Source: Carnobacterium viridans (GTDB lineage: Bacteria; Bacillota; Bacilli; Lactobacillales; Carnobacteriaceae). From it: a stretch of 64,000 nucleotides of DNA. Where the stretch lies: NCBI RefSeq assembly GCF_900102725.1, contig NZ_FNJW01000008.1:558001-622000 (forward strand), given 5' to 3'. Below the pieces are notes generated by a model. The model searched no databases. It was not told where the DNA came from and saw only the letters and a program-made list of their open reading frames with translations. Positions 1-64,000 of this stretch are shown piece after piece. The position numbers and the translations under genes were made by a program. Every line of letters begins with the position of its first letter. The first letter of the stretch is position 1.

Positions 1-296
1 AATTTCTTCTGGAATAGACGGTTTTGCTTGTGGAGAGCCATGGGAACGTCTGAAGATGCTCTATTCTAGAACGTGTTTCAAAAAGCAGACCTGACGTCCA
101 CTTCACAAATAATGCTCGATGGTCGGTGACCATACTGCGCTTATTCGCTCCAGTGATTCAGGTCTAAACGCTTTTAGCCACACTCCCAATGAAGCGCTAA
201 CGCTTTATAATTCACATTGAATCCAATGCATGGCTACAAGCAAACCTATTCCTCCAGAAATATGCTGTAACCAATTTAACTAAGCTATCAACACTC
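1..296 (+). repeat. MITE-like inverted-repeat element, copy A (left end cut by window edge)
   Basis: The left arm starts TTTCTTCTGGAATAGACGG and runs to the AGCCATGG motif. The right arm ends TATTCCTCCAGAAAT and closes with TCAACACT at 288-295. The two ends are imperfect inverted repeats of each other. The interior matches the copy at 22934-23317 over long stretches, for example the run from AGAACGTGTTTCAAAAAGC through the GGTCGGTGACC palindrome. No transposase is encoded. The outermost left arm lies beyond the window. Confidence 0.8.
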
Positions 297-327
297 AAAA
301 ATATAGAGGCGTTTAATTGATTATTTG

Positions 328-358
328 AAAAGGGTGGGACAGTAGTCTCGCCCTTTTT
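328..358 (+). terminator. Strong hairpin with T-run, just upstream of the endolysin ribosome site
   Basis: A 13-bp stem (arms 328-340 and 345-357, three G-U pairs) with loop AGTA is followed by a T-run. It ends only about ten bases before the AGGAGG of the next gene, so it either ends upstream transcription or attenuates the endolysin gene. Confidence 0.75.
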
Positions 359-380
359 GATGATTATAGGAGGAATAAAA

Positions 381-1484
381 ATGACTTATATCATTGAACA
401 ACAGCTTTTAACAATCACTCAGAAAAACTTAATTAGTAAAAGTTTTGTTATTGCCCATGAATCGGGGAACGCAAACAATACAGGAGCACTTTCTCTAGAA
501 AATGAAATTGCTTATATGAAACGAATGGCACAGAAAAATGGTGCCTTCACAAGTCATTGGGTTGGTGGAGGTGGAAGAATCGTCCAGATCGCTCAAACAG
601 GAAAAGTACAATATGGCGCTGGAAAAAATGCCAATCCTCATGCATATGCTCAAGTAGAATTAGCACGCACATCGAATCCAGCTTTATTTAAAAAAGACTA
701 TTTAGCTTATGTATGGTTATTAAAAAAACTTGCTGTGGAAGCCGGAATCCTTACTTCATTAAATACGGGTACGACTCTTGCATCAAAAGGCATTAAAACG
801 CATCATTGGATTTCCAACAATATAGGTGGTACTAATCATTCCGATCCCGATGCTTATCTAATGCAACACGGTATTTCTCTTACACAATTTGCTCATGACT
901 TATCCTCAACTACTCAAAAGGATTTTTTATCGCCATCTTCACCTACAAAACCAAATCATTTGTACCATATTGTAGTGAAAGGCGATTCTTTATGGAGCAT
1001 AGCTAAAAAGTACCATACTACTATTACTTGGTTGAAAACAATCAATCTCCTATCTTCTGAAACTATCTTAGTCGGTCAAAAATTAATCATTTCAACAAAT
1101 TCTTCAAATCCAGCTCCCCTTTCCCAATTTGCGATTATAAAGACTATTCAAAAAACTCTTGGTATCAAACAAGACGGTCTTTTTGGCCCAGTGACCAAAC
1201 AAAGCTTAATCCGCCTTGTTCAAAAAACAATTGGTTCCAAACCAGATGGCTATTGGGGGCCTGAATCTGCTTCAAAAATGAGAATTTTAAAAACTGGACT
1301 TTCAGGCTGGGATGTTTATGTAGTTCAAGCTTTCTTAACAGGTAACTATCAGTTAAACCTAGGAACGCCCGATAACCACTATGGCCCAAAAACAACAGCG
1401 GCCGTCAGACAGTTCCAACATAATTTTGGCCTTTTAGCTGATGGCATCACTGGACCAAAAACATGTCAGAAATTATTTAGTTGA
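381..1484 (+). CDS. N-acetylmuramoyl-L-alanine amidase, endolysin type, with LysM and peptidoglycan-binding repeats
   Basis: This 367-residue cell-wall hydrolase is predicted to cut the bond between muramic acid and the stem peptide. An N-terminal amidase_2/PGRP-like domain covers roughly residues 15-180, with a candidate zinc histidine in VIAHESGN and further histidines in THHW and NHSDPD. A LysM domain follows (about 195-240, HIVVKGDSLWSIAKKY), then two peptidoglycan-binding modules. There is no signal peptide, which fits phage endolysins more than a secreted autolysin. The ATG at 381 is chosen because AGGAGG lies 7 bases upstream; earlier in-frame starts overlap that site. No other phage genes are nearby, so it is probably a domesticated or stranded prophage gene. 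Confidence 0.85.
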   Translation: MTYIIEQQLLTITQKNLISKSFVIAHESGNANNTGALSLENEIAYMKRMAQKNGAFTSHWVGGGGRIVQIAQTGKVQYGAGKNANPHAYAQVELARTSNPALFKKDYLAYVWLLKKLAVEAGILTSLNTGTTLASKGIKTHHWISNNIGGTNHSDPDAYLMQHGISLTQFAHDLSSTTQKDFLSPSSPTKPNHLYHIVVKGDSLWSIAKKYHTTITWLKTINLLSSETILVGQKLIISTNSSNPAPLSQFAIIKTIQKTLGIKQDGLFGPVTKQSLIRLVQKTIGSKPDGYWGPESASKMRILKTGLSGWDVYVVQAFLTGNYQLNLGTPDNHYGPKTTAAVRQFQHNFGLLADGITGPKTCQKLFS

Positions 1485-1537
1485 ATCAGTTCCATCCTCC
1501 ATCATTCTAAAATTACCTGAACAGTTCCTTTAATATA

Positions 1538-1546
1538 TGGTATACT
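1538..1546 (+). promoter_or_regulatory. Extended -10 promoter for the deoxynucleoside kinase
   Basis: TGG-TATACT is a good extended -10 element (TGn plus near-consensus hexamer). The -35 region is poor, which is usual for extended -10 promoters. It lies about 57 bases before the kinase ATG. Confidence 0.5.
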
Positions 1547-1602
1547 AACATACGCAAAAGAATGAAGAAGACATCGGTCTTTGATAGGAGTGTGACCGTT
1601 AT

Positions 1603-2271
1603 ATGAAGGGAGACAACAAAGCTGTGATTGTTTTAGCTGGTATGATTGGTGCTGGTAAAAGTACCTACACAAAATTCATTTCAGAAGCATTAGGAAGCGA
1701 GGCTTTCTATGAAAGTGTGGATGATAATCGGATTTTGGAAAATTTTTATGAAAATCCTGAAAGATGGGCTTTCTCATTACAAATTTATTTTTTAAATACT
1801 CGTTTTAGAAGCATTAAAGCTGCCTTCAAACATGAAAATAATGTATTAGATCGTTCGATTTACGAAGATGCCTTGTTTACTCGAATCAATTATGAAGAAG
1901 GAAATATGAGCGATGCTGAGATGGAAACCTATTTAGATTTATTGGATAACATGATGGAAGAACTAGACAGTATGCCTAAAAAATCTCCTGATCTACTCAT
2001 TTACTTACGCGGTTCTTTGGATACTGTTTTGAATAGAATTGAAAAACGTGGTCGTTCATTTGAGCAAATTGAAGACAATAGTGGTCTGCTAGACTATTAT
2101 ACTCATCTTCATAGTCAATACGATAGTTGGTTTAACGCTTACGATAAAAGTGCTACTCTGATAATTGATATTAATCAGTATGATTTAGAAAAGTTAGAAG
2201 ATGCTGAAAAAGTTCTCAATATGGTCACAGAAAAATTAGAAGCGGTTAGAAATGAACATTCCGTTGGATAA
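1603..2271 (+). CDS. Deoxynucleoside kinase (deoxyadenosine/deoxyguanosine kinase family)
   Basis: The 222-residue protein phosphorylates deoxynucleosides for nucleotide salvage in the cytoplasm. It has a P-loop GMIGAGKST at residues 14-22, the substrate-binding ESVDDN segment, the DRS motif (VLDRSIYED, catalytic and sugar-contacting region) and the arginine-rich lid RIEKRGRSFEQ. Length and motif order match the bacterial dAK/dGK family, but substrate preference cannot be read from sequence. A GGAG lies 12 bases before the ATG, a slightly long spacing. The gene stands alone with its own promoter and a strong terminator. Confidence 0.9.
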   Translation: MKGDNKAVIVLAGMIGAGKSTYTKFISEALGSEAFYESVDDNRILENFYENPERWAFSLQIYFLNTRFRSIKAAFKHENNVLDRSIYEDALFTRINYEEGNMSDAEMETYLDLLDNMMEELDSMPKKSPDLLIYLRGSLDTVLNRIEKRGRSFEQIEDNSGLLDYYTHLHSQYDSWFNAYDKSATLIIDINQYDLEKLEDAEKVLNMVTEKLEAVRNEHSVG

Positions 2272-2309
2272 AAAAACAATTGAGCATATTTTGCTCAATT
2301 GTTTTTTTG
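2272..2309 (+). terminator. Rho-independent terminator of the deoxynucleoside kinase
   Basis: ACAATTGAGCA and TGCTCAATTGT form a stem that continues into a run of seven T, directly after the stop codon. Confidence 0.9.
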
Positions 2310-2321
2310 TTTAATAAATGA

Positions 2322-2382
2322 TAGTTGTGTTGTAAAAGAAATTACTTCTGGAATAAACGGATTTGCTTGTATAGAGCCATGG
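2322..2382 (+). repeat. Solo left end of the MITE-like repeat family
   Basis: The stretch carries the outer TGTGTTG, then ACTTCTGGAATAAACGG, TTTGCTTGT and AGCCATGG, matching the left arm of the other copies. No right arm follows, so it is a truncated remnant. Confidence 0.65.
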
Positions 2383-2824
2383 TACCACCTCCTAAAAGTT
2401 AGAGTTCTTATTATTCAGCTGTTTTGCAGACTTGAGCTTGAGTTCACGATTTGACTATACTTAAGCCAACCAATTTTTCTCTTGAACGCACTCGATTGTA
2501 TTATTCAATATATTCTTCGTTTCTTGAATTTTTCTTAAATTATTCCTACACTTTTTGTATTCGCTTACAACATAGTAGTGTAGTGATATTGTCCATCACC
2601 AAACTGATATAGACCAATATACCACTTTCCAAAATTGTGTTGACTTTATTTTTTTAATCCTTTACTATTAACCTGCTTGACAGATTAGTATTTTTTTTAG
2701 TGTATATACCAATTAAATATTACGTATTAAAAATTACAATTATACGTACTTTATCACAAAAAGACCAAGAAGTTAATTTCAATATGAATCTCTTTATTAT
2801 AGAAAAGAAAGTAGGAATTTAAAA
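2383..2824 (+). promoter_or_regulatory. Long glmS upstream region with two promoters
   Basis: The better promoter is TTGACT (2640-2645), a 17-bp spacer and TACTAT (2663-2668). A second is TTGACA (2677-2682) with an 18-bp spacer to TGTATA. This leaves a 5' untranslated region of roughly 110-150 bases. I looked for the glmS ribozyme core and did not see it; the leader is very AT-rich with no obvious strong fold. The glmS ribosome site AGGA at 2813 sits 8 bases from the ATG. Confidence 0.65.
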
Positions 2825-4633
2825 ATGTGTGGAATCGTAGGATATATCGGAAGACAAGATGCAAAAGATATTTTATTACAAGGACTTGAAATGTTAGAAT
2901 ACCGTGGTTACGACTCAGCTGGTATTTACGTAATGGATGAACAAGACAACGGACATTTATTTAAAGAAAAAGGACGTATTGCTGCTTTAAGAGAAAAAGT
3001 AGACCATAATGTTCCTGCAAAAACCGGTATTGGGCATACTCGTTGGGCAACTCATGGTGTACCAAGTGTTGAAAATGCTCATCCTCACCAATCAAATAGT
3101 GGTCGTTTTAATCTTGTTCATAATGGAGTAATTGAAAATTACAAAGCAGTAAGAGATGCTTTCCTTACAGAAACAATGTTGCATAGTGATACAGATACTG
3201 AAATCATCGTTCAATTGATTGCATGGTATGTTGAAGAAGAAGGCTTAGAAACAATCGATGCCTTCAAAAAAGCAATCGTAGCTTTAAAAGGGTCTTATGC
3301 TTTAGCTTTGATCGATAATGAAAATCCTGATGTTGTTTATGCAGCAAAAAATAAAAGTCCTCTTTTATTAGGTAGAGGTGACGGCTTTAATGTTATTTGT
3401 AGCGATGCCATGGCAATGATTCAAGAAACGAATCAATTTGTCGAACTGATGGATGGTGAAATTGCTACATTAACAGTAGATGACATCAAAATCGAGACAT
3501 TATCTGGTGACGTGATCACTCGTGCTTCATATACTGCACTATTAGACGCAAATGATTTAAGTAAAGGTACTTACCCTCACTACATGGCAAAAGAAATTGA
3601 TGAACAGCCTGCAGTTATGCGTAAAATTGTCCAAAATTATCAAAATGAGAATGGTGAATTAGAAATTGATTCAGCTATTCTTGAAGAAATGACAGCAAGT
3701 GACCGCATCTACATCATCGCTTGTGGTACAAGTAACAATGCGGGTTGGGTTGGCAAACAAATTATTGAAAACTTGGCAAATATTCCTACAGAAGTTCACT
3801 TATCTAGTGAATTTGGTTACAACATGCCTTTATTGACTGAAAAACCATTCTTCATTTTCTTGTCTCAAAGTGGCGAAACAGCCGACAGTCGTCAAGTATT
3901 GGTAAAAATTAATGATTTGAACTTCCCTTCTTTAACATTAACAAATGTACCAGGTTCTACTCTTTCTAGAGAAGCAAAATATACTTTATTATTACATGCT
4001 GGTCCAGAAATCGCTGTAGCTTCAACAAAAGCTTATACAGCTCAAATCGCTGTTCTTGCCATTCTCGGAGAGCTTGCTGGCCGCAAAAAAGGATTAGAAC
4101 TAGATGTAGATATGGCACATGAACTCGGTATCGCTGCTACAGCAATCGAATCGATTATCGATGAAAAAGAAGTTTTCGAACAATTATCTGTTACTCATTT
4201 AAGTATCAGTCGTAACGCATTTTATATTGGACGCAGCATTGATTACTACGTTGTTATGGAAGCTGCTCTTAAATTAAAAGAAGTTTCTTACGTACAAACA
4301 GAAGGCTTTGCAGCTGGTGAATTGAAACACGGAACTATTGCATTGATTGAAGAAGGTACGCCTGTTATTTCAATTATTACGGATGAAGCAACTGCTGGAC
4401 ACACACGTGGTAATGCACAAGAAGTTATTTCTCGTGGCGCTCATAGCATGATTATCGCTATGGATGGTCTAGATCAATCAGGCGATGCATACGTATTGCC
4501 AAAAGTGCACAACTTGTTAACTCCATTAGTTAGTGTTATTCCAACGCAACTAATTGCTTACTACACAAGCTTACACCGTGGTAACGACGTTGATAAACCA
4601 AGAAACTTAGCTAAAAGCGTAACTGTTGAGTAA
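2825..4633 (+). CDS. glmS: Glutamine--fructose-6-phosphate aminotransferase (isomerizing)
   Basis: GlmS makes glucosamine-6-phosphate from fructose-6-phosphate and glutamine, the first committed step to UDP-GlcNAc and cell wall. The protein has 602 residues, the family's usual length. It begins MCGIVGYIG, so Cys2 is free after methionine removal as the glutaminase nucleophile. The glutaminase domain (about 1-240) holds RGYDSAGI and HTRWATHG. Two SIS domains follow, with [17 protein letters not shown] and the C-terminal loop [15 protein letters not shown]. It is monocistronic, flanked by repeat fragments and a downstream terminator. Confidence 0.98.
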
Positions 4634-4657
4634 ATCTATAAATTTTGGCTCTATACT

Positions 4658-4768
4658 TTTTAGTGTTGATAGCTTAATTAAATAAATTGCACGAAATTTC
4701 TCAAGCAATTCTGTCTATTCCAGAAGAAATTTTGGTTTGCTCTATCAACACCATTTTGACGAAGAATC
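4658..4768 (-). repeat. Internally deleted copy of the MITE-like repeat
   Basis: Read on the minus strand, the left arm starts with GGTGTTGATAGAG, then ATTTCTTCTGGAATAGAC, and the element closes with AAGCTATCAACACTAA. Almost the whole interior is missing, leaving about 110 bp with both outer ends. Confidence 0.7.
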
Positions 4769-4791
4769 TAAATTTTATTCTTAATTAGTCT

Positions 4792-4839
4792 AAAACCCCG
4801 GTAATTCTGAATTTCACTTTCAGAATCACCGGGGTTTTA
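4792..4839. terminator. Bidirectional terminator between glmS and the C39-like gene
   Basis: AAAACCCCGGTAATTCTGA pairs with TCAGAATCACCGGGGTTTT, with A- and T-runs on both sides, so it can serve both converging genes. Confidence 0.92.
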
Positions 4840-4853
4840 TCTCTACTTGTCGT

Positions 4854-5399
4854 TTAATTCGGTTCTATCCATACACAACCTATTGTTTGTGAAGCTGGCA
4901 AAATTGCCGTATATCTTCCATGATTATCGTATGCTTTAAAAAATAATTTCCCTTCTTGATTGTAACCATATGCATAAACCACTACCCAATGATTTTTATA
5001 AGGACTACCAAATAAAGTTGCCGTACCCACTGCTACTGGAATCGGATTCTTCCTATTTAATAGTGAAATGACTTTACGCTCAGGAACAAAATGTATTTTA
5101 ACAGAAAAATCGGCGTTATCTTTTAATACCCAATCCAATCCGTGCCAAACATCCCAAGGAAAGGTTCCTTTATATGGAAAGGTATCGTCAATAACTGTCT
5201 TTAATCCAGTAATCAATTTCTCTTTTTCTAAATCAATCCCATAACTTTGGTTGAAAACATCGTGCAAAATCACGGCTGCAACATATGTTCCACATATCCC
5301 AGGTTTAACAGCATTTATCCATGTTTTGTATTTTCGGAAACGCGCTGGACTAAGCCCAACCCAATTGCTCGGAAAAGCGTTCTTTAGTTTTTCTGACAT
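4854..5399 (-). CDS. C39-like papain-fold peptidase or related protein
   Basis: A 181-residue protein with a cysteine-peptidase-like order of residues: Cys in KPGICGTYVAAVILHD (about residue 36), His in NHWVVVYAYG and Asp in AYDNHGRY near the C-terminus. This matches the C39-like fold, but no substrate or ABC exporter is adjacent and activity is unproven. No signal peptide is visible, so it is probably cytoplasmic. The ATG at 5399 is chosen because GGGGG lies 6 bases upstream; the longer frame start at 5426 would overlap that site. It converges on glmS and shares its terminator. Confidence 0.6.
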   Translation of the reverse strand: MSEKLKNAFPSNWVGLSPARFRKYKTWINAVKPGICGTYVAAVILHDVFNQSYGIDLEKEKLITGLKTVIDDTFPYKGTFPWDVWHGLDWVLKDNADFSVKIHFVPERKVISLLNRKNPIPVAVGTATLFGSPYKNHWVVVYAYGYNQEGKLFFKAYDNHGRYTAILPASQTIGCVWIEPN

Positions 5400-5452
5400 T
5401 TTAATCCCCCTTGTCTTGTTAACCATTTCTCCTTACCGTAATTTAAATACAA

Positions 5453-5494
5453 AAAAGCTTGTAAGTAAAGGAAATCCTTTACTTACAAGCTTTT
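5453..5494. terminator. Terminator downstream of lpdA
   Basis: AAAAGCTTGTAAGTAAAGG and CCTTTACTTACAAGCTTTT form a perfect 19-bp stem with a 4-base loop, 10 bases beyond the lpdA stop codon. Confidence 0.92.
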
Positions 5495-5505
5495 AATTTG
5501 TCGAC

Positions 5506-6897
5506 TTACATGTGGATTGGTAATCCTAATGCTAGTTCAGCTGTATCCATTACTGATTCTGCAAGTGACGGATGAGCATGGATGGTTAATGAAATATCTT
5601 CAGCAACCATACCTAACTCAATCGCCAATGCTAATTCAGCAATAACGTCTCCCGCGCTTACTCCAATAACTTGAGCTCCTACGATTTTATTTGTTTTTTT
5701 CTCAGTAATCATACGGACAAATCCTTCAGTCGCATCTAATGATAATGCACGTCCATTACCTGCTAACGAGAATTTGCTGACTTTGTATTCTTTATTGCCT
5801 TTTACTTCATCGGCTGACATACCTACTGAAGCTATTTCAGGTTCTGTATAAGCAGCAATCGGCATCGTACTGTAGTTCACAACAACTTCTTTACCAGAAA
5901 TAACTTCTGCTACAATTTTTGCGTCATGACTTGCTTTGTGCGCAAATGCTGGTCCTGGAGTAATATCTCCAATTGCATAAACGCCTTCAACACCAGTTCT
6001 CAATGATTCGTCTACATCGATTCTGCCATTTTCTAATAATTTAACGCCAACAGCTTCTAAATTCAATTTAGATGTATTTGGCACTCGACCTACAGAAACC
6101 AACACATAATCTGATTCAATCGTTTCTTCTTTGCCATTTTTTTCATAAGTGACTGTTACTACCTCATCTGTTTGTGAAGATTTAGTTATATTTACACCTT
6201 CAATAACATCTACACCTTTATCAGCGTAACTTTTCTTGACCAATTTTACCATATCTTTATCAAAGAAGTTGATAATGCTATCTTCTTTTTCAAGAATGGT
6301 TACTTTAGAGCCGAAGTTATTAAAAGCAAAAGCTAATTGAGTAGCAACATAACCACCACCTACGATTACTAACCGTTTTGGAAGCTCTTTAATGTTTAAA
6401 CCGCCTGTTGTGTCCACAACACGTCCTCCAAATGGTACTTCTGAAACTGCTAATGGTGAACTACCTGTAGCAATAACAACATTTTTAAATTCAAGATTTT
6501 TAGATCCATCTTTAGTTTCAACCGTTAAGTGATTTTTATCCGTAAATACGGCTGTTCCACGAATAATTTCTACTTTGTTTTTTTTCAATAACCCTTCAAC
6601 ACCGCGTGTTAGCATGCTTACTACTTTTGTATCTTTCCAGTTCTGCATTTTTGTAATATCTAGCGTTACATTAGAAGTTGTGATTCCAAAAACTTCAGAA
6701 TGTTGTGCATTGTGAAAATGATGTCCAGCAGTTATCAAGGCTTTAGAAGGAATACAACCGACGTTTAAACAAACCCCACCGATGTATTCTTTTTCAATAA
6801 TTGTAACCTTTTGTCCTAGTTGCGCTGCTCGAATTGCTGCAACATAACCTCCTGGTCCAGCTCCAATAATAATCGTTTCTTTTTGATTAGTTGCCAT
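5506..6897 (-). CDS. lpdA: Dihydrolipoyl dehydrogenase (E3 component)
   Basis: This FAD flavoprotein reoxidises the dihydrolipoyl group of 2-oxoacid dehydrogenase complexes and passes electrons to NAD+. The 463-residue protein has the FAD Rossmann motif GAGPGGYVAAI, the redox-active disulfide GGVCLNVGCIPSK (Cys about 44 and 49), an NAD motif VGGGYVATQLA, the second FAD motif YAIGDI and the C-terminal catalytic HAHPSLAE. No E1 or E2 gene is adjacent, so it stands alone as a single-gene unit and may serve pyruvate dehydrogenase or another complex elsewhere. AAGGAG precedes the ATG. Confidence 0.95.
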   Translation of the reverse strand: MATNQKETIIIGAGPGGYVAAIRAAQLGQKVTIIEKEYIGGVCLNVGCIPSKALITAGHHFHNAQHSEVFGITTSNVTLDITKMQNWKDTKVVSMLTRGVEGLLKKNKVEIIRGTAVFTDKNHLTVETKDGSKNLEFKNVVIATGSSPLAVSEVPFGGRVVDTTGGLNIKELPKRLVIVGGGYVATQLAFAFNNFGSKVTILEKEDSIINFFDKDMVKLVKKSYADKGVDVIEGVNITKSSQTDEVVTVTYEKNGKEETIESDYVLVSVGRVPNTSKLNLEAVGVKLLENGRIDVDESLRTGVEGVYAIGDITPGPAFAHKASHDAKIVAEVISGKEVVVNYSTMPIAAYTEPEIASVGMSADEVKGNKEYKVSKFSLAGNGRALSLDATEGFVRMITEKKTNKIVGAQVIGVSAGDVIAELALAIELGMVAEDISLTIHAHPSLAESVMDTAELALGLPIHM

Positions 6898-7090
6898 GAA
6901 AGGTCAACTCCTTCTCATTTTTTACCTATCATCTTCAAAAAAAAGATAATAAATAGATTCACATCCCATTCTACTTGAAAATCCAAAATATACAAGTAAA
7001 ATAGATTGAGTATGTGAAAAAAATTCAAATATAATGTATTCTCACATCTATCTCTTTGAAGGGACTGTGAAACGATACAACACTTCCAAA

Positions 7091-8050
7091 CTAATCTAAT
7101 GTTTTCTTTCTCATTTTCCAAAAATTATAATAAATCATCGTCATTTTTTTGGCCATTATACAAGACATTTTAACATCTTGGCTGTTAAGTTCATTTATAG
7201 AAAATCGATATAAATTTTGCCTCACTTCTTCGATTTGATGGTAATCTTGATTCTCTTCATTTAGAAGTTGCATCAATAATTGAATCGAATAGCTGACATA
7301 AATATCTTTTACTGTTGAAACATTAAAGTTATCTAGTTTCTTTGTTAATTCAATGACTTTCATTAGTGCTTTAGGACCAGAAAGTCTTTCTTGTGTAAGA
7401 CCATTAAAGAAAGGGATATGCTTATAGGCTATATAATGGTAATGCAAGTTAGGATCATAGATAATCTTAGAGCTTTTTAAAATGCATTGTACACACATCA
7501 ATAAATCTCCAAAAATATCTAATGTCGAATCAAATTCCAGCACCGGGTCAATTCTGAATAAATCAACGGAAAAAAGCTTATTGCATAAAAAACTTTTTAA
7601 TCTAAAATGATCAACAATCATATTTAGAGCTGTCTCTTTAGTCCAATTAACTGTACTTGAGAGCTCCATCAATTCTTTTTCATCTTGATTTAACTCTTCT
7701 CCATAATTAGCTATAACGATATCTGCTTCATTTTTAATAATCGTTAATAGTAAATTTTCAAACATCAAACCGTCTATCCGATCGATTGGATCAACAAAAC
7801 TGATATACTCACCTTTAGCTGAAAGTAATCCAGTATTCAAAGCTTCAGAATGCCCTTTTATGGTTTTATGAAGTACTTTAAACCGAGAATCTACTCGCGC
7901 AAAACGATCACATATAGCGCCACTCATATCGGTAGATCCTTCATTGATTAAAATAATTTCAATGTTTCGATAAGACTGAAATCTTAAGCTGTTTAAACAA
8001 TGTTTTAAAACACTTTCTACATTATATACCGGAACAATGATGGACAACAT
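7091..8050 (-). CDS. GT2-fold glycosyltransferase-like protein with altered catalytic motifs
   Basis: This 319-residue protein has the GT-A start LSIIVPVYNVESVLKHCLNS of family 2 glycosyltransferases, which move sugars from nucleotide donors to polysaccharide intermediates. The expected VDDGSTD reads LINEGSTD and the metal-binding SDD region reads FVDPIDRID, so the acidic residues usual for donor and metal binding are changed. It may have shifted specificity or be weakly active. The ATG at 8050 follows AAAGGAGG; the earlier GTG overlaps it. It is the last gene of the exopolysaccharide cluster, 84 bases after the dehydratase. Confidence 0.75.
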   Translation of the reverse strand: MLSIIVPVYNVESVLKHCLNSLRFQSYRNIEIILINEGSTDMSGAICDRFARVDSRFKVLHKTIKGHSEALNTGLLSAKGEYISFVDPIDRIDGLMFENLLLTIIKNEADIVIANYGEELNQDEKELMELSSTVNWTKETALNMIVDHFRLKSFLCNKLFSVDLFRIDPVLEFDSTLDIFGDLLMCVQCILKSSKIIYDPNLHYHYIAYKHIPFFNGLTQERLSGPKALMKVIELTKKLDNFNVSTVKDIYVSYSIQLLMQLLNEENQDYHQIEEVRQNLYRFSINELNSQDVKMSCIMAKKMTMIYYNFWKMRKKTLD

Positions 8051-8134
8051 AACTGCTCCTCCTTTCTGCACAACATTATGAATAGTCAGCCTAGTCTATG
8101 TTCCCTTCTCTAACGTATCAGATTCGAAAAAATA

Positions 8135-9955
8135 TTATGCTGCTGCTTGATGTGTTTTAGCAAAGTAAATTAATCGTTCTTTTAATGAACCTTCGCTACA
8201 CCCCTCTAATGTTTTCAAAAATGACATCACTTCTTCTAGTGAACGTCTTACAGCTTTCCCAACAAATATTTTATCGTATACTTTCTCTCCGGTATTTTCA
8301 CTAGCTATCAATAATTCTTCATATAATTTCTCTCCTGGTCGAATTCCAGTTTCAACTACGGGGATTTCATCATCACTAAATCCACTCAGTTTGATTACTT
8401 TCTTAGCTAAATCAACAATTTTAACCGGTTGTCCCATATCCAAGACGAATATTTCTCCGCCTTTTGCCAAAGTTCCTGCTTGGATTACCAGACGACTAGC
8501 TTCTGGAATCGTCATAAAATAACGTGTCATTCTAAAGTCTGTTACCGTTACAGGTCCACCTGCTTTTATTTGTTCTTTAAATAACGGAACTACACTACCA
8601 CGACTGCCCAATACATTTCCAAAGCGGACAGCTGCAAAATTAGTTTTCCCTTCTTCATTTAAGCTCGTTACAATCATTTCAGCAATCCGTTTTGTTGCTC
8701 CCATAACATTCGGCGGGTTAACAGCTTTGTCAGTAGAAATCATGATAAAAGTTCCTACACTAGCTGCTTTGGCTGCTTCAGCTATATTTTTTGTCCCATA
8801 CACATTGTTTCTTAATGCCTCAAATGTATTTGATTCCATCATAGGAACATGTTTATGGGCAGCAGCATGATACACAACATCAGGTTTATACATTTCCATA
8901 ATATCAAACATTCTTTGTCGGTTTTGAACATCTGCTATAACCGGAGTAATCTCAATCTTACCAACAAATTTTTTATTCAATTCACGATGGATTTGGTAAA
9001 TTGAATTTTCACCATGTCCCAATAAAATAATTTTTTTAGGAGAAAAAGTAGCTATGATGCGACAAATCTCTGAACCAATAGAGCCGCCAGCACCACTAAC
9101 TAAAATTGTTTTACCATATAGATCCTCTGAAATCTGTTTTGTATCTAACGTTACTTCGTCTCTTCCTAATAAATCGACTACATCGATTTCTCTAAAGCGG
9201 CTCACCATTAATTTCCCATTCATAACATCTTCAATCGACGGCATTAAGTTGACGGGCAGATTAATTTCGTTACAAATTTCTAAAATCTTTTCAAGTTGGT
9301 TTGGTTTCAATGAAGGAATGGCAATCGTGATTTGTTCGACACCTAATTTTTTTGTAACGATTGGGATGTCGGAAATATTCCCTAAAATAGGAATACTGTA
9401 TAACCGCATACCCTGTTTTCCATCATCATCATCAACAATACCGACTACTTTTATATCTGTTGAATTTTTTTGGATACTCTTGATAAATAAATTCCCACCA
9501 TCACCTGCACCAACTACTAGCGTACGAATTTTTTTAGCTTTTTGATTCTCGGGAGAAGCACTTGTTTTGTACTCATGGAAAATTCTAAAAACAATGTGTC
9601 CTCCGCTAACGAGTAATAAAGAAATGAGATAGATCAATAAAATATACCGAAAACTCATTTCTTCCAACAGCAAAATGGCAAACGTTGTTGTTAGTCCAAA
9701 TGAAAGCGTAATCGAAATGAAGATAATTAACATATCTTTAATACTTGTGTAGCGATATAGGGTAGCGCATATTCCTGAGTATCCTGCTAGAATACTATAC
9801 CCTCCTATTCCTAATGTAATCATAAATAAATACGACGCCATAGGAAGTGCTACATAAGGATTTAAAAAGAAATAGGCGATCACGCCGGCTAATAGGATTA
9901 CGGAACTATCCAACAGTAAATAAAGCTTTTTCTTATTTAGAATTGTTCGAATCAT
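8135..9955 (-). CDS. Membrane-bound UDP-N-acetylglucosamine 4,6-dehydratase (EpsC/CapD/PglF type)
   Basis: It converts a UDP-HexNAc to a 4-keto-6-deoxy sugar, the first step to bacillosamine-type or FucNAc-type residues. Of 606 residues, about the first 130 hold four membrane segments. A CoA-binding-like Rossmann domain (VVGAGDGGNLFIKSI) follows, then the SDR dehydratase domain with SGAGGSIGSEICR, HAAAHKHVPMME, STDKAVNPPNVMGATKR and RFGNVLGS. Length and layout match EpsC, PglF and WbpM long forms. GGAG sits 9 bases before ATG 9955; the GTG at 9964 nearly abuts it. The aminotransferase at 17631 would act on its product. Confidence 0.88.
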   Translation of the reverse strand: MIRTILNKKKLYLLLDSSVILLAGVIAYFFLNPYVALPMASYLFMITLGIGGYSILAGYSGICATLYRYTSIKDMLIIFISITLSFGLTTTFAILLLEEMSFRYILLIYLISLLLVSGGHIVFRIFHEYKTSASPENQKAKKIRTLVVGAGDGGNLFIKSIQKNSTDIKVVGIVDDDDGKQGMRLYSIPILGNISDIPIVTKKLGVEQITIAIPSLKPNQLEKILEICNEINLPVNLMPSIEDVMNGKLMVSRFREIDVVDLLGRDEVTLDTKQISEDLYGKTILVSGAGGSIGSEICRIIATFSPKKIILLGHGENSIYQIHRELNKKFVGKIEITPVIADVQNRQRMFDIMEMYKPDVVYHAAAHKHVPMMESNTFEALRNNVYGTKNIAEAAKAASVGTFIMISTDKAVNPPNVMGATKRIAEMIVTSLNEEGKTNFAAVRFGNVLGSRGSVVPLFKEQIKAGGPVTVTDFRMTRYFMTIPEASRLVIQAGTLAKGGEIFVLDMGQPVKIVDLAKKVIKLSGFSDDEIPVVETGIRPGEKLYEELLIASENTGEKVYDKIFVGKAVRRSLEEVMSFLKTLEGCSEGSLKERLIYFAKTHQAAA

Positions 9956-10017
9956 TTTAATCACTCCTATTATTTTTCAACTCTACTAATAGTTGATTTT
10001 ATTTTCTCAAGAATCTC

Positions 10018-10740
10018 TTAACCGACAGTATCTAGTTCTTTTTCTTTAGCATAATAACCACCATTTAAACCTTTTACTCGTTCTTTACTATTAAATACAG
10101 CTCCTAAAACATTCGCTTGTACTAAGTTCAATAACTCTTTAGCTTTTAAAATCTCACTTAAATCTGCAACTTCTTTTCGAATCACAAAAACTGTTCCGTC
10201 GGCTTTATTTCCCATTACTTGAGCATCTGTAACCACATTGACTGGTGGCATATCAAAAACAATTAAATCATACTCTTGTTTTACTGCCTCAATAAATTGA
10301 GCCATTCTTTGAGAAGCTAGTAATTCTGACGGATTCGGTGGTAAAATTCCGCTAGTCAATAAGTTTAGATTTTCTTGACTCGTTTCGTGTAAAAGGCTGC
10401 GTAGTTGTCTATTTTTAGTTGTTAGAATACTTGTCAATCCTTGTTGATTTCGCACTTTGAATAGTTTGTGAAGTGATGGGTTGCGCATATCTGCATCTAC
10501 AAGCAATACCTTTTTTCCTTGGGAAGCAAAGACAACTGCTAGATTAGCAGCAATTGTAGATTTTCCTTCTCCTTGTTTTGAAGAAGTGACCATTAATGTT
10601 TTCAATTCTTTATCTATCATAGAAAATTGAATATTCGTTCTAAGTGTCCGAAACTCTTCTGAAATAATCGAAGTGGGATCGATGAGTGTAATAAGATTTT
10701 TTTCCTCATATTTTTTCTCGCTTATTCTCTTTTTAAACAT
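10018..10740 (-). CDS. Capsule/exopolysaccharide tyrosine autokinase (CpsD/EpsB type)
   Basis: A bacterial tyrosine kinase that, with the membrane partner encoded just upstream, controls polymer length and export. The 240-residue protein has Walker A SSKQGEGKST, Walker A' LLVDADMRNPS and Walker B LIVFDMPP. The C-terminal tail ends in GGYYAKEKELDTVG; the tyrosine cluster is short, two residues compared with the larger clusters in many homologues. The ATG at 10740 lies 7 bases after AGGAGGAG. Its reading frame follows the CpsC stop almost directly, indicating coupling. Confidence 0.9.
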   Translation of the reverse strand: MFKKRISEKKYEEKNLITLIDPTSIISEEFRTLRTNIQFSMIDKELKTLMVTSSKQGEGKSTIAANLAVVFASQGKKVLLVDADMRNPSLHKLFKVRNQQGLTSILTTKNRQLRSLLHETSQENLNLLTSGILPPNPSELLASQRMAQFIEAVKQEYDLIVFDMPPVNVVTDAQVMGNKADGTVFVIRKEVADLSEILKAKELLNLVQANVLGAVFNSKERVKGLNGGYYAKEKELDTVG

Positions 10741-10742
10741 AC

Positions 10743-11492
10743 TCAATCTCCTCCTAAAGCTTTTTTAACATGATTTGATGAGACAGTAAAACCAGCTTTT
10801 TTTTCTTCACTGACTGTTTCTGATTTGGTCATTTCACTAATATTTCCTAAGTGGATCCACCCTAACTTCTCAGTAATGACTTTTTCATCGTGTACTTTCT
10901 TATCCATTGTTTCTAAAATAATAGATAAAATCATCCCTAACAGAAAGCCAACTAATAAACCAACTACTTGATTTAATGGTAAATTAGGAGAAATGGGAAC
11001 AGCATTTACTTTAGCTTTTGAAAGAATGGCTACATTTTCAACATTGATAATTCCATCTATATTGTCTTGAAATGTAGCAGCCATTAGATTGGCAATCTTC
11101 GCTGCACGATTTGGATTCGTATCTATTACTTTTATTCCGAAAATTTGTGAATCATCCTGAGTAATCACATCAACCTTTTGTTGTAACTCAACATCAGACA
11201 TCGTATTTCCCAATTCATTGATTACTTTGTCAATTACAACAGGATCTTCTATGATATCTCGGTAAGTATTGATCATTTGAATATTGGTTTCGATTTCTCC
11301 CAATTCTATCGATTTCGTATTCATACCTTGTCCGCTAACTAAAAGTTGCGTTGTAGAACTGTATCTAGGGGTAAGCACATAATTTGTTAAGGCTGTAGTA
11401 AGTGCGACACCCATCAAACTTAACAATAGTATTACCCACCAACGTTTCTTCAACATTTTAAATAGGTCTACCATTCCAATCGTATTCATCAT
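10743..11492 (-). CDS. Chain-length determinant / kinase modulator (CpsC/EpsA, Wzz family)
   Basis: A membrane adaptor of 249 residues that activates the CpsD kinase and sets polymer length. One membrane segment lies at about residues 18-40 (WWVILLLSLMGVALTT) and a second at about 170-195, preceded by the proline-rich VPISPNLPLNQ typical of Wzz proteins. The extracytoplasmic loop between them carries the Wzz domain. AGGAGG sits 8 bases before the ATG. The gene directly precedes the kinase, the usual CpsC-CpsD pairing. Confidence 0.9.
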   Translation of the reverse strand: MMNTIGMVDLFKMLKKRWWVILLLSLMGVALTTALTNYVLTPRYSSTTQLLVSGQGMNTKSIELGEIETNIQMINTYRDIIEDPVVIDKVINELGNTMSDVELQQKVDVITQDDSQIFGIKVIDTNPNRAAKIANLMAATFQDNIDGIINVENVAILSKAKVNAVPISPNLPLNQVVGLLVGFLLGMILSIILETMDKKVHDEKVITEKLGWIHLGNISEMTKSETVSEEKKAGFTVSSNHVKKALGGD

Positions 11493-11570
11493 CCTATATT
11501 CCTCCTAATAAATCTTGTTTTTAAAAACAACAAGGTAGGTAATCTATATTGGCCCACCAAATCATTCAGA

Positions 11571-13031
11571 CTAGTTTTTGACTTTATATCTTTTTGACTG
11601 ATATAGCTTTCCTTTTAACACCACGAATAAATCTTTTAAAAAAGGAACCTTCAAAGCCGTTGAGCAACCTGCATAAGATATGACGCCAACAACAATTTGA
11701 ACCAGTGTGGTTACAAAAGTTGCATTCATACCATTCGTAGTAACGACAATCATGAGTACCATTACTGTAGCTGAAGCAACTATTCTTAAAATTAGATTTT
11801 TATCAAATGTAAACTGGGTCTTTTTGTTCAAATAGATTAAACGAAACACGGTAACAAAAGTTTCTACGATTAAACTTGTTAATACAGAACCTACAACGCC
11901 TATAATAGGAATAAGAGTAAAATTAAGCACTATACTAATTGCAGCTCCGCCAAATGTAGAAATGGCATAAATTCTTGTATTTCCACTTGGAAGTAAGTAC
12001 TGATTACTGATTGCGATTCCAATCGGCATAATGATGATAACGGGAGCGATGATTGGTATAAAAATCTTTAATGCCTCAAAGTCATTACCAAAAAACCAGG
12101 GAACCAATGTTGCAGCTAATGCACTTACCCCAAAGGCTGCCGGTATAGAAATAAACAATTGAGCATGTATTAGGCTGTGTAACGTCTTGTTTATTTCATC
12201 TATCTTATTTTTTGAAAATAAATTACTCATTTTGGGAAGCATCACTAAATTAATTGTCGAAATCATGGTAATGATAATGGTGCTTAGATTAAGTGTATTT
12301 GTATAGATTCCAACGGATGTTTGACTATCCAATACACCCAAGATCGTTTTACTTAATGTGGTATAAAAGATAACCGCAATTTGTGGAAAGAAATAGGCAA
12401 TCATCGGGAACAAATGTCTTATCATTTTTTTTATAGGTACAAAGTGGAATGAAATCTTTTTATAAATAAACACCCACATAACAACCTGAGAAAAAAGATT
12501 ACCTAACGCTTGTAAGAGTAAATAGAGTGGTAAATCATTGTAATCTTTAATAAAAAATACTATCCCAAAAAATACAACTGTTTGAACAGCTAAGTTGCTT
12601 AAGCTAACTTTTTTAAAATCTTCTATCCCCATAAAAAACCATGAAATATCAAATAATACAGCAATAATGTGCAGCGATTGAATAATGTAATACAAGAAAT
12701 CTCTGTGGAGAAAAACCAAAACGACAACTGAATACAGAATGAATGAAACAGCTGTTGTCATTAACTTTAAGCTAACTAATTCAGAAAATGTTTGATCCAG
12801 TTTTTTCTTATCTTCTCTCACCATTGCAATTTCACGATTTCCATATAAAGTGATTCCTAAACCGGATAGTAAAATAAAATACTCTGCTATTGAATTGGTA
12901 AACGAATAGATTCCAATTCCGTGTGCCCCTAATGCCTTTGAGATAATTGGAATTGTAACAATAGGCATTAAAATTTTGATCCCTTGAAACAATGATTGGT
13001 AAAACAAATTTTTCCCAACACTTGCTGTCAT
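11571..13031 (-). CDS. Polysaccharide repeat-unit flippase (Wzx-like)
   Basis: A 486-residue polytopic membrane protein with about 12-14 hydrophobic segments and the N-terminal pattern GIKILMPIVTIPIISKALG followed by GIGIYSFTNSIAEYFILL, typical of the MATE/MOP superfamily polysaccharide transporters. It is predicted to flip undecaprenyl-linked repeat units across the membrane. The start is ATG 13031, 7 bases after GAGGTG; the track of longer frame overlaps that site. It lies between the glycosyltransferases and the length-control genes. Confidence 0.88.
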   Translation of the reverse strand: MTASVGKNLFYQSLFQGIKILMPIVTIPIISKALGAHGIGIYSFTNSIAEYFILLSGLGITLYGNREIAMVREDKKKLDQTFSELVSLKLMTTAVSFILYSVVVLVFLHRDFLYYIIQSLHIIAVLFDISWFFMGIEDFKKVSLSNLAVQTVVFFGIVFFIKDYNDLPLYLLLQALGNLFSQVVMWVFIYKKISFHFVPIKKMIRHLFPMIAYFFPQIAVIFYTTLSKTILGVLDSQTSVGIYTNTLNLSTIIITMISTINLVMLPKMSNLFSKNKIDEINKTLHSLIHAQLFISIPAAFGVSALAATLVPWFFGNDFEALKIFIPIIAPVIIIMPIGIAISNQYLLPSGNTRIYAISTFGGAAISIVLNFTLIPIIGVVGSVLTSLIVETFVTVFRLIYLNKKTQFTFDKNLILRIVASATVMVLMIVVTTNGMNATFVTTLVQIVVGVISYAGCSTALKVPFLKDLFVVLKGKLYQSKRYKVKN

Positions 13032-13115
13032 TTTTAAGCACCTCAATTTTATTGACTTAGTCCTATGGAATAAAGACCCCTTTCACTACTAAATAGAGGA
13101 ACTAACTCAGTCTGT

Positions 13116-14177
13116 CTAAGTTCCCGTTATTTTTTTTAATGTACTGAATGCATAGTGGTATTTTTTGCTCATTTGTATTTTTGCTCTCATAACTCTTAAA
13201 GCAAGTGAATATTTATTTTTCTTTAATAGAAGAGTTAGTAATTTGATGTGGTATTTTTTTTCTAAACTAGAATTGGGGGAAAATAATGTTTGTTGGATTT
13301 TTGGATGATGTAAAACAGAGGATATTTGTTGTACTTTTTGGTTTTCGTTAAGAGGACAATCCTCCAAAACTAAATTATTTAGTTCTACATAAAGAGTTCT
13401 CCAATAAGCTAAACTAATTAAATCTTGGTACATTTGTTCATAGCGCCAGGTAATGATTAATTTTTCAAAATGTTCAGCAATGTTATACTCTAAAAGAAAG
13501 CGGTCTGGATGGTAACGATTAACAGCAGATCCAACTCGAGAAACATAATGGTAATAAGGGAATTGATTAAAATAAATCGCTTCTAAATTCCGGTAGACTA
13601 AATGATTGAACAAAGCATCTTGTCCTACTCGTTGATCAGTAAAACGACAGTTGTTTTCAAATAAATAAAGATGCTTGTAGAGTTTATTCCATAATATATT
13701 AGAATCTAAGTCTTGGAATGCTCTGAAATTCTTTCTGAAATCCTCTTTTGTATTCAAGACGGATAAATTGGGAAGTTGAACCGTCATTATCCTCTTTCCT
13801 CTTGCATTTATTTCTTCGACATAATACCCAAAAACAACAACATTCGCTTCGTTTTCTAAAGCAATTTTCAAATTGTCTTCAATTAATTCTGCTTCTACAT
13901 AATCATCTGGATCTGTGAAGTAAATGTAGTCACCTGTTGCCCAATCAAGGCCTGCATTTCGAGCCATTCCCGAACCTGCATTCTCTTGATGGATAACTCG
14001 TATTCGACTGTCCTTTCTTTGGAACTCATCACAAATCTGACCAGAACCATCCGTCGATCCATCGTTGACTAATATTAATTCGAAATCCTTGTACGTTTGA
14101 TTCAATAAACATTGAATCGATTTTTTTAATCCACCTACAACATTGTAAATTGGCATAATGACAGATACAGCAACCAT
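13116..14177 (-). CDS. Family 2 glycosyltransferase
   Basis: A 353-residue GT-A enzyme expected to add one sugar to the lipid-linked repeat unit. It shows the start VSVIMPIYNVVGGLKKSI, nucleotide-binding LVNDGSTDGSG, NAGSGMARNAGL, and the metal-binding FTDPDDYVEAELI, all intact. The C-terminal third (FRAFQDLDSNILWNKLYK) resembles EpsJ/CpsJ-type transferases. ATG 14177 follows AAAGGAGAG; a longer frame would run into the gene before it. The sugar donor cannot be told from sequence. Confidence 0.88.
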   Translation of the reverse strand: MVAVSVIMPIYNVVGGLKKSIQCLLNQTYKDFELILVNDGSTDGSGQICDEFQRKDSRIRVIHQENAGSGMARNAGLDWATGDYIYFTDPDDYVEAELIEDNLKIALENEANVVVFGYYVEEINARGKRIMTVQLPNLSVLNTKEDFRKNFRAFQDLDSNILWNKLYKHLYLFENNCRFTDQRVGQDALFNHLVYRNLEAIYFNQFPYYHYVSRVGSAVNRYHPDRFLLEYNIAEHFEKLIITWRYEQMYQDLISLAYWRTLYVELNNLVLEDCPLNENQKVQQISSVLHHPKIQQTLFSPNSSLEKKYHIKLLTLLLKKNKYSLALRVMRAKIQMSKKYHYAFSTLKKITGT

Positions 14178-14205
14178 AATAACTCTCCTTTCAAGATAGC
14201 ATTTT

Positions 14206-15036
14206 TCAAACAGTTGGGTGAGTTGTTTCATCAAGAAGAGTGCTATCAAGCTCTTGATGTCGGAGATGTGTTAAAATTTTTTGAGGAATCAGTCCAACAA
14301 TTAATGGTTTGAGTACATAAATCAGACCTAACGGCATAAGTTTCATTAGTTTAAAACCGTTATATCTCACCTTAGCTTCTCCAAATCTGTATTTATACAC
14401 TCTCTTTTTAAATGTTGCAGAATCTTCTCGATAGTTGAGCAAAATATCTTGCATATTGTATCCCTTAAATCCAGCAGCATATAACCGCATAAACAAATCA
14501 TAATCTTCTGCCCTTAGAGTCGCTTTTGAAACCGTGTAGTTTCCGATTTGGTTGAGAACCTCTTTTTTAATAATAATGGTAGGATGAATGAACTGTGATC
14601 CAAAGAGAAAATCTTTTTTTAATGGATCATTTTTTGTTTTTCGCACTCCCCAAATGCCGCCATCATTAAAAAGAAAAACTTGACTCCCAACTAAAGCATA
14701 TTCTGGATGAGTTTCTAAGTAATGCATTTGTTTTTCCAGCCTATTTTTGTACGAAATATCATCTGCATCCATTCGTGCAATGTATTCGCCTTTCGAAATC
14801 TCAATACACCTGTTCAGTGAGTAGGCTAATCCTTTATTAGTTGTGTTTTGAATTAATCGTACCTTTTGAGGATAGTTCTTAACATACTCTTTTGCTACCT
14901 TTAACGTATTATCCTTCGAACCATCTTCACATAAAATAATTTCAAAAGATTCATAGGTTTGATTTAAAAGAGAATCTAGGCTTTCCTTTAACGTTTTTTC
15001 GCAGTTATAAATGCCCATTACAACGGATACTTTCAT
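14206..15036 (-). CDS. Family 2 glycosyltransferase
   Basis: A 276-residue GT-A enzyme, EpsE-like in its motifs: VSVVMGIYNCEKTLKESL, LCEDGSKDNT, NKGLAYSLNRCIE, and the metal-binding ARMDADDIS. AAGGAG precedes the ATG. Its start lies one base after the stop of the Wzy-like gene, so the two are likely translationally linked. It probably extends the repeat unit on the cytoplasmic face. Confidence 0.9.
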   Translation of the reverse strand: MKVSVVMGIYNCEKTLKESLDSLLNQTYESFEIILCEDGSKDNTLKVAKEYVKNYPQKVRLIQNTTNKGLAYSLNRCIEISKGEYIARMDADDISYKNRLEKQMHYLETHPEYALVGSQVFLFNDGGIWGVRKTKNDPLKKDFLFGSQFIHPTIIIKKEVLNQIGNYTVSKATLRAEDYDLFMRLYAAGFKGYNMQDILLNYREDSATFKKRVYKYRFGEAKVRYNGFKLMKLMPLGLIYVLKPLIVGLIPQKILTHLRHQELDSTLLDETTHPTV

Positions 15037-15037
15037 G

Positions 15038-16327
15038 CTAATCTACTCCTTTTTGCGACTCATTTAATGAGCGAGTGTCTTTTGTTTGAAAAACACTCAT
15101 TCCTAGGACTAACCAGAAAATTCGGGCATTATTTAATGAAATAGATACAGAGGCGATTAAGAAAATAATTAAGACATCTCGAATGATTTGCCTGTTTTGA
15201 CTTTCCAGCTTGCTTTCCAATAAACTTGATTCAGCATTAATCAGTGTGGAGCCAACATATATAAAGAACAAAACGGTTGATACAATACCCCATTCTGCTG
15301 AAAGTTGAAGATACGTATTATGAGCAACATTGGGGTTGTAAACAAATTGTTCAGCAATTGGAATATAATTTCCAAGTCCAATACCCATAAATGGTGCAGA
15401 GTTGATGATATGCATTGCTGTTTCCCAGACCTGTGCTCTTCCTGATCCACCATCAGAAACAGCTGAAGAAAAATCAGTAAACAATAACTCTACCCTAGAA
15501 AAGATTGGGAATCGGTTTACGATTATGGCCATTAAGTCATCCGCGTAAGTCAAAACATTTGGTACAATCGCAAACAATCCTAATATAAAAGTAATAAAAC
15601 CAGCAGCTCTCAAAGGTGTTGTGCCTTTCATTTTTACAACTTTCATTACTAAAAAGTAACCACTATATAGAAAAACCAATATGACGGCTGATTTTGAACC
15701 TGAACTAATAATGGATAGAAGTATAACACCAATTGCTCCAAGTCGAATGACTGAATTTAAAGGCTTCATTCTTAAAAGAATGCTTAATGCACAACATTGG
15801 ATGACGGCGAAAAAATTGGGATCATTCATAAAGCCGATCAACCGACTTTCACCAAATAACATGATTGAAGAAAAATAAGGGATTGGAACAAATGAAATCA
15901 GAATGCCAATAAAACCAATTCCAACGGCTCCTATTACAAATCCTTTTAGAAAAACAGTTGTTAATTTTAAGCGGGAAAGGTTAAAACCTATGGTGTAATA
16001 GAGGAAAACAACGAGTAGTTTCGTGTAATCAATTAGAGTAGCTAATGGATTAGCTGCAATCATATATTGATTGGGGATGATGAACAGAGAATAAAATAAA
16101 ATAACAATTGAAAAGGTACTAAAAACCAGAATATGTGTGAGCGGCAGCTCTAATTCCTGCTTCATAATCAAACTGATCAATACTCCTACAACTATAAAGT
16201 CTGATAAAGATAAATTGATCCCAAATAACACATTGGATTGATTTAAAAAGAAAGACATGACGAACACCATAATTATTAAAAATGATGCATCTTGCTTTCT
16301 CTCTAAGGGTAAAGAATTCGTGGCCAT
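15038..16327 (-). CDS. O-antigen ligase / polysaccharide polymerase-like membrane protein (Wzy)
   Basis: A 429-residue protein with about ten or eleven hydrophobic segments and a large loop near the C-terminal half containing GGSGRAQVWETAMHI and FMGIGLGNYIP, the usual O-antigen ligase/Wzy_C signature. It is predicted to join repeat units outside the membrane. GGAGGTGG precedes ATG 16327. Position between the GT4 and GT2 genes fits the polymerase of the Wzx/Wzy pathway. Confidence 0.85.
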   Translation of the reverse strand: MATNSLPLERKQDASFLIIMVFVMSFFLNQSNVLFGINLSLSDFIVVGVLISLIMKQELELPLTHILVFSTFSIVILFYSLFIIPNQYMIAANPLATLIDYTKLLVVFLYYTIGFNLSRLKLTTVFLKGFVIGAVGIGFIGILISFVPIPYFSSIMLFGESRLIGFMNDPNFFAVIQCCALSILLRMKPLNSVIRLGAIGVILLSIISSGSKSAVILVFLYSGYFLVMKVVKMKGTTPLRAAGFITFILGLFAIVPNVLTYADDLMAIIVNRFPIFSRVELLFTDFSSAVSDGGSGRAQVWETAMHIINSAPFMGIGLGNYIPIAEQFVYNPNVAHNTYLQLSAEWGIVSTVLFFIYVGSTLINAESSLLESKLESQNRQIIRDVLIIFLIASVSISLNNARIFWLVLGMSVFQTKDTRSLNESQKGVD

Positions 16328-16365
16328 ATTTTCCACCTCCAATAAGACCCGTTTTTAAATAAAAC

Positions 16366-17586
16366 TCATTTTATAAAAGCCTTTGTTGCTTTTCTTTCGC
16401 CGATAAGCGCTGGATCATCCTGAGCATATTTTACAAAACGATAAATTTGTGTCATTTGGCTCATTACGGCTTGAACAGAATAGGTATCAAGATATTCTAA
16501 ACTTCTCAAACCAAAATCCTCTCTCAAACTATTTGAATGATAAAGGGTGTCAATGTATCCTGCCAACCGTTCATTTTCTTCTAAACCTACCAAGTAACCA
16601 TTCTCACCATGATGAATCAAGTCCCGATTGCCCCTGCAGTCCGTAGCGATTATTGGAAGACCCGTTCCCATTGCCTCTAAAAGATTCACCGGTAAACCTT
16701 CTTGCGTTGAAGTAGAAATAACGATATCTGCTATACTCATTAACTGATCAACATCCGTTCGGTAACCTAATAAAAACACATTTTCTTCTAACTGCAAATC
16801 TTTGATTTGTTGAGCATACTGTTCTTTTAATTCGCCATCTCCAACTAACAACAATTTAGCTTGGGGTATAGTCTTAATGACGGTTTTCATCATAGTGATA
16901 GCCAGATGCTGGTTTTTTCTTTTACTTAGTTCTCCAACGTAAATCAAGAGAAATTCTTCTTTTTTATATCCTGATAAACTTCTTCTTAAATCTTTTAATT
17001 CTGAATCGATTGGCTTAAATTTATTTTTATTGATGCCTACTCCACTAATTTTTTCAATTCTCTTCGCCTTAAATTGTTTAGTAAGAGCTGTACGATAGTC
17101 TTCTTCATTAATGGTGATCAAACAATCCGTATACCTAGACAGCCATTTTTCTACTGTATAGTACATTAACCAATTTTTTGTTGGTGCACCTTTGAAAAAA
17201 TGAAACCCGTGCGCGGTATATACAACTTTAGTCTGACGTTTGCGAGCTTCTCTAGCTGCGAGCCTGGACAACACGCCTCCGATTGGAGAATGGCAATGAA
17301 TAAACGCATACTCTTCACGGTCAATAATTTGTTTGATTTCTTTATAAGCTGAGTAATTTATAACTTTAAATGGATTTCGGTTAATGGCTACATCGAAGAC
17401 TGTTACTCTTTGTTGTTCTAGTTGCTTTCTAAATCGATGATTTCTTTCATTCGCTGCTGTATCTTCATCTTTAAAATTTGCTAAAACATGGACTTCATAC
17501 CCCTCATCTTGCAGTAAGTGTATATTTGGCACATTGAAGCCTTCTATCATTGGAGCAATTGATGCTAAAATTAATACTTTATCCAT
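16366..17586 (-). CDS. Family 4 glycosyltransferase
   Basis: A 406-residue GT-B retaining transferase. The N-terminal acceptor domain carries HCHSPIGGVLSRLAAR and TAHGFHFFKGAP. The C-terminal donor domain carries YVGELSKRKNQHLAI, LVGDGELK, FLLGYRTDVDQLM and the donor-binding EGLPVNLLEAMGTGLPIIAT. It resembles EpsD/EpsF transferases of Bacillus-type clusters. GGAGGG lies 7 bases before ATG 17586; the longer frame start overlaps it. Confidence 0.9.
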   Translation of the reverse strand: MDKVLILASIAPMIEGFNVPNIHLLQDEGYEVHVLANFKDEDTAANERNHRFRKQLEQQRVTVFDVAINRNPFKVINYSAYKEIKQIIDREEYAFIHCHSPIGGVLSRLAAREARKRQTKVVYTAHGFHFFKGAPTKNWLMYYTVEKWLSRYTDCLITINEEDYRTALTKQFKAKRIEKISGVGINKNKFKPIDSELKDLRRSLSGYKKEEFLLIYVGELSKRKNQHLAITMMKTVIKTIPQAKLLLVGDGELKEQYAQQIKDLQLEENVFLLGYRTDVDQLMSIADIVISTSTQEGLPVNLLEAMGTGLPIIATDCRGNRDLIHHGENGYLVGLEENERLAGYIDTLYHSNSLREDFGLRSLEYLDTYSVQAVMSQMTQIYRFVKYAQDDPALIGERKATKAFIK

Positions 17587-17630
17587 AATAGTACCCTCCA
17601 AAGTTGGTATTTATACAAAATGATCAACCG

Positions 17631-18839
17631 TTAGTCGACCAATAGTGGACTAACTTGAACTTTTTTCCATAGCAGCTGGACTTGACTTTCAGGAACAAGG
17701 ATTCTTTTCATTTCATCGATGACTCTAAATTGTTCTTCTTCAGTCATGTTGGAACCTGAAGGAATGCATATTCCCATCTTAAAGAGCATTTCTGACACAG
17801 CTGTTGTTCTTTCATTATGTTTATAAAATTTAGTGTGTTTAAAAAGCGGTTGCATTTGAAGGGGTTTCCATAATAGACGTGTCTCAATGTTTGCTTGATT
17901 CATTTTATCCATAAATTCGAATGGGGTCACTTTTGTCATAAATGGGTCAATAACTAATGTGGTCAACCAACGATTAGATTTCGACTGTTCGATTTCAGGC
18001 ATAAAATGAATTTCCTCAATTGAATTTAATTCTTGATAGTATTTCTGGAATATCGCTCTTCTTTTATCGACTCGCTCATCCAACACTTCGAGTTGAGCTC
18101 TTCCAATTCCAGCAAGAACATTGCTCATTCTGTAATTGTAGCCAACAAGTGAATGTTGGTAATAGGGAGCGGCATCTTTTGCTTGAGTAGCCAAGAAAAA
18201 AGCTTTAGCCAACAATTCTTCATCGTCACTTACTAATGCTCCTCCACCAGAAGTTGTGATAATTTTATTTCCATTAAAGGAATAGATACCAATTTTTCCA
18301 AATGTCCCACTTTTTTTATTCTTGTATTCTGCTCCTAAAGATTCCGCAGCATCTTCAATAATTGGAATACCGAATAGATCTGCAATGGCTAATAGTGCAT
18401 CCATATCTGCACTTTGTCCATAAAGGTTCACCACAATAATCGCTTTTGGCAATCGTGTTTCTAAACTGGCATCAAATAGTGCTCGTTCTAAGGCTTGCGG
18501 TGACATATTCCAACTGTTAGGTTCAGAATCTATAAAGGTTAATTCAGCTCCTAAATACAATGCTGGATTAGCGCTAGCAACAAATGTAAAGCTTGAACAA
18601 AATACACTGTCTCCTTTTTCTACCCCTAGACATGCTAAGGCTAGATGGATAGCAGCTGTACCTGAACTTGTTACTGAAGCACCTTTATTGTTTGTATATT
18701 GAGCTAACTCTTTTTCAAAATGAGTGACATTTGAACCTAAGGGAGCAATCCAATTTGAATCAAATGCCTCTTGAATGTATTTTTGTTCATTTCCTGACAT
18801 ATGTGGTGAAGACAGTAAAATCCGCTCACTGTTTGCCAT
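17631..18839 (-). CDS. DegT/DnrJ/EryC1/StrS sugar aminotransferase (PglE/EpsN-like)
   Basis: A PLP enzyme of 402 residues that aminates a 4-keto nucleotide sugar. The PLP lysine is in YSFNGNKIITTSGGGAL, with DAAESLGA and SSGTAAIHLAL as cofactor-contact motifs. Together with the 4,6-dehydratase at 8135-9955 and the initiating transferase at 18911 it suggests a 4-amino-4,6-dideoxy sugar (bacillosamine type) as first residue. No PglD/EpsM-type acetyltransferase is seen in the cluster, so acetylation, if any, comes from elsewhere. Confidence 0.9.
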   Translation of the reverse strand: MANSERILLSSPHMSGNEQKYIQEAFDSNWIAPLGSNVTHFEKELAQYTNNKGASVTSSGTAAIHLALACLGVEKGDSVFCSSFTFVASANPALYLGAELTFIDSEPNSWNMSPQALERALFDASLETRLPKAIIVVNLYGQSADMDALLAIADLFGIPIIEDAAESLGAEYKNKKSGTFGKIGIYSFNGNKIITTSGGGALVSDDEELLAKAFFLATQAKDAAPYYQHSLVGYNYRMSNVLAGIGRAQLEVLDERVDKRRAIFQKYYQELNSIEEIHFMPEIEQSKSNRWLTTLVIDPFMTKVTPFEFMDKMNQANIETRLLWKPLQMQPLFKHTKFYKHNERTTAVSEMLFKMGICIPSGSNMTEEEQFRVIDEMKRILVPESQVQLLWKKVQVSPLLVD

Positions 18840-18910
18840 AGATTTCCCTTCTTTCTCTATCGCTTATTCCCATCAGATTTCGTTTGAATCAGCGATGACT
18901 ATTTTTTTGT

Positions 18911-19633
18911 TTACTGCATTTCAGATTTCCTGTTTTGTACTAATGAACCCGAGTCAAAGGAAACCGCCTGAGTAAATAAAGGCGTGACATTGTTCGTTAC
19001 TTTTTCTTGTTCCCATTGTCTTTTGCGATATTCATCAAATGCAAGGATGTAATCGACTTCTTTTTCAACGATATCCGCTTTCATTAAAACTTTTTGGATT
19101 GTCATTAGTGTAATTTTTATATCAAGTAAAACTGAACATTTTTCAACATATTCCACATCCAACGCAAAACGTTCTTCCCAACTTAAGTGATTGCGTCCAT
19201 TTACTTGTGCCCATCCACTAATACCAGGCTTTACATCGTGCCGACGCAATTCTTTCTTGTTGTAACAAGGTAAGTATTCAACTAATAAAGGCCTAGGACC
19301 AATGAAACTCATATCTCCTTTTAATATATTGATCATTTGAGGCAGTTCATCAAGACTTAATTTACGAATAACTTGACCAACCTTTAACATACGATCATCG
19401 TGAGACAACTCTTGCTCATTGATTATCACTGGGTTTCTCATGCTGCGTAGTTTATACATGTTAAATAGTTTATTGTCTTTCCCGACACGTTCTTGAATAA
19501 AGAAGACAGGACCAGAAGGATCTTCAATTTTTATCAAAATCCCTACAATTAATAAGATTGGTAAAACTATTAGGAATAACATAGCGGCAAAAATCCATTC
19601 AATCATTGATTTAATAGGATAATACTTTGTCAT
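18911..19633 (-). CDS. Initiating undecaprenyl-phosphate sugar-phosphate transferase (EpsL/PglC family)
   Basis: This 240-residue monotopic enzyme starts repeat-unit assembly by moving a sugar-phosphate to undecaprenyl phosphate. It has one N-terminal hydrophobic segment (WIFAAMLFLIVLPILLIV), then FFIQERVGKDNKLFNMYKLRSM, the catalytic KLSLDELPQMINILKGDMS with adjacent Asp-Glu, and GPRPLLVEYLP. The C-terminal tail, about 45 residues after the core, is longer than in PglC. AAGGAGAG precedes the ATG. It is the first gene of the cluster. Confidence 0.92.
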   Translation of the reverse strand: MTKYYPIKSMIEWIFAAMLFLIVLPILLIVGILIKIEDPSGPVFFIQERVGKDNKLFNMYKLRSMRNPVIINEQELSHDDRMLKVGQVIRKLSLDELPQMINILKGDMSFIGPRPLLVEYLPCYNKKELRRHDVKPGISGWAQVNGRNHLSWEERFALDVEYVEKCSVLLDIKITLMTIQKVLMKADIVEKEVDYILAFDEYRKRQWEQEKVTNNVTPLFTQAVSFDSGSLVQNRKSEMQ

Positions 19634-19828
19634 AAAGTTCTCTCCTTTATCTTTTACATTTCTGTTAACTATTTATCAATAAGAGAGGCTTCAAAATTGG
19701 ATTGCTAGAGAGCATTTATTAAATAGGGGTGTAACTAATGTGGGGAATTTAGAGGTTTAGATTTCATTAAGAAGAAAATAAGGGGGATTAAGTTAAAAAT
19801 TAACAACTTACGATTAAAAAGAGTTTTT

Positions 19829-20638
19829 TTATAATGAGGTTGAAGCAATTGAAGAGGAATTTTGTGGGATATTGATGACCGTAGTAGATTTAAATCGCTT
19901 GAAAGCAGACAATTGATATCCGCAAAATTGGTAGCCCTGATGATAGTACATATGGTTAGCTTTAGTTTCTTTATCTACAACTAATAACACTTTTTTGTCT
20001 TTTGCTAATGCCATAATGAATCTTTGTATTTGTGTTCCAATCCCTTTGTTTTGAAAATTCGGTGCTACTTCAAAGTGATCAATTTCAATATATTTTGAAG
20101 ATATAATAATATTAACCGTTCCTACAACTTGTCCATTTAAATAGGCATTGATTTGCTGAATTTCCGGGGAGATAAAGCGATCTAGATAAAATTTTTGTTT
20201 TTTGTGAGCGTATGACATTCCATTCTTTAAATTCAGTTGATACATAAACTCTAAGTACTCTTTTAATTGCTCGTTATTTTCTACTAAACTTACCTTGATT
20301 TCTTCATTTTGATGAGTAAAGTAAAAATCCTTTGGGTCAATAACGAGCAGTTCTTCAGCAGAGACCGTATAGTTTTCTGTTGCAAGATACTCTTCTATCT
20401 CTTTAGAGAAAGGTTCATTTTCTGGTCCATATAAATAAATAAAATCTTGTTGCGTTTTTCTTTGAAAATCCGTCAGATTCTTTTCAGCTAAACAAAATTC
20501 TTCCAGGGTAGGATTTCGTTTAAATCTTAATCTATTACAAGAATATAAAAAGGGCAGTTTTTTATTTTGATAATGGTAATAATAGTCTGTTTCTTCTATC
20601 TGCGTGTATTCGTGATAGGTCTCGCTGAACGATATCAT
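19829..20638 (-). CDS. GNAT family N-acetyltransferase
   Basis: A 269-residue protein whose C-terminal half is a GNAT domain: EIDHFEVAPNFQNKGIGTQIQ contains the acetyl-CoA loop pattern Q-x-x-G-I-G, and NHMYYHQGYQFCGYQL is the usual end. The N-terminal half (to about residue 130) is an unrecognised accessory domain. ATG 20638 is placed after AAAGGAGTGAGGAG. Its substrate is unknown; its location upstream of the exopolysaccharide genes hints at a role in polymer modification, but it might be independent. Confidence 0.7.
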   Translation of the reverse strand: MISFSETYHEYTQIEETDYYYHYQNKKLPFLYSCNRLRFKRNPTLEEFCLAEKNLTDFQRKTQQDFIYLYGPENEPFSKEIEEYLATENYTVSAEELLVIDPKDFYFTHQNEEIKVSLVENNEQLKEYLEFMYQLNLKNGMSYAHKKQKFYLDRFISPEIQQINAYLNGQVVGTVNIIISSKYIEIDHFEVAPNFQNKGIGTQIQRFIMALAKDKKVLLVVDKETKANHMYYHQGYQFCGYQLSAFKRFKSTTVINIPQNSSSIASTSL

Positions 20639-20694
20639 TCTCCTCACTCCTTTTGAAGTAAACTACTATAATGTTGTCTATGTTCTAGTTTAAT

Positions 20695-21663
20695 TTAAGT
20701 TCGATACTTTGGAAAAAAAGTAGTTTCCTTATCAAAATTACCTAGTGTTTTACGCATCTGAACTAATTTTTCATAAATAATTGGATCATGTATTTTTTTT
20801 CCTACATAAAATGGATGATCTCCACTTCTAGCATAGCCTTTTTTATGTAGGTATATTCCGTCTTCGCCTTTATGACCACCACCTAGAATGTATTTCTTTA
20901 ACCCTTTCTCTTTTAGCCACTGGATAGTCGTCAATTCTACCAAAGCTTCTGGATGGTAGCAGTAGTAATCCTCAAGTGTTCCCGCTAAAAACCCAAATGA
21001 TCTTTCTTTACCAATTAATACTAGTGCTGAAGAAATAGTTTTTCCATCCATTAAAGCATGGAGATAAAGAAATTGACCCTTCATTGTTTCGTGGATTTGT
21101 TCAAAAAAAGATTTGTTAAAGTAATAATAACTTTCTGCACCGGTACGTTTCATTGTTGAATAATAAACCGTTAAAAAATCATCAATATACTCCCCGGTCT
21201 CATCCAGAACAATTTTTATCCCGCTATTTTTAGCCTTTTCTGCATTTCGCAAAATAGTCTTACGAACATCTTTTCTTACTGGCAGATTTAAATCCCTAAC
21301 GATATTGTTTCCAATCAATGATACATCCCCGTAAAATGAGTCCCGTACTTGTGTGTTTTCGAATAGATCAAAGCGTATAAATTCTGTTATAATGTTATTT
21401 TTTTGACAATAATTTGAAAAGGCTTCAAAATAACCTGCTAATAATTTTTTTTCATCTGTGGTTTCTTGAATAACTGGCCCACCATAACCGTATGGGGTTA
21501 CAATATCAAAAAATTCTTTGTTTTCTAGATTAAACGGAATTCCCCTTTTAATAAACATATTTTTTATTTTCCCATACTCGCTTTCGAAATTAAAAACTGT
21601 TAATTCTCCTTCTTCAATCGACTCATACAACTTTCCATAAGGCTCGGTAAAATTAATTTCCAT
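20695..21663 (-). CDS. GNAT/FemAB-like acyltransferase
   Basis: A 322-residue protein with the FemAB/GNAT-like segment VRKDVRKTILRNAEKAKNSG, a tail containing KKYILGGGHKGEDGIYLHKKG, and no signal peptide. Such proteins transfer aminoacyl or acyl groups to peptidoglycan precursors or sugars. It follows a weak AAGGGAG site and precedes the GNAT gene by about 50 bases, so the two are probably co-transcribed. Function is uncertain. Confidence 0.6.
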   Translation of the reverse strand: MEINFTEPYGKLYESIEEGELTVFNFESEYGKIKNMFIKRGIPFNLENKEFFDIVTPYGYGGPVIQETTDEKKLLAGYFEAFSNYCQKNNIITEFIRFDLFENTQVRDSFYGDVSLIGNNIVRDLNLPVRKDVRKTILRNAEKAKNSGIKIVLDETGEYIDDFLTVYYSTMKRTGAESYYYFNKSFFEQIHETMKGQFLYLHALMDGKTISSALVLIGKERSFGFLAGTLEDYYCYHPEALVELTTIQWLKEKGLKKYILGGGHKGEDGIYLHKKGYARSGDHPFYVGKKIHDPIIYEKLVQMRKTLGNFDKETTFFPKYRT

Positions 21664-22083
21664 TTAGCATTTCTCCCTTGCAATTTTTTATAAAAATTTA
21701 TAAAAAGACAACCTAAATAAGCTTACGTTACATGATTTTTTCTAAAATAGCTTCTGACTTACGGTAAAAAAGATAGATGGGGTAGTTCAAAATTATGAAG
21801 TATTCATTGTGGCGTGTGGGGTGAAAAAGAGTAAACTAAATAAGGGTTTGTGATGTATTTCTTGAAACGAATCTAAAAACATAAAGTGTATGAGCGGTCA
21901 GGATGACCTAGGATAAAACTGAGGGGTACTGCTTTAAAGAGGTTAAAAATAAGTATTCAATAATAGCAAAAGTTTTGGGGCATTTGCTATCGATTTGATA
22001 CACTAAGTATAGCAAGTACTATTTGAAAGAGCTATCGTTTTATAATTAAACTCTAATTATCGGCCTCGACTTGTGACGAAAAT
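21664..22083. other. Gene-free stretch, no feature recognised
   Basis: About 420 bases between the FemAB-like gene start and the terminator of the Cys-rich gene. No open frame with a ribosome site, no clear promoter and no member of the repeat families was seen. Confidence 0.4.
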
Positions 22084-22134
22084 ATGTACAGCTCTATCCC
22101 AAACGCCTATTCTTAGGCATTTAGAGCTGTACAT
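22084..22134. terminator. Hairpin downstream of the Cys-rich gene
   Basis: ATGTACAGCTCTA pairs with TAGAGCTGTACAT, with a smaller CCTA/TAGG hairpin inside. It lies 31 bases past the stop codon. The T-run on the minus strand is short (ATTTT). Confidence 0.65.
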
Positions 22135-22164
22135 GTTTAGTAAGAATATTAAATTAAACATTGA

Positions 22165-22488
22165 TTATGCGTAACTTCTACATAGTTCTGCGCATTCTAA
22201 ACAAACTTTTGCGCATCTTTGACAGTGATCATGCTCATGCTTTTCACATTCTTTTCCGCAAGCCTGACAGATAGTCGCACATAAAGCGATTAGGTCAGTT
22301 GATAAGGCACTTTCACGAGTTATTGCTGTTGAAGCAAATGCACATATATCTGCACATTCTCTGTCTAAACGTATACATTCTGCCATCATTTGAACGTGGT
22401 CTTCTTTTAGACAAGCATCAAAACATTCATTACAAACACGTTGACACTCAAACATTTTTTCCGAGATTTTTACTAATTGTTCTTGCAT
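22165..22488 (-). CDS. Cysteine-rich four-helix-bundle protein (DUF326 / copper-storage-like)
   Basis: A 107-residue cytosolic protein with 14 cysteines spaced along helices as CxxxCxxCxxxC, CxxxCxxC and CxxCxxxC, plus a central HEHDHCQRC. This matches the DUF326 family, which includes copper-storage Csp proteins that load Cu(I) into the bundle core. No signal peptide, so a Csp3-like cytoplasmic form. AGGAGGG precedes the ATG, and a strong promoter lies directly upstream. No copper transporter or regulator is adjacent. Confidence 0.8.
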   Translation of the reverse strand: MQEQLVKISEKMFECQRVCNECFDACLKEDHVQMMAECIRLDRECADICAFASTAITRESALSTDLIALCATICQACGKECEKHEHDHCQRCAKVCLECAELCRSYA

Positions 22489-22519
22489 AATATCCCTCCT
22501 ACTATTTTTTTACACTTTT

Positions 22520-22548
22520 AGTATAAGTCTTTTAGAGAGGGCTATCAA
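22520..22548 (-). promoter_or_regulatory. Promoter of the Cys-rich gene
   Basis: On the minus strand TTGATA (22543-22548), a 17-bp spacer and TATACT (22520-22525), about 30 bases before the ATG. Confidence 0.8.
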
Positions 22549-22612
22549 ATGATACAGTTTTTATTTCCCATTAGAATTTTTTATAACCTTCTAACAAATT
22601 TAATTAAAATAA

Positions 22613-22656
22613 CAAAGAGCCCTAAACCAAAGTTTTACCTTTGATTTAGAGCTCTT
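22613..22656. terminator. Hairpin ending the leftward Cof/repeat transcript
   Basis: AGAGCCCTAAACCAAAG pairs with CTTTGATTTAGAGCTCT (one mismatch). On the minus strand it lies beyond the two tandem repeat copies and could end transcription from the Cof-type gene. Confidence 0.55.
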
Positions 22657-22669
22657 CTATTATAAATGG

Positions 22670-22918
22670 CTCTTCGTCAAAAATGGTGTTGAATAAAACA
22701 AAAAAAATTTCTTCTGGAATAAACGGTTTTGCTTGTGGAGAGCCACGGGAACGTCTGAAGCCTGTAGTCTTCAGAGCTTTCAAGCCTCAAATAAAGCGTA
22801 ATCGCTGAAGCGCTAATGCTTTATAATTCGCATTGAATCCTTTTCATGGCTACAAGCAAACCCTATTCCTCCAGAAATTTAGTGTCATTCATTTATCTAA
22901 GCTATCAACACTAAAGAG
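22670..22918 (+). repeat. MITE-like repeat, short form (copy C)
   Basis: The outer end is CTCTTCGTCAAAAATGG then GTGTTGA at 22686-22692; the inner left arm is TTTCTTCTGGAATAAACGG. The right end has CCTATTCCTCCAGAAAT and TCAACACT at 22905-22912 followed by AAAGAG. The interior is short and contains the GAAGCGCTAATGCTTTATAA segment shared with copies A and D. It is in tandem with copy D. Confidence 0.85.
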
Positions 22919-22933
22919 TTAAAGTCTTTAAAG

Positions 22934-23317
22934 CTCTTCGTCAAAAATGGTGTTGAATAAAACAAAAAAATTTCTTCTGGAATAGACGGTTTTGCTTGTG
23001 GAGAGCCATGGGAACGTCTGAAGCTGCTCTATTTTAGAACGTGTTTCAAAAAGCAGACCTGACGTCCACTTCACAAATAATACTCGATGGTCGGTGACCA
23101 TACTGCGCTTATTCGCTCCAGTTGCCCTAGCTCTTGCGGCTTTAGTCGCTTAGAGATAAGGTATGCGTTAGAAGTTTCAGGTCTAAACGCTTTTAGCCAC
23201 ACTCCCAATGAAGCGCTAATGCTTTATAATTCGCATTGAATCCAATGCATGGCTACAAGCAAACCCTATTCCTCCAGAAATTTAGTGTCATTCATTTATC
23301 TAAGCTATCAACACTAA
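22934..23317 (+). repeat. MITE-like repeat, long form (copy D)
   Basis: The ends are those of copy C, but the interior is about 150 bp longer and contains the ACGTGTTTCAAAAAGCAGAC and GGTCGGTGACC segments of copy A plus a further piece (CTAGCTCTTGCGGCTTTAG) missing from A. Copies C and D share the same orientation, separated by 15 bases. Confidence 0.85.
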
Positions 23318-23323
23318 ACGTGA

Positions 23324-24136
23324 TTAATTTTGTATTGCCCACTCATAAATTGCATGGGCCACACCATCTTCTTGATTAGATTTAGTTTCATGTTTAGCAA
23401 CTTGTTTAATGGAGTCTACCGCATTGCCCATAGCAACGCTTGTACCGGCTACTTTCATCATGTCTAAATCGTTCTCTCCATCACCAATTGCCATTACTTC
23501 ATCCATAGAAAAACCAAGTTTAGTTGCCAAACCTGTCAATGCTTCACCTTTATTCGCATTTTTCGGCAATAATTCTAAAACATACGATAAGCTTCGTATA
23601 GGATAAAAGTACTCAACGATAAAAGATGGCAAAGAAGAAGCTAGGCGGTCAAGTTCCGTTTCTGATGCTACATACATTGCTTTAAAAACAGTCAGATCAT
23701 GCGGTAATTTTTCTAATGGCAAATGGACTTTTTCCATACCTAATAGATCAGCATCAAATTGCAGCATTTCCGTTGGTGCGCCTGTGTAATAGTATTCCTT
23801 TTCATCAAAATAAGTAAAGTTCATCTCAAAAGGTTCAATCAATCGTTCCGCTTGCTTTAAATGATCATGATTTAATTCATGTGAATACACAATTTCCCAT
23901 GTCGTAGTCTTTTGTACGACTGTACCGTTTAATGAAATAACATAATCTTCTTCATCCTGAGGCAATTCTAATTCTTTTAGGTACTCATAAACCGCTTGAA
24001 CAGGTCTTCCTGTACATAAAACAATTCTAATACCTGCTTCACTTGCTTTGGTTATCGCCTTTTTAACTTTATCTGTAACCAAATGCTGCTCATTTAATAA
24101 TGTTCCATCCATATCGATTGCAATTAACTTAATCAA
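23324..24136 (-). CDS. Cof-type HAD sugar-phosphate phosphatase
   Basis: A 270-residue haloacid-dehalogenase phosphatase, YidA/Cof family, acting on sugar phosphates or similar cytosolic substrates. Motif I is AIDMDGTLLN, motif II LCTGRP, motif III/IV is KGEALTGLATKLG followed by VMAIGDGENDLDMMKVAG. I prefer the TTG at 24136, which gives MIKLIAIDMDG as usual for the family and lies 6 bases after GGAGGAG. The upstream ATG (24151) would place that ribosome site inside the coding region. Confidence 0.88.
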   Translation of the reverse strand: MIKLIAIDMDGTLLNEQHLVTDKVKKAITKASEAGIRIVLCTGRPVQAVYEYLKELELPQDEEDYVISLNGTVVQKTTTWEIVYSHELNHDHLKQAERLIEPFEMNFTYFDEKEYYYTGAPTEMLQFDADLLGMEKVHLPLEKLPHDLTVFKAMYVASETELDRLASSLPSFIVEYFYPIRSLSYVLELLPKNANKGEALTGLATKLGFSMDEVMAIGDGENDLDMMKVAGTSVAMGNAVDSIKQVAKHETKSNQEDGVAHAIYEWAIQN

Positions 24137-24179
24137 TTTATTCTCCTCCATCTAACTATTCCTTTAAAATAGTAGGTTA

Positions 24180-24437
24180 CTAATACTCTGCGTATTCGTA
24201 GTCTACTCCTTTTAACGCTTGTTTCACCCATTGATTATGAGTGGTTTCTTGTTTTTGTGTAGCTAAATTTTCAATAGATTTTTCAATATCCAAACAAGCT
24301 TGAAAGAATTGTAGTGCATCTTCTTCCATTTTGAATTGAAACTCTTGAGCAAGCTCTATTGTGTTTGCATAATGCAAAACAACTTCTTTTTCATTTAGAT
24401 AAATGCTAAAATAAGTTGAAATTTTTCTTTCCTTCAC
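24180..24437 (-). CDS. Small hypothetical protein
   Basis: An acidic 85-residue protein with no recognised family, no membrane segment and a helix-rich composition (EFQFKMEEDALQFFQACLDIE). GTG start with GAGGAG 9 bases upstream. It precedes the Cof-type gene by about 40 bases on the same strand and could share its transcript. Confidence 0.6.
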   Translation of the reverse strand: MKERKISTYFSIYLNEKEVVLHYANTIELAQEFQFKMEEDALQFFQACLDIEKSIENLATQKQETTHNQWVKQALKGVDYEYAEY

Positions 24438-24652
24438 TGTAAGCCACTCCTCATCTAGTTAAATTATTGAAAAACTACTTACAAATATCATACCACTAAT
24501 TCGGAAGAATCAGTAGAACGATTGCTTTGCAATAAAAATTCTCACTCCATATGTCTAGAGTAAAAAGGTTTGATTCTCAAGCCTTAATCGGCTGAGTCAC
24601 ATTCCATAAGTACAGCCATTAGACAAATCTTTACACTAATCTATCCCTATAG

Positions 24653-24709
24653 AAAAACACCTGAAACTAAAAGCTGTTACTCAGCTACTTTAGTTTCAAG
24701 TGTTTTTTG
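24653..24709. terminator. Terminator overlapping the end of the VanZ gene
   Basis: AAAAACACCTGAAACTAAA pairs with TTTAGTTTCAAGTGTTTTT. The right arm lies inside the last codons of the VanZ gene, so the terminator begins before its stop codon. Confidence 0.85.
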
Positions 24710-25309
24710 GTTTAATGCTTTTTTAGAGATAAATTTGACAAAAGTTAGTTGCAAAAGAATGCCCAATCCTGCTCCATAGCTATCAATGACCACATCGCTT
24801 AATTGACCACCTCGACCGGGTACCACCAACTGATGGATCTCATCTGAAAAAGCATAAGCTACACATATGAGCAAACTAATCGTTACCGATTTGAATTCCG
24901 ATACTCCAGTACTGTTTAATGCGTATTTCACTAAAACTCCTAGAATCAGGTAGATGAAAAAATGAGCATTTTTCCGGATAAAATGATGCAAATCTGGCGG
25001 AACAAGAGCCTGTCTTACTCCAATAGACAAACTATACACAAAATAACCTACAAGGAAAATCAATAATAGTTCTTTTATTCCAATCGTTACTCCGCGTTTT
25101 TTTAATTTAACTATAGCAAAGCCAGCTAAACCAATCACTACAATTACTTGAGTTACCTTAATAACTTGTATACTGATGCCTAAAACCGTATGACTTAAAT
25201 CCCAAGATTGTTGTTGAACTTGATGTGAAAAATAAAAAATCAAACTCATCCAACCTAGAACGATTAGCCACGGAAAAATTTTTGTTGGTCTTCTATTTTC
25301 AACTTTCAT
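24677..25309 (-). CDS. VanZ family membrane protein
   Basis: A 210-residue protein with about five hydrophobic segments and the VanZ motifs RKNAHFFIYLILGVL and SDEIHQLVVPGRGGQLSDVVIDSYGAGLG. VanZ relatives are linked to low-level teicoplanin resistance and, in other species, to cell-envelope stress; the role here is unknown. ATG 25309 or the GTG six bases earlier are both possible; the ribosome site is weak (GGGTGT). It is transcribed away from the Mga gene. Confidence 0.82.
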   Translation of the reverse strand: MKVENRRPTKIFPWLIVLGWMSLIFYFSHQVQQQSWDLSHTVLGISIQVIKVTQVIVVIGLAGFAIVKLKKRGVTIGIKELLLIFLVGYFVYSLSIGVRQALVPPDLHHFIRKNAHFFIYLILGVLVKYALNSTGVSEFKSVTISLLICVAYAFSDEIHQLVVPGRGGQLSDVVIDSYGAGLGILLQLTFVKFISKKALNQKTLETKVAE

Positions 25310-25580
25310 TTTCACACACCCTTTAAATTCAAACTTTATTTACTATTTTTTCGTTTAATCTGATTTTTCTAGTATACAGATATTATCTCGACTATTCAAA
25401 TAACTATCGCTAATTTTACACTAGTATCAAAACCGAATCTATAAATATCATGTCTATCTCTATATCTTTTTTTTAAATTTACGGGTAAACTATGAATATC
25501 AAGTTTTCTGAATAGGTTTACATTTCTTTATTTGTGTATTCACTCAGCCATTAAAAATTCCAAGAAAATGAGGGATCAGT

Positions 25581-27116
25581 ATGCGTGAAGTGTTAGATGC
25601 AAGTGAACGTAGAAAATTAGAAGTCGTCGAGTATCTTTATTTTACTGGAGGCTGGGTGACTCTAAAGGAACTTGCCCAAAAAACAGTCGGTTCTGAAAGA
25701 ATTTTAAAACAGGATATGCTTCAACTGCGTGACTACTTTTCTAAAGAAGTGTTGCAAACTTCTCATCTTGGGGTTCGTCTGGTTCTACCTTCGCATAAAG
25801 ATTGCGATGATCTTTACCGATATTTTTTATCAAACAGCTTAGCGTTTAAATTTGTAGAAATGCTTATTTATGATGAAACGAAAACCGTATTTGAATTAGC
25901 TGAAGAATTATATATCAGTTCATCTACATTATTTCGTCTCATAAAAAAATTAAACCTATCTTTAGCAGATTATTACGTTCAAGTGCAGACAAACCCTTGC
26001 AAGCTGATCAGTGAAAACGAAGAAAGTATCCGTTATTTTTATATCAGTTATTTTTCGGAACGATACAATAATCTAGAATGGCCATTTAAAACCATTAATC
26101 AAACTATTTTTGAACAATTGCTGACTTTTATTGCAAAAAAAAACAATATCCCATTAAATTTTGCTGATTTTAAACGTTTGAAACTTTGGACAGCTATCCC
26201 TTACTTACGGGTTAAACAAGGTCATCATGTAGCTATAAAGTCTTCTAATTATTCCAAAATGATTCCAGATTTTTCAAAATTTCAACCTTTAACAGGAATA
26301 ATCGAAAAAAAATTAGCTATTACACTTAATAACGAATTCATTGAACAAGTTTTTTCAATTTTTATTAACAATAATTTCAAATTCAGCTACGAATCTTTAA
26401 TTGAGGATACTAAAACCGATCCTACTGTTAAAGAACGAGTCTCTCATCATGCCACTTTGCTGCATAATTTATCAAATCAAATTGGAATACCCATACTTAA
26501 TTATCAACACTTATTGACAGAGATGTTTAATATTTCGCATTTTGTATTCAAGTCAAAAGAAGGACAATTCCCGCCTCCTTATATTTTATTTAATTCAAAA
26601 AAAGATTTTGTTCAATCGATGGAAGAAAAGTTTCCTGATTTTATAACACTAGCTTTTTCAAATTTAAAAGAATATGAAAAAAAGACACATGAAAAATATA
26701 GTGAAACTGCTAGATATGAAATCATCTATACTTTACTCATACATTGGGATCACTTGATACCAGAACTTTATAACCAAAAAGATAAAGTCCGATTATTGAT
26801 TGTAAGTGATTTCGATATTGAGCATGCTAAAATGGTTCAAGATTTATTGCATCGTTTTTTCAAAAATGAAATTATTACTACTCTCTATACCAATCCTACA
26901 TTTTCATTGAAACAGCTTAATAACCATGCTTACGATATTTTAATTACCACTTTTACACTTCCCTTTGATGATAAAACAATTGAGCAAAGTTGTATTTGCA
27001 TCCGAAATGTTCCAACAAAGCGCAACTTAACAGATATCGCTCTAGCAATTGAACAGCAATACAAACTTAAAAAGCACCCTTTTAAAAGTAAAGTGCAAAA
27101 ATTCATTCAGTTCTAA
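25581..27116 (+). CDS. Mga/AtxA-type transcription regulator
   Basis: A 511-residue regulator with two N-terminal helix-turn-helix domains: residues 10-60 (GGWVTLKELAQKTVGSERIL) and 100-140 (VFELAEELYISSSTLFRLIKKLN). A long central region resembling PRD domains and a C-terminal EIIB-like fold follow, as in Mga and AtxA. In those families PTS phosphorylation tunes activity. Target genes are not evident; VanZ lies divergent and upstream. A weak GAGG site precedes the ATG. A strong terminator follows. Confidence 0.85.
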   Translation: MREVLDASERRKLEVVEYLYFTGGWVTLKELAQKTVGSERILKQDMLQLRDYFSKEVLQTSHLGVRLVLPSHKDCDDLYRYFLSNSLAFKFVEMLIYDETKTVFELAEELYISSSTLFRLIKKLNLSLADYYVQVQTNPCKLISENEESIRYFYISYFSERYNNLEWPFKTINQTIFEQLLTFIAKKNNIPLNFADFKRLKLWTAIPYLRVKQGHHVAIKSSNYSKMIPDFSKFQPLTGIIEKKLAITLNNEFIEQVFSIFINNNFKFSYESLIEDTKTDPTVKERVSHHATLLHNLSNQIGIPILNYQHLLTEMFNISHFVFKSKEGQFPPPYILFNSKKDFVQSMEEKFPDFITLAFSNLKEYEKKTHEKYSETARYEIIYTLLIHWDHLIPELYNQKDKVRLLIVSDFDIEHAKMVQDLLHRFFKNEIITTLYTNPTFSLKQLNNHAYDILITTFTLPFDDKTIEQSCICIRNVPTKRNLTDIALAIEQQYKLKKHPFKSKVQKFIQF

Positions 27117-27147
27117 CCGTAATCTAAAAAAGGAATAGGTTGAATAC

Positions 27148-27191
27148 AAAAAAGGATTTGAGACAATTGACATGTCTCGAATCCTTTTTTG
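27148..27191. terminator. Bidirectional terminator between the Mga and RibD-like genes
   Basis: AAAAAAGGATTTGAGACA pairs with TGTCTCGAATCCTTTTTT around ATTGACA. Confidence 0.92.
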
Positions 27192-27220
27192 TCTAATTTT
27201 TACTTATCGCTTATATTCAT

Positions 27221-27742
27221 TTATCTGTTCATATACCTCAAAATAATGATTCCATTATCTACAATATATTCTTCCAATTTCAACTCAATTGGTGGATGTC
27301 CGCTGTAAAATAATGGACGGCCAGCCCCTAGAATCACTGGAATTAGCCCAATAATATACTCATCAATACAATCTGCTTTTAAAAAGGTATTAATAAGCTG
27401 GCCACCACCAAATAACATAATGTCTTTACCTGGCTTTAATTGCTCTTCTTTGATGACCTCGATGATATCTTCGCCACAAAATTTAATATTATCATAATCA
27501 GTGATCGTCGAATGAGTAGCCACATAAATGGTTTTCGCTTTGAATTCCAGGTGCATATCTTGTTCATAACACCTATTCCCCATCACAACAATATCAATAT
27601 CTTCTAACAATGTTTCATAATTGTATTGATTATCTGTATTTAATGTATCGTCTTCGTACCCTTTGATCCATTCAAAGCTGCCATCTTCATTAGCGATAAA
27701 GCCATCTAAACTCATTGCTAAGTTCATAATGATCCGTCTCAT
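27221..27742 (-). CDS. RibD C-terminal / dihydrofolate-reductase-like protein
   Basis: A 173-residue NADPH-binding reductase-fold protein of the YyaP/YwjB type: MRRIIMNLAMSLDGFIA at the start, DIDIVVMGNRCYE, and KDIMLFGGGQLINTFLK as the nucleotide-binding GGG. It is not a full RibD or FolA, and no riboflavin genes are nearby, so its substrate is unknown. AAAGGAG precedes the ATG, while a terminator hairpin ends only about six bases upstream of that site. Confidence 0.8.
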   Translation of the reverse strand: MRRIIMNLAMSLDGFIANEDGSFEWIKGYEDDTLNTDNQYNYETLLEDIDIVVMGNRCYEQDMHLEFKAKTIYVATHSTITDYDNIKFCGEDIIEVIKEEQLKPGKDIMLFGGGQLINTFLKADCIDEYIIGLIPVILGAGRPLFYSGHPPIELKLEEYIVDNGIIILRYMNR

Positions 27743-27762
27743 CCTACCATCTCCTTTAACAA

Positions 27763-27794
27763 AAACTCCAATCTTTTAAAAAGTTTGGAGTTTC
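27763..27794 (-). terminator. Terminator of the VOC protein gene
   Basis: AAAACTCCAA pairs with TTTGGAGTTT, between the VOC stop codon and the ribosome site of the RibD-like gene. Confidence 0.75.
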
Positions 27795-27798
27795 AATT

Positions 27799-28680
27799 TT
27801 ACCCTTCATACGCTTTTTTCAATTCGGCAATATTCATTTTTTTCATTGGAAGAAAGGCTTGTGTCACACGATCTAATTGCACACGGTTTTTTGTATTCAT
27901 CATGTCATTCATGATCGTAGGCGAAACTTGCCATGAGAATCCGAACTTATCTTTCAACCAGCCACATTGCTCAGCTTCAGGCACAAAAGAGAGTTTTTCC
28001 CAATAGTAATCAATTTCTTCTTGCGTATCACAGTTGACTAGAAAAGAAATGGCTTCAGAAAATTCAAATCCATGTGCAACGGCACTATCCATCGCTACAA
28101 AATTTTGTCCTTCCAAATTAAACGCTCCATACATCAATTTTCCACCTTGTCCTTGTTCATCATTCTCACCATAATAACTCAACCCGTCAATGGCCGCATT
28201 AGTAAAGACTGACGTGTAAAATTCGATTGCCTCTTTTGCTTTGCCATACTGTTTATCTGTAAATAACAGAGTTGGCGTGATTTTTTGCGCAATCAATTGA
28301 TCGGGCAAATACATAATTTGCCAAGAGAGACCATACTTATCTTCTGTCCAGCCATATTTTTCGCTAAATGGATAAGCATCAAGCGGCATCATTATGGAAC
28401 CTCCTTTGGATAGTTGTTTCCATAAATGATCTACTTCTGCTAAAGTTTTACAAACGACTTGCAAAGAAACAGATGGATTCAACTTAAATATTGGACCAGC
28501 TGAAATGGACATAAAACTTTGGCCAGCTAAAGTGAACACGATGCTCTCTGCCGATCCAGAAGGAGTATCATTAAGAGTTACCACACTGTCAATAGAAGAA
28601 TGATCAAATAAATTTGTGTAAAATTCTGCTGCTTCAAGAGCCTCTTTATCAAACCAAAGATGCGTAACAATTTTTTGCAT
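27799..28680 (-). CDS. Two-domain VOC (PhnB/glyoxalase-like) protein
   Basis: A 293-residue protein made of two repeats of the PhnB-type vicinal oxygen chelate fold: residues 1-130 (HLWFDKEALEAAEFYTNLF, then EKYGWTEDKYGLSWQI) and 135-270 (TLLFTDKQYGKAKEAIEFYTSVF, then EQCGWLKDKFGFSWQV). Such proteins are often annotated as 3-demethylubiquinone methyltransferases, which is misleading. The function is unknown. GAGGAGG precedes the ATG. Confidence 0.82.
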   Translation of the reverse strand: MQKIVTHLWFDKEALEAAEFYTNLFDHSSIDSVVTLNDTPSGSAESIVFTLAGQSFMSISAGPIFKLNPSVSLQVVCKTLAEVDHLWKQLSKGGSIMMPLDAYPFSEKYGWTEDKYGLSWQIMYLPDQLIAQKITPTLLFTDKQYGKAKEAIEFYTSVFTNAAIDGLSYYGENDEQGQGGKLMYGAFNLEGQNFVAMDSAVAHGFEFSEAISFLVNCDTQEEIDYYWEKLSFVPEAEQCGWLKDKFGFSWQVSPTIMNDMMNTKNRVQLDRVTQAFLPMKKMNIAELKKAYEG

Positions 28681-28839
28681 GAGTGTACCTCCTCATCTAT
28701 TTAATTCAGTATACCCTTGAAAAAAATATTTGTAAAAGCATCTTGACTGTCATTTCCTTATTGTTAAAACATGCTACTTTTATTAATCATTTTAGCAAAT
28801 TAAGATACGATTGACCGACTTAAAGTGGAATCTCATTTG

Positions 28840-29195
28840 AGTAAGCACACTGAATCTTAGTTCGACTAACTCAGAATCACTTTCCGTTTGAGTTGATGCA
28901 ATGAGCCTTAGTTCGACTAACTCAGATTCATTTCTCATTTGAGTTGATGCAACGAGCCTTAATTCGACCAACTCAAATCCATTTCTCGTTTGAGTCGATG
29001 CAACGAGCCTTAGTTCGATTAACTCAAATCCATTTCTCGTTTGAGTTGAGGCAATAAGCCTTAATTCGATTAACTCAAATCTATTTCTCATTTGAGTTGT
29101 TACAATGAGCCTTAGTTCGATTAACTCAAATCCATTTCTCTTTTGAGTTGATGCAATGAGCCTTAATTCGATTAACTCAGAATCGCAATCCAAAT
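28840..29195 (-). repeat. Array 1: seven tandem 51-bp units
   Basis: Seven units of 51 bp, read on the minus strand as GAGTTAATCGAATTAAGGCT, CATTGCATCAACTCAAACG, AGAAATGGATTT. Each unit contains AACTCAAA and TTTGAGTT about 11 bases apart, giving one short hairpin or operator-like palindrome per unit. Because 51 is divisible by three, a frame repeating ELIELRLIASTQT stays open, but it has no ribosome site. The unit is the same family as array 2 at 48285. It lies between the metQ end and the VOC start. Confidence 0.9.
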
Positions 29196-29237
29196 GAATT
29201 ACCAAAATTTAAGTGGGAATGCCAAAGAAACTAGTTT

Positions 29238-30062
29238 TTACCATGAGGGAACAAGAGCCCCTTTAAATTCCTCTTCAATAAACTGCTTGATTTCGTCTGA
29301 TGTATAGTATTCAACAAATTGTGCAATGGCTTCGTCATCTTTATCCTCTGTACGGGAAACAATGTAATTGGCTTGTTCTAAGTTATCGATATTCTCCATA
29401 AATATTCCGGATTCTTTTGGATTCAGTCCAGCATCTAAAGCAAAATTTGAATTGATACCTGCAGCACCCAGATCTTGCAATTGAGCTGGCAACTGTGCGG
29501 CCTCAGATGCAATGAAATCTAACTTCAATGAATTTTCTACGATATCGCTAATGGTGACTTCTTGCCCAGAGCCTTCTGGTAAAGTAATCAACCCAGCTTC
29601 TTCAAATAATTGCAGTGCACGTCCTTCTTGGGTCGGCGAGTTCGGGATGCCAATCGTATCTCCTTCTTTAATTTCACTTACATCATCATAAACTTCTGAG
29701 TAAATCCCCATTGGAATAGAAATCGTTGGTTCTATTTTTGCCAAATCATATCCACTTTCTTCTACCACAGTATCTAGAAAGGTACCTGTTTGGAAAGAGT
29801 TGATATCTAATTCGCCTTCCACTAGTGCTGTATTAGGTTGAACAAAGTCCGAAAATGAAATGACCTTAATTTCAAGTCCTTCTTCTGCTGCTAATTTTTT
29901 GACTTCATTTACGATATCTTCATGTGGGCCAGCTGTTACACCAACTGCTAATACGCCATCACTCAACAATCCTTCTTCTGCTGAATCAGCCTTATTTCCA
30001 CTGCATCCTGCTAAAATTGCTCCAATAGCTACTGTTGTTAATAATCCCGCTTTTAATTTCAT
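29238..30062 (-). CDS. metQ: MetQ/NlpA-type methionine-binding lipoprotein
   Basis: A 274-residue substrate-binding lipoprotein with signal peptide and lipobox ILAGC (Cys20), then a mature domain starting VLAVGVTAGPHEDI and containing ELDINSFQTG and GDTIGIPNSPTQEGRALQL, typical of D/L-methionine binders. It is anchored outside the membrane. No MetN ATPase or MetI permease gene is adjacent, so it must work with one encoded elsewhere. It is the last gene of a methionine T-box operon, which supports the methionine assignment. Confidence 0.88.
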   Translation of the reverse strand: MKLKAGLLTTVAIGAILAGCSGNKADSAEEGLLSDGVLAVGVTAGPHEDIVNEVKKLAAEEGLEIKVISFSDFVQPNTALVEGELDINSFQTGTFLDTVVEESGYDLAKIEPTISIPMGIYSEVYDDVSEIKEGDTIGIPNSPTQEGRALQLFEEAGLITLPEGSGQEVTISDIVENSLKLDFIASEAAQLPAQLQDLGAAGINSNFALDAGLNPKESGIFMENIDNLEQANYIVSRTEDKDDEAIAQFVEYYTSDEIKQFIEEEFKGALVPSW

Positions 30063-30077
30063 CCTATTTTCCCCCTA

Positions 30078-31283
30078 TTAATGACTAACTAATTTTTCTG
30101 TCCTTAGAACGTTAAATGGCGCTAATCGAGCGATTCTTTTTGCAGCTTCTAAGATTCGATCATCCGATTGCGACAATCCTATTCGAACATATCCTTCACC
30201 TAGCGAACCAAAACCATTTCCAGGAGCCACGATCACATGCGCTTCATTCAACAAGACATCAAAAAATGTTTCTGACGTGAATCCTTTTGGCACTTTGATC
30301 CATACATAAAATGATCCTTGTGGTTTATGTATTTCCAATCCTGTATCTTTCAATTCAAAAAGAAATCGATCTCTACGGCTTTCGTAAATGGACACCAATT
30401 CTTTTACAGAAGATTGATCACTGCTTAAAGCCTTGGCTGCTGCCTTTTGGATACCACCATATAAACTGACACTTGTATGATCCTGCATGACATTTAAACT
30501 TTCGATAACGGATGGATTCCCCACTGCAAATCCAATGCGCCAACCTGCCATATTGTGTGATTTCGATAACGTGAAGAATTCAACTCCTACATCTTTTGCT
30601 CCTGGAGTCTGCAAAAAACTTAACGGCTTTTTACCATCAAATACAAGCGCACCATACGCAGCATCATGGGCTACACAAATCTGATTCTTTTGAGCAAATG
30701 CAACTGTGTCTGAAAAAAATTCTGGTGTTGCAATTGCTGCGGTTGGGTTATTTGGATAATTCAAAAAAAGCAATTTTGCTTCAGCAGCAACACTTTGATC
30801 AACCAAATCATACTCAGGTAAAAAATTGTTGCTGGCCAATAAAGGTAATGAAGCTACTTTTGCATTTGCCAAAGCAATTCCTGATAAGTAATCTGGATAA
30901 GAAGGATTCGGTAGCAAAACTGTATCCCCTTCATTCAGTAAACACTGGCTAATTTCAACAATTCCAGCTTTGGATCCATGTAAGACCGCTACTTCAGTAT
31001 CTGGATCCACATATACACCGTATTCTCGTAAGTAATAATCTGCAACAGCCTTTCTTAAATAATCGTACCCTCTATAAGGACCATACTGATCATTTTTTGA
31101 ATCATCCGCTGCAACTTTCAATTCTTCTATTATAAATTTAGGCGTTGGCAAATCAGGATTTCCAATTCCTAAATCAATCACATCATACCCTTGTTCAATG
31201 AGTTTAGTAGCTTTTGCTCGCAAATGAGAAAAGAACTGCTTCGGAAGCCGTTTGAGTGTTGCTGATGGCTCAAATGTTGTCAT
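30078..31283 (-). CDS. Class I/II PLP-dependent aminotransferase
   Basis: A 401-residue aminotransferase of fold type I with VIDLGIGNPDLPTP, LLFLNYPNNPTAA, and the PLP lysine in FTLSKSHNMAGWRIGFAVG. It resembles LL-diaminopimelate and aspartate/methionine aminotransferases; placement in a methionine T-box operon makes an amino-acid such as methionine or its keto acid a likely substrate (inference). GGGAGG lies 7 bases before ATG 31283. It is 22 bases after the upstream dehydrogenase and 15 bases before metQ. Confidence 0.85.
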   Translation of the reverse strand: MTTFEPSATLKRLPKQFFSHLRAKATKLIEQGYDVIDLGIGNPDLPTPKFIIEELKVAADDSKNDQYGPYRGYDYLRKAVADYYLREYGVYVDPDTEVAVLHGSKAGIVEISQCLLNEGDTVLLPNPSYPDYLSGIALANAKVASLPLLASNNFLPEYDLVDQSVAAEAKLLFLNYPNNPTAAIATPEFFSDTVAFAQKNQICVAHDAAYGALVFDGKKPLSFLQTPGAKDVGVEFFTLSKSHNMAGWRIGFAVGNPSVIESLNVMQDHTSVSLYGGIQKAAAKALSSDQSSVKELVSIYESRRDRFLFELKDTGLEIHKPQGSFYVWIKVPKGFTSETFFDVLLNEAHVIVAPGNGFGSLGEGYVRIGLSQSDDRILEAAKRIARLAPFNVLRTEKLVSH

Positions 31284-31305
31284 AACAATTCCTCCCAACT
31301 ATTTT

Positions 31306-32403
31306 TTATACGGTTGTTGCTAAGTAATTTTCAAGCGAACGCATACCGCCTTGGATCACTTCTTTGGATACTCGATATTGCGATTGCAAAAGAATAGGGT
31401 CTACTGCTACTTTAGCGGCTACTTCACCCAGCTGTTCCTCAGTCAGATCACTCAAATTCAAATCAGCTAAAGTTTTTGGTAGGTTCAACGATTCATAAAA
31501 GACAGCTAATCGATCGATTTCAGCCCAATTCTCCTCAATAGCAAGTTGAACCATTATGCCATAACCGACTTTTTCTCCATGTAGAAAGGTGTGTGTTTCT
31601 GGAAAAGCCGTCAGTTTATCATGAACCGCATGTGCGACTGTTGAACGTGAATACCCATCCCCTAAACCACCTACCAATCCGCTGACCGCGATAATGGTCT
31701 CACTCACTTGAATAAAAGCGGGAGTCAGTGTTTGGTTTTGGATATCTTTCACTGCTTGCAAACCATAGTTGACAATGCTGTCTCGGCAATTTAAAGCTGC
31801 TGCACGGGACAATAAAAGTAACGCATTCGTTTGATATTCTGGTCTGGATAAGACAACATCCGATTCGTACCATTTGGCTAATGTATCGGCAATTCCTGCA
31901 ACAAAATAATCAACTGGAGCATCCAACAATAGGTTGGGCTCAATAACTAATAGATTGACTTGTTTCGTATGGATAACAAAACCGAGACACACACCTTCAG
32001 CAGTATACATCACGCTTAGAGGGGTCCATGGAGCACAATTGCTGGCTAGTGTTGGAATGAGAACTGATTCAACACCAGATGACTTATCTGCTGCAAATTT
32101 AACAGCATCCATCAGTTTTCCGCCACCTACCCCAATGACCGCCTCTGCTTGCGTTTGACTTATTAATCCCACAATACGGTCAACTTCTTCATGGGTGCAT
32201 TCACCGTTAAATAGTGCAAATTCTAAAGTGATGTCACTATCCATAAGCTGAGTTAAATAATTTTTCGCTTTATCCCACGAATCTGTTCCATGAATGATCA
32301 GCACTTTCGTGATACCACGTACCCTCAATTTTTCCGTTAAAGAATCCAATACCCCTACTCTGCATTCATATTCTTGTGGACCTGTTCTGGCAATTAATGA
32401 CAT
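31306..32403 (-). CDS. Iron-containing alcohol dehydrogenase / glycerol dehydrogenase-like protein
   Basis: A 365-residue protein of the group III dehydrogenase fold. NAD-binding motif VIGVGGGKLMDAVK and metal ligands in FVAGIADTLAKWYE (Asp), HAVHDKL and THTFLHGEKVGYG (His) are intact. It is GldA-like in length and motif order, but sits in a methionine T-box operon with an aminotransferase, which suggests a 2-keto-acid or aldehyde substrate rather than glycerol (inference). GGAGGA precedes the ATG. Confidence 0.85.
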   Translation of the reverse strand: MSLIARTGPQEYECRVGVLDSLTEKLRVRGITKVLIIHGTDSWDKAKNYLTQLMDSDITLEFALFNGECTHEEVDRIVGLISQTQAEAVIGVGGGKLMDAVKFAADKSSGVESVLIPTLASNCAPWTPLSVMYTAEGVCLGFVIHTKQVNLLVIEPNLLLDAPVDYFVAGIADTLAKWYESDVVLSRPEYQTNALLLLSRAAALNCRDSIVNYGLQAVKDIQNQTLTPAFIQVSETIIAVSGLVGGLGDGYSRSTVAHAVHDKLTAFPETHTFLHGEKVGYGIMVQLAIEENWAEIDRLAVFYESLNLPKTLADLNLSDLTEEQLGEVAAKVAVDPILLQSQYRVSKEVIQGGMRSLENYLATTV

Positions 32404-32436
32404 AGGCTATTCCTCCATTTTTAGTTTTATCAATAC

Positions 32437-32735
32437 AAAAAAACCGTCCTTGCACAAAAAATCTTTGTGCAAGGACGGAAAGATTCTCTCTCACGTGTTA
32501 CCACCTTGTTTTATAAAAGCTTTACAGCCCCTACCTTAACCAGTACCTATAGTTCCCAGGGAACCTCTTTATACTGTGACAGGCTAACGGGTGCGACCGT
32601 ATTAATCTAAAATTAAACAACCCTCGATTAATCCACTCCAAGACCATCTTCCATTTTACTTCTACTGCCTTTTTTCACCATTAGAGGCTCTCTATAAGTT
32701 TCGCATAAAATGTACTCTTCTCTTCGTTGTGTTTA
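32437..32735 (-). ncRNA. T-box leader, methionine specifier (AUG)
   Basis: On the minus strand Stem I begins GAAGAGAAGAGTA, followed by AGAGAGCC and GGTGAAAAAAGG. The candidate specifier is ATG at 32652-32654, within AAA-ATG-GAAG. The T-box sequence AACAAGGTGGTAACACG occupies about 32494-32510. The terminator CCGTCCTTGCACAAA / TTTGTGCAAGGACGG (32444-32478) with a T-run follows. The leader controls the dehydrogenase-aminotransferase-metQ operon through uncharged tRNA-Met. Specifier assignment is by eye. Confidence 0.88.
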
Positions 32736-32781
32736 TTAACAGAAATTCTAATCATTTTGCAATCAAAATGTAATTTTATTC

Positions 32782-32810
32782 ACTATAACAGTCTGTTATT
32801 TTTTTGTCAA
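32782..32810 (-). promoter_or_regulatory. Promoter of the methionine T-box operon
   Basis: Minus strand TTGACA (32805-32810), 17-bp spacer, TATAGT (32782-32787). It lies about 45 bases upstream of T-box Stem I. Confidence 0.88.
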
Positions 32811-33045
32811 CACTCTCTTTTCAATTAATTGATTTATCCCTTAGCAATTAAAATTAATTACCATTTTCCCTTAAACATTTAGAGTTACTTAAACTAATTC
32901 TCAAAAGGTTAAGGAGAAATTAATTAAAGAACAGTTATAATTTAATTAAAATCATTAACTATCTAATGCCGCATCAATTGTTAACGTTTACAATTAAGTC
33001 ATGTTACGTTTTTAACAAATTGACACATGAAATGGGGCCAGCAGG

Positions 33046-33978
33046 ATGAAAGAAGATTTTGACTGTAATCATCACAAGGAATATTATAATAATTTGAGAA
33101 CGACTTATTATCAATTTAATAAAAAAATAGCAACACCTAATTATACGCCTCTTCAAAACGAAAATAGCGACTCACATTACTATTATGAAACGTCATTTAC
33201 TCGAATACCGATCAAACCTTTGTTGATTACAGACAAGACTCTTTCCGCCTTGCTAGCCATAAGTTTTGAACACTCCCACATTTTATTGAACGAGAACACC
33301 TATTACATAAAGGATATTCGTGATGTCAAAGATACTTTATTTAATACCATTGTTTTCCAGTTAGGAACTCCACCTTTAAAAACAAAGGAAAATTCTCGTA
33401 CCATTATGAACCGTTACTTCAGCAAACGTCCGCTAAATTACCAAACCATTCAATCGATTGGTAAAAGTTTAGGATTTCATCACCGCTGTCCGTTTGTCTC
33501 AGGCTATCAAATATTTGTACCTGAGAAAGGCTCATCCAACGACTCTACCAGCTGGTATGGGCTTCATCATGTGCTTGATGCTGTGGAAGATAAAAAAGAA
33601 AATAGTATGCACGTCTACTTCCGGGATGGCCATGAATTGAAGCTTTTTATTTCAGCTCGCAGCTTTAACGAACAAGTAGAACGTTCTGCAAAACTTTCTT
33701 TTCTTCAGCAAAATGTAATTGATGACATTATTGGACTTTTGCATTTTACTCACACACCTCATTTTACGGATGAGCTGAATATCGTGCAAAGACGTGTAAA
33801 AGCTTCAACTTTCCTATCCGTGCTTTCTCCAATAGAAACACTCATCAATTATCTAACCATTTATCGTGCAAATGAATCCCTTGAAACGATTCTCGGAGAA
33901 GGGAACCCGTATATTGATGAGATCAGAGAAGATTTTTCTTTAAGTTTAAAGTTCAAGCCAACTTATTTCCACGACTAA
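33046..33978 (+). CDS. ComK-like competence transcription factor, long form
   Basis: A 310-residue protein. Its central part resembles ComK: RCPFVSGYQIFVPEKG, STSWYGLHHVLDAVE (ComK pattern W-I/Y-x-x-H-H-x-I) and YFRDGHELKLFISARSFNEQVERSA. Bacillus ComK is about 190 residues, so this is much longer; the first 40 and last 70 residues have no counterpart I recognise. ComK activates DNA-uptake genes by binding K-boxes. No clean ribosome site lies before the ATG. It converges on the competence-type sigma factor gene. Confidence 0.6.
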   Translation: MKEDFDCNHHKEYYNNLRTTYYQFNKKIATPNYTPLQNENSDSHYYYETSFTRIPIKPLLITDKTLSALLAISFEHSHILLNENTYYIKDIRDVKDTLFNTIVFQLGTPPLKTKENSRTIMNRYFSKRPLNYQTIQSIGKSLGFHHRCPFVSGYQIFVPEKGSSNDSTSWYGLHHVLDAVEDKKENSMHVYFRDGHELKLFISARSFNEQVERSAKLSFLQQNVIDDIIGLLHFTHTPHFTDELNIVQRRVKASTFLSVLSPIETLINYLTIYRANESLETILGEGNPYIDEIREDFSLSLKFKPTYFHD

Positions 33979-34025
33979 CAAGAACAGCTTATGCGATTAT
34001 TTTTGATCCGCATAGGCTGTTCTTA
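33979..34025. terminator. Bidirectional terminator between the ComK-like and sigma-like genes
   Basis: AGAACAGCTTATGCG pairs with CGCATAGGCTGTTCT around ATTATTTTTGATC. Confidence 0.8.
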
Positions 34026-34040
34026 TGGTTTAAAGTTCTA

Positions 34041-34586
34041 TTAGTCTTTCAAAATAAGTAAAAAATGATTCAACTTTACAGCCACTTTCTTTTTCCATTG
34101 ATAGACTGTTTTCCGACTTACTCCTTGCTTTTTAGCAATTTCTGTAACCGATAAACCAGTGACCACAGTGTCTAATAAATAAGATTGTTCGTTTTTAGTC
34201 AGCAATGGCAGCATTTCTTTCAATAAATCCATCTCTTGATAGGCTTGTTCGAATGGCAAATGTGTATCTGGCTGCTGCTTAACCAAATCTTCTGGCCAAG
34301 GCATTTCACTTTCCCATTTTCGTTGTTGTCTCCTTAACAAATCCAACATTTTCCAGCGAACCTTAGTGTATGCAAAACCAGTAAATTGATACAGATATTC
34401 TGCCTGCTCTAAATCTTTTGGGAACGTTTCGTATGCTTCCACCAATTTCAGCAAACCTTGTTGCACAAAATCATCGTAGTCTGAATGATTCCGGCTCACA
34501 CCTAATTTCTTCAATACCCCATGGACGACTCCTGAATGCTGATCAAAAAATGCTTTTTCCATTTCTTCACTTAGTTTCCTTATCAT
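34041..34586 (-). CDS. Competence-type sigma factor (ComX/SigX or SigH-like)
   Basis: A 181-residue short sigma factor. The N-terminal half carries a region-2-like segment (DYDDFVQQGLLKLVEAYETFP, then FTGFAYTKVRWKMLDLLRRQQRKWE). The C-terminal half is a region-4 helix-turn-helix, SVTEIAKKQGVSRKTVYQWKKKV. This layout fits the alternative sigma factors that switch on late competence genes in streptococci and lactococci. ATG 34586 is preferred over a TTG that abuts AAAGGA. It is adjacent and convergent to the ComK-like gene. Confidence 0.65.
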   Translation of the reverse strand: MIRKLSEEMEKAFFDQHSGVVHGVLKKLGVSRNHSDYDDFVQQGLLKLVEAYETFPKDLEQAEYLYQFTGFAYTKVRWKMLDLLRRQQRKWESEMPWPEDLVKQQPDTHLPFEQAYQEMDLLKEMLPLLTKNEQSYLLDTVVTGLSVTEIAKKQGVSRKTVYQWKKKVAVKLNHFLLILKD

Positions 34587-34773
34587 TTGGTTCAAATCCT
34601 TTGCACTAGTGTTACAAGGCCTTGTACTCTTAGAGCATAAAGCTTACTCGCAAAATCAACAAGAAACCAAACTAGACAAAAATGCCTCCAAAATCTCTTA
34701 TTAAAGAGACTTTGAAAGCCATTGCTGTTTTTTTAAAAATTTAAAAATAAATCCATCATTAATGATGAAGAAA

Positions 34774-35034
34774 TCACTCAATCGCCATTAAATTATTGGT
34801 GACAGAAGCCAATTCTCCTTCATAGGCCTTTGTTGTTTCATTAAATGTTAAAGACAGTAACAACTGTTGTTCTATTGATTCACCCTCTTTAGGCAACGAA
34901 CGATAAACAACTGTTACATTTGTCAACTGTTCATTTCCCATTGAATGCAACCTAAACTGAAGCTTTTCGCTCACTTTAACTGCTTTTGGTTCAACTTTAA
35001 TTCTTCCGGCAACGTCAGTCTGAATGATCGTTGC
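34774..35034 (-). pseudogene. Remnant of a surface-protein Ig-like domain
   Basis: The open frame runs from 35034 and includes IKVEPKAVKVSEKLQFRLHS, NVTVVYRSLPKEGESIEQQL and FNETTKAYEGELAS, resembling one bacterial Ig-like or adhesin module of the form 'x-V-x-Y-x-S ... Y-E-G'. No ATG exists; the only start is a GTG at 34974 with no ribosome site, and no signal or anchor is present. I read it as the surviving end of a larger surface protein gene. A weaker view is a tiny standalone protein. Confidence 0.4.
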
Positions 35035-35106
35035 TCACTAGAACGAGCTAGTTTAACGCAATCCACCAGTTAATCAATCGTTTTAGAGCAATTGACACCA
35101 AATAGA

Positions 35107-35135
35107 CAAAAAAACTGAGCTCTGCCTCTCAGTTT
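35107..35135 (-). terminator. Minus-strand terminator in the 35-kb gap
   Basis: AAACTGAG and CTCAGTTT flank TCTGCCT-like loop sequence; the minus strand continues into seven T. It suggests a leftward transcript ending here. Confidence 0.65.
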
Positions 35136-35349
35136 AACTTTTACTAATGTATTCAATTTTTTGATTTTCTTAGCAATAAACTTTGAATAATTATTAAACA
35201 TCATCTTTACGTAATCTTATTTTCTAATAAATCAAACAGGCTTTTACTGGCTTTGTCATAATTTGTTCATTACTAAAAAAAATTTAATTCAATTTTTTTG
35301 ATTTTTAATCTTTTCCAATAGCGTTTATGCTAAAATAATTTGAATTCGT

Positions 35350-35634
35350 TTAAAGATTCACATTTAAATGAATCGTTTGAAGGATTTGTTCAACATTATT
35401 CTTAACAACAAAAAAATGGATTTCCTTAGCTATCCAACTGTTTAAATCATCAAACGTATAGTTGTTCTTACGCAGGACTGTATCGATTGGACAATCTATA
35501 TCACCATCAGCATTTATTAAAACATCGTCAGCATCGACGGTTAGCCATATGGTTTCATGTCTTCCCTTTATGACATAAAAGTAGTCTGTTTGTTGAGTAC
35601 TGTTTGGTTTAATTAGTTGCTCTTTGTTCGTAAT
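35350..35634 (-). CDS. Possible 94-residue gene with no NTG start (ATT start or decayed)
   Basis: An open frame of 94 codons runs between stops at 35350 and 35640 and reads ITNKEQLIKPNSTQQTDYFY, continuing FDDLNSWIAKEIHFFVVKNN and ending LNVNL. It contains no usable ATG, GTG or TTG. An ATT at 35634 lies 7 bases after GTAGGG. No family recognised. Either an ATT start (as known for infC) or a 5'-damaged gene. A minus-strand terminator lies about 215 bases downstream. Confidence 0.35.
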   Translation of the reverse strand: MTNKEQLIKPNSTQQTDYFYVIKGRHETIWLTVDADDVLINADGDIDCPIDTVLRKNNYTFDDLNSWIAKEIHFFVVKNNVEQILQTIHLNVNL

Positions 35635-35798
35635 AACTTATCCCTACTTTCTATGTACAACTCGTGTAATGTTTTTTAATATGAGTTTGATTGATCTATC
35701 TAAACTTGAATCAACTCTATAATTAGTATAACGGGTATTAACAGCTACACGACCAAACGTTACAATAATAACTGGACTTATTTCTAGGAGGCTGTCAA

Positions 35799-36719
35799 AT
35801 GACTGACACAAATGTTCCCATTGGTTCTACATTAAAGAAAATCAGAGAAAATAAAGGCTATACACAAAAAGAAGTTTCAGATCATACTATGGCTCGTTCA
35901 ACGTATACAAAGTTTGAAAATGATGATATCACTCCTACACTTTCCAAATATCTCGCTATTTTGGATCATATGGATATGTCTCACGAAGAATTCATCTATT
36001 TATTAAACGACTTTGAATTAGGACAGAAAGAAACGATTCTTTATTTGTTTAAACAATTAGATAAAAATCCAACACTTGAATTAATTTATGAAATCATTGA
36101 AAAAGGCGAACTATTGGTGCAAGACCGCTACGATCAATTGACCCTTGACATTTTAAATGCTTGTCGTGGATATGCGGTTTTATTTGAGGAACAAAATTTA
36201 GCTAAAGCTAAAGATTATGCTCAAGAAGTGTGGAATAGAATGGAAACATTGGATAAATGGTACCTAGCTGAATTGCACATTATCAATAGCATTTTGTACT
36301 TATTCGACAGTGACACTGCTGCTCTATTTACAGAAAGAGCCCTTGAAACATTAACTCAATACCAGCATCTTGATGAAGCGAGGAATTTAAAAATTAGTTT
36401 CTTACTGCATTTAACCAATCTCCTGATGATGGACCAAAAATACGAACAAGCCTTGTTTTACATCAAGCAAATGGAGACTGAAAGTGCTCGGATGGATTAT
36501 GCGGTTATGCTTGCGACTGCCTTGGTTCGTAAAGAAGTCTGTATGAAAAAAGTCGATGATACATCTGAACCTGGACTCATTGATCGAGCTGTTCGTATTT
36601 TTGACAGTTTAGATAAACAAAACTTAAAAGAATCAGTATTAAAAGACCCCGAAAACTTTTTGAATCTTTATTCGCAATACCCCGCTGATGAAATAAAAGA
36701 TGAACTTATAACAAACTAA
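35799..36719 (+). CDS. Rgg/MutR-type transcription regulator
   Basis: A 306-residue regulator: N-terminal XRE helix-turn-helix (residues 8-65, GSTLKKIRENKGYTQKEVSD and STYTKFENDDITPTLSKYLA), then a helical TPR-like domain, as in Rgg, GadR and MutR proteins. Many of these are governed by short peptides; I found no convincing peptide gene next to it. AGGAGG precedes the ATG. Targets are unknown, but the candidate ATPase pair is the nearest locus. A terminator follows. Confidence 0.85.
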   Translation: MTDTNVPIGSTLKKIRENKGYTQKEVSDHTMARSTYTKFENDDITPTLSKYLAILDHMDMSHEEFIYLLNDFELGQKETILYLFKQLDKNPTLELIYEIIEKGELLVQDRYDQLTLDILNACRGYAVLFEEQNLAKAKDYAQEVWNRMETLDKWYLAELHIINSILYLFDSDTAALFTERALETLTQYQHLDEARNLKISFLLHLTNLLMMDQKYEQALFYIKQMETESARMDYAVMLATALVRKEVCMKKVDDTSEPGLIDRAVRIFDSLDKQNLKESVLKDPENFLNLYSQYPADEIKDELITN

Positions 36720-36735
36720 ACAATTAACTTAGAAA

Positions 36736-36776
36736 CAAAAAAACTGCCGATTGAAAAATCTTTCGGCAGTTTTTTT
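36736..36776. terminator. Bidirectional terminator after the Rgg gene
   Basis: AAAAAAACTGCCGA pairs with TCGGCAGTTTTTTT; it serves both the Rgg gene and the converging 175-residue gene. Confidence 0.92.
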
Positions 36777-36812
36777 ACCCATTTTTTAAAAATTCCTAAC
36801 TCGATTAATCTT

Positions 36813-37340
36813 TTACCTCAATAATGTAGTGAAATCTTGTTCTCCTGATTTTAAATCAATCTTAGAATGATACTCCTGTAAACATCTTATTAAATAATCA
36901 ACATCTGAAAAATGATGTCGCATAAATTTTTCAGTTTTTACATTTTTTATGTTCATCACTTGTTTACAATAATCACTTGGCTTTTGGTATCCTTTACTCG
37001 ACTGTCGTTTAAATCTATCGTATTGACCCATTCCTATAATAACTAAAATTTCTATTTCGGGTCTTGTAATAATGGGTACAACTTCACTTACCTGCTCTTC
37101 ATATGGTGCAGATATTTTAAAACCTTCATTTTTTTTATCGATTACGCGGATAACCTTTATCTTTTTTTCATAATCTTGATTTAAATAGTTAGATTGAAAC
37201 TGCTTTGGTTTGATTCTCTTAATTAGTTCTTCATTTAAAAGATCTTCTTTGTTAAAAATCAATTTATTTGCATCCAACAAGATTTCAATTATTACTTTTT
37301 CAGCTGTTCCTTCATATATACAGGCAATAATTTCTCCCAT
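36813..37340 (-). CDS. Candidate Toprim-like partner of an OLD/AbiL-type ATPase
   Basis: A 175-residue protein starting MGEIIACIYEGTAEKVIIEI; the E-G-x-A-E step resembles the first acidic motif of Toprim/RloB-type effectors in AAA-ATPase defence pairs. A later segment RPEIEILVIIGMGQYDRFKR carries further acidic residues. The family is not firmly recognised. Its ATG overlaps the stop of the ATPase gene by one base (TAATG), so the two are translationally coupled and very likely act together. A terminator lies just downstream. Confidence 0.6.
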   Translation of the reverse strand: MGEIIACIYEGTAEKVIIEILLDANKLIFNKEDLLNEELIKRIKPKQFQSNYLNQDYEKKIKVIRVIDKKNEGFKISAPYEEQVSEVVPIITRPEIEILVIIGMGQYDRFKRQSSKGYQKPSDYCKQVMNIKNVKTEKFMRHHFSDVDYLIRCLQEYHSKIDLKSGEQDFTTLLR

Positions 37341-38497
37341 TAATTTTTACCATTTTTAACAGTTTCTTCATTCGCTAATCCTTTGATATACTTTTTCAGT
37401 TCCATTGTTGCTCTATATTGGGGAGCTGTCCCCTTAATATAATTTGAAAGATAGACTTCGCTTTTTTTCAAATCGTTTCTTTTTACTTTATCAGAATAAT
37501 TGACAAGCTCATTTTGGCTCTGATTATTACGATCTTTTAAGGTAATGTATATATTATCTTTTCGGTTGAATTCATCTAAAAGCTCACTATAATGTGTTGA
37601 AAAAATCAAAGTAGCTCCATTAGGATTTAGTTTTTCATCTTTAAATAAATTAAAAATCGTTGTTATAATTGTTTTATTAAAGTGATTTTCAATTTCATCT
37701 ATTAAAACATATCCTCCATTTTCTATAGATGAAATAATTAGACTAAAAACATTAATTCCTTTTATCGTTCCTGATGATAAATATTTTTCTAATTCTAGAA
37801 TGCTGCTGATAAAAATTTCTTGTTGATGATAGAATTTTAAATAGGTTCCGCCATTATGAGCATTTCGTACATATTCAATACTTGAATCAAAAAATTTGAT
37901 GACTTCTTGAGGAACATTCCAATTGGGCATATAAAAATTATAGTTTGTTAAATTTAAAGAATTCCCAACATACATCGGATTGTTTTTTGTTTGAACAACA
38001 TTAATACTGATATCTTTAGCTAAATACTTTTGATCAAGATCTGATCGTATAACTAACAGTTCTTTATCATGAAATACATACAATTCTTTCTTAGATGTCA
38101 CTTTTTTGCTATCTTTAACTCTGATTGTTTCTTCAACAAACTCATATTCATTAGTTTCATTAAGTTTAACTGTTGAATCTAATTTAAATATATGATTGTT
38201 ATCATAATAAAAAACTGTAAATTGAATCCTATCTCCAAGCAAATACTTCCCGTCAACTTCATTTAACTGTTTATTTCTAAAAAATACATCGAAAATAATG
38301 GATAGATAGTTTAAAACGGTTGTTTTACCAGATGCATTAATACCAGCAATTGCAAAACTATTTTGAGAATAGATGTTGGAAAATAAATGATTTAGATTTT
38401 CTTTATCGATAACTTTATCTTGAGCGGTAAAATCAAATTCAATTATCCCATCTTTAAAGATATTGTTTCCTTCTACAATTATTTTAAGCAATTTCAT
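37340..38497 (-). CDS. AAA ATPase, OLD/AbiL/RloA-like
   Basis: A 385-residue SMC/ABC-type ATPase: Walker A GINASGKTTVL (about residue 45), Walker B GGYVLIDEIENHFN and switch histidine FSTHYSELLDEF. The coiled-coil part expected in long SMC proteins is missing, which is typical of RloA, AbiLi and OLD-like ATPases. These families pair with a nuclease or Toprim effector in anti-phage systems such as AbiL, PARIS and Gabija. ATG 38497 follows GAGGTG by 6 bases. Defence is inference from architecture. Confidence 0.78.
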   Translation of the reverse strand: MKLLKIIVEGNNIFKDGIIEFDFTAQDKVIDKENLNHLFSNIYSQNSFAIAGINASGKTTVLNYLSIIFDVFFRNKQLNEVDGKYLLGDRIQFTVFYYDNNHIFKLDSTVKLNETNEYEFVEETIRVKDSKKVTSKKELYVFHDKELLVIRSDLDQKYLAKDISINVVQTKNNPMYVGNSLNLTNYNFYMPNWNVPQEVIKFFDSSIEYVRNAHNGGTYLKFYHQQEIFISSILELEKYLSSGTIKGINVFSLIISSIENGGYVLIDEIENHFNKTIITTIFNLFKDEKLNPNGATLIFSTHYSELLDEFNRKDNIYITLKDRNNQSQNELVNYSDKVKRNDLKKSEVYLSNYIKGTAPQYRATMELKKYIKGLANEETVKNGKN

Positions 38498-38638
38498 CTC
38501 ATTCACCTCTTTCATATAGTATATCATTCATCATTTTTATTACAAACGAAATATACGTTTAAACATCTAACTTTTTGATATTTAATTGAGTTTTTAACAT
38601 TTTTAAACAACTTAATCGTTTATTAAAATTATTCAAAT

Positions 38639-38678
38639 AAAAACGACCTAACTCTTTTATTAGAGCTAAAGTCGTTTT
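38639..38678 (-). terminator. Terminator ahead of the ATPase gene, serving the remnant genes
   Basis: On the minus strand AAAACGACTTTAGCTCT pairs with AAGAGTTAGGTCGTTTT, followed by T-rich sequence. It isolates the remnant genes at 38762-39075 from the ATPase. Confidence 0.75.
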
Positions 38679-38761
38679 ATAGTGTCATTCTTCAATGTGG
38701 TACGTGAGGTGTGGAAAAGCAATTTAGTCAGCACAAATGGCTATAAACGGTTAACTATATA

Positions 38762-38842
38762 TTAATACGAATTTAACTTCTCTTGTTCTGTCATCACTAG
38801 CAATTGTTCCTCTACCGTTTGCGTGAACTCTTTAAAATTCAT
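38762..38842 (-). pseudogene. Short coupled open frame, probably a truncated gene
   Basis: A 26-codon frame starting ATG at 38842 and reading MNFKEFTQTVEEQLLVMTEQ then EKLNSY. Its ATG overlaps the stop of the upstream remnant (TAATG), the pattern of coupled genes. It ends early, so it is either a microprotein or the start of a lost gene. Confidence 0.3.
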
Positions 38843-39075
38843 TAATATTGATACCCTTTCATCAACTCTTTTTGTTCTGGTACATAAAATGGTTTGGTTC
38901 GTTGATTACGTAACACTTCGTCGAAAATGCCTTCTTCAAGAACTGATTCATGAACAGCATAGTCACTATGAAAATAAATAAATAATTTCCCCAGTTCTTT
39001 TTCATTTTCTCGAATTGTTATTTTTGCTTTTTCAAGTTTTAATTGTGTCTTATTTTGCTGATTGTAAATCTTATT
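38842..39075 (-). pseudogene. 5'-truncated gene remnant
   Basis: Seventy-seven codons open from a stop at 39076, with no start codon, reading KLEKAKITIRENEKELGKLF, then YFHSDYAVHESVLEEGIFDE, then RTKPFYVPEQKELMKGYQY to the stop. The missing N-terminus and the coupled short frame behind it suggest a deleted operon. Family not recognised. Confidence 0.4.
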
Positions 39076-39188
39076 CTATTAATGAACAGTTAATAGTTAT
39101 TTCAACTTTAGTGTAACAAAAAATATCTCCACATCCAGTCATTAAAATAAGCTATTCCTTACTCTCTTTTTCCCTACCATGAATATGA

Positions 39189-39242
39189 TTGAGTTTCTGA
39201 GACATCTATGCTAAACTAGCAGCGTTAAAGAAAGCGTTTTCT
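39189..39242 (+). promoter_or_regulatory. Promoter and cre site of the malate operon
   Basis: TTGAGT (39189-39194), 17-bp spacer, TAAACT (39212-39217). AGAAAGCGTTTTCT at 39229-39242 matches the CcpA operator closely and lies just downstream of the start point, consistent with carbon catabolite repression. Confidence 0.7.
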
Positions 39243-39291
39243 TACGTTTCTTTGTTCATTTATACACAAAAAAATCAAGGAGGACAACAGT

Positions 39292-40398
39292 ATGTCAAGT
39301 TTTGTGGAATGGGATTTTTTGACTGAGTTTGTTGAAAAAGCTTTTATGGCTTATGGGATTCCAGAAGCCGATGCAAAAATTTGTACCGATGTTCTATTGC
39401 AATCTGATAAAAAAGGGATTGAAAGTCATGGAGTCAATCGCTTTAAACCAATTTATATTGATCGAATCAAAGATGGGATTCAAAATCCAATCACGGAATT
39501 CGAAATCGTACGCGAAACTCCAACAACTGCTGTAGTTGATGGCCATGATGGCATGGGACAAGTGATTGCTCACCGTTCGATGCAAATGGCAATTGATAAA
39601 GCTAAACAATATGGTATGGGTATGGTCGCAGTGAGAAACTCGACACACTTTGGCATTGCCGGTTACTACACTGATATGGCAGCAAACGCTGGTTGTATTG
39701 GGATGACAGGAACAAATGCCCGCCCTTCTATTGCGCCAACGTTTAGTGTGCAAAATAAACTGGGTACCAATCCCTTGACGGTAAGCTTTCCTACAGATGA
39801 GGAATTTCCATTCTCACTTGACTGCGCCACTTCTATTATTCAACGAGGAAAAATTGAACTTTATGAACGTGAAGGAAAAGATACTCCAGCTGGCACCGTA
39901 ATTGGACATGATGGATCTGCACTGACCGATTCGCCTACTATTTTGAAGGCACTTCAATCTGGCGAAGCTGCTCTTGCTCCATTGGGAGGCATTGGAGAAA
40001 ACCTTTCTGGTTATAAAGGATACGGTTATGCCACCATCGTTGAAGTGCTTTCTTCTGCTTTACAACAAGGGAATTTCTTAAGCTTATTATCTGGCATTGG
40101 AGAACACGGAGAAAAAATAAAATTCCATTTAGGCCACTTCTTCATTGCCATTGATACTGAAGCCTTTATGGGACTAGACAGTTTCAAAAAAACAGCCGGT
40201 GATATCATGCGTGAATTGCGCGCTGCAGAAAAAGCTCCAGGTGCAGAACGAATCTATACTGCTGGTGAAAAAGAATATTTGATTTGGCAAGAGCGCAAAA
40301 AAACAGGTTTACCTGTTAGCGAACCGGTTCAAAAAGAACTGATTGCGATTCGCGATGATGCTGGATTAACGGATTACCGCTTCCCATTTGAACAGTAA
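39292..40398 (+). CDS. Ldh family (type 2) malate/L-lactate dehydrogenase
   Basis: A 368-residue NAD(P)-dependent oxidoreductase of the malate/ureidoglycolate/sulfolactate dehydrogenase fold, with SHGVNRFKPIYIDRI, the catalytic histidine in NSTHFGIAGYY, the nucleotide-binding GTNARPSIAP and LGTNPLTVSFP. The family oxidises or reduces 2-hydroxy acids. The next gene is malic enzyme, so malate is the likely substrate. AAGGAGG precedes the ATG, and the upstream cre site indicates CcpA control. Confidence 0.88.
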   Translation: MSSFVEWDFLTEFVEKAFMAYGIPEADAKICTDVLLQSDKKGIESHGVNRFKPIYIDRIKDGIQNPITEFEIVRETPTTAVVDGHDGMGQVIAHRSMQMAIDKAKQYGMGMVAVRNSTHFGIAGYYTDMAANAGCIGMTGTNARPSIAPTFSVQNKLGTNPLTVSFPTDEEFPFSLDCATSIIQRGKIELYEREGKDTPAGTVIGHDGSALTDSPTILKALQSGEAALAPLGGIGENLSGYKGYGYATIVEVLSSALQQGNFLSLLSGIGEHGEKIKFHLGHFFIAIDTEAFMGLDSFKKTAGDIMRELRAAEKAPGAERIYTAGEKEYLIWQERKKTGLPVSEPVQKELIAIRDDAGLTDYRFPFEQ

Positions 40399-40409
40399 GG
40401 GAGATTACT

Positions 40410-41582
40410 ATGGATAATAAAAAAGAAGCCTTAGCGAAACATTATGAATGGAATGGAAAATTTGAAATCAATAGCCGAGTACCGTTAATTACTCGTGAAG
40501 ACCTCGCACTTGCTTATACTCCAGGCGTAGCGGAAGCTTGCTTGACCATTGAAGAAAACCCGGATAAAGCTTATGAACTGACACGTAAAAACAACTTGGT
40601 TGCAGTCATTACGAATGGAACTGCAGTGCTTGGTTTAGGTTCTATCGGCCCCACAGCATCTATGCCAGTCATGGAAGGCAAATGTGTGTTGTTTAAAGCT
40701 TTTGCAGATATTGATGCTTTTCCTATCACTATTCAATCAAAAGAGGTAGACATCATTGTACAAACTATCGAGCAGATCGGGAACAGTTTTGGTGGAATTA
40801 ATCTTGAAGATATCGCAGCTCCTGAATGTTTTGAAGTTGAGCGTCGCTTGAAAGCTTCATTGGATATCCCAGTGTTTCATGATGATCAACACGGAACCGC
40901 TATCGTCGTTGCAGCCGGATTGATTAATGCATTAAAATTAGTTCATAAATCTTTTGAAACGATCAAAGTCGTTGTTAATGGAGCAGGATCAGCCGGTATC
41001 GCTGTCGCAAAACACCTCTTAAACTTCGGTGTACGCAATTTAATTTTAACCGATAAAGCTGGTATTTTAGCAAATGATACTCCTAACTTAAACAATGAAC
41101 AACAGCACATGACCACCGTTACCAATTTAACGAACCAGCATGGCAACTTGAGTCACGCGTTACAAGACGCGGATGTTTTTATCGGCGTATCTGTCGCAAA
41201 CATCTTAACACTAGAGATGATTCAGAACATGAAGCCAGATCCGATTGTTTTTGCTATGGCAAATCCTGTACCGGAGATTATGCCTGATTTGGCAACTGAA
41301 TCTGGTGTTGCTGTTATAGGGACTGGGCGCAGCGATTTTCCTAACCAAATCAATAATGTCTTAGCTTTCCCTGGAATTTTTAAAGGTGCACTCAGTGTTC
41401 GAGCTTCCGATATCAACGAGGCTATGAAAGTCGCAGCCTCTCATGCGATCGCTTCCCTTATTGCCACTGATGAATTAAGAGCAGATTACGTCATTCCTGG
41501 TGCTTTAGACCCACGAGTCTGTCCTGCCGTTACTAAAGCCGTTAAAGAAGCTGCTATTAAGACAAGAGTTAATCGAATTTAA
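40410..41582 (+). CDS. NAD(P)-dependent malic enzyme
   Basis: Oxidatively decarboxylates malate to pyruvate. The 390 residues match the short bacterial malic enzyme: [16 protein letters not shown], the NAD motif [16 protein letters not shown], the metal-site run [16 protein letters not shown] and [15 protein letters not shown], and [13 protein letters not shown]. Start 11 bases after the dehydrogenase stop with AGGGAG. The two genes form a malate-use operon with a strong terminator behind. Confidence 0.93.
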
Positions 41583-41597
41583 GATCTCTTACTCTAC

Positions 41598-41650
41598 AAA
41601 AAAAGTCTATTAACTACCATTTACTAAATTGGTGGTTAATAGACTTTTTT
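41598..41650. terminator. Terminator of the malate operon
   Basis: AAAAAAGTCTATTAACTACCA pairs with the complementary arm ending TTAATAGACTTTTTT; nearly perfect stem of about 20 bp. Confidence 0.93.
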
Positions 41651-41715
41651 CTTTTAATATCAAATTTATTAAACTCTGCTCTTATAACGAAGAAAGCTTT
41701 TGTACATATTAATTT

Positions 41716-42006
41716 TTAATACATATCACTTAACCAATTATTTGCCTTATAAGCATTCACCATGTTTTGATTATGTTCATCTGTCGCATAGTTCATTTCT
41801 ATCGGTCTTAAATGGATAGCAACAGTCTGTTCTGCTTCATTTTTATCTACTGAAATTACCTCAATTTCATCGGGATCCACAAACATAGAATCTTTGATAA
41901 AATCTCCTTCTTGAGGAATACTAGAAGACTCAAAAGGTTTTTGCAATGTAATTACTTTCTCATCAGGGGTTTTTACATGAATCGTACGATATAGTGTCAT
42001 TTCCAT
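41716..42006 (-). CDS. Hypothetical protein
   Basis: A 96-residue soluble protein, no family recognised. It starts MEMTLYRTIHVKTPDEKVIT, then SIPQEGDFIKDSMFVDPDEI, and is acidic. GGAGG lies 7 bases before ATG 42006; the long frame start at 42081 lacks a ribosome site. It follows mtnN by about 120 bases on the same strand and may be part of that transcript. Confidence 0.65.
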   Translation of the reverse strand: MEMTLYRTIHVKTPDEKVITLQKPFESSSIPQEGDFIKDSMFVDPDEIEVISVDKNEAEQTVAIHLRPIEMNYATDEHNQNMVNAYKANNWLSDMY

Positions 42007-42128
42007 TGTGTTTCCTCCAAAAGTTCTGTCTTTAAGTAAATCATAACATACCTTTGGAAACTGGACGAGTAGAACACTCATATTTCAGACAGGTTTAAAA
42101 TCATTTGCTAATTCGAGTGCTAGTCTAT

Positions 42129-42806
42129 TTAAAGACTAGCTAGTGTTTTTAAAACAGCATCGGTCACATTTTTTGCTGATAAGGCTAAATTATCATTGAA
42201 AGCTTCATCTGCTGAAGCACCAGCACTATCCGAAATTGATTTTATAGAAAGTAATTCATAGTCTCGATAAGAAATCGTTTGTGCAATTGCAGCAGCTTCC
42301 ATATCTAGAATCACAGCTTCAGGAAAGTGCTGTTTCACTTCTTTGATTTTATGGTCATCAGCATAAAATGAATCTGACGTGATAAGGTGACCGATTTTCA
42401 CCTTATATGCTGTTTCTACGTCAATGACATATTTTGATACATCAGCTGAGTACGACGCTGGCATCTGAGGAATTTGACCTTTTACATAACCAAATATCGT
42501 TGCATCCGCATCATGATAAGTAAAGTTGTCAACGTATAATACGTCACCAATTGTTAGTGTATCTGATAATGAACCAACTACGCCATAGTTTATAAATAAA
42601 TCTACTTGATAATTCTCAAGTAAAATAGATGCCCCAATAGAAGCATTCACTTTACCAATTCCGCAACGCACGATAATTAATTCATGCTGTTTATAAGAGC
42701 CGTTTCTTACTTCAATTTTTTTGCGACTATCTACTAACTCAGTATTTAGTTGTTCTAATAATGGTGCCAATTCTTCTTCCATGGCAACAATGATTCCAAT
42801 TTTCAT
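42129..42806 (-). CDS. mtnN: 5'-methylthioadenosine/S-adenosylhomocysteine nucleosidase
   Basis: Hydrolyses MTA and SAH to adenine and the thio sugar, part of methionine and methyl-cycle recycling and the source of the AI-2 precursor. The 225-residue protein has MKIGIIVAMEEELAPLL, the catalytic ILDMEAAAIAQ and the SISDSAG containing the catalytic Asp. GAGGTGG precedes the ATG. It follows the MetE-like gene by about 75 bases, so both are under the T-box at 44077. Confidence 0.95.
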   Translation of the reverse strand: MKIGIIVAMEEELAPLLEQLNTELVDSRKKIEVRNGSYKQHELIIVRCGIGKVNASIGASILLENYQVDLFINYGVVGSLSDTLTIGDVLYVDNFTYHDADATIFGYVKGQIPQMPASYSADVSKYVIDVETAYKVKIGHLITSDSFYADDHKIKEVKQHFPEAVILDMEAAAIAQTISYRDYELLSIKSISDSAGASADEAFNDNLALSAKNVTDAVLKTLASL

Positions 42807-42879
42807 TTTCCACCTCTTTTTATTTATCGATGCGTCACCTCATCAATTTTCAATTTCAAACTATTATCTGTTTATGTGT

Positions 42880-44025
42880 CTACGCTTCTTCTCCCCAAAT
42901 TTCTTCAGCAACTGATTTAACAAATTCAACTTTTTTCCATTGTTGTTCTTCTGTAAGAATATTGCCTTCTTCCGTTGAGGCAAAACCGCATTGTGTACTT
43001 AAGCATAAGCGATCAAGCGTAACATACTTAGCCGCTTCCTTGACGCGAGCAATAACCGCTTGGCGATCTTCTAATTCGCCGCTTTTAGACGTTACAAGTC
43101 CTAAAACAACTAATTTATTGTCAGAGACTTTTGCTAAAGGTTCAAATCCACCAGAACGATCCGTATCATATTCCAAATAATAAGCTTGAACATTTTCTTG
43201 ATCAAACAATGGTGTTGCTACGGTATCATAAGCTCCTGTTGCAACCCAAGTTGAATGAAAATTGCCGCGACAAACATGCGTATTTACCGTTAAATCATCA
43301 GGAAAACCAGCTATTGCTGCATTATTGACTTCAAGATACAAGGCCTTAAGTGTTTCTCTAACTTCATCGCTATTTGTTGCATCTGTGCCTGGCAGCTCCC
43401 TCGCTACCAACATACCCCAAGTACAATCATCCAGTTGTATCGTACGGGCTCCTGCTTTGTATAAATCGTGAATGACTTGTTGATAAGCATTCGCAACTGC
43501 TTCGACAAGCTGTTTATCTGTCGGATAGAATTGACGTGTTGCTTCAACGTTTCCCGGACTTAATAATTCTTTTATGCATTGTGCTGGCGCAGGAATAGTT
43601 TGTTTGACTTCAATGTTTTCTGAAGTATGCTCGCGAGTAAATTTGAAGTCTTCAACAAATGGGTGCTTTTCTCCTGAAATAAGTCCGGTCACTTTTGCTG
43701 TTTCTGCTCTTGTATGCTCATCAGCAAACTGATAACCTCCTTCTTCAAATTTACTAATGCCATTAAATCCCCAAAAGAAATCTAGATGCCACCAGCTGCG
43801 ACGAAATTCTCCATCTGTTACAGCTTTTAATCCTGCTGCTTCTTGTTTTTTGATCAAGTCAATGATTTCACGATCTTCTACTGCTTTGAGCTCTTCAGCT
43901 GTAATTTGATTGTTTTGAAAAGCTGCTCGTGCTTCTTTTAATGTTTTAGGTCTTAAATAACTTCCTACAATATCGTAACGAAATGGTGACGTTGTTCTGC
44001 CTTTTGTTTTAATTTTTTCTGTCAT
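42880..44025 (-). CDS. MetE C-terminal-type methionine synthase homologue (YxjG/YxjH)
   Basis: A 381-residue zinc protein of the cobalamin-independent methionine synthase family but lacking the N-terminal half of MetE. It has YDIVGSYLRPKTLKEAR, TDGEFRRSWWHLDFF, the zinc ligands in NTHVCRGNFHSTW and STQCGFASTEEGN, and QLDDCTWGML. It likely transfers a methyl group to homocysteine from an unknown donor. A methionine T-box leader precedes it, and mtnN follows. Confidence 0.88.
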   Translation of the reverse strand: MTEKIKTKGRTTSPFRYDIVGSYLRPKTLKEARAAFQNNQITAEELKAVEDREIIDLIKKQEAAGLKAVTDGEFRRSWWHLDFFWGFNGISKFEEGGYQFADEHTRAETAKVTGLISGEKHPFVEDFKFTREHTSENIEVKQTIPAPAQCIKELLSPGNVEATRQFYPTDKQLVEAVANAYQQVIHDLYKAGARTIQLDDCTWGMLVARELPGTDATNSDEVRETLKALYLEVNNAAIAGFPDDLTVNTHVCRGNFHSTWVATGAYDTVATPLFDQENVQAYYLEYDTDRSGGFEPLAKVSDNKLVVLGLVTSKSGELEDRQAVIARVKEAAKYVTLDRLCLSTQCGFASTEEGNILTEEQQWKKVEFVKSVAEEIWGEEA

Positions 44026-44076
44026 GATTCATTCCTCCAATAATTTTTTATTTGTCTAATGAACAGATATTTTTCC

Positions 44077-44352
44077 ATAAAAAAATACCCATCCCTTTGC
44101 TTATCAACTATTGATAAACAAAGGGACGGATATTTCCGTGTTACCACCCTAATTCGTGACAGTCTCTTAACTATCACCTCAGCAGTTCCGCCTGTTAAGG
44201 CTGAAACCCGACAATGTAACGGTTGCGACCGTTTGAGCAGCGTGAACCACACAAATTCTCAGAGTTCATCTTCACCGCTTCAATCTCGTGCCCTTTCTCA
44301 CCATCCGGGCTCTCTTTAACAGATTTAATCAGTTACTCTTCTCTTCATAGAC
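44077..44352 (-). ncRNA. T-box leader, methionine specifier (AUG)
   Basis: Minus strand: GAAGAGAAGAGTAACTG opens Stem I, with AGAGAGCCCGGATGGTGAG at its apex. The specifier ATG is at 44267-44269 within GAAG-ATG-AACTC. AGGGTGGTAACACGG is the T-box sequence (44136-44150), followed by the terminator TATCCGTCCCTTTG / CAAAGGGATGGGTA with T-run (44079-44135). It controls the MetE-like gene and mtnN. The AUG call is by eye. Confidence 0.88.
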
Positions 44353-44404
44353 TATTTTTCTAATTGATTTCAATTTAATTAAAATAAGATTACTAATTCA
44401 CATA

Positions 44405-44433
44405 AATTTATCATCATTTCTTCATAATGTCAA
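44405..44433 (-). promoter_or_regulatory. Promoter of the MetE-like T-box operon
   Basis: Minus strand TTGACA (44428-44433), 17-bp spacer, TAAATT (44405-44410). The -35 element overlaps the last codons of the RpiR-type gene. Confidence 0.75.
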
Positions 44434-45098
44434 GCGTAAAATAAATGAGGATCATATGGAGTACTGGAAAACTGGATGTCATCATGAGTAGCGACAGTCA
44501 GTCTCGAATAGTTTGCTATTCCTGAATTAGGATTCCCTACAAAGCTCAAAACCTCAACACCATTTTCATAAGATTGTTTGACGAGTTCTTTTAAACGGGA
44601 AGTTTCACCCGATTCAGTGACAACTATAATTAACGTTTCACCAGCATATTCTTTTCGGATCAATTCTAAATGGGAATTCGTAATACTTCGAAAGCCATTA
44701 AGAATGAGCGATTCGTTGATATAATTCGCGATGATTTGAGAAAATCCAGAACCCAATATCATGATTGTTTTATCCTTATAATCATTTAAAATCTGCTCAA
44801 ATTCACTAAAATAACGATCAGACAACTTTTGATAAAAAGGTAAATCCGTAACTTCAGCCAAATTAGCATCATTTTCTATTAATTTGTTTTCTTTCATTTT
44901 AAATACAGGTTCACTATAGCCAGAAAAATTCATTTTTTTAGCCAGATTCACAATCGTAGCTGGCGAAGTATAACATTGCTTAGCAACACCACGAATTCCT
45001 AATTCTTTTATGTCTTTAGCATGATGTTCAATAAATAAAAGGATATTTTTTTCTGTTTCATTTAAATTAAATTTATTTGCTAAGTTTTGAATATTCAA
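44430..45098 (-). CDS. MurR/RpiR-family transcription regulator
   Basis: A 222-residue regulator: N-terminal HTH_6 domain (GIRGVAKQCYTSPATIVNLA) and C-terminal SIS domain (IMILGSGFSQIIANYINES, VVTESGETSRLKEL). RpiR proteins sense sugar phosphates and control PTS or catabolic operons. The TTG at 45098 is favoured: GAGGTG lies 6 bases upstream, whereas the GTG at 45107 is within that site. It is divergent from the AAA_assoc_2-like and EIIC genes and likely regulates them. Confidence 0.85.
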   Translation of the reverse strand: MNIQNLANKFNLNETEKNILLFIEHHAKDIKELGIRGVAKQCYTSPATIVNLAKKMNFSGYSEPVFKMKENKLIENDANLAEVTDLPFYQKLSDRYFSEFEQILNDYKDKTIMILGSGFSQIIANYINESLILNGFRSITNSHLELIRKEYAGETLIIVVTESGETSRLKELVKQSYENGVEVLSFVGNPNSGIANYSRLTVATHDDIQFSSTPYDPHLFYA

Positions 45099-45155
45099 TT
45101 TTTTCACCTCTTAAGTACCATCATATCACAAGAAAAAGGAATGGAGATAATTCAA

Positions 45156-45770
45156 ATGGAAAAAAAATATATTGCCGACCCTTGGGCTAGAACGACAACT
45201 AGAAATAATCTAATCGGAGATGAAGTGATTTCTGGTTTACAAAAATGCATTCGACGTGGTTTAACTAAAGAAGCATGTGAATTCGCATATGAAATGTATA
45301 TTACTTCACCACAATTTGAAGAAAAATTATGGCGTAGATTACTTGCCATCTCAGTAGAAGACATTGGAATGGGAAATCCTAACGCAGCGGTTATGGTGAA
45401 CAACTTTAATCAAATGCGCAAAGAATTCCCTTATAATGAATCCGATCGCGCAATGTTTTTCTTTCATGCTATTCGCGTCTTAACTGAATCCGAAAAAGAT
45501 CGTTCTACTGATTTATTAAAAAATATCGTCATTAAAAGTTTTGCTATGGGATACGTTCCAGAGATTCCTGATTTCGCTCTAGACAAACACACTACCCGTG
45601 GAATGGAAATGGGTCGTGATTCATTTCATTTCTTAAATGAAGCCAGCAAAGTTATCCCACAAATGGAAGTAACAAACCATTATAAAGAAGATTATGAAGA
45701 AATTTTAAAAAAATATGATCCAAATAACGTTACACCCAACGCATTTATCTTTAATAGCTGGCAAATTTAA
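45156..45770 (+). CDS. Standalone AAA_assoc_2 / RarA C-terminal-like protein
   Basis: A 204-residue protein resembling only the helical region after the ATPase of RarA/MgsA: WRRLLAISVEDIGMGNPNAA, then FFHAIRVLTESEKDRSTDLL, and DFALDKHTTRGMEMGRDS. No ATPase core is present. ATG 45156 has GGAG 9 bases upstream; earlier frame starts lie in the divergent promoter. It is followed 18 bases later by the EIIC gene and divergent from RpiR, so a link to sugar uptake is inferred; molecular function is unknown. Confidence 0.65.
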   Translation: MEKKYIADPWARTTTRNNLIGDEVISGLQKCIRRGLTKEACEFAYEMYITSPQFEEKLWRRLLAISVEDIGMGNPNAAVMVNNFNQMRKEFPYNESDRAMFFFHAIRVLTESEKDRSTDLLKNIVIKSFAMGYVPEIPDFALDKHTTRGMEMGRDSFHFLNEASKVIPQMEVTNHYKEDYEEILKKYDPNNVTPNAFIFNSWQI

Positions 45771-45788
45771 AAAACAAGGAGAATAGCC

Positions 45789-47093
45789 ATGAAAAAGAAT
45801 GATACTTTTCTAGAAAAATTAGACCAAGTTTTAAGTCCAATAGGAGCTAAACTGGGTAATCAAATCCATTTAAAAGCTATATCTACAGGGATGATGTTCG
45901 GATTGCCTTTCATTGTGGTTGGTTCTTTGTTCTTAATTTTTGCCAACCCTCCAATCAATCTAGATTTATACAATCCAGAAACAGCAAACTTTTTCATGCG
46001 ATTTTTAGCAAGTTGGAAAGAATTTGCCGTTGCCAATTATGACCTTCTAACTGCACCATATAATATGACGATGGGTATTTTTGGTTTAATTTGTGCTTTT
46101 GGTATTGCCTATTCGCTGGCTAGTGACTATCAATTAAATGCAGCAATGAATGGGATGATGTCTGTTTCGATTTTCATGCTAGTAGCTGCTAATAGTGTTG
46201 ATGGACAAATTTCAACTGAGTTTCTTGGCACTAACGGCTTATTCGTTGCTATTATCATTGGTTTAGTGGTTGTGGAAGTTACCCGAATGGTAGAACGGCT
46301 TAATTGGAAAATTACTATGCCCGATTCTATTCCTCCTGCAGTTACGGCTTTTGTCAATTCATTATTTCCCTTACTGTTAAATATCATCCTTATTTATGGA
46401 GCAAATTTAATCATTATTGCTTTAACTGGTAGTACTTTCCCAGAATTTATTATGTTGATTCTAACACCTGCTTTAGGCTTTGCTGGAAACTTATGGGGCT
46501 TTATTGCTATCGTCACGTTTGGTAATTTTTTATGGTTGTTCGGTATCAACGGCTCTTCTATCATTTTTCCGATTCTTTTCTCAATTGGAATTGCCAATAC
46601 CGGTATCAATAGCGAATTAGTTGCTAATGGGCAACAACCAGATGTTGCTATGAACCTACAAATGTTCCGGATTTCTGTTTTAGGCGGTGCTGGTGGAACA
46701 TTGGGCTTGATTATTTTAATGATGCGCAGCAAATTGACTCATCTTAAAACCTTAAGTAAAATTTCGATTGTCCCAGGAATCTGCGGAATCAACGAGCCAA
46801 TTATCTTTGGATTACCTATTGTATTTAATCCCATCTTGGCTATTCCCTTTTTAATCACTCCAATCATTAACTTAGTCTTGACCTATTATGCTCAACTAAG
46901 CGGTATTATTTCAATGGGGTATATTATTGATCCTTCTTTCACTCCACTTTTTGCACAAGCTTACTTGGCAACAATGGACTTCAGAAACATTCTCTTTTAT
47001 TGCGCTTTGATTATCTTAAGTATCTTCATCTACTACCCGTTCTTTAAAATTTACGAAAGTAACTTGAGTAAAGAAGAACTAATACAAGAATAA
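45789..47093 (+). CDS. PTS EIIC, lactose/cellobiose family
   Basis: A 434-residue permease component with about ten hydrophobic segments, the leader FLEKLDQVLSPIGAKLGNQIH and the signature GICGINEPIIFGLPIVFNP. It moves a beta-glucoside, chitobiose or related sugar across the membrane with phosphorylation. No EIIA, EIIB or hydrolase gene is adjacent, so those parts come from elsewhere. AAGGAG precedes the ATG and a terminator follows. RpiR is the likely regulator. Confidence 0.9.
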   Translation: MKKNDTFLEKLDQVLSPIGAKLGNQIHLKAISTGMMFGLPFIVVGSLFLIFANPPINLDLYNPETANFFMRFLASWKEFAVANYDLLTAPYNMTMGIFGLICAFGIAYSLASDYQLNAAMNGMMSVSIFMLVAANSVDGQISTEFLGTNGLFVAIIIGLVVVEVTRMVERLNWKITMPDSIPPAVTAFVNSLFPLLLNIILIYGANLIIIALTGSTFPEFIMLILTPALGFAGNLWGFIAIVTFGNFLWLFGINGSSIIFPILFSIGIANTGINSELVANGQQPDVAMNLQMFRISVLGGAGGTLGLIILMMRSKLTHLKTLSKISIVPGICGINEPIIFGLPIVFNPILAIPFLITPIINLVLTYYAQLSGIISMGYIIDPSFTPLFAQAYLATMDFRNILFYCALIILSIFIYYPFFKIYESNLSKEELIQE

Positions 47094-47096
47094 AAG

Positions 47097-47146
47097 AGAA
47101 TAACCATCAGTTGTCTTTAAAAAGACAACTGATGGTTATTCTTTTA
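47097..47146. terminator. Terminator after the EIIC gene
   Basis: AGAATAACCATCAGTTGTCTT pairs with the complementary arm ending TGGTTATTCT; perfect stem followed by TTTT. Confidence 0.93.
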
Positions 47147-47197
47147 ATTTTTAAAGAAACAGACATTATACCAGTATCTATACATAGAAATTATAAG

Positions 47198-47231
47198 TTC
47201 TATTTTGCGTACCTTATTTAAGAGGGGGTGG
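47198..47231 (+). promoter_or_regulatory. NERD-1 leader motif and ribosome site
   Basis: CTATTTTGCGTACCTTA at 47200-47216 differs by one base from the motif before the second NERD gene (55867-55883). The flanks are also alike from AAG to the ribosome site. AGGGGGTGG (47223-47231) is the ribosome site. A clear -35 is not seen. Could be an operator or a conserved leader. Confidence 0.6.
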
Positions 47232-48151
47232 AAATTATAATAGTAGTCAAAAAAAGGAACAAATCGAATTATTTACTTACCTTGGAAGCTCTAGATAAAC
47301 GGATGGTACTTTCTGATGAGGAAAGGATTCATTTGTTGAATATGCAAAAAGGATTTGAAGGAGAGATCTTGTTTGATTCGCTGTTGGAAGAATATTTAGA
47401 TGGGGACGCATTAGTATTGAATGATTTATTGTTTACAGAAAAAGGCAGCACATTTCAGGTTGATGCATTGATTCTGATAAGCGGCAAAATCTTGTTGTTT
47501 GAAGTAAAAAATTATGAAGGAAATTTTAAATTCAACTCACATCAATTCTTAACATTTTCTGGCAAAGAAATCGTTAACCCATTGAATAAATTGGACGAAA
47601 CTTCTATCAAAATGCGGCAATTGTTGAATATGTGGAATATTAATCTCCAACTTGATTCTGTCCTCATTTTTGTAAATTCGGCTTTCACACTGTATAACGC
47701 ACCAATCGATAGTCCAATTATTTTCCCCACACAAATTCGAGAGCACTTTTCCAAAATGAATAGAAGTGCTTTATTATTATCGGAAAAACATCACTACCTT
47801 GCGGATAAAATAATGAAAGAGCATCAAAATGAATCAGCTTTTCAGCATAAGTTTCCGAATTATACGTATGATTCCCTCAAAAAAGGATTATGGTGTATCA
47901 AATGCGGCTCTCCAGATGTAGTAATTACTCAACGAACCAGCTTCTGTAAAGCGTGCGGTCATCGAGTAGCAGTCGAAGAAATAGCATTGCGTCAAGTAGA
48001 AGATTTCAAATTATTGTTTCCTGATTCGAAAGTAACTACTCCTATTATATATGATTGGCTTGGTTCCACTATTCCAATGGCAAGAATCCAAAAAATATTA
48101 GTAAAAAATTACAAAATTTGTGGAGTCACATATGGTTCCTATTACGAATAA
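47228..48151 (+). CDS. NERD-domain protein with zinc ribbon and C-terminal DNA-binding-like tail (NERD-1)
   Basis: About 305 residues. The NERD (nuclease-related) domain spans about 35-160: GFEGEILFDSLLEEY, LNDLLF, FQVDALILI and LLFEVKNYEG give the D...E-x-K nuclease core. A four-cysteine zinc ribbon follows (CIKCGS, CKACGH). The C-terminal EDFKLLFPDSKVTTPIIYDW looks like a helix-turn-helix. It is a clear paralogue of the gene at 55904. Alignment puts its start at ATA 47240, 8 bases after AGGGGGTGG; the only upstream NTG is a GTG (47228) within that site. Function unknown. A 13-unit repeat array follows directly. Confidence 0.75.
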   Translation: MEIIIVVKKRNKSNYLLTLEALDKRMVLSDEERIHLLNMQKGFEGEILFDSLLEEYLDGDALVLNDLLFTEKGSTFQVDALILISGKILLFEVKNYEGNFKFNSHQFLTFSGKEIVNPLNKLDETSIKMRQLLNMWNINLQLDSVLIFVNSAFTLYNAPIDSPIIFPTQIREHFSKMNRSALLLSEKHHYLADKIMKEHQNESAFQHKFPNYTYDSLKKGLWCIKCGSPDVVITQRTSFCKACGHRVAVEEIALRQVEDFKLLFPDSKVTTPIIYDWLGSTIPMARIQKILVKNYKICGVTYGSYYE

Positions 48152-48172
48152 AAAACCCTTATAAAAGACGTA

Positions 48173-48254
48173 GATACTCGTCACCAGACGAGTATCCTCC
48201 GATTAAGTACTTTCTATCAAGTTCATTTTGGCATTATCACTTAGATAGTGCCAT
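48173..48254. terminator. Two hairpins between NERD-1 and array 2
   Basis: GATACTCGTC / GACGAGTATC is a perfect 10-bp stem (48173-48196). TGGCATTATC / GATAGTGCCA (48230-48253) is a second stem with one mismatch pair. Neither has a long T-run, so terminator function is uncertain. Confidence 0.5.
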
Positions 48255-48284
48255 TTTAAGCGTGTATTCTGCTCTAAGTTATTC

Positions 48285-48965
48285 GAACCGAAGCTCGTTA
48301 CGTCAACTCAAACAAAAATCGGACTTGAGTTAATCAAACTAAAGCTCGTTATGTTAACTCAAACGGAAATCGGACTTGAGTTAATCGAACCGAAGCTCGT
48401 TACCTTAACTCAAACAGAAATTGACTTTGAGTTAATCGAACTAAAGCTCGTTACGTCATCTCAAACAGAAATCGACTTTGAGTTAATCGAACTAAAGCTC
48501 GTTACGTTAACTCAAACGGAAATCGGTCTTGAGTTAATCGAACTAAAGCTCGTTACGTTAACTCAAACAAAAATCGGACTTGAGTTAATCGAACTAAGAC
48601 TCGTTACGTCAACTCAAACGGAAATCGGACTTGAGTTAATCGAACTGAAGCTCGTTACGTTAACTCAAACAGAAATTGACTTTGAGTTAATCGAACTAAA
48701 GCTCGTTACGTCATCTCAAACAGAAATCGACTTTGAGTTAATCGAACTAAAGCTCGTTACGTTAACTCAAACGGAAATCGGTCTTGAGTTAATCGAACTA
48801 AAGCTCGTTACGTTAACTCAAACGGAAATCGACTTTGAGATGATAAAACTAAGACTCGTTACGTCAACTCAAACGGAAATCGACTTTGAGATGATAAAAC
48901 TAAGACTCGTTACGTCAACTCAAACGGAAATCGGCTTTGAGATGATAAAACTAAGGCTCAAATAA
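48285..48965 (+). repeat. Array 2: thirteen tandem 51-bp units behind NERD-1
   Basis: Units read GAGTTAATCGAACTAAAGCT, CGTTACGTTAACTCAAACG, GAAATCGGACTT. The pair AACTCAA and TTGAGTT recurs around a 13-base spacer, and TTGAGTTAA / TTAACTCAA forms a second nested palindrome. A block of about 164 bp (48405-48568) is repeated exactly at 48660-48823, five units later. The frame ELIELKLVTLTQT stays open because 51 is a multiple of three, but it has no ribosome site. The last units diverge (GAGATGATAAAACTAAG). Confidence 0.92.
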
Positions 48966-48972
48966 TCCATAC

Positions 48973-49019
48973 AAAACAAGAGAGTCTCAAGAATAGGAAT
49001 TCTTGAGACTCTCTTGTTT
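48973..49019. terminator. Bidirectional terminator between array 2 and the SGNH gene
   Basis: ACAAGAGAGTCTCAAGAAT pairs with ATTCTTGAGACTCTCTTGT; perfect 19-bp stem whose right arm touches the SGNH stop codon. Confidence 0.93.
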
Positions 49020-49020
49020 A

Positions 49021-49818
49021 TTAGTGCAACATCTTCACTGGCACGGTAATCCGTTCATTCAATAACTCGAACCACAAACCATAACCTACTCCATTTGGAT
49101 GGACATCATCTGCTAAAACTTCCTCAATCGTTAGATTTTTATCTTCCATTTTAGCTTGCATCAAGTGATAGGTATCAATAAAAGGCCATTGCTGCGCGGT
49201 TACAAATTCAGCGATTTCATTATTGTATTGTTCGTAAGTCACTTTACCCTCTTCTAGAAATACATCATTAAAAAGAGTAGGATTTGCGGTTTGCAAAATG
49301 ACCAATGTATCTGGCAACTCCTCTTTGAAACGATCCATGATCCATTGAATATCTAATTTTGTTTGATCGACATTATTTTGCGGGTAGCGATTATTATTGA
49401 TTAAACACAATTCAAAAAGTATAATGTCCGGTTTGTCTTTGACAACTGCCTCAATTTTTTCTCTTGAAATCAGATCAGCTGTACTATAGCCATTGTAACC
49501 GTGATTGATTACTCTTGCCTCAACACTATCTCGCTCATTCAAATTATTTTCAAGTAACTTACCCCACACAGGTTGTGCTTCATTCGCACCTTTTCCAAAG
49601 GTTACACTGCTGCCTAAGACCACAATAGTCACTTCGCCATCTCGTTCTGTTACAAATTTTGAACGATCTAACAAGCTTTCTTGCATATATGTATCAGACA
49701 ATCGATAGTTTTCAGTCAATTTAGCTAACGTTTTATTTTTTTGAGTAGCAGTAAAAGAAATGATAAATACTCCTATTAATAAAACACCTAAACCAATTTT
49801 TATTTTATGTTGTTTCAT
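49021..49818 (-). CDS. Membrane-anchored SGNH/GDSL hydrolase
   Basis: A 265-residue esterase-like protein, anchored by one N-terminal segment (IGLGVLLIGVFIISFTA) with the catalytic domain outside. Block I Ser is in VLGSSVTFGKG, Gly/Asn blocks in NHGYNGYS and LINNNRY, and the Asp-His pair in ADDVHPNGVGY. Such enzymes often deacetylate wall polymers or polysaccharides; the substrate is not known. GGAGGGG precedes ATG 49818; the longer frame start is less likely. Confidence 0.85.
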   Translation of the reverse strand: MKQHKIKIGLGVLLIGVFIISFTATQKNKTLAKLTENYRLSDTYMQESLLDRSKFVTERDGEVTIVVLGSSVTFGKGANEAQPVWGKLLENNLNERDSVEARVINHGYNGYSTADLISREKIEAVVKDKPDIILFELCLINNNRYPQNNVDQTKLDIQWIMDRFKEELPDTLVILQTANPTLFNDVFLEEGKVTYEQYNNEIAEFVTAQQWPFIDTYHLMQAKMEDKNLTIEEVLADDVHPNGVGYGLWFELLNERITVPVKMLH

Positions 49819-50005
49819 ATAAAATACCCCTCCAACTATTAGTCCATGCAGTATACCACGTTTTACAGCAGTAAAATAAGGCAAAATTCCGACTTTTTGA
49901 ATAGTGCTTTTCTTTAAATATACAAAAAAACGCTCATCACATCGAATGCAATAAACGCTCTTTTGAATTGCTATAATACTTTTACTCTATTCTCTAACCT
50001 TCTCT

Positions 50006-50773
50006 TTAAAACAACCCAAAAACTTTAACTTTTTTTACTGATTGAGGGGTTGCAGTATGAATGAGTTCACCATTGATTAAATCTTTAGTAACTTGATGGT
50101 ACTCTGCTACCTTTTCAGAACCGAATTCTTTTTCTAATTTTTGATATGCTTCTTTCATGTGAAACGAACGTGACCTAATATTGTGTGCATCCGAAGCGAT
50201 AAAATGGACTAAATTAGCTTCGATCAATTGCTTGCTAACTTTTTGGATCTCTTTACCGAACCCTCCAGTGTAACTAGCAGCTGTTACTTGCGCCAAAGCT
50301 CCTTTTTCAACAAATGACAACAATTTATTAGGATCTTTCAATATCGCATGATTCCGTTCTGGATGAACGATGATAGGTGTGATACCTTCTCTTTGCATTT
50401 CAAAAAAAAGTGTTTCAGCATATTGAGGAATTGTTGGTGTCGGAAACTCAATTAAAACATACTGATTTCCTTCATCAATAAATTGAATCTTATTTTCTTC
50501 AATATCTTCAAAAAATTCTCCGTTGATGCGAACTTCTTGTCCAGGGAAAATCGTTAGTGGAATACCTCTGGCATCAAGTTCTAGCTGCACTTCATCGACT
50601 AAGCTCAAAATATCTTGTTTTTCATTATCCCAATGTCCATTTTTATAATGGGGTGACGCTAAAATATGTGTGATTCCTTCGGCTACAGCTTCGCGCGCCA
50701 TATCCATAGAATCTTCTATATCTTTTGCCCCATCATCTATACCTGGTAAAATATGGCAATGTAAATCAATCAT
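50006..50773 (-). CDS. Tyrosine-protein phosphatase CpsB/CapC (PHP family)
   Basis: A 255-residue manganese-dependent phosphatase that dephosphorylates CpsD-type kinases. Metal-binding motifs are MIDLHCHILPGIDDGAKD, ASPHY, PGQEVRI, IIVHPERN and FIASDAHN, all intact. ATG 50773 follows AAAGGAG. It normally sits beside cpsC and cpsD, but here it lies about 39 kb from them and outside the exopolysaccharide cluster. It may act on the CpsD at 10018. Confidence 0.92.
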   Translation of the reverse strand: MIDLHCHILPGIDDGAKDIEDSMDMAREAVAEGITHILASPHYKNGHWDNEKQDILSLVDEVQLELDARGIPLTIFPGQEVRINGEFFEDIEENKIQFIDEGNQYVLIEFPTPTIPQYAETLFFEMQREGITPIIVHPERNHAILKDPNKLLSFVEKGALAQVTAASYTGGFGKEIQKVSKQLIEANLVHFIASDAHNIRSRSFHMKEAYQKLEKEFGSEKVAEYHQVTKDLINGELIHTATPQSVKKVKVFGLF

Positions 50774-50887
50774 GTATTTTTCTCCTTTAGTTTTGCTCAC
50801 TTAAATTATAGCTCATTATAAATCAAACCTATAAAAAAAGCTAGATGGTCAGGTTCTTCTTATTTTTTTCTTAACTTGGTTACAATA

Positions 50888-51104
50888 TATTTCTGGAGGA
50901 ATAGGGTTTGCTTGTAGCCATGCAAAGGATTCAATGCGAATTATATAGCGTTAATGCTTCAGCGATTACGCTATATTTGAGGCTTGAAAGCTCTGAAGAC
51001 TATGAACTTTAGGCTTCAGACGTTCCCATGGCTCTCCACAAGCAAACCCGCCTATTCCAGAAGAAATTTTATTTTATTCTAAACAACACCATTGATGAAG
51101 AGCT
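50888..51104 (-). repeat. MITE-like repeat, short form (copy E)
   Basis: Minus-oriented relative to copies C and D: starts ATTTCTGGAGGAATAGGG at 50888 and ends TTCCAGAAGAAATTTTATTT, AACAACACCATT, GAAGAGC. The interior matches copy C (GCTTCAGCGATTACGC, CTTCAGACGTTCCCATGG). The distal TCAACACT end is not evident on the left. Confidence 0.8.
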
Positions 51105-51120
51105 TTTCTTAATTGTTTCA

Positions 51121-51171
51121 AAAAAAAAAGCCTCACATTACTACAAGTTAATTGTAGAAACGTAAGACTTC
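51121..51171 (-). terminator. Terminator of the glpKOF operon
   Basis: Minus strand AAGTCTTACGTTTCTACAA pairs with TTGTAGTAATGTGAGGCTT (a few mismatches), then nine or more T. It lies 15 bases past glpF. Confidence 0.85.
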
Positions 51172-51185
51172 TTATTGATTATAAT

Positions 51186-51902
51186 TTAAGTAATGACTAT
51201 ATAAAGTAATGCAGCGATAGCTCCACCAATCATTGGTGCTACTACTGGAATCCAAGAGTAACCCCAATCTGAATTTCCTTTGTTTGCGATCGGTAATAAT
51301 TGATGAGCAATACGTGGACCTAAGTCACGTGCAGGGTTGATTGCGTACCCTGTTGATCCTCCAAGAGAAAGACCAATTGAAAGAATTAATACACCTACTA
51401 CTAATGGGTTTAATCCATCAGTAAATGTATTTTTTCCAAACATCATAAGTGCAAATACTAATACGAACGTACCAATTACTTCTGACATAATATTGCCAAC
51501 AGTGTTGCGAATAGCTGGACCTGTTGCAAAAGTTCCTAAAATACTCGCTTGATCTTTTGTTTCTTTAAAGTGTGGTAAGTAAGTCAACCAAACTAGAACA
51601 GCTCCCAAAATTCCTCCAAGTACTTGTGCAATAATAAACGGCAATACTAATGCCCAATCAAAATTACCAATAATAGCCATACCAAGTGTTACAGCTGGGT
51701 TTAAATGTGCTGGCCCCATAGATCCTGCAACATATACTGCGATCGTTACGGCTGCTCCCCATCCAAGTGCAATGACAACCCATCCTGATGCTTCAGCTTT
51801 ACTTTTTTTCAAGTTAACGGCCGCACATACTCCATCCCCAAGCAACACTAGCATCATTGTTCCTAAGAACTCACTGAAAATTTGTAACATATCTCCACTC
51901 AT
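51186..51902 (-). CDS. glpF: Glycerol uptake facilitator
   Basis: A 238-residue aquaglyceroporin with six membrane segments and the two pore motifs HLNPAVTLG and AINPARDLGPR; the Asp after the second NPA marks it as a glycerol channel. It lets glycerol enter for GlpK. ATG 51902 overlaps the glpO stop (ATGA), with AAGGAGATGG just upstream, so the genes are coupled. A second ATG at 51890 also has a ribosome-like GTGGAG. Confidence 0.95.
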   Translation of the reverse strand: MSGDMLQIFSEFLGTMMLVLLGDGVCAAVNLKKSKAEASGWVVIALGWGAAVTIAVYVAGSMGPAHLNPAVTLGMAIIGNFDWALVLPFIIAQVLGGILGAVLVWLTYLPHFKETKDQASILGTFATGPAIRNTVGNIMSEVIGTFVLVFALMMFGKNTFTDGLNPLVVGVLILSIGLSLGGSTGYAINPARDLGPRIAHQLLPIANKGNSDWGYSWIPVVAPMIGGAIAALLYIVIT

Positions 51903-53737
51903 CTATTTCCATCTCCTTTTAATTTTTTTAAATCAGACTCTGCAATTGCAGTTTCTAATTCTTTTTTATAATTAGTGCTTGTTTCAGTGGTCCAGCCATA
52001 GTAGCGAGCCATTTCCGCAATCACTGGTTCTATTATACCATCTAATGTGTCGCGCATAAACAACATATGGTTTGTACGGCGAATTAAAAAGTCCGCTGGT
52101 GTTAACGCCATCTCTTCAGCCATAGCATACCGTAAACTTACCGTATCTGCTAATGTTAATCCTTTGATTTGTTCGATTTCATCAATTAAAGCAAATACTT
52201 TCGGCGCGTTTGACCCGTATAAGTGAGCAAGGTAAGTTGCTTCAGATTCAATCAAGCCTTTTTCAATACCCATTTGGGCAAATTTTGCAGTTTCTTCATC
52301 CACTTCTTGCGGGTTGATTTCTCCACCAGATACTGGATATTTAGCAGAATCAATCAATTCATATGAGATGTTGAAGCTATTTTCTAAGATTTCAATCACA
52401 GCTTTCATCGCGCCGATTGCCATCTTACGGTAGTCTGTCAACTTCCCACCAGCTACTGTAATCAAGCCATCTTCATCAAGATCCAACGCACTTCCACGAG
52501 AAATCGCTGAAGGGTTGTCTTCTGATTCTGAATTGCCTGTTTCGATATTTTTCAATACGTCTTCTACGGTATAACGGTCAACTTCACCTTTTTGGAATTG
52601 CTCGATCGTAGAAATCACTTTATCAAAACTTTCGTCTTTGATTGGTTTGCTGTTTCCACCGTTGTAGTCAGAACCGCCATTTGACGAAATCAATGGACGC
52701 AACCCTGCCCAACTTGATTCGATATCATTAATCGTGATATCAGCTGAAGGGTAACGATTATTGACTATTTCCAATAAATAATCAACGTCTTCTTGGTCAA
52801 CGGTTGGATGTGCAAAGTCGCCTTTGTAATCTGTATCGGTTGTTCCAAAGTACGTTTTTTCCTCACGAGGAATCACAAATACCATACGGCCATCGTTTTT
52901 ACCTGTGTCGAAATAAGTCGGTTGTGGAACATGTAATTTCTTGCGGTCCACTACCAAATGAACTCCTTTAGTTGGGCGCATTTGCGGAACAGTGTCAAGT
53001 TTAGTATCCATTTGACGAATCGTGTCAGACCAAGGACCCGTTGAGTTCAAGACAACACGAGCTTTAATATCAAATGTTTCACCCGTTAACAAGTCTTCTA
53101 CTGTTGCACCATTTGCTTTGTCATTTTCATCATGTAGAATTCCAACAACTTTCATACGGCTGACCATATGACCGCCATCTGCGGCTGCACGTTTGATGTT
53201 CTCAATTACCAAACGAGCATCATTGTTCCGGTAGTCCAAGTAAACTCCTGCACCTAATAAGCCTTCACTTTTCAGTTGTGGAACCCGTTTAAGGACTTCC
53301 TCTTTTGTTAACGTATAGTTTGCGTATTTCGTTCCGGTAACACTAGCTAGTTGATCGTATAGATCCATCGCTACTTTTAGAGAGAACATAGAAAAAGTTG
53401 AACCGGGTTCGTCATAGATTGGCAAAATCATTGGGTCAGCTTTAGGAATGTGTGGTGCGATACCTTGCACGACAGCACGTTCTTGAACCGTATCCGCTAC
53501 AACTTCAACATCGAAGTTTTTCAAATAGCGTAATCCGCCATGAACTAATTTCGTTGAGCGTGAAGAGGTTCCTTCAGCAAAGTCCTGCATTTCAACAAGC
53601 CCTGTTTTAAGACCAGAAGCGCTGGCTTGCAAAGCAGTCCCAGCACCTGTAATCCCTCCACCAATAATTAAAACGTCCAATGTTTCTTCTTTTAATGCTT
53701 TGATATCTTGTTTTCTTCGTTCAATTGAAAAAACCAT
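51899..53737 (-). CDS. glpO: Alpha-glycerophosphate oxidase (FAD, H2O2-forming)
   Basis: Oxidises glycerol-3-phosphate to dihydroxyacetone phosphate, giving H2O2 from oxygen. The 612-residue length and the insert around residues 350-410 (NGGSDYNGGNSKPIKDESFD) are typical of the lactic-acid-bacteria GlpO rather than the respiratory GlpD. FAD motif is VLIIGGGITGAGTALQAS; GTSSRSTKLVHGGLRYL and AGGKLTDYRKMA are family signatures. AGGAGG precedes the ATG; the gene lies 16 bases after glpK. Confidence 0.95.
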   Translation of the reverse strand: MVFSIERRKQDIKALKEETLDVLIIGGGITGAGTALQASASGLKTGLVEMQDFAEGTSSRSTKLVHGGLRYLKNFDVEVVADTVQERAVVQGIAPHIPKADPMILPIYDEPGSTFSMFSLKVAMDLYDQLASVTGTKYANYTLTKEEVLKRVPQLKSEGLLGAGVYLDYRNNDARLVIENIKRAAADGGHMVSRMKVVGILHDENDKANGATVEDLLTGETFDIKARVVLNSTGPWSDTIRQMDTKLDTVPQMRPTKGVHLVVDRKKLHVPQPTYFDTGKNDGRMVFVIPREEKTYFGTTDTDYKGDFAHPTVDQEDVDYLLEIVNNRYPSADITINDIESSWAGLRPLISSNGGSDYNGGNSKPIKDESFDKVISTIEQFQKGEVDRYTVEDVLKNIETGNSESEDNPSAISRGSALDLDEDGLITVAGGKLTDYRKMAIGAMKAVIEILENSFNISYELIDSAKYPVSGGEINPQEVDEETAKFAQMGIEKGLIESEATYLAHLYGSNAPKVFALIDEIEQIKGLTLADTVSLRYAMAEEMALTPADFLIRRTNHMLFMRDTLDGIIEPVIAEMARYYGWTTETSTNYKKELETAIAESDLKKLKGDGNR

Positions 53738-53753
53738 AAATCGTTTCCTCCTT

Positions 53754-55805
<2,052 letters not shown>

Positions 55806-55841
55806 TCTACGGTACACAATACAAGTAAATACTAAATAAAT

Positions 55842-55883
55842 TTGCATTTCTAAAAACAAGAAGCTACTATTTTGCGTACTTTA
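55842..55883 (+). promoter_or_regulatory. NERD-2 promoter with shared leader motif
   Basis: TTGCAT (55842-55847), 17-bp spacer, TACTAT (55865-55870). CTATTTTGCGTACTTTA (55867-55883) overlaps the -10 and likely transcription start; one base differs from the copy before NERD-1. A binding protein here would block transcription, so autoregulation is possible. Confidence 0.65.
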
Positions 55884-55903
55884 CTCTAAAAGGAGTGTGC
55901 AAA

Positions 55904-56821
55904 ATGCTGTATAAAAAACGTGAAAAATCTTGCAAATTGCTTATAATGGAGTCTTTGATCAGTCGGACTGACTATTCCAAGGAGGACTACGATGAGTACC
56001 AAAAACAAGTAAAAGGTTATGAGGGTGAATGTTACTTCGACATACTGATTGCGGGATTGACTTGTGACTGTCTTGTATTAAATGATTTACTATTAGAGAT
56101 TCATGGTACTGAATTTCAAATTGACGCGTTAGTGATCACTGCACGAGAGATTTTACTTTATGAAGTAAAAAATTATGGCGGGGAATACCTACATAAAGAG
56201 GGATTTCTAGTATCTATCCCTTCAGGCAATTCCTTCCACAGCCCCACAGAAAGAATCAACCGACATACATCCTTATTGCAAAGCTTATTAGAAATACACC
56301 ATCTAAAAATGCCTATCGAACCTTTTGTAGCGTTTGTCCATCCTGAATTTATGCTGTATGACACATCAACTATACAAAAAGTATTGATGCGAGCAACTTT
56401 TCCAAAACATTTCAGAAAGTTGAATACACAATCCGATTCTCTTTCTAAAAGACACTACCTGCTCGCAGATAAATTATGCGAACTATCTTCTCAAACGAAT
56501 AGGTATTTAAAAGGTGTGCCTGAATATACTTATGAAACCTGCAAAAAAGGAATCATTTGCTCAGAATGCAGACAATTCATTCCAAAAATTGCACCTAAAA
56601 GTAAAACTTGCACATGCTTAGTATGTGGGAATATAGAACGTGTTTCAGCTGCCATTTCAAGGCATATTTTAGAATACAAACGATTGTTTCCAGAGAGAAA
56701 AGTTACGGTATCCAATATCTATGATTGGTGCGGCGGAGTTTGCCCAGTGAGAAGGATTCGATCCGTCCTACAAAAAGAATACAAGCCAGCAAGTGTAGGG
56801 CGAGCACTGCATTACGTATAA
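55904..56821 (+). CDS. NERD-domain protein with zinc ribbon and C-terminal DNA-binding-like tail (NERD-2)
   Basis: A 305-residue paralogue of the gene at 47228. NERD core: GYEGECYFDILIAG, LNDLLLE, FQIDALVIT and LLYEVKNYGGEY, keeping the D...E-x-K residues. Four-cysteine zinc ribbon CSECRQ ... CLVCGN and a C-terminal LEYKRLFPERKVTVSNIYDW with a helix-turn-helix look. ATG 55904 is chosen, with AGGAG 8 bases upstream. Repeat array 3 lies in front and inverted units lie behind. Function unknown; DNA binding or cutting at repeats is a hypothesis. Confidence 0.78.
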   Translation: MLYKKREKSCKLLIMESLISRTDYSKEDYDEYQKQVKGYEGECYFDILIAGLTCDCLVLNDLLLEIHGTEFQIDALVITAREILLYEVKNYGGEYLHKEGFLVSIPSGNSFHSPTERINRHTSLLQSLLEIHHLKMPIEPFVAFVHPEFMLYDTSTIQKVLMRATFPKHFRKLNTQSDSLSKRHYLLADKLCELSSQTNRYLKGVPEYTYETCKKGIICSECRQFIPKIAPKSKTCTCLVCGNIERVSAAISRHILEYKRLFPERKVTVSNIYDWCGGVCPVRRIRSVLQKEYKPASVGRALHYV

Positions 56822-56827
56822 AAAAAA

Positions 56828-56861
56828 CCAACTACCTAAAACGACTCTTTTAGGTGGTTGG
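56828..56861 (+). terminator. Hairpin after NERD-2
   Basis: CCAACTACCTAAAA pairs with TTTTAGGTGGTTGG; there is no T-run, so it may be a structural or weak terminator. Confidence 0.5.
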
Positions 56862-56863
56862 AT

Positions 56864-57050
56864 TGCGTTGCGTACGATATGTCTTAATAAAAGTTAACGT
56901 TAAGGTACTCAAAACGGGTTTACCTACCATAAGCTCACCAAATTTTTGAGGGATACGGTAGGCAAACCTAGTTTAAGGACCGTATCCCTTTTTATAAAAA
57001 ACGCACATGGTAGGTAAACGTCTCTTAACTACCGTATGAACACAAAAATC
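56864..57050 (-). repeat. Diverged array-3-like units downstream of NERD-2, including inverted copies
   Basis: The minus strand near 56866-56884 reads CATATCGTACGCAA, matching the array-3 unit start in inverted orientation. GGTTTACCTACCATAAG (around 56919) matches the array-3 CTTTACCTACCATATG, and ATGGTAGGTAAACG (around 57008) is the same motif inverted. NERD-2 is thus bracketed by related sequences on both sides. Confidence 0.6.
56950..56994 (+). terminator. Terminator-like hairpin behind NERD-2
   Basis: GGGATACGGT pairs with ACCGTATCCC, then six T. The stem sequence is itself built from the repeat motif (GGTAGGCAAACC, ACCGTATCC). Confidence 0.75.
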
Positions 57051-57083
57051 CCCACTCTATGGTTGTTAATTGGAGAAATCCTG

Positions 57084-58553
57084 TCAGGAGGTTAACTGTT
57101 GCACGATTGTTTGAATATTCTTCATGTCGAAAGAAGACATAATTTCAGACAGGACATACACTCTGGCACTGCCGTAATCCCCCTTAGCAGCTGGTTGCTC
57201 ATTAGTCAGAATGAGATCATATACCTTACCCGGCTGACAAGCTTCGACATGGATGCCATTGATATGCCTCATATTCAGTATAAGCAGCTGATTCAGTGTC
57301 TCCGTAAAAATAGCTTCCATTTTCAGATCAATTCCCACTTGTAAAATGGTGGTCATCTTCAACGTAACAATCGCCAGTAAGCTAATGTATTTCAGCAACC
57401 CCAGCTTCAACAAACTATTGTCTTCAACTTCTTTGATGCCAAATTTAGTTGTACTGATGGCAATCAATGTCTCAGCAAATGTAACCAAGTCTCTGCCGGT
57501 AAATTGTTTTTCTTTAGCCAACATTCCCTCATAATCATAAATTTCCATCTCTCCTTGGAAGAAGTACAATTTTGTGTGAATATGCGAAAGATGGTAATGC
57601 ATGTCACGTTCCAACATGTAAGGCAATCTGCGGAATTTATATTGGATAATAATGGTTTCCACAATGTACGCATCCATCGTCGCAATAGGTGCACGGCGAT
57701 CACGCTCCAACGTGTACTCATGGTAATCGTGTTCACTCAGGATTGGAAAAGCTAGCAAAAACGCAAAGTGCAGCATAGCTTCCTCTTCATCGACTTCAAT
57801 CGAATAACGACTAAAGTAGCGCAAAACCATCATTCGAATTTTTTGGTACAGTGGATCCTTTAAGTAAGGCTGCATAAGTTTGCGCAAATGTGTATACTTC
57901 TTCTCTTTGCTAGCGACACGATTTTTACTAATGAGCAGCCACATATTGAGACGCTGTTTGTTTTCTGGTTCAATCGTAGCGTGCAAGGAGCTTTCCATAG
58001 CTTGCATCATTTGAGTGACTTGCTTATCGTTATGCGAAATGACAAGGGATTCTTGGTCTTCGATATAGCTATAAAATTGAAAATAGAAATATCGAATCTG
58101 CAGTTCTTCCCCGTGTAACTGTCCATTACGAATTTTGATGCCAAACTCTTTCAAGTAGCTGTTCAGCTCTTTGATTTTGCGAAATAAAGACGAATCGCTG
58201 ATCATCAATTTTTGTGTCAGTTGAGTAATCGAGAACTCTTGATGCTTAAATAAAAATCGTATCAATTCAACTTTAATTGATTGATTCAAATACAGCTGAT
58301 GAATTTGCGGCAAAGAAAATTCATCACTCATAATCAAGGTAATGAACTGTCCGTCATAATTAACTTGTACTTGATCTTCAAGAGATCGAATTCGAAAAGA
58401 AATGGATTCCAAATCCTTATCAAGGGAAGCTCTAGCAACAGATAGATAGTCTAACATATCCGTATATGAGAGCCTCCCACCGTTCAGCACGAGTTGTTTA
58501 AAAATCGTGACTTCTCTGATTTCATTTTTCTCCAAGAAGTGTTCAATCTTCAT
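57084..58553 (-). CDS. Mga-type transcription regulator
   Basis: A 489-residue regulator of the Mga/AtxA class with two N-terminal helix-turn-helix segments (GGRLSYTDMLDYLSVARASL and FSITQLTQKLMISDSSLFRK), a long central helical region and a C-terminal EIIB-like end. It overlaps the end of the flavoprotein gene by about 11 bases, so the pair is coupled and probably co-regulated. I take ATG 58553, with GAGGG about 9 bases upstream; ATG 58562 is an alternative. No terminator is obvious in its direction. Confidence 0.82.
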   Translation of the reverse strand: MKIEHFLEKNEIREVTIFKQLVLNGGRLSYTDMLDYLSVARASLDKDLESISFRIRSLEDQVQVNYDGQFITLIMSDEFSLPQIHQLYLNQSIKVELIRFLFKHQEFSITQLTQKLMISDSSLFRKIKELNSYLKEFGIKIRNGQLHGEELQIRYFYFQFYSYIEDQESLVISHNDKQVTQMMQAMESSLHATIEPENKQRLNMWLLISKNRVASKEKKYTHLRKLMQPYLKDPLYQKIRMMVLRYFSRYSIEVDEEEAMLHFAFLLAFPILSEHDYHEYTLERDRRAPIATMDAYIVETIIIQYKFRRLPYMLERDMHYHLSHIHTKLYFFQGEMEIYDYEGMLAKEKQFTGRDLVTFAETLIAISTTKFGIKEVEDNSLLKLGLLKYISLLAIVTLKMTTILQVGIDLKMEAIFTETLNQLLILNMRHINGIHVEACQPGKVYDLILTNEQPAAKGDYGSARVYVLSEIMSSFDMKNIQTIVQQLTS

Positions 58554-59880
58554 TTCCGTCATCCCTCACTTCTGGCCACGAAACAAAGTTGGTAGCCGAA
58601 ATCATTTGGGTAAACGAGGGGTGGAAGAAATAATCTTTTTGCTGCAAATCTTCCAACGTTTGTTTCGTTTGAATAGCTAACGCCAAAGTATTGATTTTTT
58701 CTAAAACATCCGAAGTTGAAATCATTTGCGCACCAAGTAAAATATGACTTGTTGCATCATAAACCCATTTAATCGTTACAGTAGCGCTAGTTGGTAGACT
58801 CGTTAATCGCACTTCTTGACGATAAGTTTTCACCTTTTGACCCGTAAATACACTCTCAGCTTCTGTCATACCGGTACTCGCAATATAATACCCGAATATG
58901 AAGGTCCCAATCGTACGCAAAGAGCCTTTGAAAGCCATTTTTGGTTGGTTAAGATTAGCAGCAGCCACGATTCCTGTCCGGACTGCATTATTTACAAGCG
59001 GAATATACACTGTTTCTTCTTCTTCTCCATAAGCTAGCTGTATACAATCCCCCACAGCAAAAACATCTTCAACCGATGTACGCATATAGCGATCAACTGC
59101 AATCGTATGGTCCATATGAAGCTTGATATGTTCATCTAAAAAGTGCAAGTCCGGTCTCACGTTCACGCCTAAAATAACCGCCTCACTCGTAACCCTTTCA
59201 TTTCCAAATCGAACCGTTGCCGTTTGATCCGCTTCAGCTTCAATCGCAGAGACCGTTTGATTCAAGCGCAAATCAATTCCTTGTTCAAGCATTTTTCGTT
59301 GCAAGGGCTGGATCATTTCTTTATCAAAATATTTGAATAATACATAATCCATATTTTCAATCAACGTAACTTTTTTCTCTTTTTTGCTTAACAAATCGGC
59401 TGCTTCTACTCCGACTTGACCAGCTCCAATAATCGTTACACTTTTACTAGCATCAACTTTAGCTAAAGCCTCTTCTGCTTCAGAGTGCCGTTTGTATTTC
59501 AAGACATTCTCGCCATCGCTGCCACTAATTTTTTGCGACAACTGGCTTGAACCTGTTGCAATAATTAACTTATCATAAGTGATCGACGCTTCTTGCTCAT
59601 GAAACAGATAGTTGACTGTTTTTTGAACTGTGTCGATTTTTTCAACAGCTGCTTCTAAGCAACACTGGATATTTTGCTTTTCCAATTGCTCTTTCGTAAT
59701 GAAGTAAGCTGCATCTAAATCAGCAATTCTATTTTCCCAGTATAAATGCAGCCCATTCGGAATGTAACCTAAAGTAGACTGCTTTTCCAGCAAAATAATT
59801 TCTGCATCAGACTGTTTTTTTCGTACTTCCAAAGCTGCTGCTACCCCAGCAAAAGAAGCTCCTATAATCACTACTTTCAT
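58543..59880 (-). CDS. Nox/CoADR-type FAD oxidoreductase lacking the usual active-site cysteine
   Basis: A 445-residue pyridine-nucleotide-disulfide-oxidoreductase-family protein: FAD motif VVIIGASFAGVAAAL, NAD motif TIIGAGQVGVEAADLL and second FAD motif DVFAVGDCIQL. In NADH oxidases the loop near residue 42 has a redox Cys (S-C-G-x-x-L); here it reads GYIPNGLHLYW, with Asn instead. It may be an electron-transfer flavoprotein of changed chemistry. ATG 59880 follows GAGGAG. Coupled to the Mga gene downstream. Confidence 0.8.
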   Translation of the reverse strand: MKVVIIGASFAGVAAALEVRKKQSDAEIILLEKQSTLGYIPNGLHLYWENRIADLDAAYFITKEQLEKQNIQCCLEAAVEKIDTVQKTVNYLFHEQEASITYDKLIIATGSSQLSQKISGSDGENVLKYKRHSEAEEALAKVDASKSVTIIGAGQVGVEAADLLSKKEKKVTLIENMDYVLFKYFDKEMIQPLQRKMLEQGIDLRLNQTVSAIEAEADQTATVRFGNERVTSEAVILGVNVRPDLHFLDEHIKLHMDHTIAVDRYMRTSVEDVFAVGDCIQLAYGEEEETVYIPLVNNAVRTGIVAAANLNQPKMAFKGSLRTIGTFIFGYYIASTGMTEAESVFTGQKVKTYRQEVRLTSLPTSATVTIKWVYDATSHILLGAQMISTSDVLEKINTLALAIQTKQTLEDLQQKDYFFHPSFTQMISATNFVSWPEVRDDGNED

Positions 59881-60139
59881 GCTATTACTCCTCGTCAATG
59901 TATTTTTAATTCTTTTTTTCTTTAACAAAACTCTACTGTTAGTCAATTCAGTATATCATTAATTGAGTCTATTAAATAAGATCAAATTCTAGCCGACTAA
60001 ATGATTTGACTTCAGCGCTAATTTGTTTAAAATTACACTACTAATAAATAGTTTAAATAATCCTTCGCCCTTCTAAAAGTGCTCCATAAAAAAACTGTTC
60101 TAATTCTATTTGTATTTTTCCAGCATCCTTAAATGTACA

Positions 60140-60201
60140 AAAAAGAACCCCAATCTTCTAAGGTTAGGCGTATAAACCTAACCAACGAAAGGGATTCTTT
60201 C
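60140..60201. terminator. Nested hairpin in a 570-base gap
   Basis: AAAAGAACCCC pairs with the AAAGGGATTCTTT side around an inner GGTTAGG / CCTAACC stem. It lies in a gene-free stretch from 59881 to 60449. The rest of this stretch shows no gene or repeat I recognise. It could end the leftward HAD transcript. Confidence 0.55.
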
Positions 60202-60449
60202 TATAATAACTTTACATAAAAGTCACTTGCTTTTTTATTCAAACATTACGGTATCTCAATCTGATGATGATTTATCCTCAGATTTCGGACTGATACTAGT
60301 AAAAATATTTATACATACATTTAGTTTTAGCCAAATTCTTAATAATAGTCAACACTTGCAATGGTAGTCACTTTTAATAAGAAATTTAAAAAAATGATCA
60401 TTATCCTATAAATACAAAATAAAATAGATGAATTTTAAAAATTAGTAAT

Positions 60450-61169
60450 TTATGAAAAGTGTGAATCATTCAGGATATGTTGTACTATATTCAATAATGA
60501 TTGATCTTTTTGAATCACATAATCTGGTTTCCAGCTTGTGTCGGTTTGATAATGATTTCTTCGGTTACTCCAAATAGCTTTCCATCCTGCTTTCTTCGCC
60601 CCTATCATATCATTTTCATATGAATCTCCAATATAGTAAGTGCTCTCAGGGAGAATATTTAAATTGTTTTGTACATATTTAAATATTCTAACATCTGGTT
60701 TAGCTATTTTTAATTCATCCGATATAAAAATATTTTGTTTAGGAACCCATTTTTCTAAATTTAATTGTTTTATTTTTGATCTTTGATGTTCAGATGGACC
60801 ATTTGAAATGATTCCTAATACGACATTTTGTTCTTTACAATAATCTAATGTTTTTCTAATATCTTCGAGTAATCCAATGTTTTTTTGAAAATTTTGATAA
60901 TCATTTTGAAATTTTGCAGCTTGTTCTTGTGTTATCTGTATATCAAACATCTCGAAAGCTTTTATAATTCGATAACTTTGCATATCCTCGAGTTTTACTT
61001 CTCCTTTTTCTGTCTTATCAAATAACGCATCACTAAATTTCCGACTAAACAAATATATTTTAGTTATAGGGATACTTGAATATCTTTGGAAATTTTTATC
61101 AAATGCTTGTCTGAACGGCTTGAGTTGATCGTATACAGTATCATCTATATCAAAAATAAAATTATACAT
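60450..61169 (-). CDS. HAD-superfamily hydrolase (YjjG-like)
   Basis: A 239-residue phosphatase with motif I FDIDDTVYD, motif II GIISNGPSEHQ, motif III KIAKPDVRIFKYV and motif IV YYIGDSYENDMIGAKKAGW. The helical cap (residues 20-90) is the C1 type of YjjG/nucleotidases. A nucleoside monophosphate or sugar-phosphate substrate is likely. A GAGGG site precedes the ATG. Upstream is transketolase on the same strand, 183 bases away. Confidence 0.88.
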   Translation of the reverse strand: MYNFIFDIDDTVYDQLKPFRQAFDKNFQRYSSIPITKIYLFSRKFSDALFDKTEKGEVKLEDMQSYRIIKAFEMFDIQITQEQAAKFQNDYQNFQKNIGLLEDIRKTLDYCKEQNVVLGIISNGPSEHQRSKIKQLNLEKWVPKQNIFISDELKIAKPDVRIFKYVQNNLNILPESTYYIGDSYENDMIGAKKAGWKAIWSNRRNHYQTDTSWKPDYVIQKDQSLLNIVQHILNDSHFS

Positions 61170-61352
61170 AGCTTTTTCCCTCTTCTTTTATTCCTATCTT
61201 ATTTATATGTCCTATCCTTTGGTCTATGATTGCTACCATACTAATATTAATAACTCTTTTTATTTTACAACAAGATAGCCTCTGAAAGATTTATCAATTA
61301 TATGAATGATTCAGACTTTTCATTCTATCTTTTTTATTAATTATAGCTGGTA

Positions 61353-63350
61353 TTATAGAAGTTTATTAAAGGCACTCACAATATCATTTAGAGTAAATCC
61401 ATAATTTTTAATGATTTTTTCTCCAGGTGCACTTGCTCCAAAACAATCAATTCCATAAGCAAAACCGTCTAAGCCAACATAACGTTCCCATCCAAATGTC
61501 GCTCCCATTTCGATGGACATTCTGATACGTACGTCCGAAGGCAGTACACTTTCTTTGTATTCATCATCTTGTTTCTCAAACAAATCAAAACTTGGCATTG
61601 AAACTACAGAAACGTCTTTTCCTTGTTTTTTCAATTCTTCTTGAGCTTTTAGAGCTAATTGAACTTCTGATCCAGTTGCAATTAAAATTCCTTCGGGCCT
61701 TTTACCTTCTTGAGGAGATATTACATAAGCTCCTTTTAAGACAGAAGAACGTGCCATTTCTTTTGTGTTCGGTAATATTGGTAAATCTTGACGTGTCAAA
61801 ACTAGAACCGTTGGATGATCACTAGAATTCAATGCTAGTTCCCATGCAGCAACAACTTCATTTCCATCAGCCGGACGGATAACTGATAAGTTTGGCATTC
61901 CACGTAAGCTGGACAATTGTTCAACTGGTTCGTGAGTCGGACCGTCTTCTCCTACTGCAACCGAATCATGTGTAAATACATAGGTTACAGGTAAGTGAGA
62001 GAGAGCTGCAAGTCGGATAGCTGCCCTTAAGTAGTCTGTGAAAACAAAAAATGTACCCACATAAGTTTTCAATCCTCCGTGCAAATAAATTCCGTTTGCT
62101 ATTGCTGCCATTGCAAATTCACGTACACCATACCAAATGTTCCGTCCTTCATATTGATCAGGTCGGAAATCTTTTTCTCCATTGATCATCGTATTATTGG
62201 AAGATGACAAGTCAGCTGATCCACCCCATAAGTTTGGAACTTTTTTAGCAATTATATTTAATATTTCACCGCCTGTTTTGCGAGAAGCAGCCGCTTTATC
62301 CATTATATCAAAAGTTGGTAATTCACTGTCCCAGTCAACTGGCAGTTTTCCAGATAAAGCTGTTTCAAATTGATCAGCTAAATCTACATACTCTTTACGG
62401 TACCACTCTAACGTCTCTTTCCATTCTTTTTCTGCTTTTTCACCTGTTTTCTCAATTGTTTGGTGGAATCGTATAGCAACCTCATCTGGAACGAAGAAAT
62501 CTTCATTTTTCCAACTATAAGCTTTTTTAGAAGCTGCTATTCCTTCAACACCAAGAGGTGCACCATGAACTTTATGTGTACCCGCATTTGGAGCTCCAAA
62601 ACCAATGACTGTTTTCACTTCAATCAAAGTTGGTTGTTTTGTATTTTTCTTTGCTTTTTCAATAGCTTGGTTAATTTCATCTAAATTATTACCGTCTTTA
62701 ACTAAAATATATTCCCAATCGTATGCTTCAAAACGTTTTCCTACATTCTCTGTAAAGGCTTTAGAGGTTGGCCCATCTAATGAGATATCATTTGAATCAT
62801 ATAAAACAACTAACTTACCAAGTTTCAAGTGGCCAGCTAAACTAGCTGCTTCAGCTGAAACACCTTCCATTAAGTCCCCATCTCCACAGAGAGCATATGT
62901 ATAATGGTCGATAACTTTATGATTTTGCTTATTGTAGGTTGCGGCTAAATGAACTTCTGACATTGCCATTCCAACACTATTTGCAATTCCTTGGCCTAGA
63001 GGTCCTGTCGTAGCTTCTACACCCTCTGTATGACGCACCTCTGGATGTCCGGGTGTTTTGCTTCCCCACTGACGAAATTGTTTCAAATCTTCTATAGACA
63101 CATCATAGCCTGATAAATGCAATATGCTGTATAGCAGCATAGAACCATGACCAGCTGATAAAACAAAACGATCGCGATCGAACCATTGTGCATTTTTCGG
63201 ATTCACTTTTAGATGTCTTGACCATAATACATAAGCCATTGGAGCGGCTCCCATTGGCAGTCCAGGATGTCCAGAATTTGCTTTTTGAATCCCTTCAATA
63301 CTTAATGTACGAATTGTATTAACCGCTAGTTCATCTATTTTATCAAACAT
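61353..63350 (-). CDS. tkt: Transketolase
   Basis: Thiamine-diphosphate enzyme of the pentose phosphate pathway, 665 residues. It has [20 protein letters not shown], the TPP motif [19 protein letters not shown] ... [27 protein letters not shown] and the C-terminal domain. AGGAGG lies a few bases before the ATG. It follows the sugar-metabolism gene at 63407 after a terminator, so transcription is probably separate. Confidence 0.97.
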
Positions 63351-63364
63351 TATTTTTCCTCCTA

Positions 63365-63398
63365 AAAAGAAAAGCTAATCAATGTTGATTAGCTTTTT
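63365..63398 (-). terminator. Terminator between the cut-off gene and transketolase
   Basis: Minus strand AAAAAGCTAATCAA pairs with TTGATTAGCTTTT, then TTTTT. It ends the gene at 63407. Confidence 0.85.
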
Positions 63399-63406
63399 CC
63401 TAATTT

Positions 63407-64000
63407 TTATTTTAGAATATTACTAATTCTTGATGTAGCATTCTTAAGGTTATAGCATTCTGAATAATCTCGAATAGGGCGTTTAATATGATCAATTACG
63501 TAACGTTGCCCATCAATATTATGTTCTTTTAAATTTTTATACATTACGTTTATTTCGTGTTTCACTTCTTCATCATTAAAAGTATAATGTCCAGCGATAT
63601 CTAAAATATCTTTTGATAAATTTTCATCATTCATTATCTCATCTACAGTTAGTTTTGTTTGTTCACCAACCATCCATTTTCTCCAACGTTCACTTTTAAT
63701 TGCATGTAGCAAAAGTTTTTCTCGCGTGTTTGAAGATTTTTTAATCAAACCATTCTCCACTAATTTTGCTTCTACATCTGAAAGATTTAAATAGGCTCTT
63801 GTCTCTTCAGTACCATATTGTGGAGCAATATTGGTTGCTGTAATCGCTGAAGGAATGTGTTCTAATAATGACACATCATCTAAATAGTCACCATTATGTT
63901 CTTTCAATCCAACTCCATATTCTTTTGCCATTTGAGCTAAAGAGTAGGCATTTTTAAAGTTAAATTTACCAGCTTGTTCTGTCTTTCTAACTAATGTTCC
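63407..64000 (-). CDS. Sugar-metabolism protein, GatZ/KbaZ or tagaturonate-epimerase-like (5' end outside the window)
   Basis: The open frame runs off the window: upstream of the internal Met at 63931 it continues GTLVRKTEQAGKFNFKNAYS. The visible 197 residues carry GLKEHNGDYLDD, ITATNIAPQYGTEETRAYL and LLLHAIKSERWRKWMVG, resembling the non-catalytic tagatose-bisphosphate aldolase subunit family or a related hexuronate epimerase. The true N-terminus and catalytic residues are not visible, so assignment is tentative. Its neighbour is transketolase. Confidence 0.5.
   Translation of the reverse strand, partial: GTLVRKTEQAGKFNFKNAYSLAQMAKEYGVGLKEHNGDYLDDVSLLEHIPSAITATNIAPQYGTEETRAYLNLSDVEAKLVENGLIKKSSNTREKLLLHAIKSERWRKWMVGEQTKLTVDEIMNDENLSKDILDIAGHYTFNDEEVKHEINVMYKNLKEHNIDGQRYVIDHIKRPIRDYSECYNLKNATSRISNILK

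Follow-up and report, generated by a model that had tools for sequence, protein, structure and literature searches.

REP palindromes are thought to be propagated by RAYT (TnpA-REP) proteins, which are Y1 enzymes of the HUH type, and in type III toxin-antitoxin systems RNA repeats are found upstream of a ToxN-type toxin gene. Another class of bacterial repeats, described by Subirana and Messeguer (PMC8161180), comprises satellites with units of 52 nt and of 20-21 nt, which are constant in size and variable in sequence. According to the parts of that paper cited here, these satellites are non-coding, belong to several unrelated families per genome, and carry short signals together with their reverse within one repeat; the 20-21-nt units correspond to two turns of the helix, and a few 40-41-nt repeats are related to this class. 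Bacillus coagulans and Paenibacillus are described there as rich in the 52-nt repeats. The same parts state no function and no known interacting protein for the satellites; a polymerising protein and a stabilisation of the nucleoid are proposed for the 52-nt repeats, with the protein left unnamed. NERD-domain proteins appear in a different context, in the section of PMC10910872 in which the FLSHclust analysis lists NERD among the putative CRISPR auxiliary genes. No paper joining NERD to these satellites was found in the open-licence literature, and the word NERD is absent from the main texts of PMC8161180, PMC6749651 and PMC8625621.

The window analysed here is a 64-kb stretch (C8:558001-622000) of a 2.76-Mb genome. 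It contains a 307-aa ORF with a GTG start (47228..48151, + strand), designated NERD-1, which encodes a NERD domain, a Cys4 zinc ribbon and a predicted winged-helix tail. The NERD domain (aa 41-148; 47348..47671, +) matches the Pfam family NERD (PF08378) with an E-value of 5.8e-14 and 53 bits, against a cut-off of 22.1, and includes Q77, D79, E92 and K94 of the PD-(D/E)XK-like core. In the homologue alignment, D79 is found in 146 of 146 proteins, E or D at position 92 in 144, K94 in 143 and Q77 in 134; judged by motif, D79, E/D92 and K94 would form a catalytic core of the PD-(D/E)XK type. The zinc ribbon (Cys 223, 226, 240 and 243; 47894..47956, +) is recognised from the conservation of its cysteines, present in 145, 146, 146 and 146 of the 146 homologues, respectively, and from PDB sequence matches over this part, led by the zinc ribbons found in RNA polymerase subunits (E 7e-4). 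Pfam zinc-ribbon families match NERD-1 below their cut-offs only.

The structure model of NERD-1 is of modest confidence (mean pLDDT 64, with blocks of the tail at 66-90). The stretch from residues ~236-250 to 307 of this model aligns with Z-alpha and PefI domains (best Z 6.2), which we take to be winged helices, and aa 245-307 (47960..48148, +) are accordingly predicted to form a winged-helix DNA-binding tail. Structure searches with the same modest model place the N-terminal half of the protein near R2 endonuclease, AddAB and Exo5 with scores that are not strong: PD-(D/E)XK nucleases are among the top rows in Foldseek, none of them at E≤0.001, and VIA-align gives Z of about 5 against AddAB and Exo5. 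A first-pass annotation, made from the sequence, had read the gene as NERD, zinc ribbon and HTH-like tail, in this order, and had taken this order to suggest a protein that binds and possibly cuts DNA. The first two domain assignments are borne out by the Pfam match and by the four near-invariant cysteines, and the third is backed by the modest-confidence model in the form of the predicted winged helix. Upstream of NERD-1 is a gene for a PTS EIIC protein, and downstream, in convergent orientation, a GDSL-type gene; no Cas gene was found among these two neighbours and no Y1 transposase among the Pfam matches of NERD-1, which consist of NERD and sub-threshold matches.

Behind NERD-1 lies a 51-bp tandem array of 13.4 copies (48277..48959, +; TRF score 920, period 51), which begins 126 bp past the stop codon and agrees with the 13-unit array described earlier as starting about 130 bases behind the gene. 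The palindrome that had been reported in its unit is also present, as an inverted repeat with arms of 9 bp around a 20-bp spacer (p=0.02 relative to 100 shuffled sequences), and alignment of the units reveals a 36-bp interrupted dyad in each of them (TGAGT..AAY.A mirrored). The 13 units are near copies of one another, with multi-unit blocks repeated, such that units 3-5 resemble units 8-10. No hypervariable spacer block was seen in 214 aligned units of the NERD-1 type, which share conserved and drifting columns. The suggestion of an acquisition site, in the sense known from CRISPR, was rejected on these two grounds, the repetition of unit blocks and the lack of spacers. A 204-aa ORF that runs through the array (48351-48965) is probably an accident, because 51 is divisible by three while related arrays have 52-bp units; a coding function of the array was likewise rejected, as related arrays have units of 52 or 41 bp.

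The window contains two further features on which the first-pass annotation was silent. One is a second array of the NERD-1 repeat family, identified by TRF and repeat search (28849..29184, - strand; 6.6 copies), at a distance of ~18 kb from NERD-1. The other is NERD-2 (about 55907..56818, +, stop codon excluded, start uncertain), a paralogue with ~35% identity and the same architecture, together with a 52-bp tandem array (55482..55819, +), which the TRF rows place 85-161 bp upstream of NERD-2 and which is unrelated in sequence to the NERD-1 array. The NERD-1 repeat family occupies six places in the window genome, including 28849-29184, and each of the six genomes of the genus carries it at anything from several to many sites. 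Four of them encode an intact NERD-1 orthologue with 71-100% identity, followed by 13, 3, 12 and 2 units of the family, and the remaining two (G002 and G003) retain only NERD-1 remnants of 38 and 34 residues. The arrays of G002 and G003 are well formed, with within-array identities of 0.83 and 0.79, like those in the other genomes, and no array decay after the loss of NERD-1 was seen there. NERD-1 is therefore dispensable for holding the arrays over that time, or else a paralogue serves in its place. It had been pointed out beforehand that widespread arrays in genomes without a NERD gene would speak against the link, and this is the case only in part: same-family arrays do occur far from NERD-1, but only in the genus that has or had this gene (six of six genomes, versus none of 12 other genomes of the family). 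A single scan of genome contigs yielded one relative with a name, from Bacillus sp. MUM 116.

The pairing of NERD genes with tandem arrays is near certain. A first set of loci, picked by protein match alone before any search for arrays and representing a subset of the listed matches, comprised stretches of up to 20 kb around NERD homologues (60, plus the window and locus L013, 62 in all), which together contain 62 full-length homologues; ORFs of at least 200 aa in the same stretches, more than 2 kb from any NERD gene, served as controls (n=505). An array with a period of 35-500 bp was found within 300 bp of 45 of the 62 homologues and of 23 of the 505 control ORFs (Fisher p about 2e-35), and one with a period of 35-60 bp within 300 bp of 37 and 13, respectively (Fisher p about 2e-30), with p values that ignore kinship, as loci within a clade are not independent. 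The comparison of homologues with control genes that the first-pass annotation had proposed thus turned out strongly positive.

A wider set consisted of 146 non-redundant homologues from 71 genomes, after removal of matches with E >1e-8 or fewer than 220 profile positions and of those whose core duplicated an earlier one. Of these, 142 had at least 500 bp on both sides, the four short-flanked ones being left out, and 107 of the 142 had an array within 300 bp (105 of 140 when the two window genes are not counted). Among the 35 array-less homologues, 20 showed a faint periodicity of 40-42 or 50-53 bp in their flanks, as opposed to 12 of 400 background draws. Arrays were found in all groups sampled, though less often in genus g20 and in the window's own genus: at 10 of 16 loci in the genus of the window, 14 of 17 in the rest of its family, 24 of 33 in the rest of the order, 36 of 38 in seven families from other orders of the class, 18 of 21 in three further families, and 5 of 17 in genus g20, which was sampled in part and whose later-added loci had few arrays. 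The array was located only downstream of the gene in 78 of the 107 cases, only upstream in 23 and on both sides in six; for arrays close behind NERD genes (84 loci), the median gap was 48.5 bp.

Smaller samples gave mixed results. In six new homologues with more than 200 profile positions, an array with a score of at least 100 was found within 300 bp in three, which is below the 60% level set beforehand, in a sample of few loci; two more arrays lay at 331 and 341 bp, the latter with a score of 98, and by the pre-set length criterion the count was two of three. The main periods in this extra set were 82, 40, 43/83, 31 and 21, and one locus also had 22- and 49-bp rows. No arrays were found beside four matches to the NERD part only or beside one fragment. 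Random stretches (400 kb) from genomes with NERD genes contained four 35-60-bp arrays, all with periods of 51-52 bp, of which three have inverted repeats on visual inspection and one is part of a coding-type repeat, versus two arrays with periods of 36 and 38 bp in 400 kb from five genomes that had no single-sequence match, two of which (G018 and G020) show weak profile matches; this difference is not significant alone. Arrays of 61-500 bp in these stretches differed in the opposite direction, nine in the NERD-less genomes and one in the NERD genomes. Five of the nine long-period arrays resemble one CRISPR array.

Single-sequence searches find the protein family in at least 46 of 246 genomes from the order to which the window belongs, and in at least 38 of 398 from the class. 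The family profile found no match in six genomes of one family, and matched at least 233 of 299 genomes sampled from another order, a count of profile matches as such, with or without the full architecture or an array. The family is therefore not a curiosity of one genus.

The length of the repeat unit is quantised. An array lies within 300 bp at 110 loci, and at 101 of them its period does not exceed 104 bp; where a locus had several TRF rows, the period used is the shortest one that scores no less than 30% of the best row. These periods fall into classes of 20-21 (two loci), 40-42 (21), 50-53 (64), 61-63 (eight), 82-83 (three) and 103-104 bp (three), and the six class means, entered by hand, phase-lock at 10.3-10.4 bp with a vector strength of 0.99. 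This value is the helical repeat of B-DNA. The nine other loci have longer periods, of 226-344 bp. On a quick tree of 146 proteins with some long branches, the class of four, five or six turns (93 tips) changes only three times, as compared with at least 20 and on average 26.5 changes in 200 shuffles. Unit length is therefore a trait of the protein clade. On the same tree, the side of the array changes 10 times and its presence 29 times.

The sequence of the unit likewise follows the protein. Where the unit measures 49-54 bp (66 loci), units compared across genomes have a similarity of 0.688 if their proteins are more than 70% identical (12 pairs), 0.499 at 60-70% identity (19 pairs), 0.445 at 50-60% (59 pairs) and 0.415-0.438 below 50%, with shuffled units at 0.417. 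Paralogues within one genome have units with a similarity of only 0.433 (50 pairs). The repeat thus tracks the gene and not the genome.

We aligned 214 units of the NERD-1 type from about 43 places in six genomes. They share two conserved boxes, TGAGT and AA(C/T).A, that are mirrored over 36 bp with unpaired columns between them. The covariation excess about the dyad axis is 19.1, followed by 5.3 for the next axis (mean over all axes 0.40, sd 3.73). At the pair of columns 13-22, G-T and C-A mismatches are equally common (20 units each), which gives no hint of RNA wobble at this pair; the point does not hold uniformly, as G-T is commoner than C-A at pair 15-20 (41 versus 4). An inverted repeat at p≤0.05 is found in 26 of 51 unit consensi.

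The same dyad positions distinguish the genomes from one another. Among 36 variable columns, a genome signature (p≤0.01) is confined to columns 7, 13, 22 and 28 (41 place consensi, the row for L077 merging two single units), which make up the covarying dyad pairs 7-28 and 13-22. At the latter pair, for instance, T-A is found in six of seven places in G002 versus C-G in eight of 12 places in G004. Scattered arrays have changed together at specificity-like bases and drifted elsewhere, and this joint change is attributed to a shared trans-acting reader, because wholesale copying would even out all columns. A point against a simple version of this explanation is that G002 has no intact NERD-1. Genome-wide homogenisation of the arrays was considered and found to be only slight: the distance between arrays is 0.228 within the same genome, 0.240 at the same site in other genomes and 0.244 for the rest (p=0.013). 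Taken with the helical phasing and the lineage pairing, the covarying dyad symmetry supports the part of the first-pass annotation that saw the array as a binding site, and specific binding of the protein to its own repeat is likely.

All 43 arrays of the NERD-1 type lie between mechanically called ORFs, with ORFs more than 40% inside an array excluded as spurious. The gaps that they occupy are convergent in 16 cases, tandem in 24 and divergent in three, as compared with 23, 63 and 31 of 117 background gaps, so divergent gaps are under-used (3 of 43 versus 31 of 117). In the tandem context, ten arrays run along the neighbouring genes and 14 run against them. Copy number differs between species at shared sites (13, 12 and 3 units; 12 versus 1-2 units), and at the 28.8-kb site of the window there are 7, 5 and 2-3 units in G000, G004 and G005, respectively. 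Arrays beside the gene at this site are also found in G001 and G003, with none in G002. This partial conservation of array sites between species fits a host function as well as propagation. In a neighbourhood common to G000 and G004, the array is in one gap in one genome and in a nearby gap in the other, and neither clean borders nor a target duplication were seen at these shifted arrays. A clean insertion site was also sought at the VOC-DHFR gap, where the comparison of filled and empty sites is complicated by a gene duplication.

The best explanation of these observations as a whole, and one that we consider probable, is that a trans-acting protein reads its own satellite, so that NERD-1 and the array are one two-part system. 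NERD-1 would recognise the interrupted palindrome in each unit, most likely as a dimer, and units spaced by whole helical turns (five in this case, four or six in other clades) would place the dimers on one face of the DNA. Its action would be in trans and would reach every array of its repeat family, whether next to the gene or elsewhere in the chromosome. Cutting or nicking within bound arrays could start recombination or repair and lead to their expansion and contraction, and new arrays might be seeded now and then, the satellite being propagated by its nuclease, broadly in the way proposed for REP palindromes and RAYT proteins but by an unrelated enzyme. Several observations weigh against the explanation as a whole: the persistence of well-formed arrays in G002 and G003, the lower share of array-bearing loci in genus g20 and in the window's genus, the nine loci with long periods, the occurrence of arrays on both sides of the genes, the three of six in the extra set and the modest confidence of the structure model. 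Such propagation is the mechanism that we prefer, with a probability somewhat short of even, and a structural role in the host is its chief rival. Extended to the family, it would make the proteins with NERD, zinc ribbon and winged helix satellite-making nucleases, each of which recognises a single palindromic unit, measures spacing by the helix turn and, by cutting or nicking its arrays, drives their amplification and spread in the chromosome; we put this forward as a tentative generalisation.

In the structural alternative, the arrays are docking sites that serve the host in nucleoid or chromosome architecture, replication or repair; the NERD protein would coat the phased arrays at a set of intergenic sites, with a nuclease domain that is structural or rarely used. 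The helical phasing of the units agrees with such a role, as do the retention of several sites between species and the position of the arrays, 43 of 43 between ORFs with divergent gaps under-used; the genome-wide dyad-base change shared by otherwise drifted arrays looks like selection to stay bound. However, near-invariant catalytic residues are unexpected in a purely structural protein, the array occupies different neighbouring gaps in related species, and the presence of up to at least nine matches per genome, with unrelated repeats for paralogues (50 pairs), suits selfish or arms-race evolution better. We regard docking sites as a serious but rather unlikely explanation, well behind the best one.

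A role in anti-phage defence, in which the array would store or calibrate a nuclease directed at invading DNA and serve as sponge, self-mark or decoy, appears improbable. It would account for the several paralogues per genome with different repeats, and the NERD domain does have weak partial matches to PglW, MADS6 and MkoA; in PADLOC, however, only partial NERD-domain matches were obtained (best 4.3e-05), none of them full-length, NERD-1 is flanked by genes for a PTS transporter and a GDSL-type protein, and dispersed arrays far from the gene are left unexplained. Searches of 50,697 phage and 72,556 plasmid records at E≤1e-5 gave nothing that matches NERD-1, although a defence gene need not occur in them, and neither did two scans of viral contigs with short exact patterns, by which relatives can be missed. 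Carriage by phages or plasmids was rejected on the same searches of plasmids, phages and viral contigs.

We consider it slightly less probable still that the arrays function through their transcripts, a repeat RNA by which the NERD protein is guided or restrained in the manner of CRISPR RNA or of the antitoxin in type III systems. Transcription of the 52-nt repeats is reported for Bacillus coagulans in the portions of PMC8161180 and PMC8625621 used here, arrays often follow NERD genes at the short median distance given above, and NERD is on the list of putative CRISPR auxiliary genes; this last entry may, as a guess, stem from such arrays misread as CRISPR. Against an RNA, the unit lengths follow the 10.3-10.4-bp turn of B-DNA, the unpaired columns interrupt the dyad and hence preclude a continuous hairpin, arrays between tandem genes run with (10) or against (14) their neighbours and may be on either side of the NERD gene, and there is no spacer-like block. 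An RNA hairpin in particular is disfavoured by the interrupted dyad, the inconsistent orientation and the B-DNA phasing. The last alternative, that NERD genes and repeats are bystanders that merely share repeat-tolerant intergenic zones, might draw on the 35 of 142 homologues that lack a TRF array within 300 bp and on the persistence of arrays in two species with NERD-1 remnants only, but is strongly disfavoured, and very improbable, in view of the enrichment over same-stretch controls, the repeat-protein lineage pairing and the clade-specific unit length.

If the preferred reading, a protein that reads and propagates its own satellite, is correct, NERD proteins would supply the partner that has been lacking for the 52-nt (perhaps also the 20-21-nt) satellites of Bacilli, and bacterial satellite DNA would have an enzyme of its own, as well as a route to dispersed repeats that is independent of HUH enzymes. 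If the protein only binds, the arrays would represent a new kind of phased nucleoprotein array. In either case, a candidate protein family is named for the satellites, with a prediction of which repeat each member reads, and the constant unit length is explained as a whole number of helical turns.

Compared with the satellites of Subirana and Messeguer, the NERD arrays have the same constant unit of 51-53 nt, and also units of 20-21 nt, with unrelated sequences even within one genome, those of the NERD-1 type are likewise intergenic (43 of 43), and inverted repeats are found in the 26 of 51 NERD-array consensi, with dyad covariation in addition. When 26 of the 27 consensi in Table 1 of PMC8161180 were compared with the NERD arrays, the 52-nt consensi resembled some of them (best 0.72 versus 0.57 for shuffled sequences). 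In contrast to those satellites, the arrays described here are tied to a protein family, and their length classes, a trait of the protein clade, include 40-42, 61-63 and 82-83 bp as well.

With REP/BIME elements and their RAYT proteins, the system shares a chromosomal DNA enzyme, dispersed intergenic palindromes (a feature examined for the NERD-1 repeat) and a separate repeat family for each enzyme lineage, but it employs a NERD-type domain instead of a Y1/HUH one, and helical-turn tandem arrays with a duplex-site dyad instead of a hairpin. NERD-1 resembles other NERD-domain proteins (PF08378) in a match well above the cut-off, whereas its fixed architecture of ~300 aa, with NERD, zinc ribbon and predicted winged helix, sets it apart from them. 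Similarly, an array beside a nuclease-like gene recalls CRISPR and other hypervariable arrays, yet the NERD arrays lack spacers and repeat blocks of several units, and, unlike type III toxin-antitoxin loci, they are downstream only in 78 of 107 cases and are paired with a NERD protein. The repeats thus belong to a known class, and what is new is the two-part system of protein and array.

A second array of the NERD-1-type repeat, the family of the tandem array behind NERD-1, lies in the window at 28849-29184, flanked by two genes that we named by eye, one as VOC-type and the other as lipoprotein-like. When the same gene that adjoins this array was compared across the other five genomes of the genus, it was adjoined by arrays in G001, G003, G004 and G005, and no array was found beside it in G002. 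A tandem duplication of 121 bp in another genomic stretch (L009, 6102-6352) shares its gap with a NERD-1-type array and differs from it in sequence.

The second NERD gene of the window, NERD-2 (55907-56818), has its own 52-bp array on its upstream side (55482-55819), which is unrelated in sequence to the NERD-1-type repeat. At three further loci (L117, L119 and L095), the repeats on the two sides of the NERD gene are identical or almost so, which places the gene inside the array. The window's own genome carries an additional NERD paralogue (C8:1101392-1102266; stretches L079 and L033), which is split into two matches in different frames, and remnants of NERD-1 were identified in G002 (C6:695037) and G003 (C3:247226).

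Judged by eye, the stretch at 50890-51080, which carries gggtttgcttgt close to one end and acaagcaaaccc close to the other, resembles part of an insert in G004 (L277, about 2600-2810) and is perhaps a small dispersed palindromic element. In genome G018, tandem repeats of about 64-65 or 192-195 bp were called five times (L132, 4822-11557); these calls have a common start of nearly 29 bases and look like an ordinary CRISPR array.
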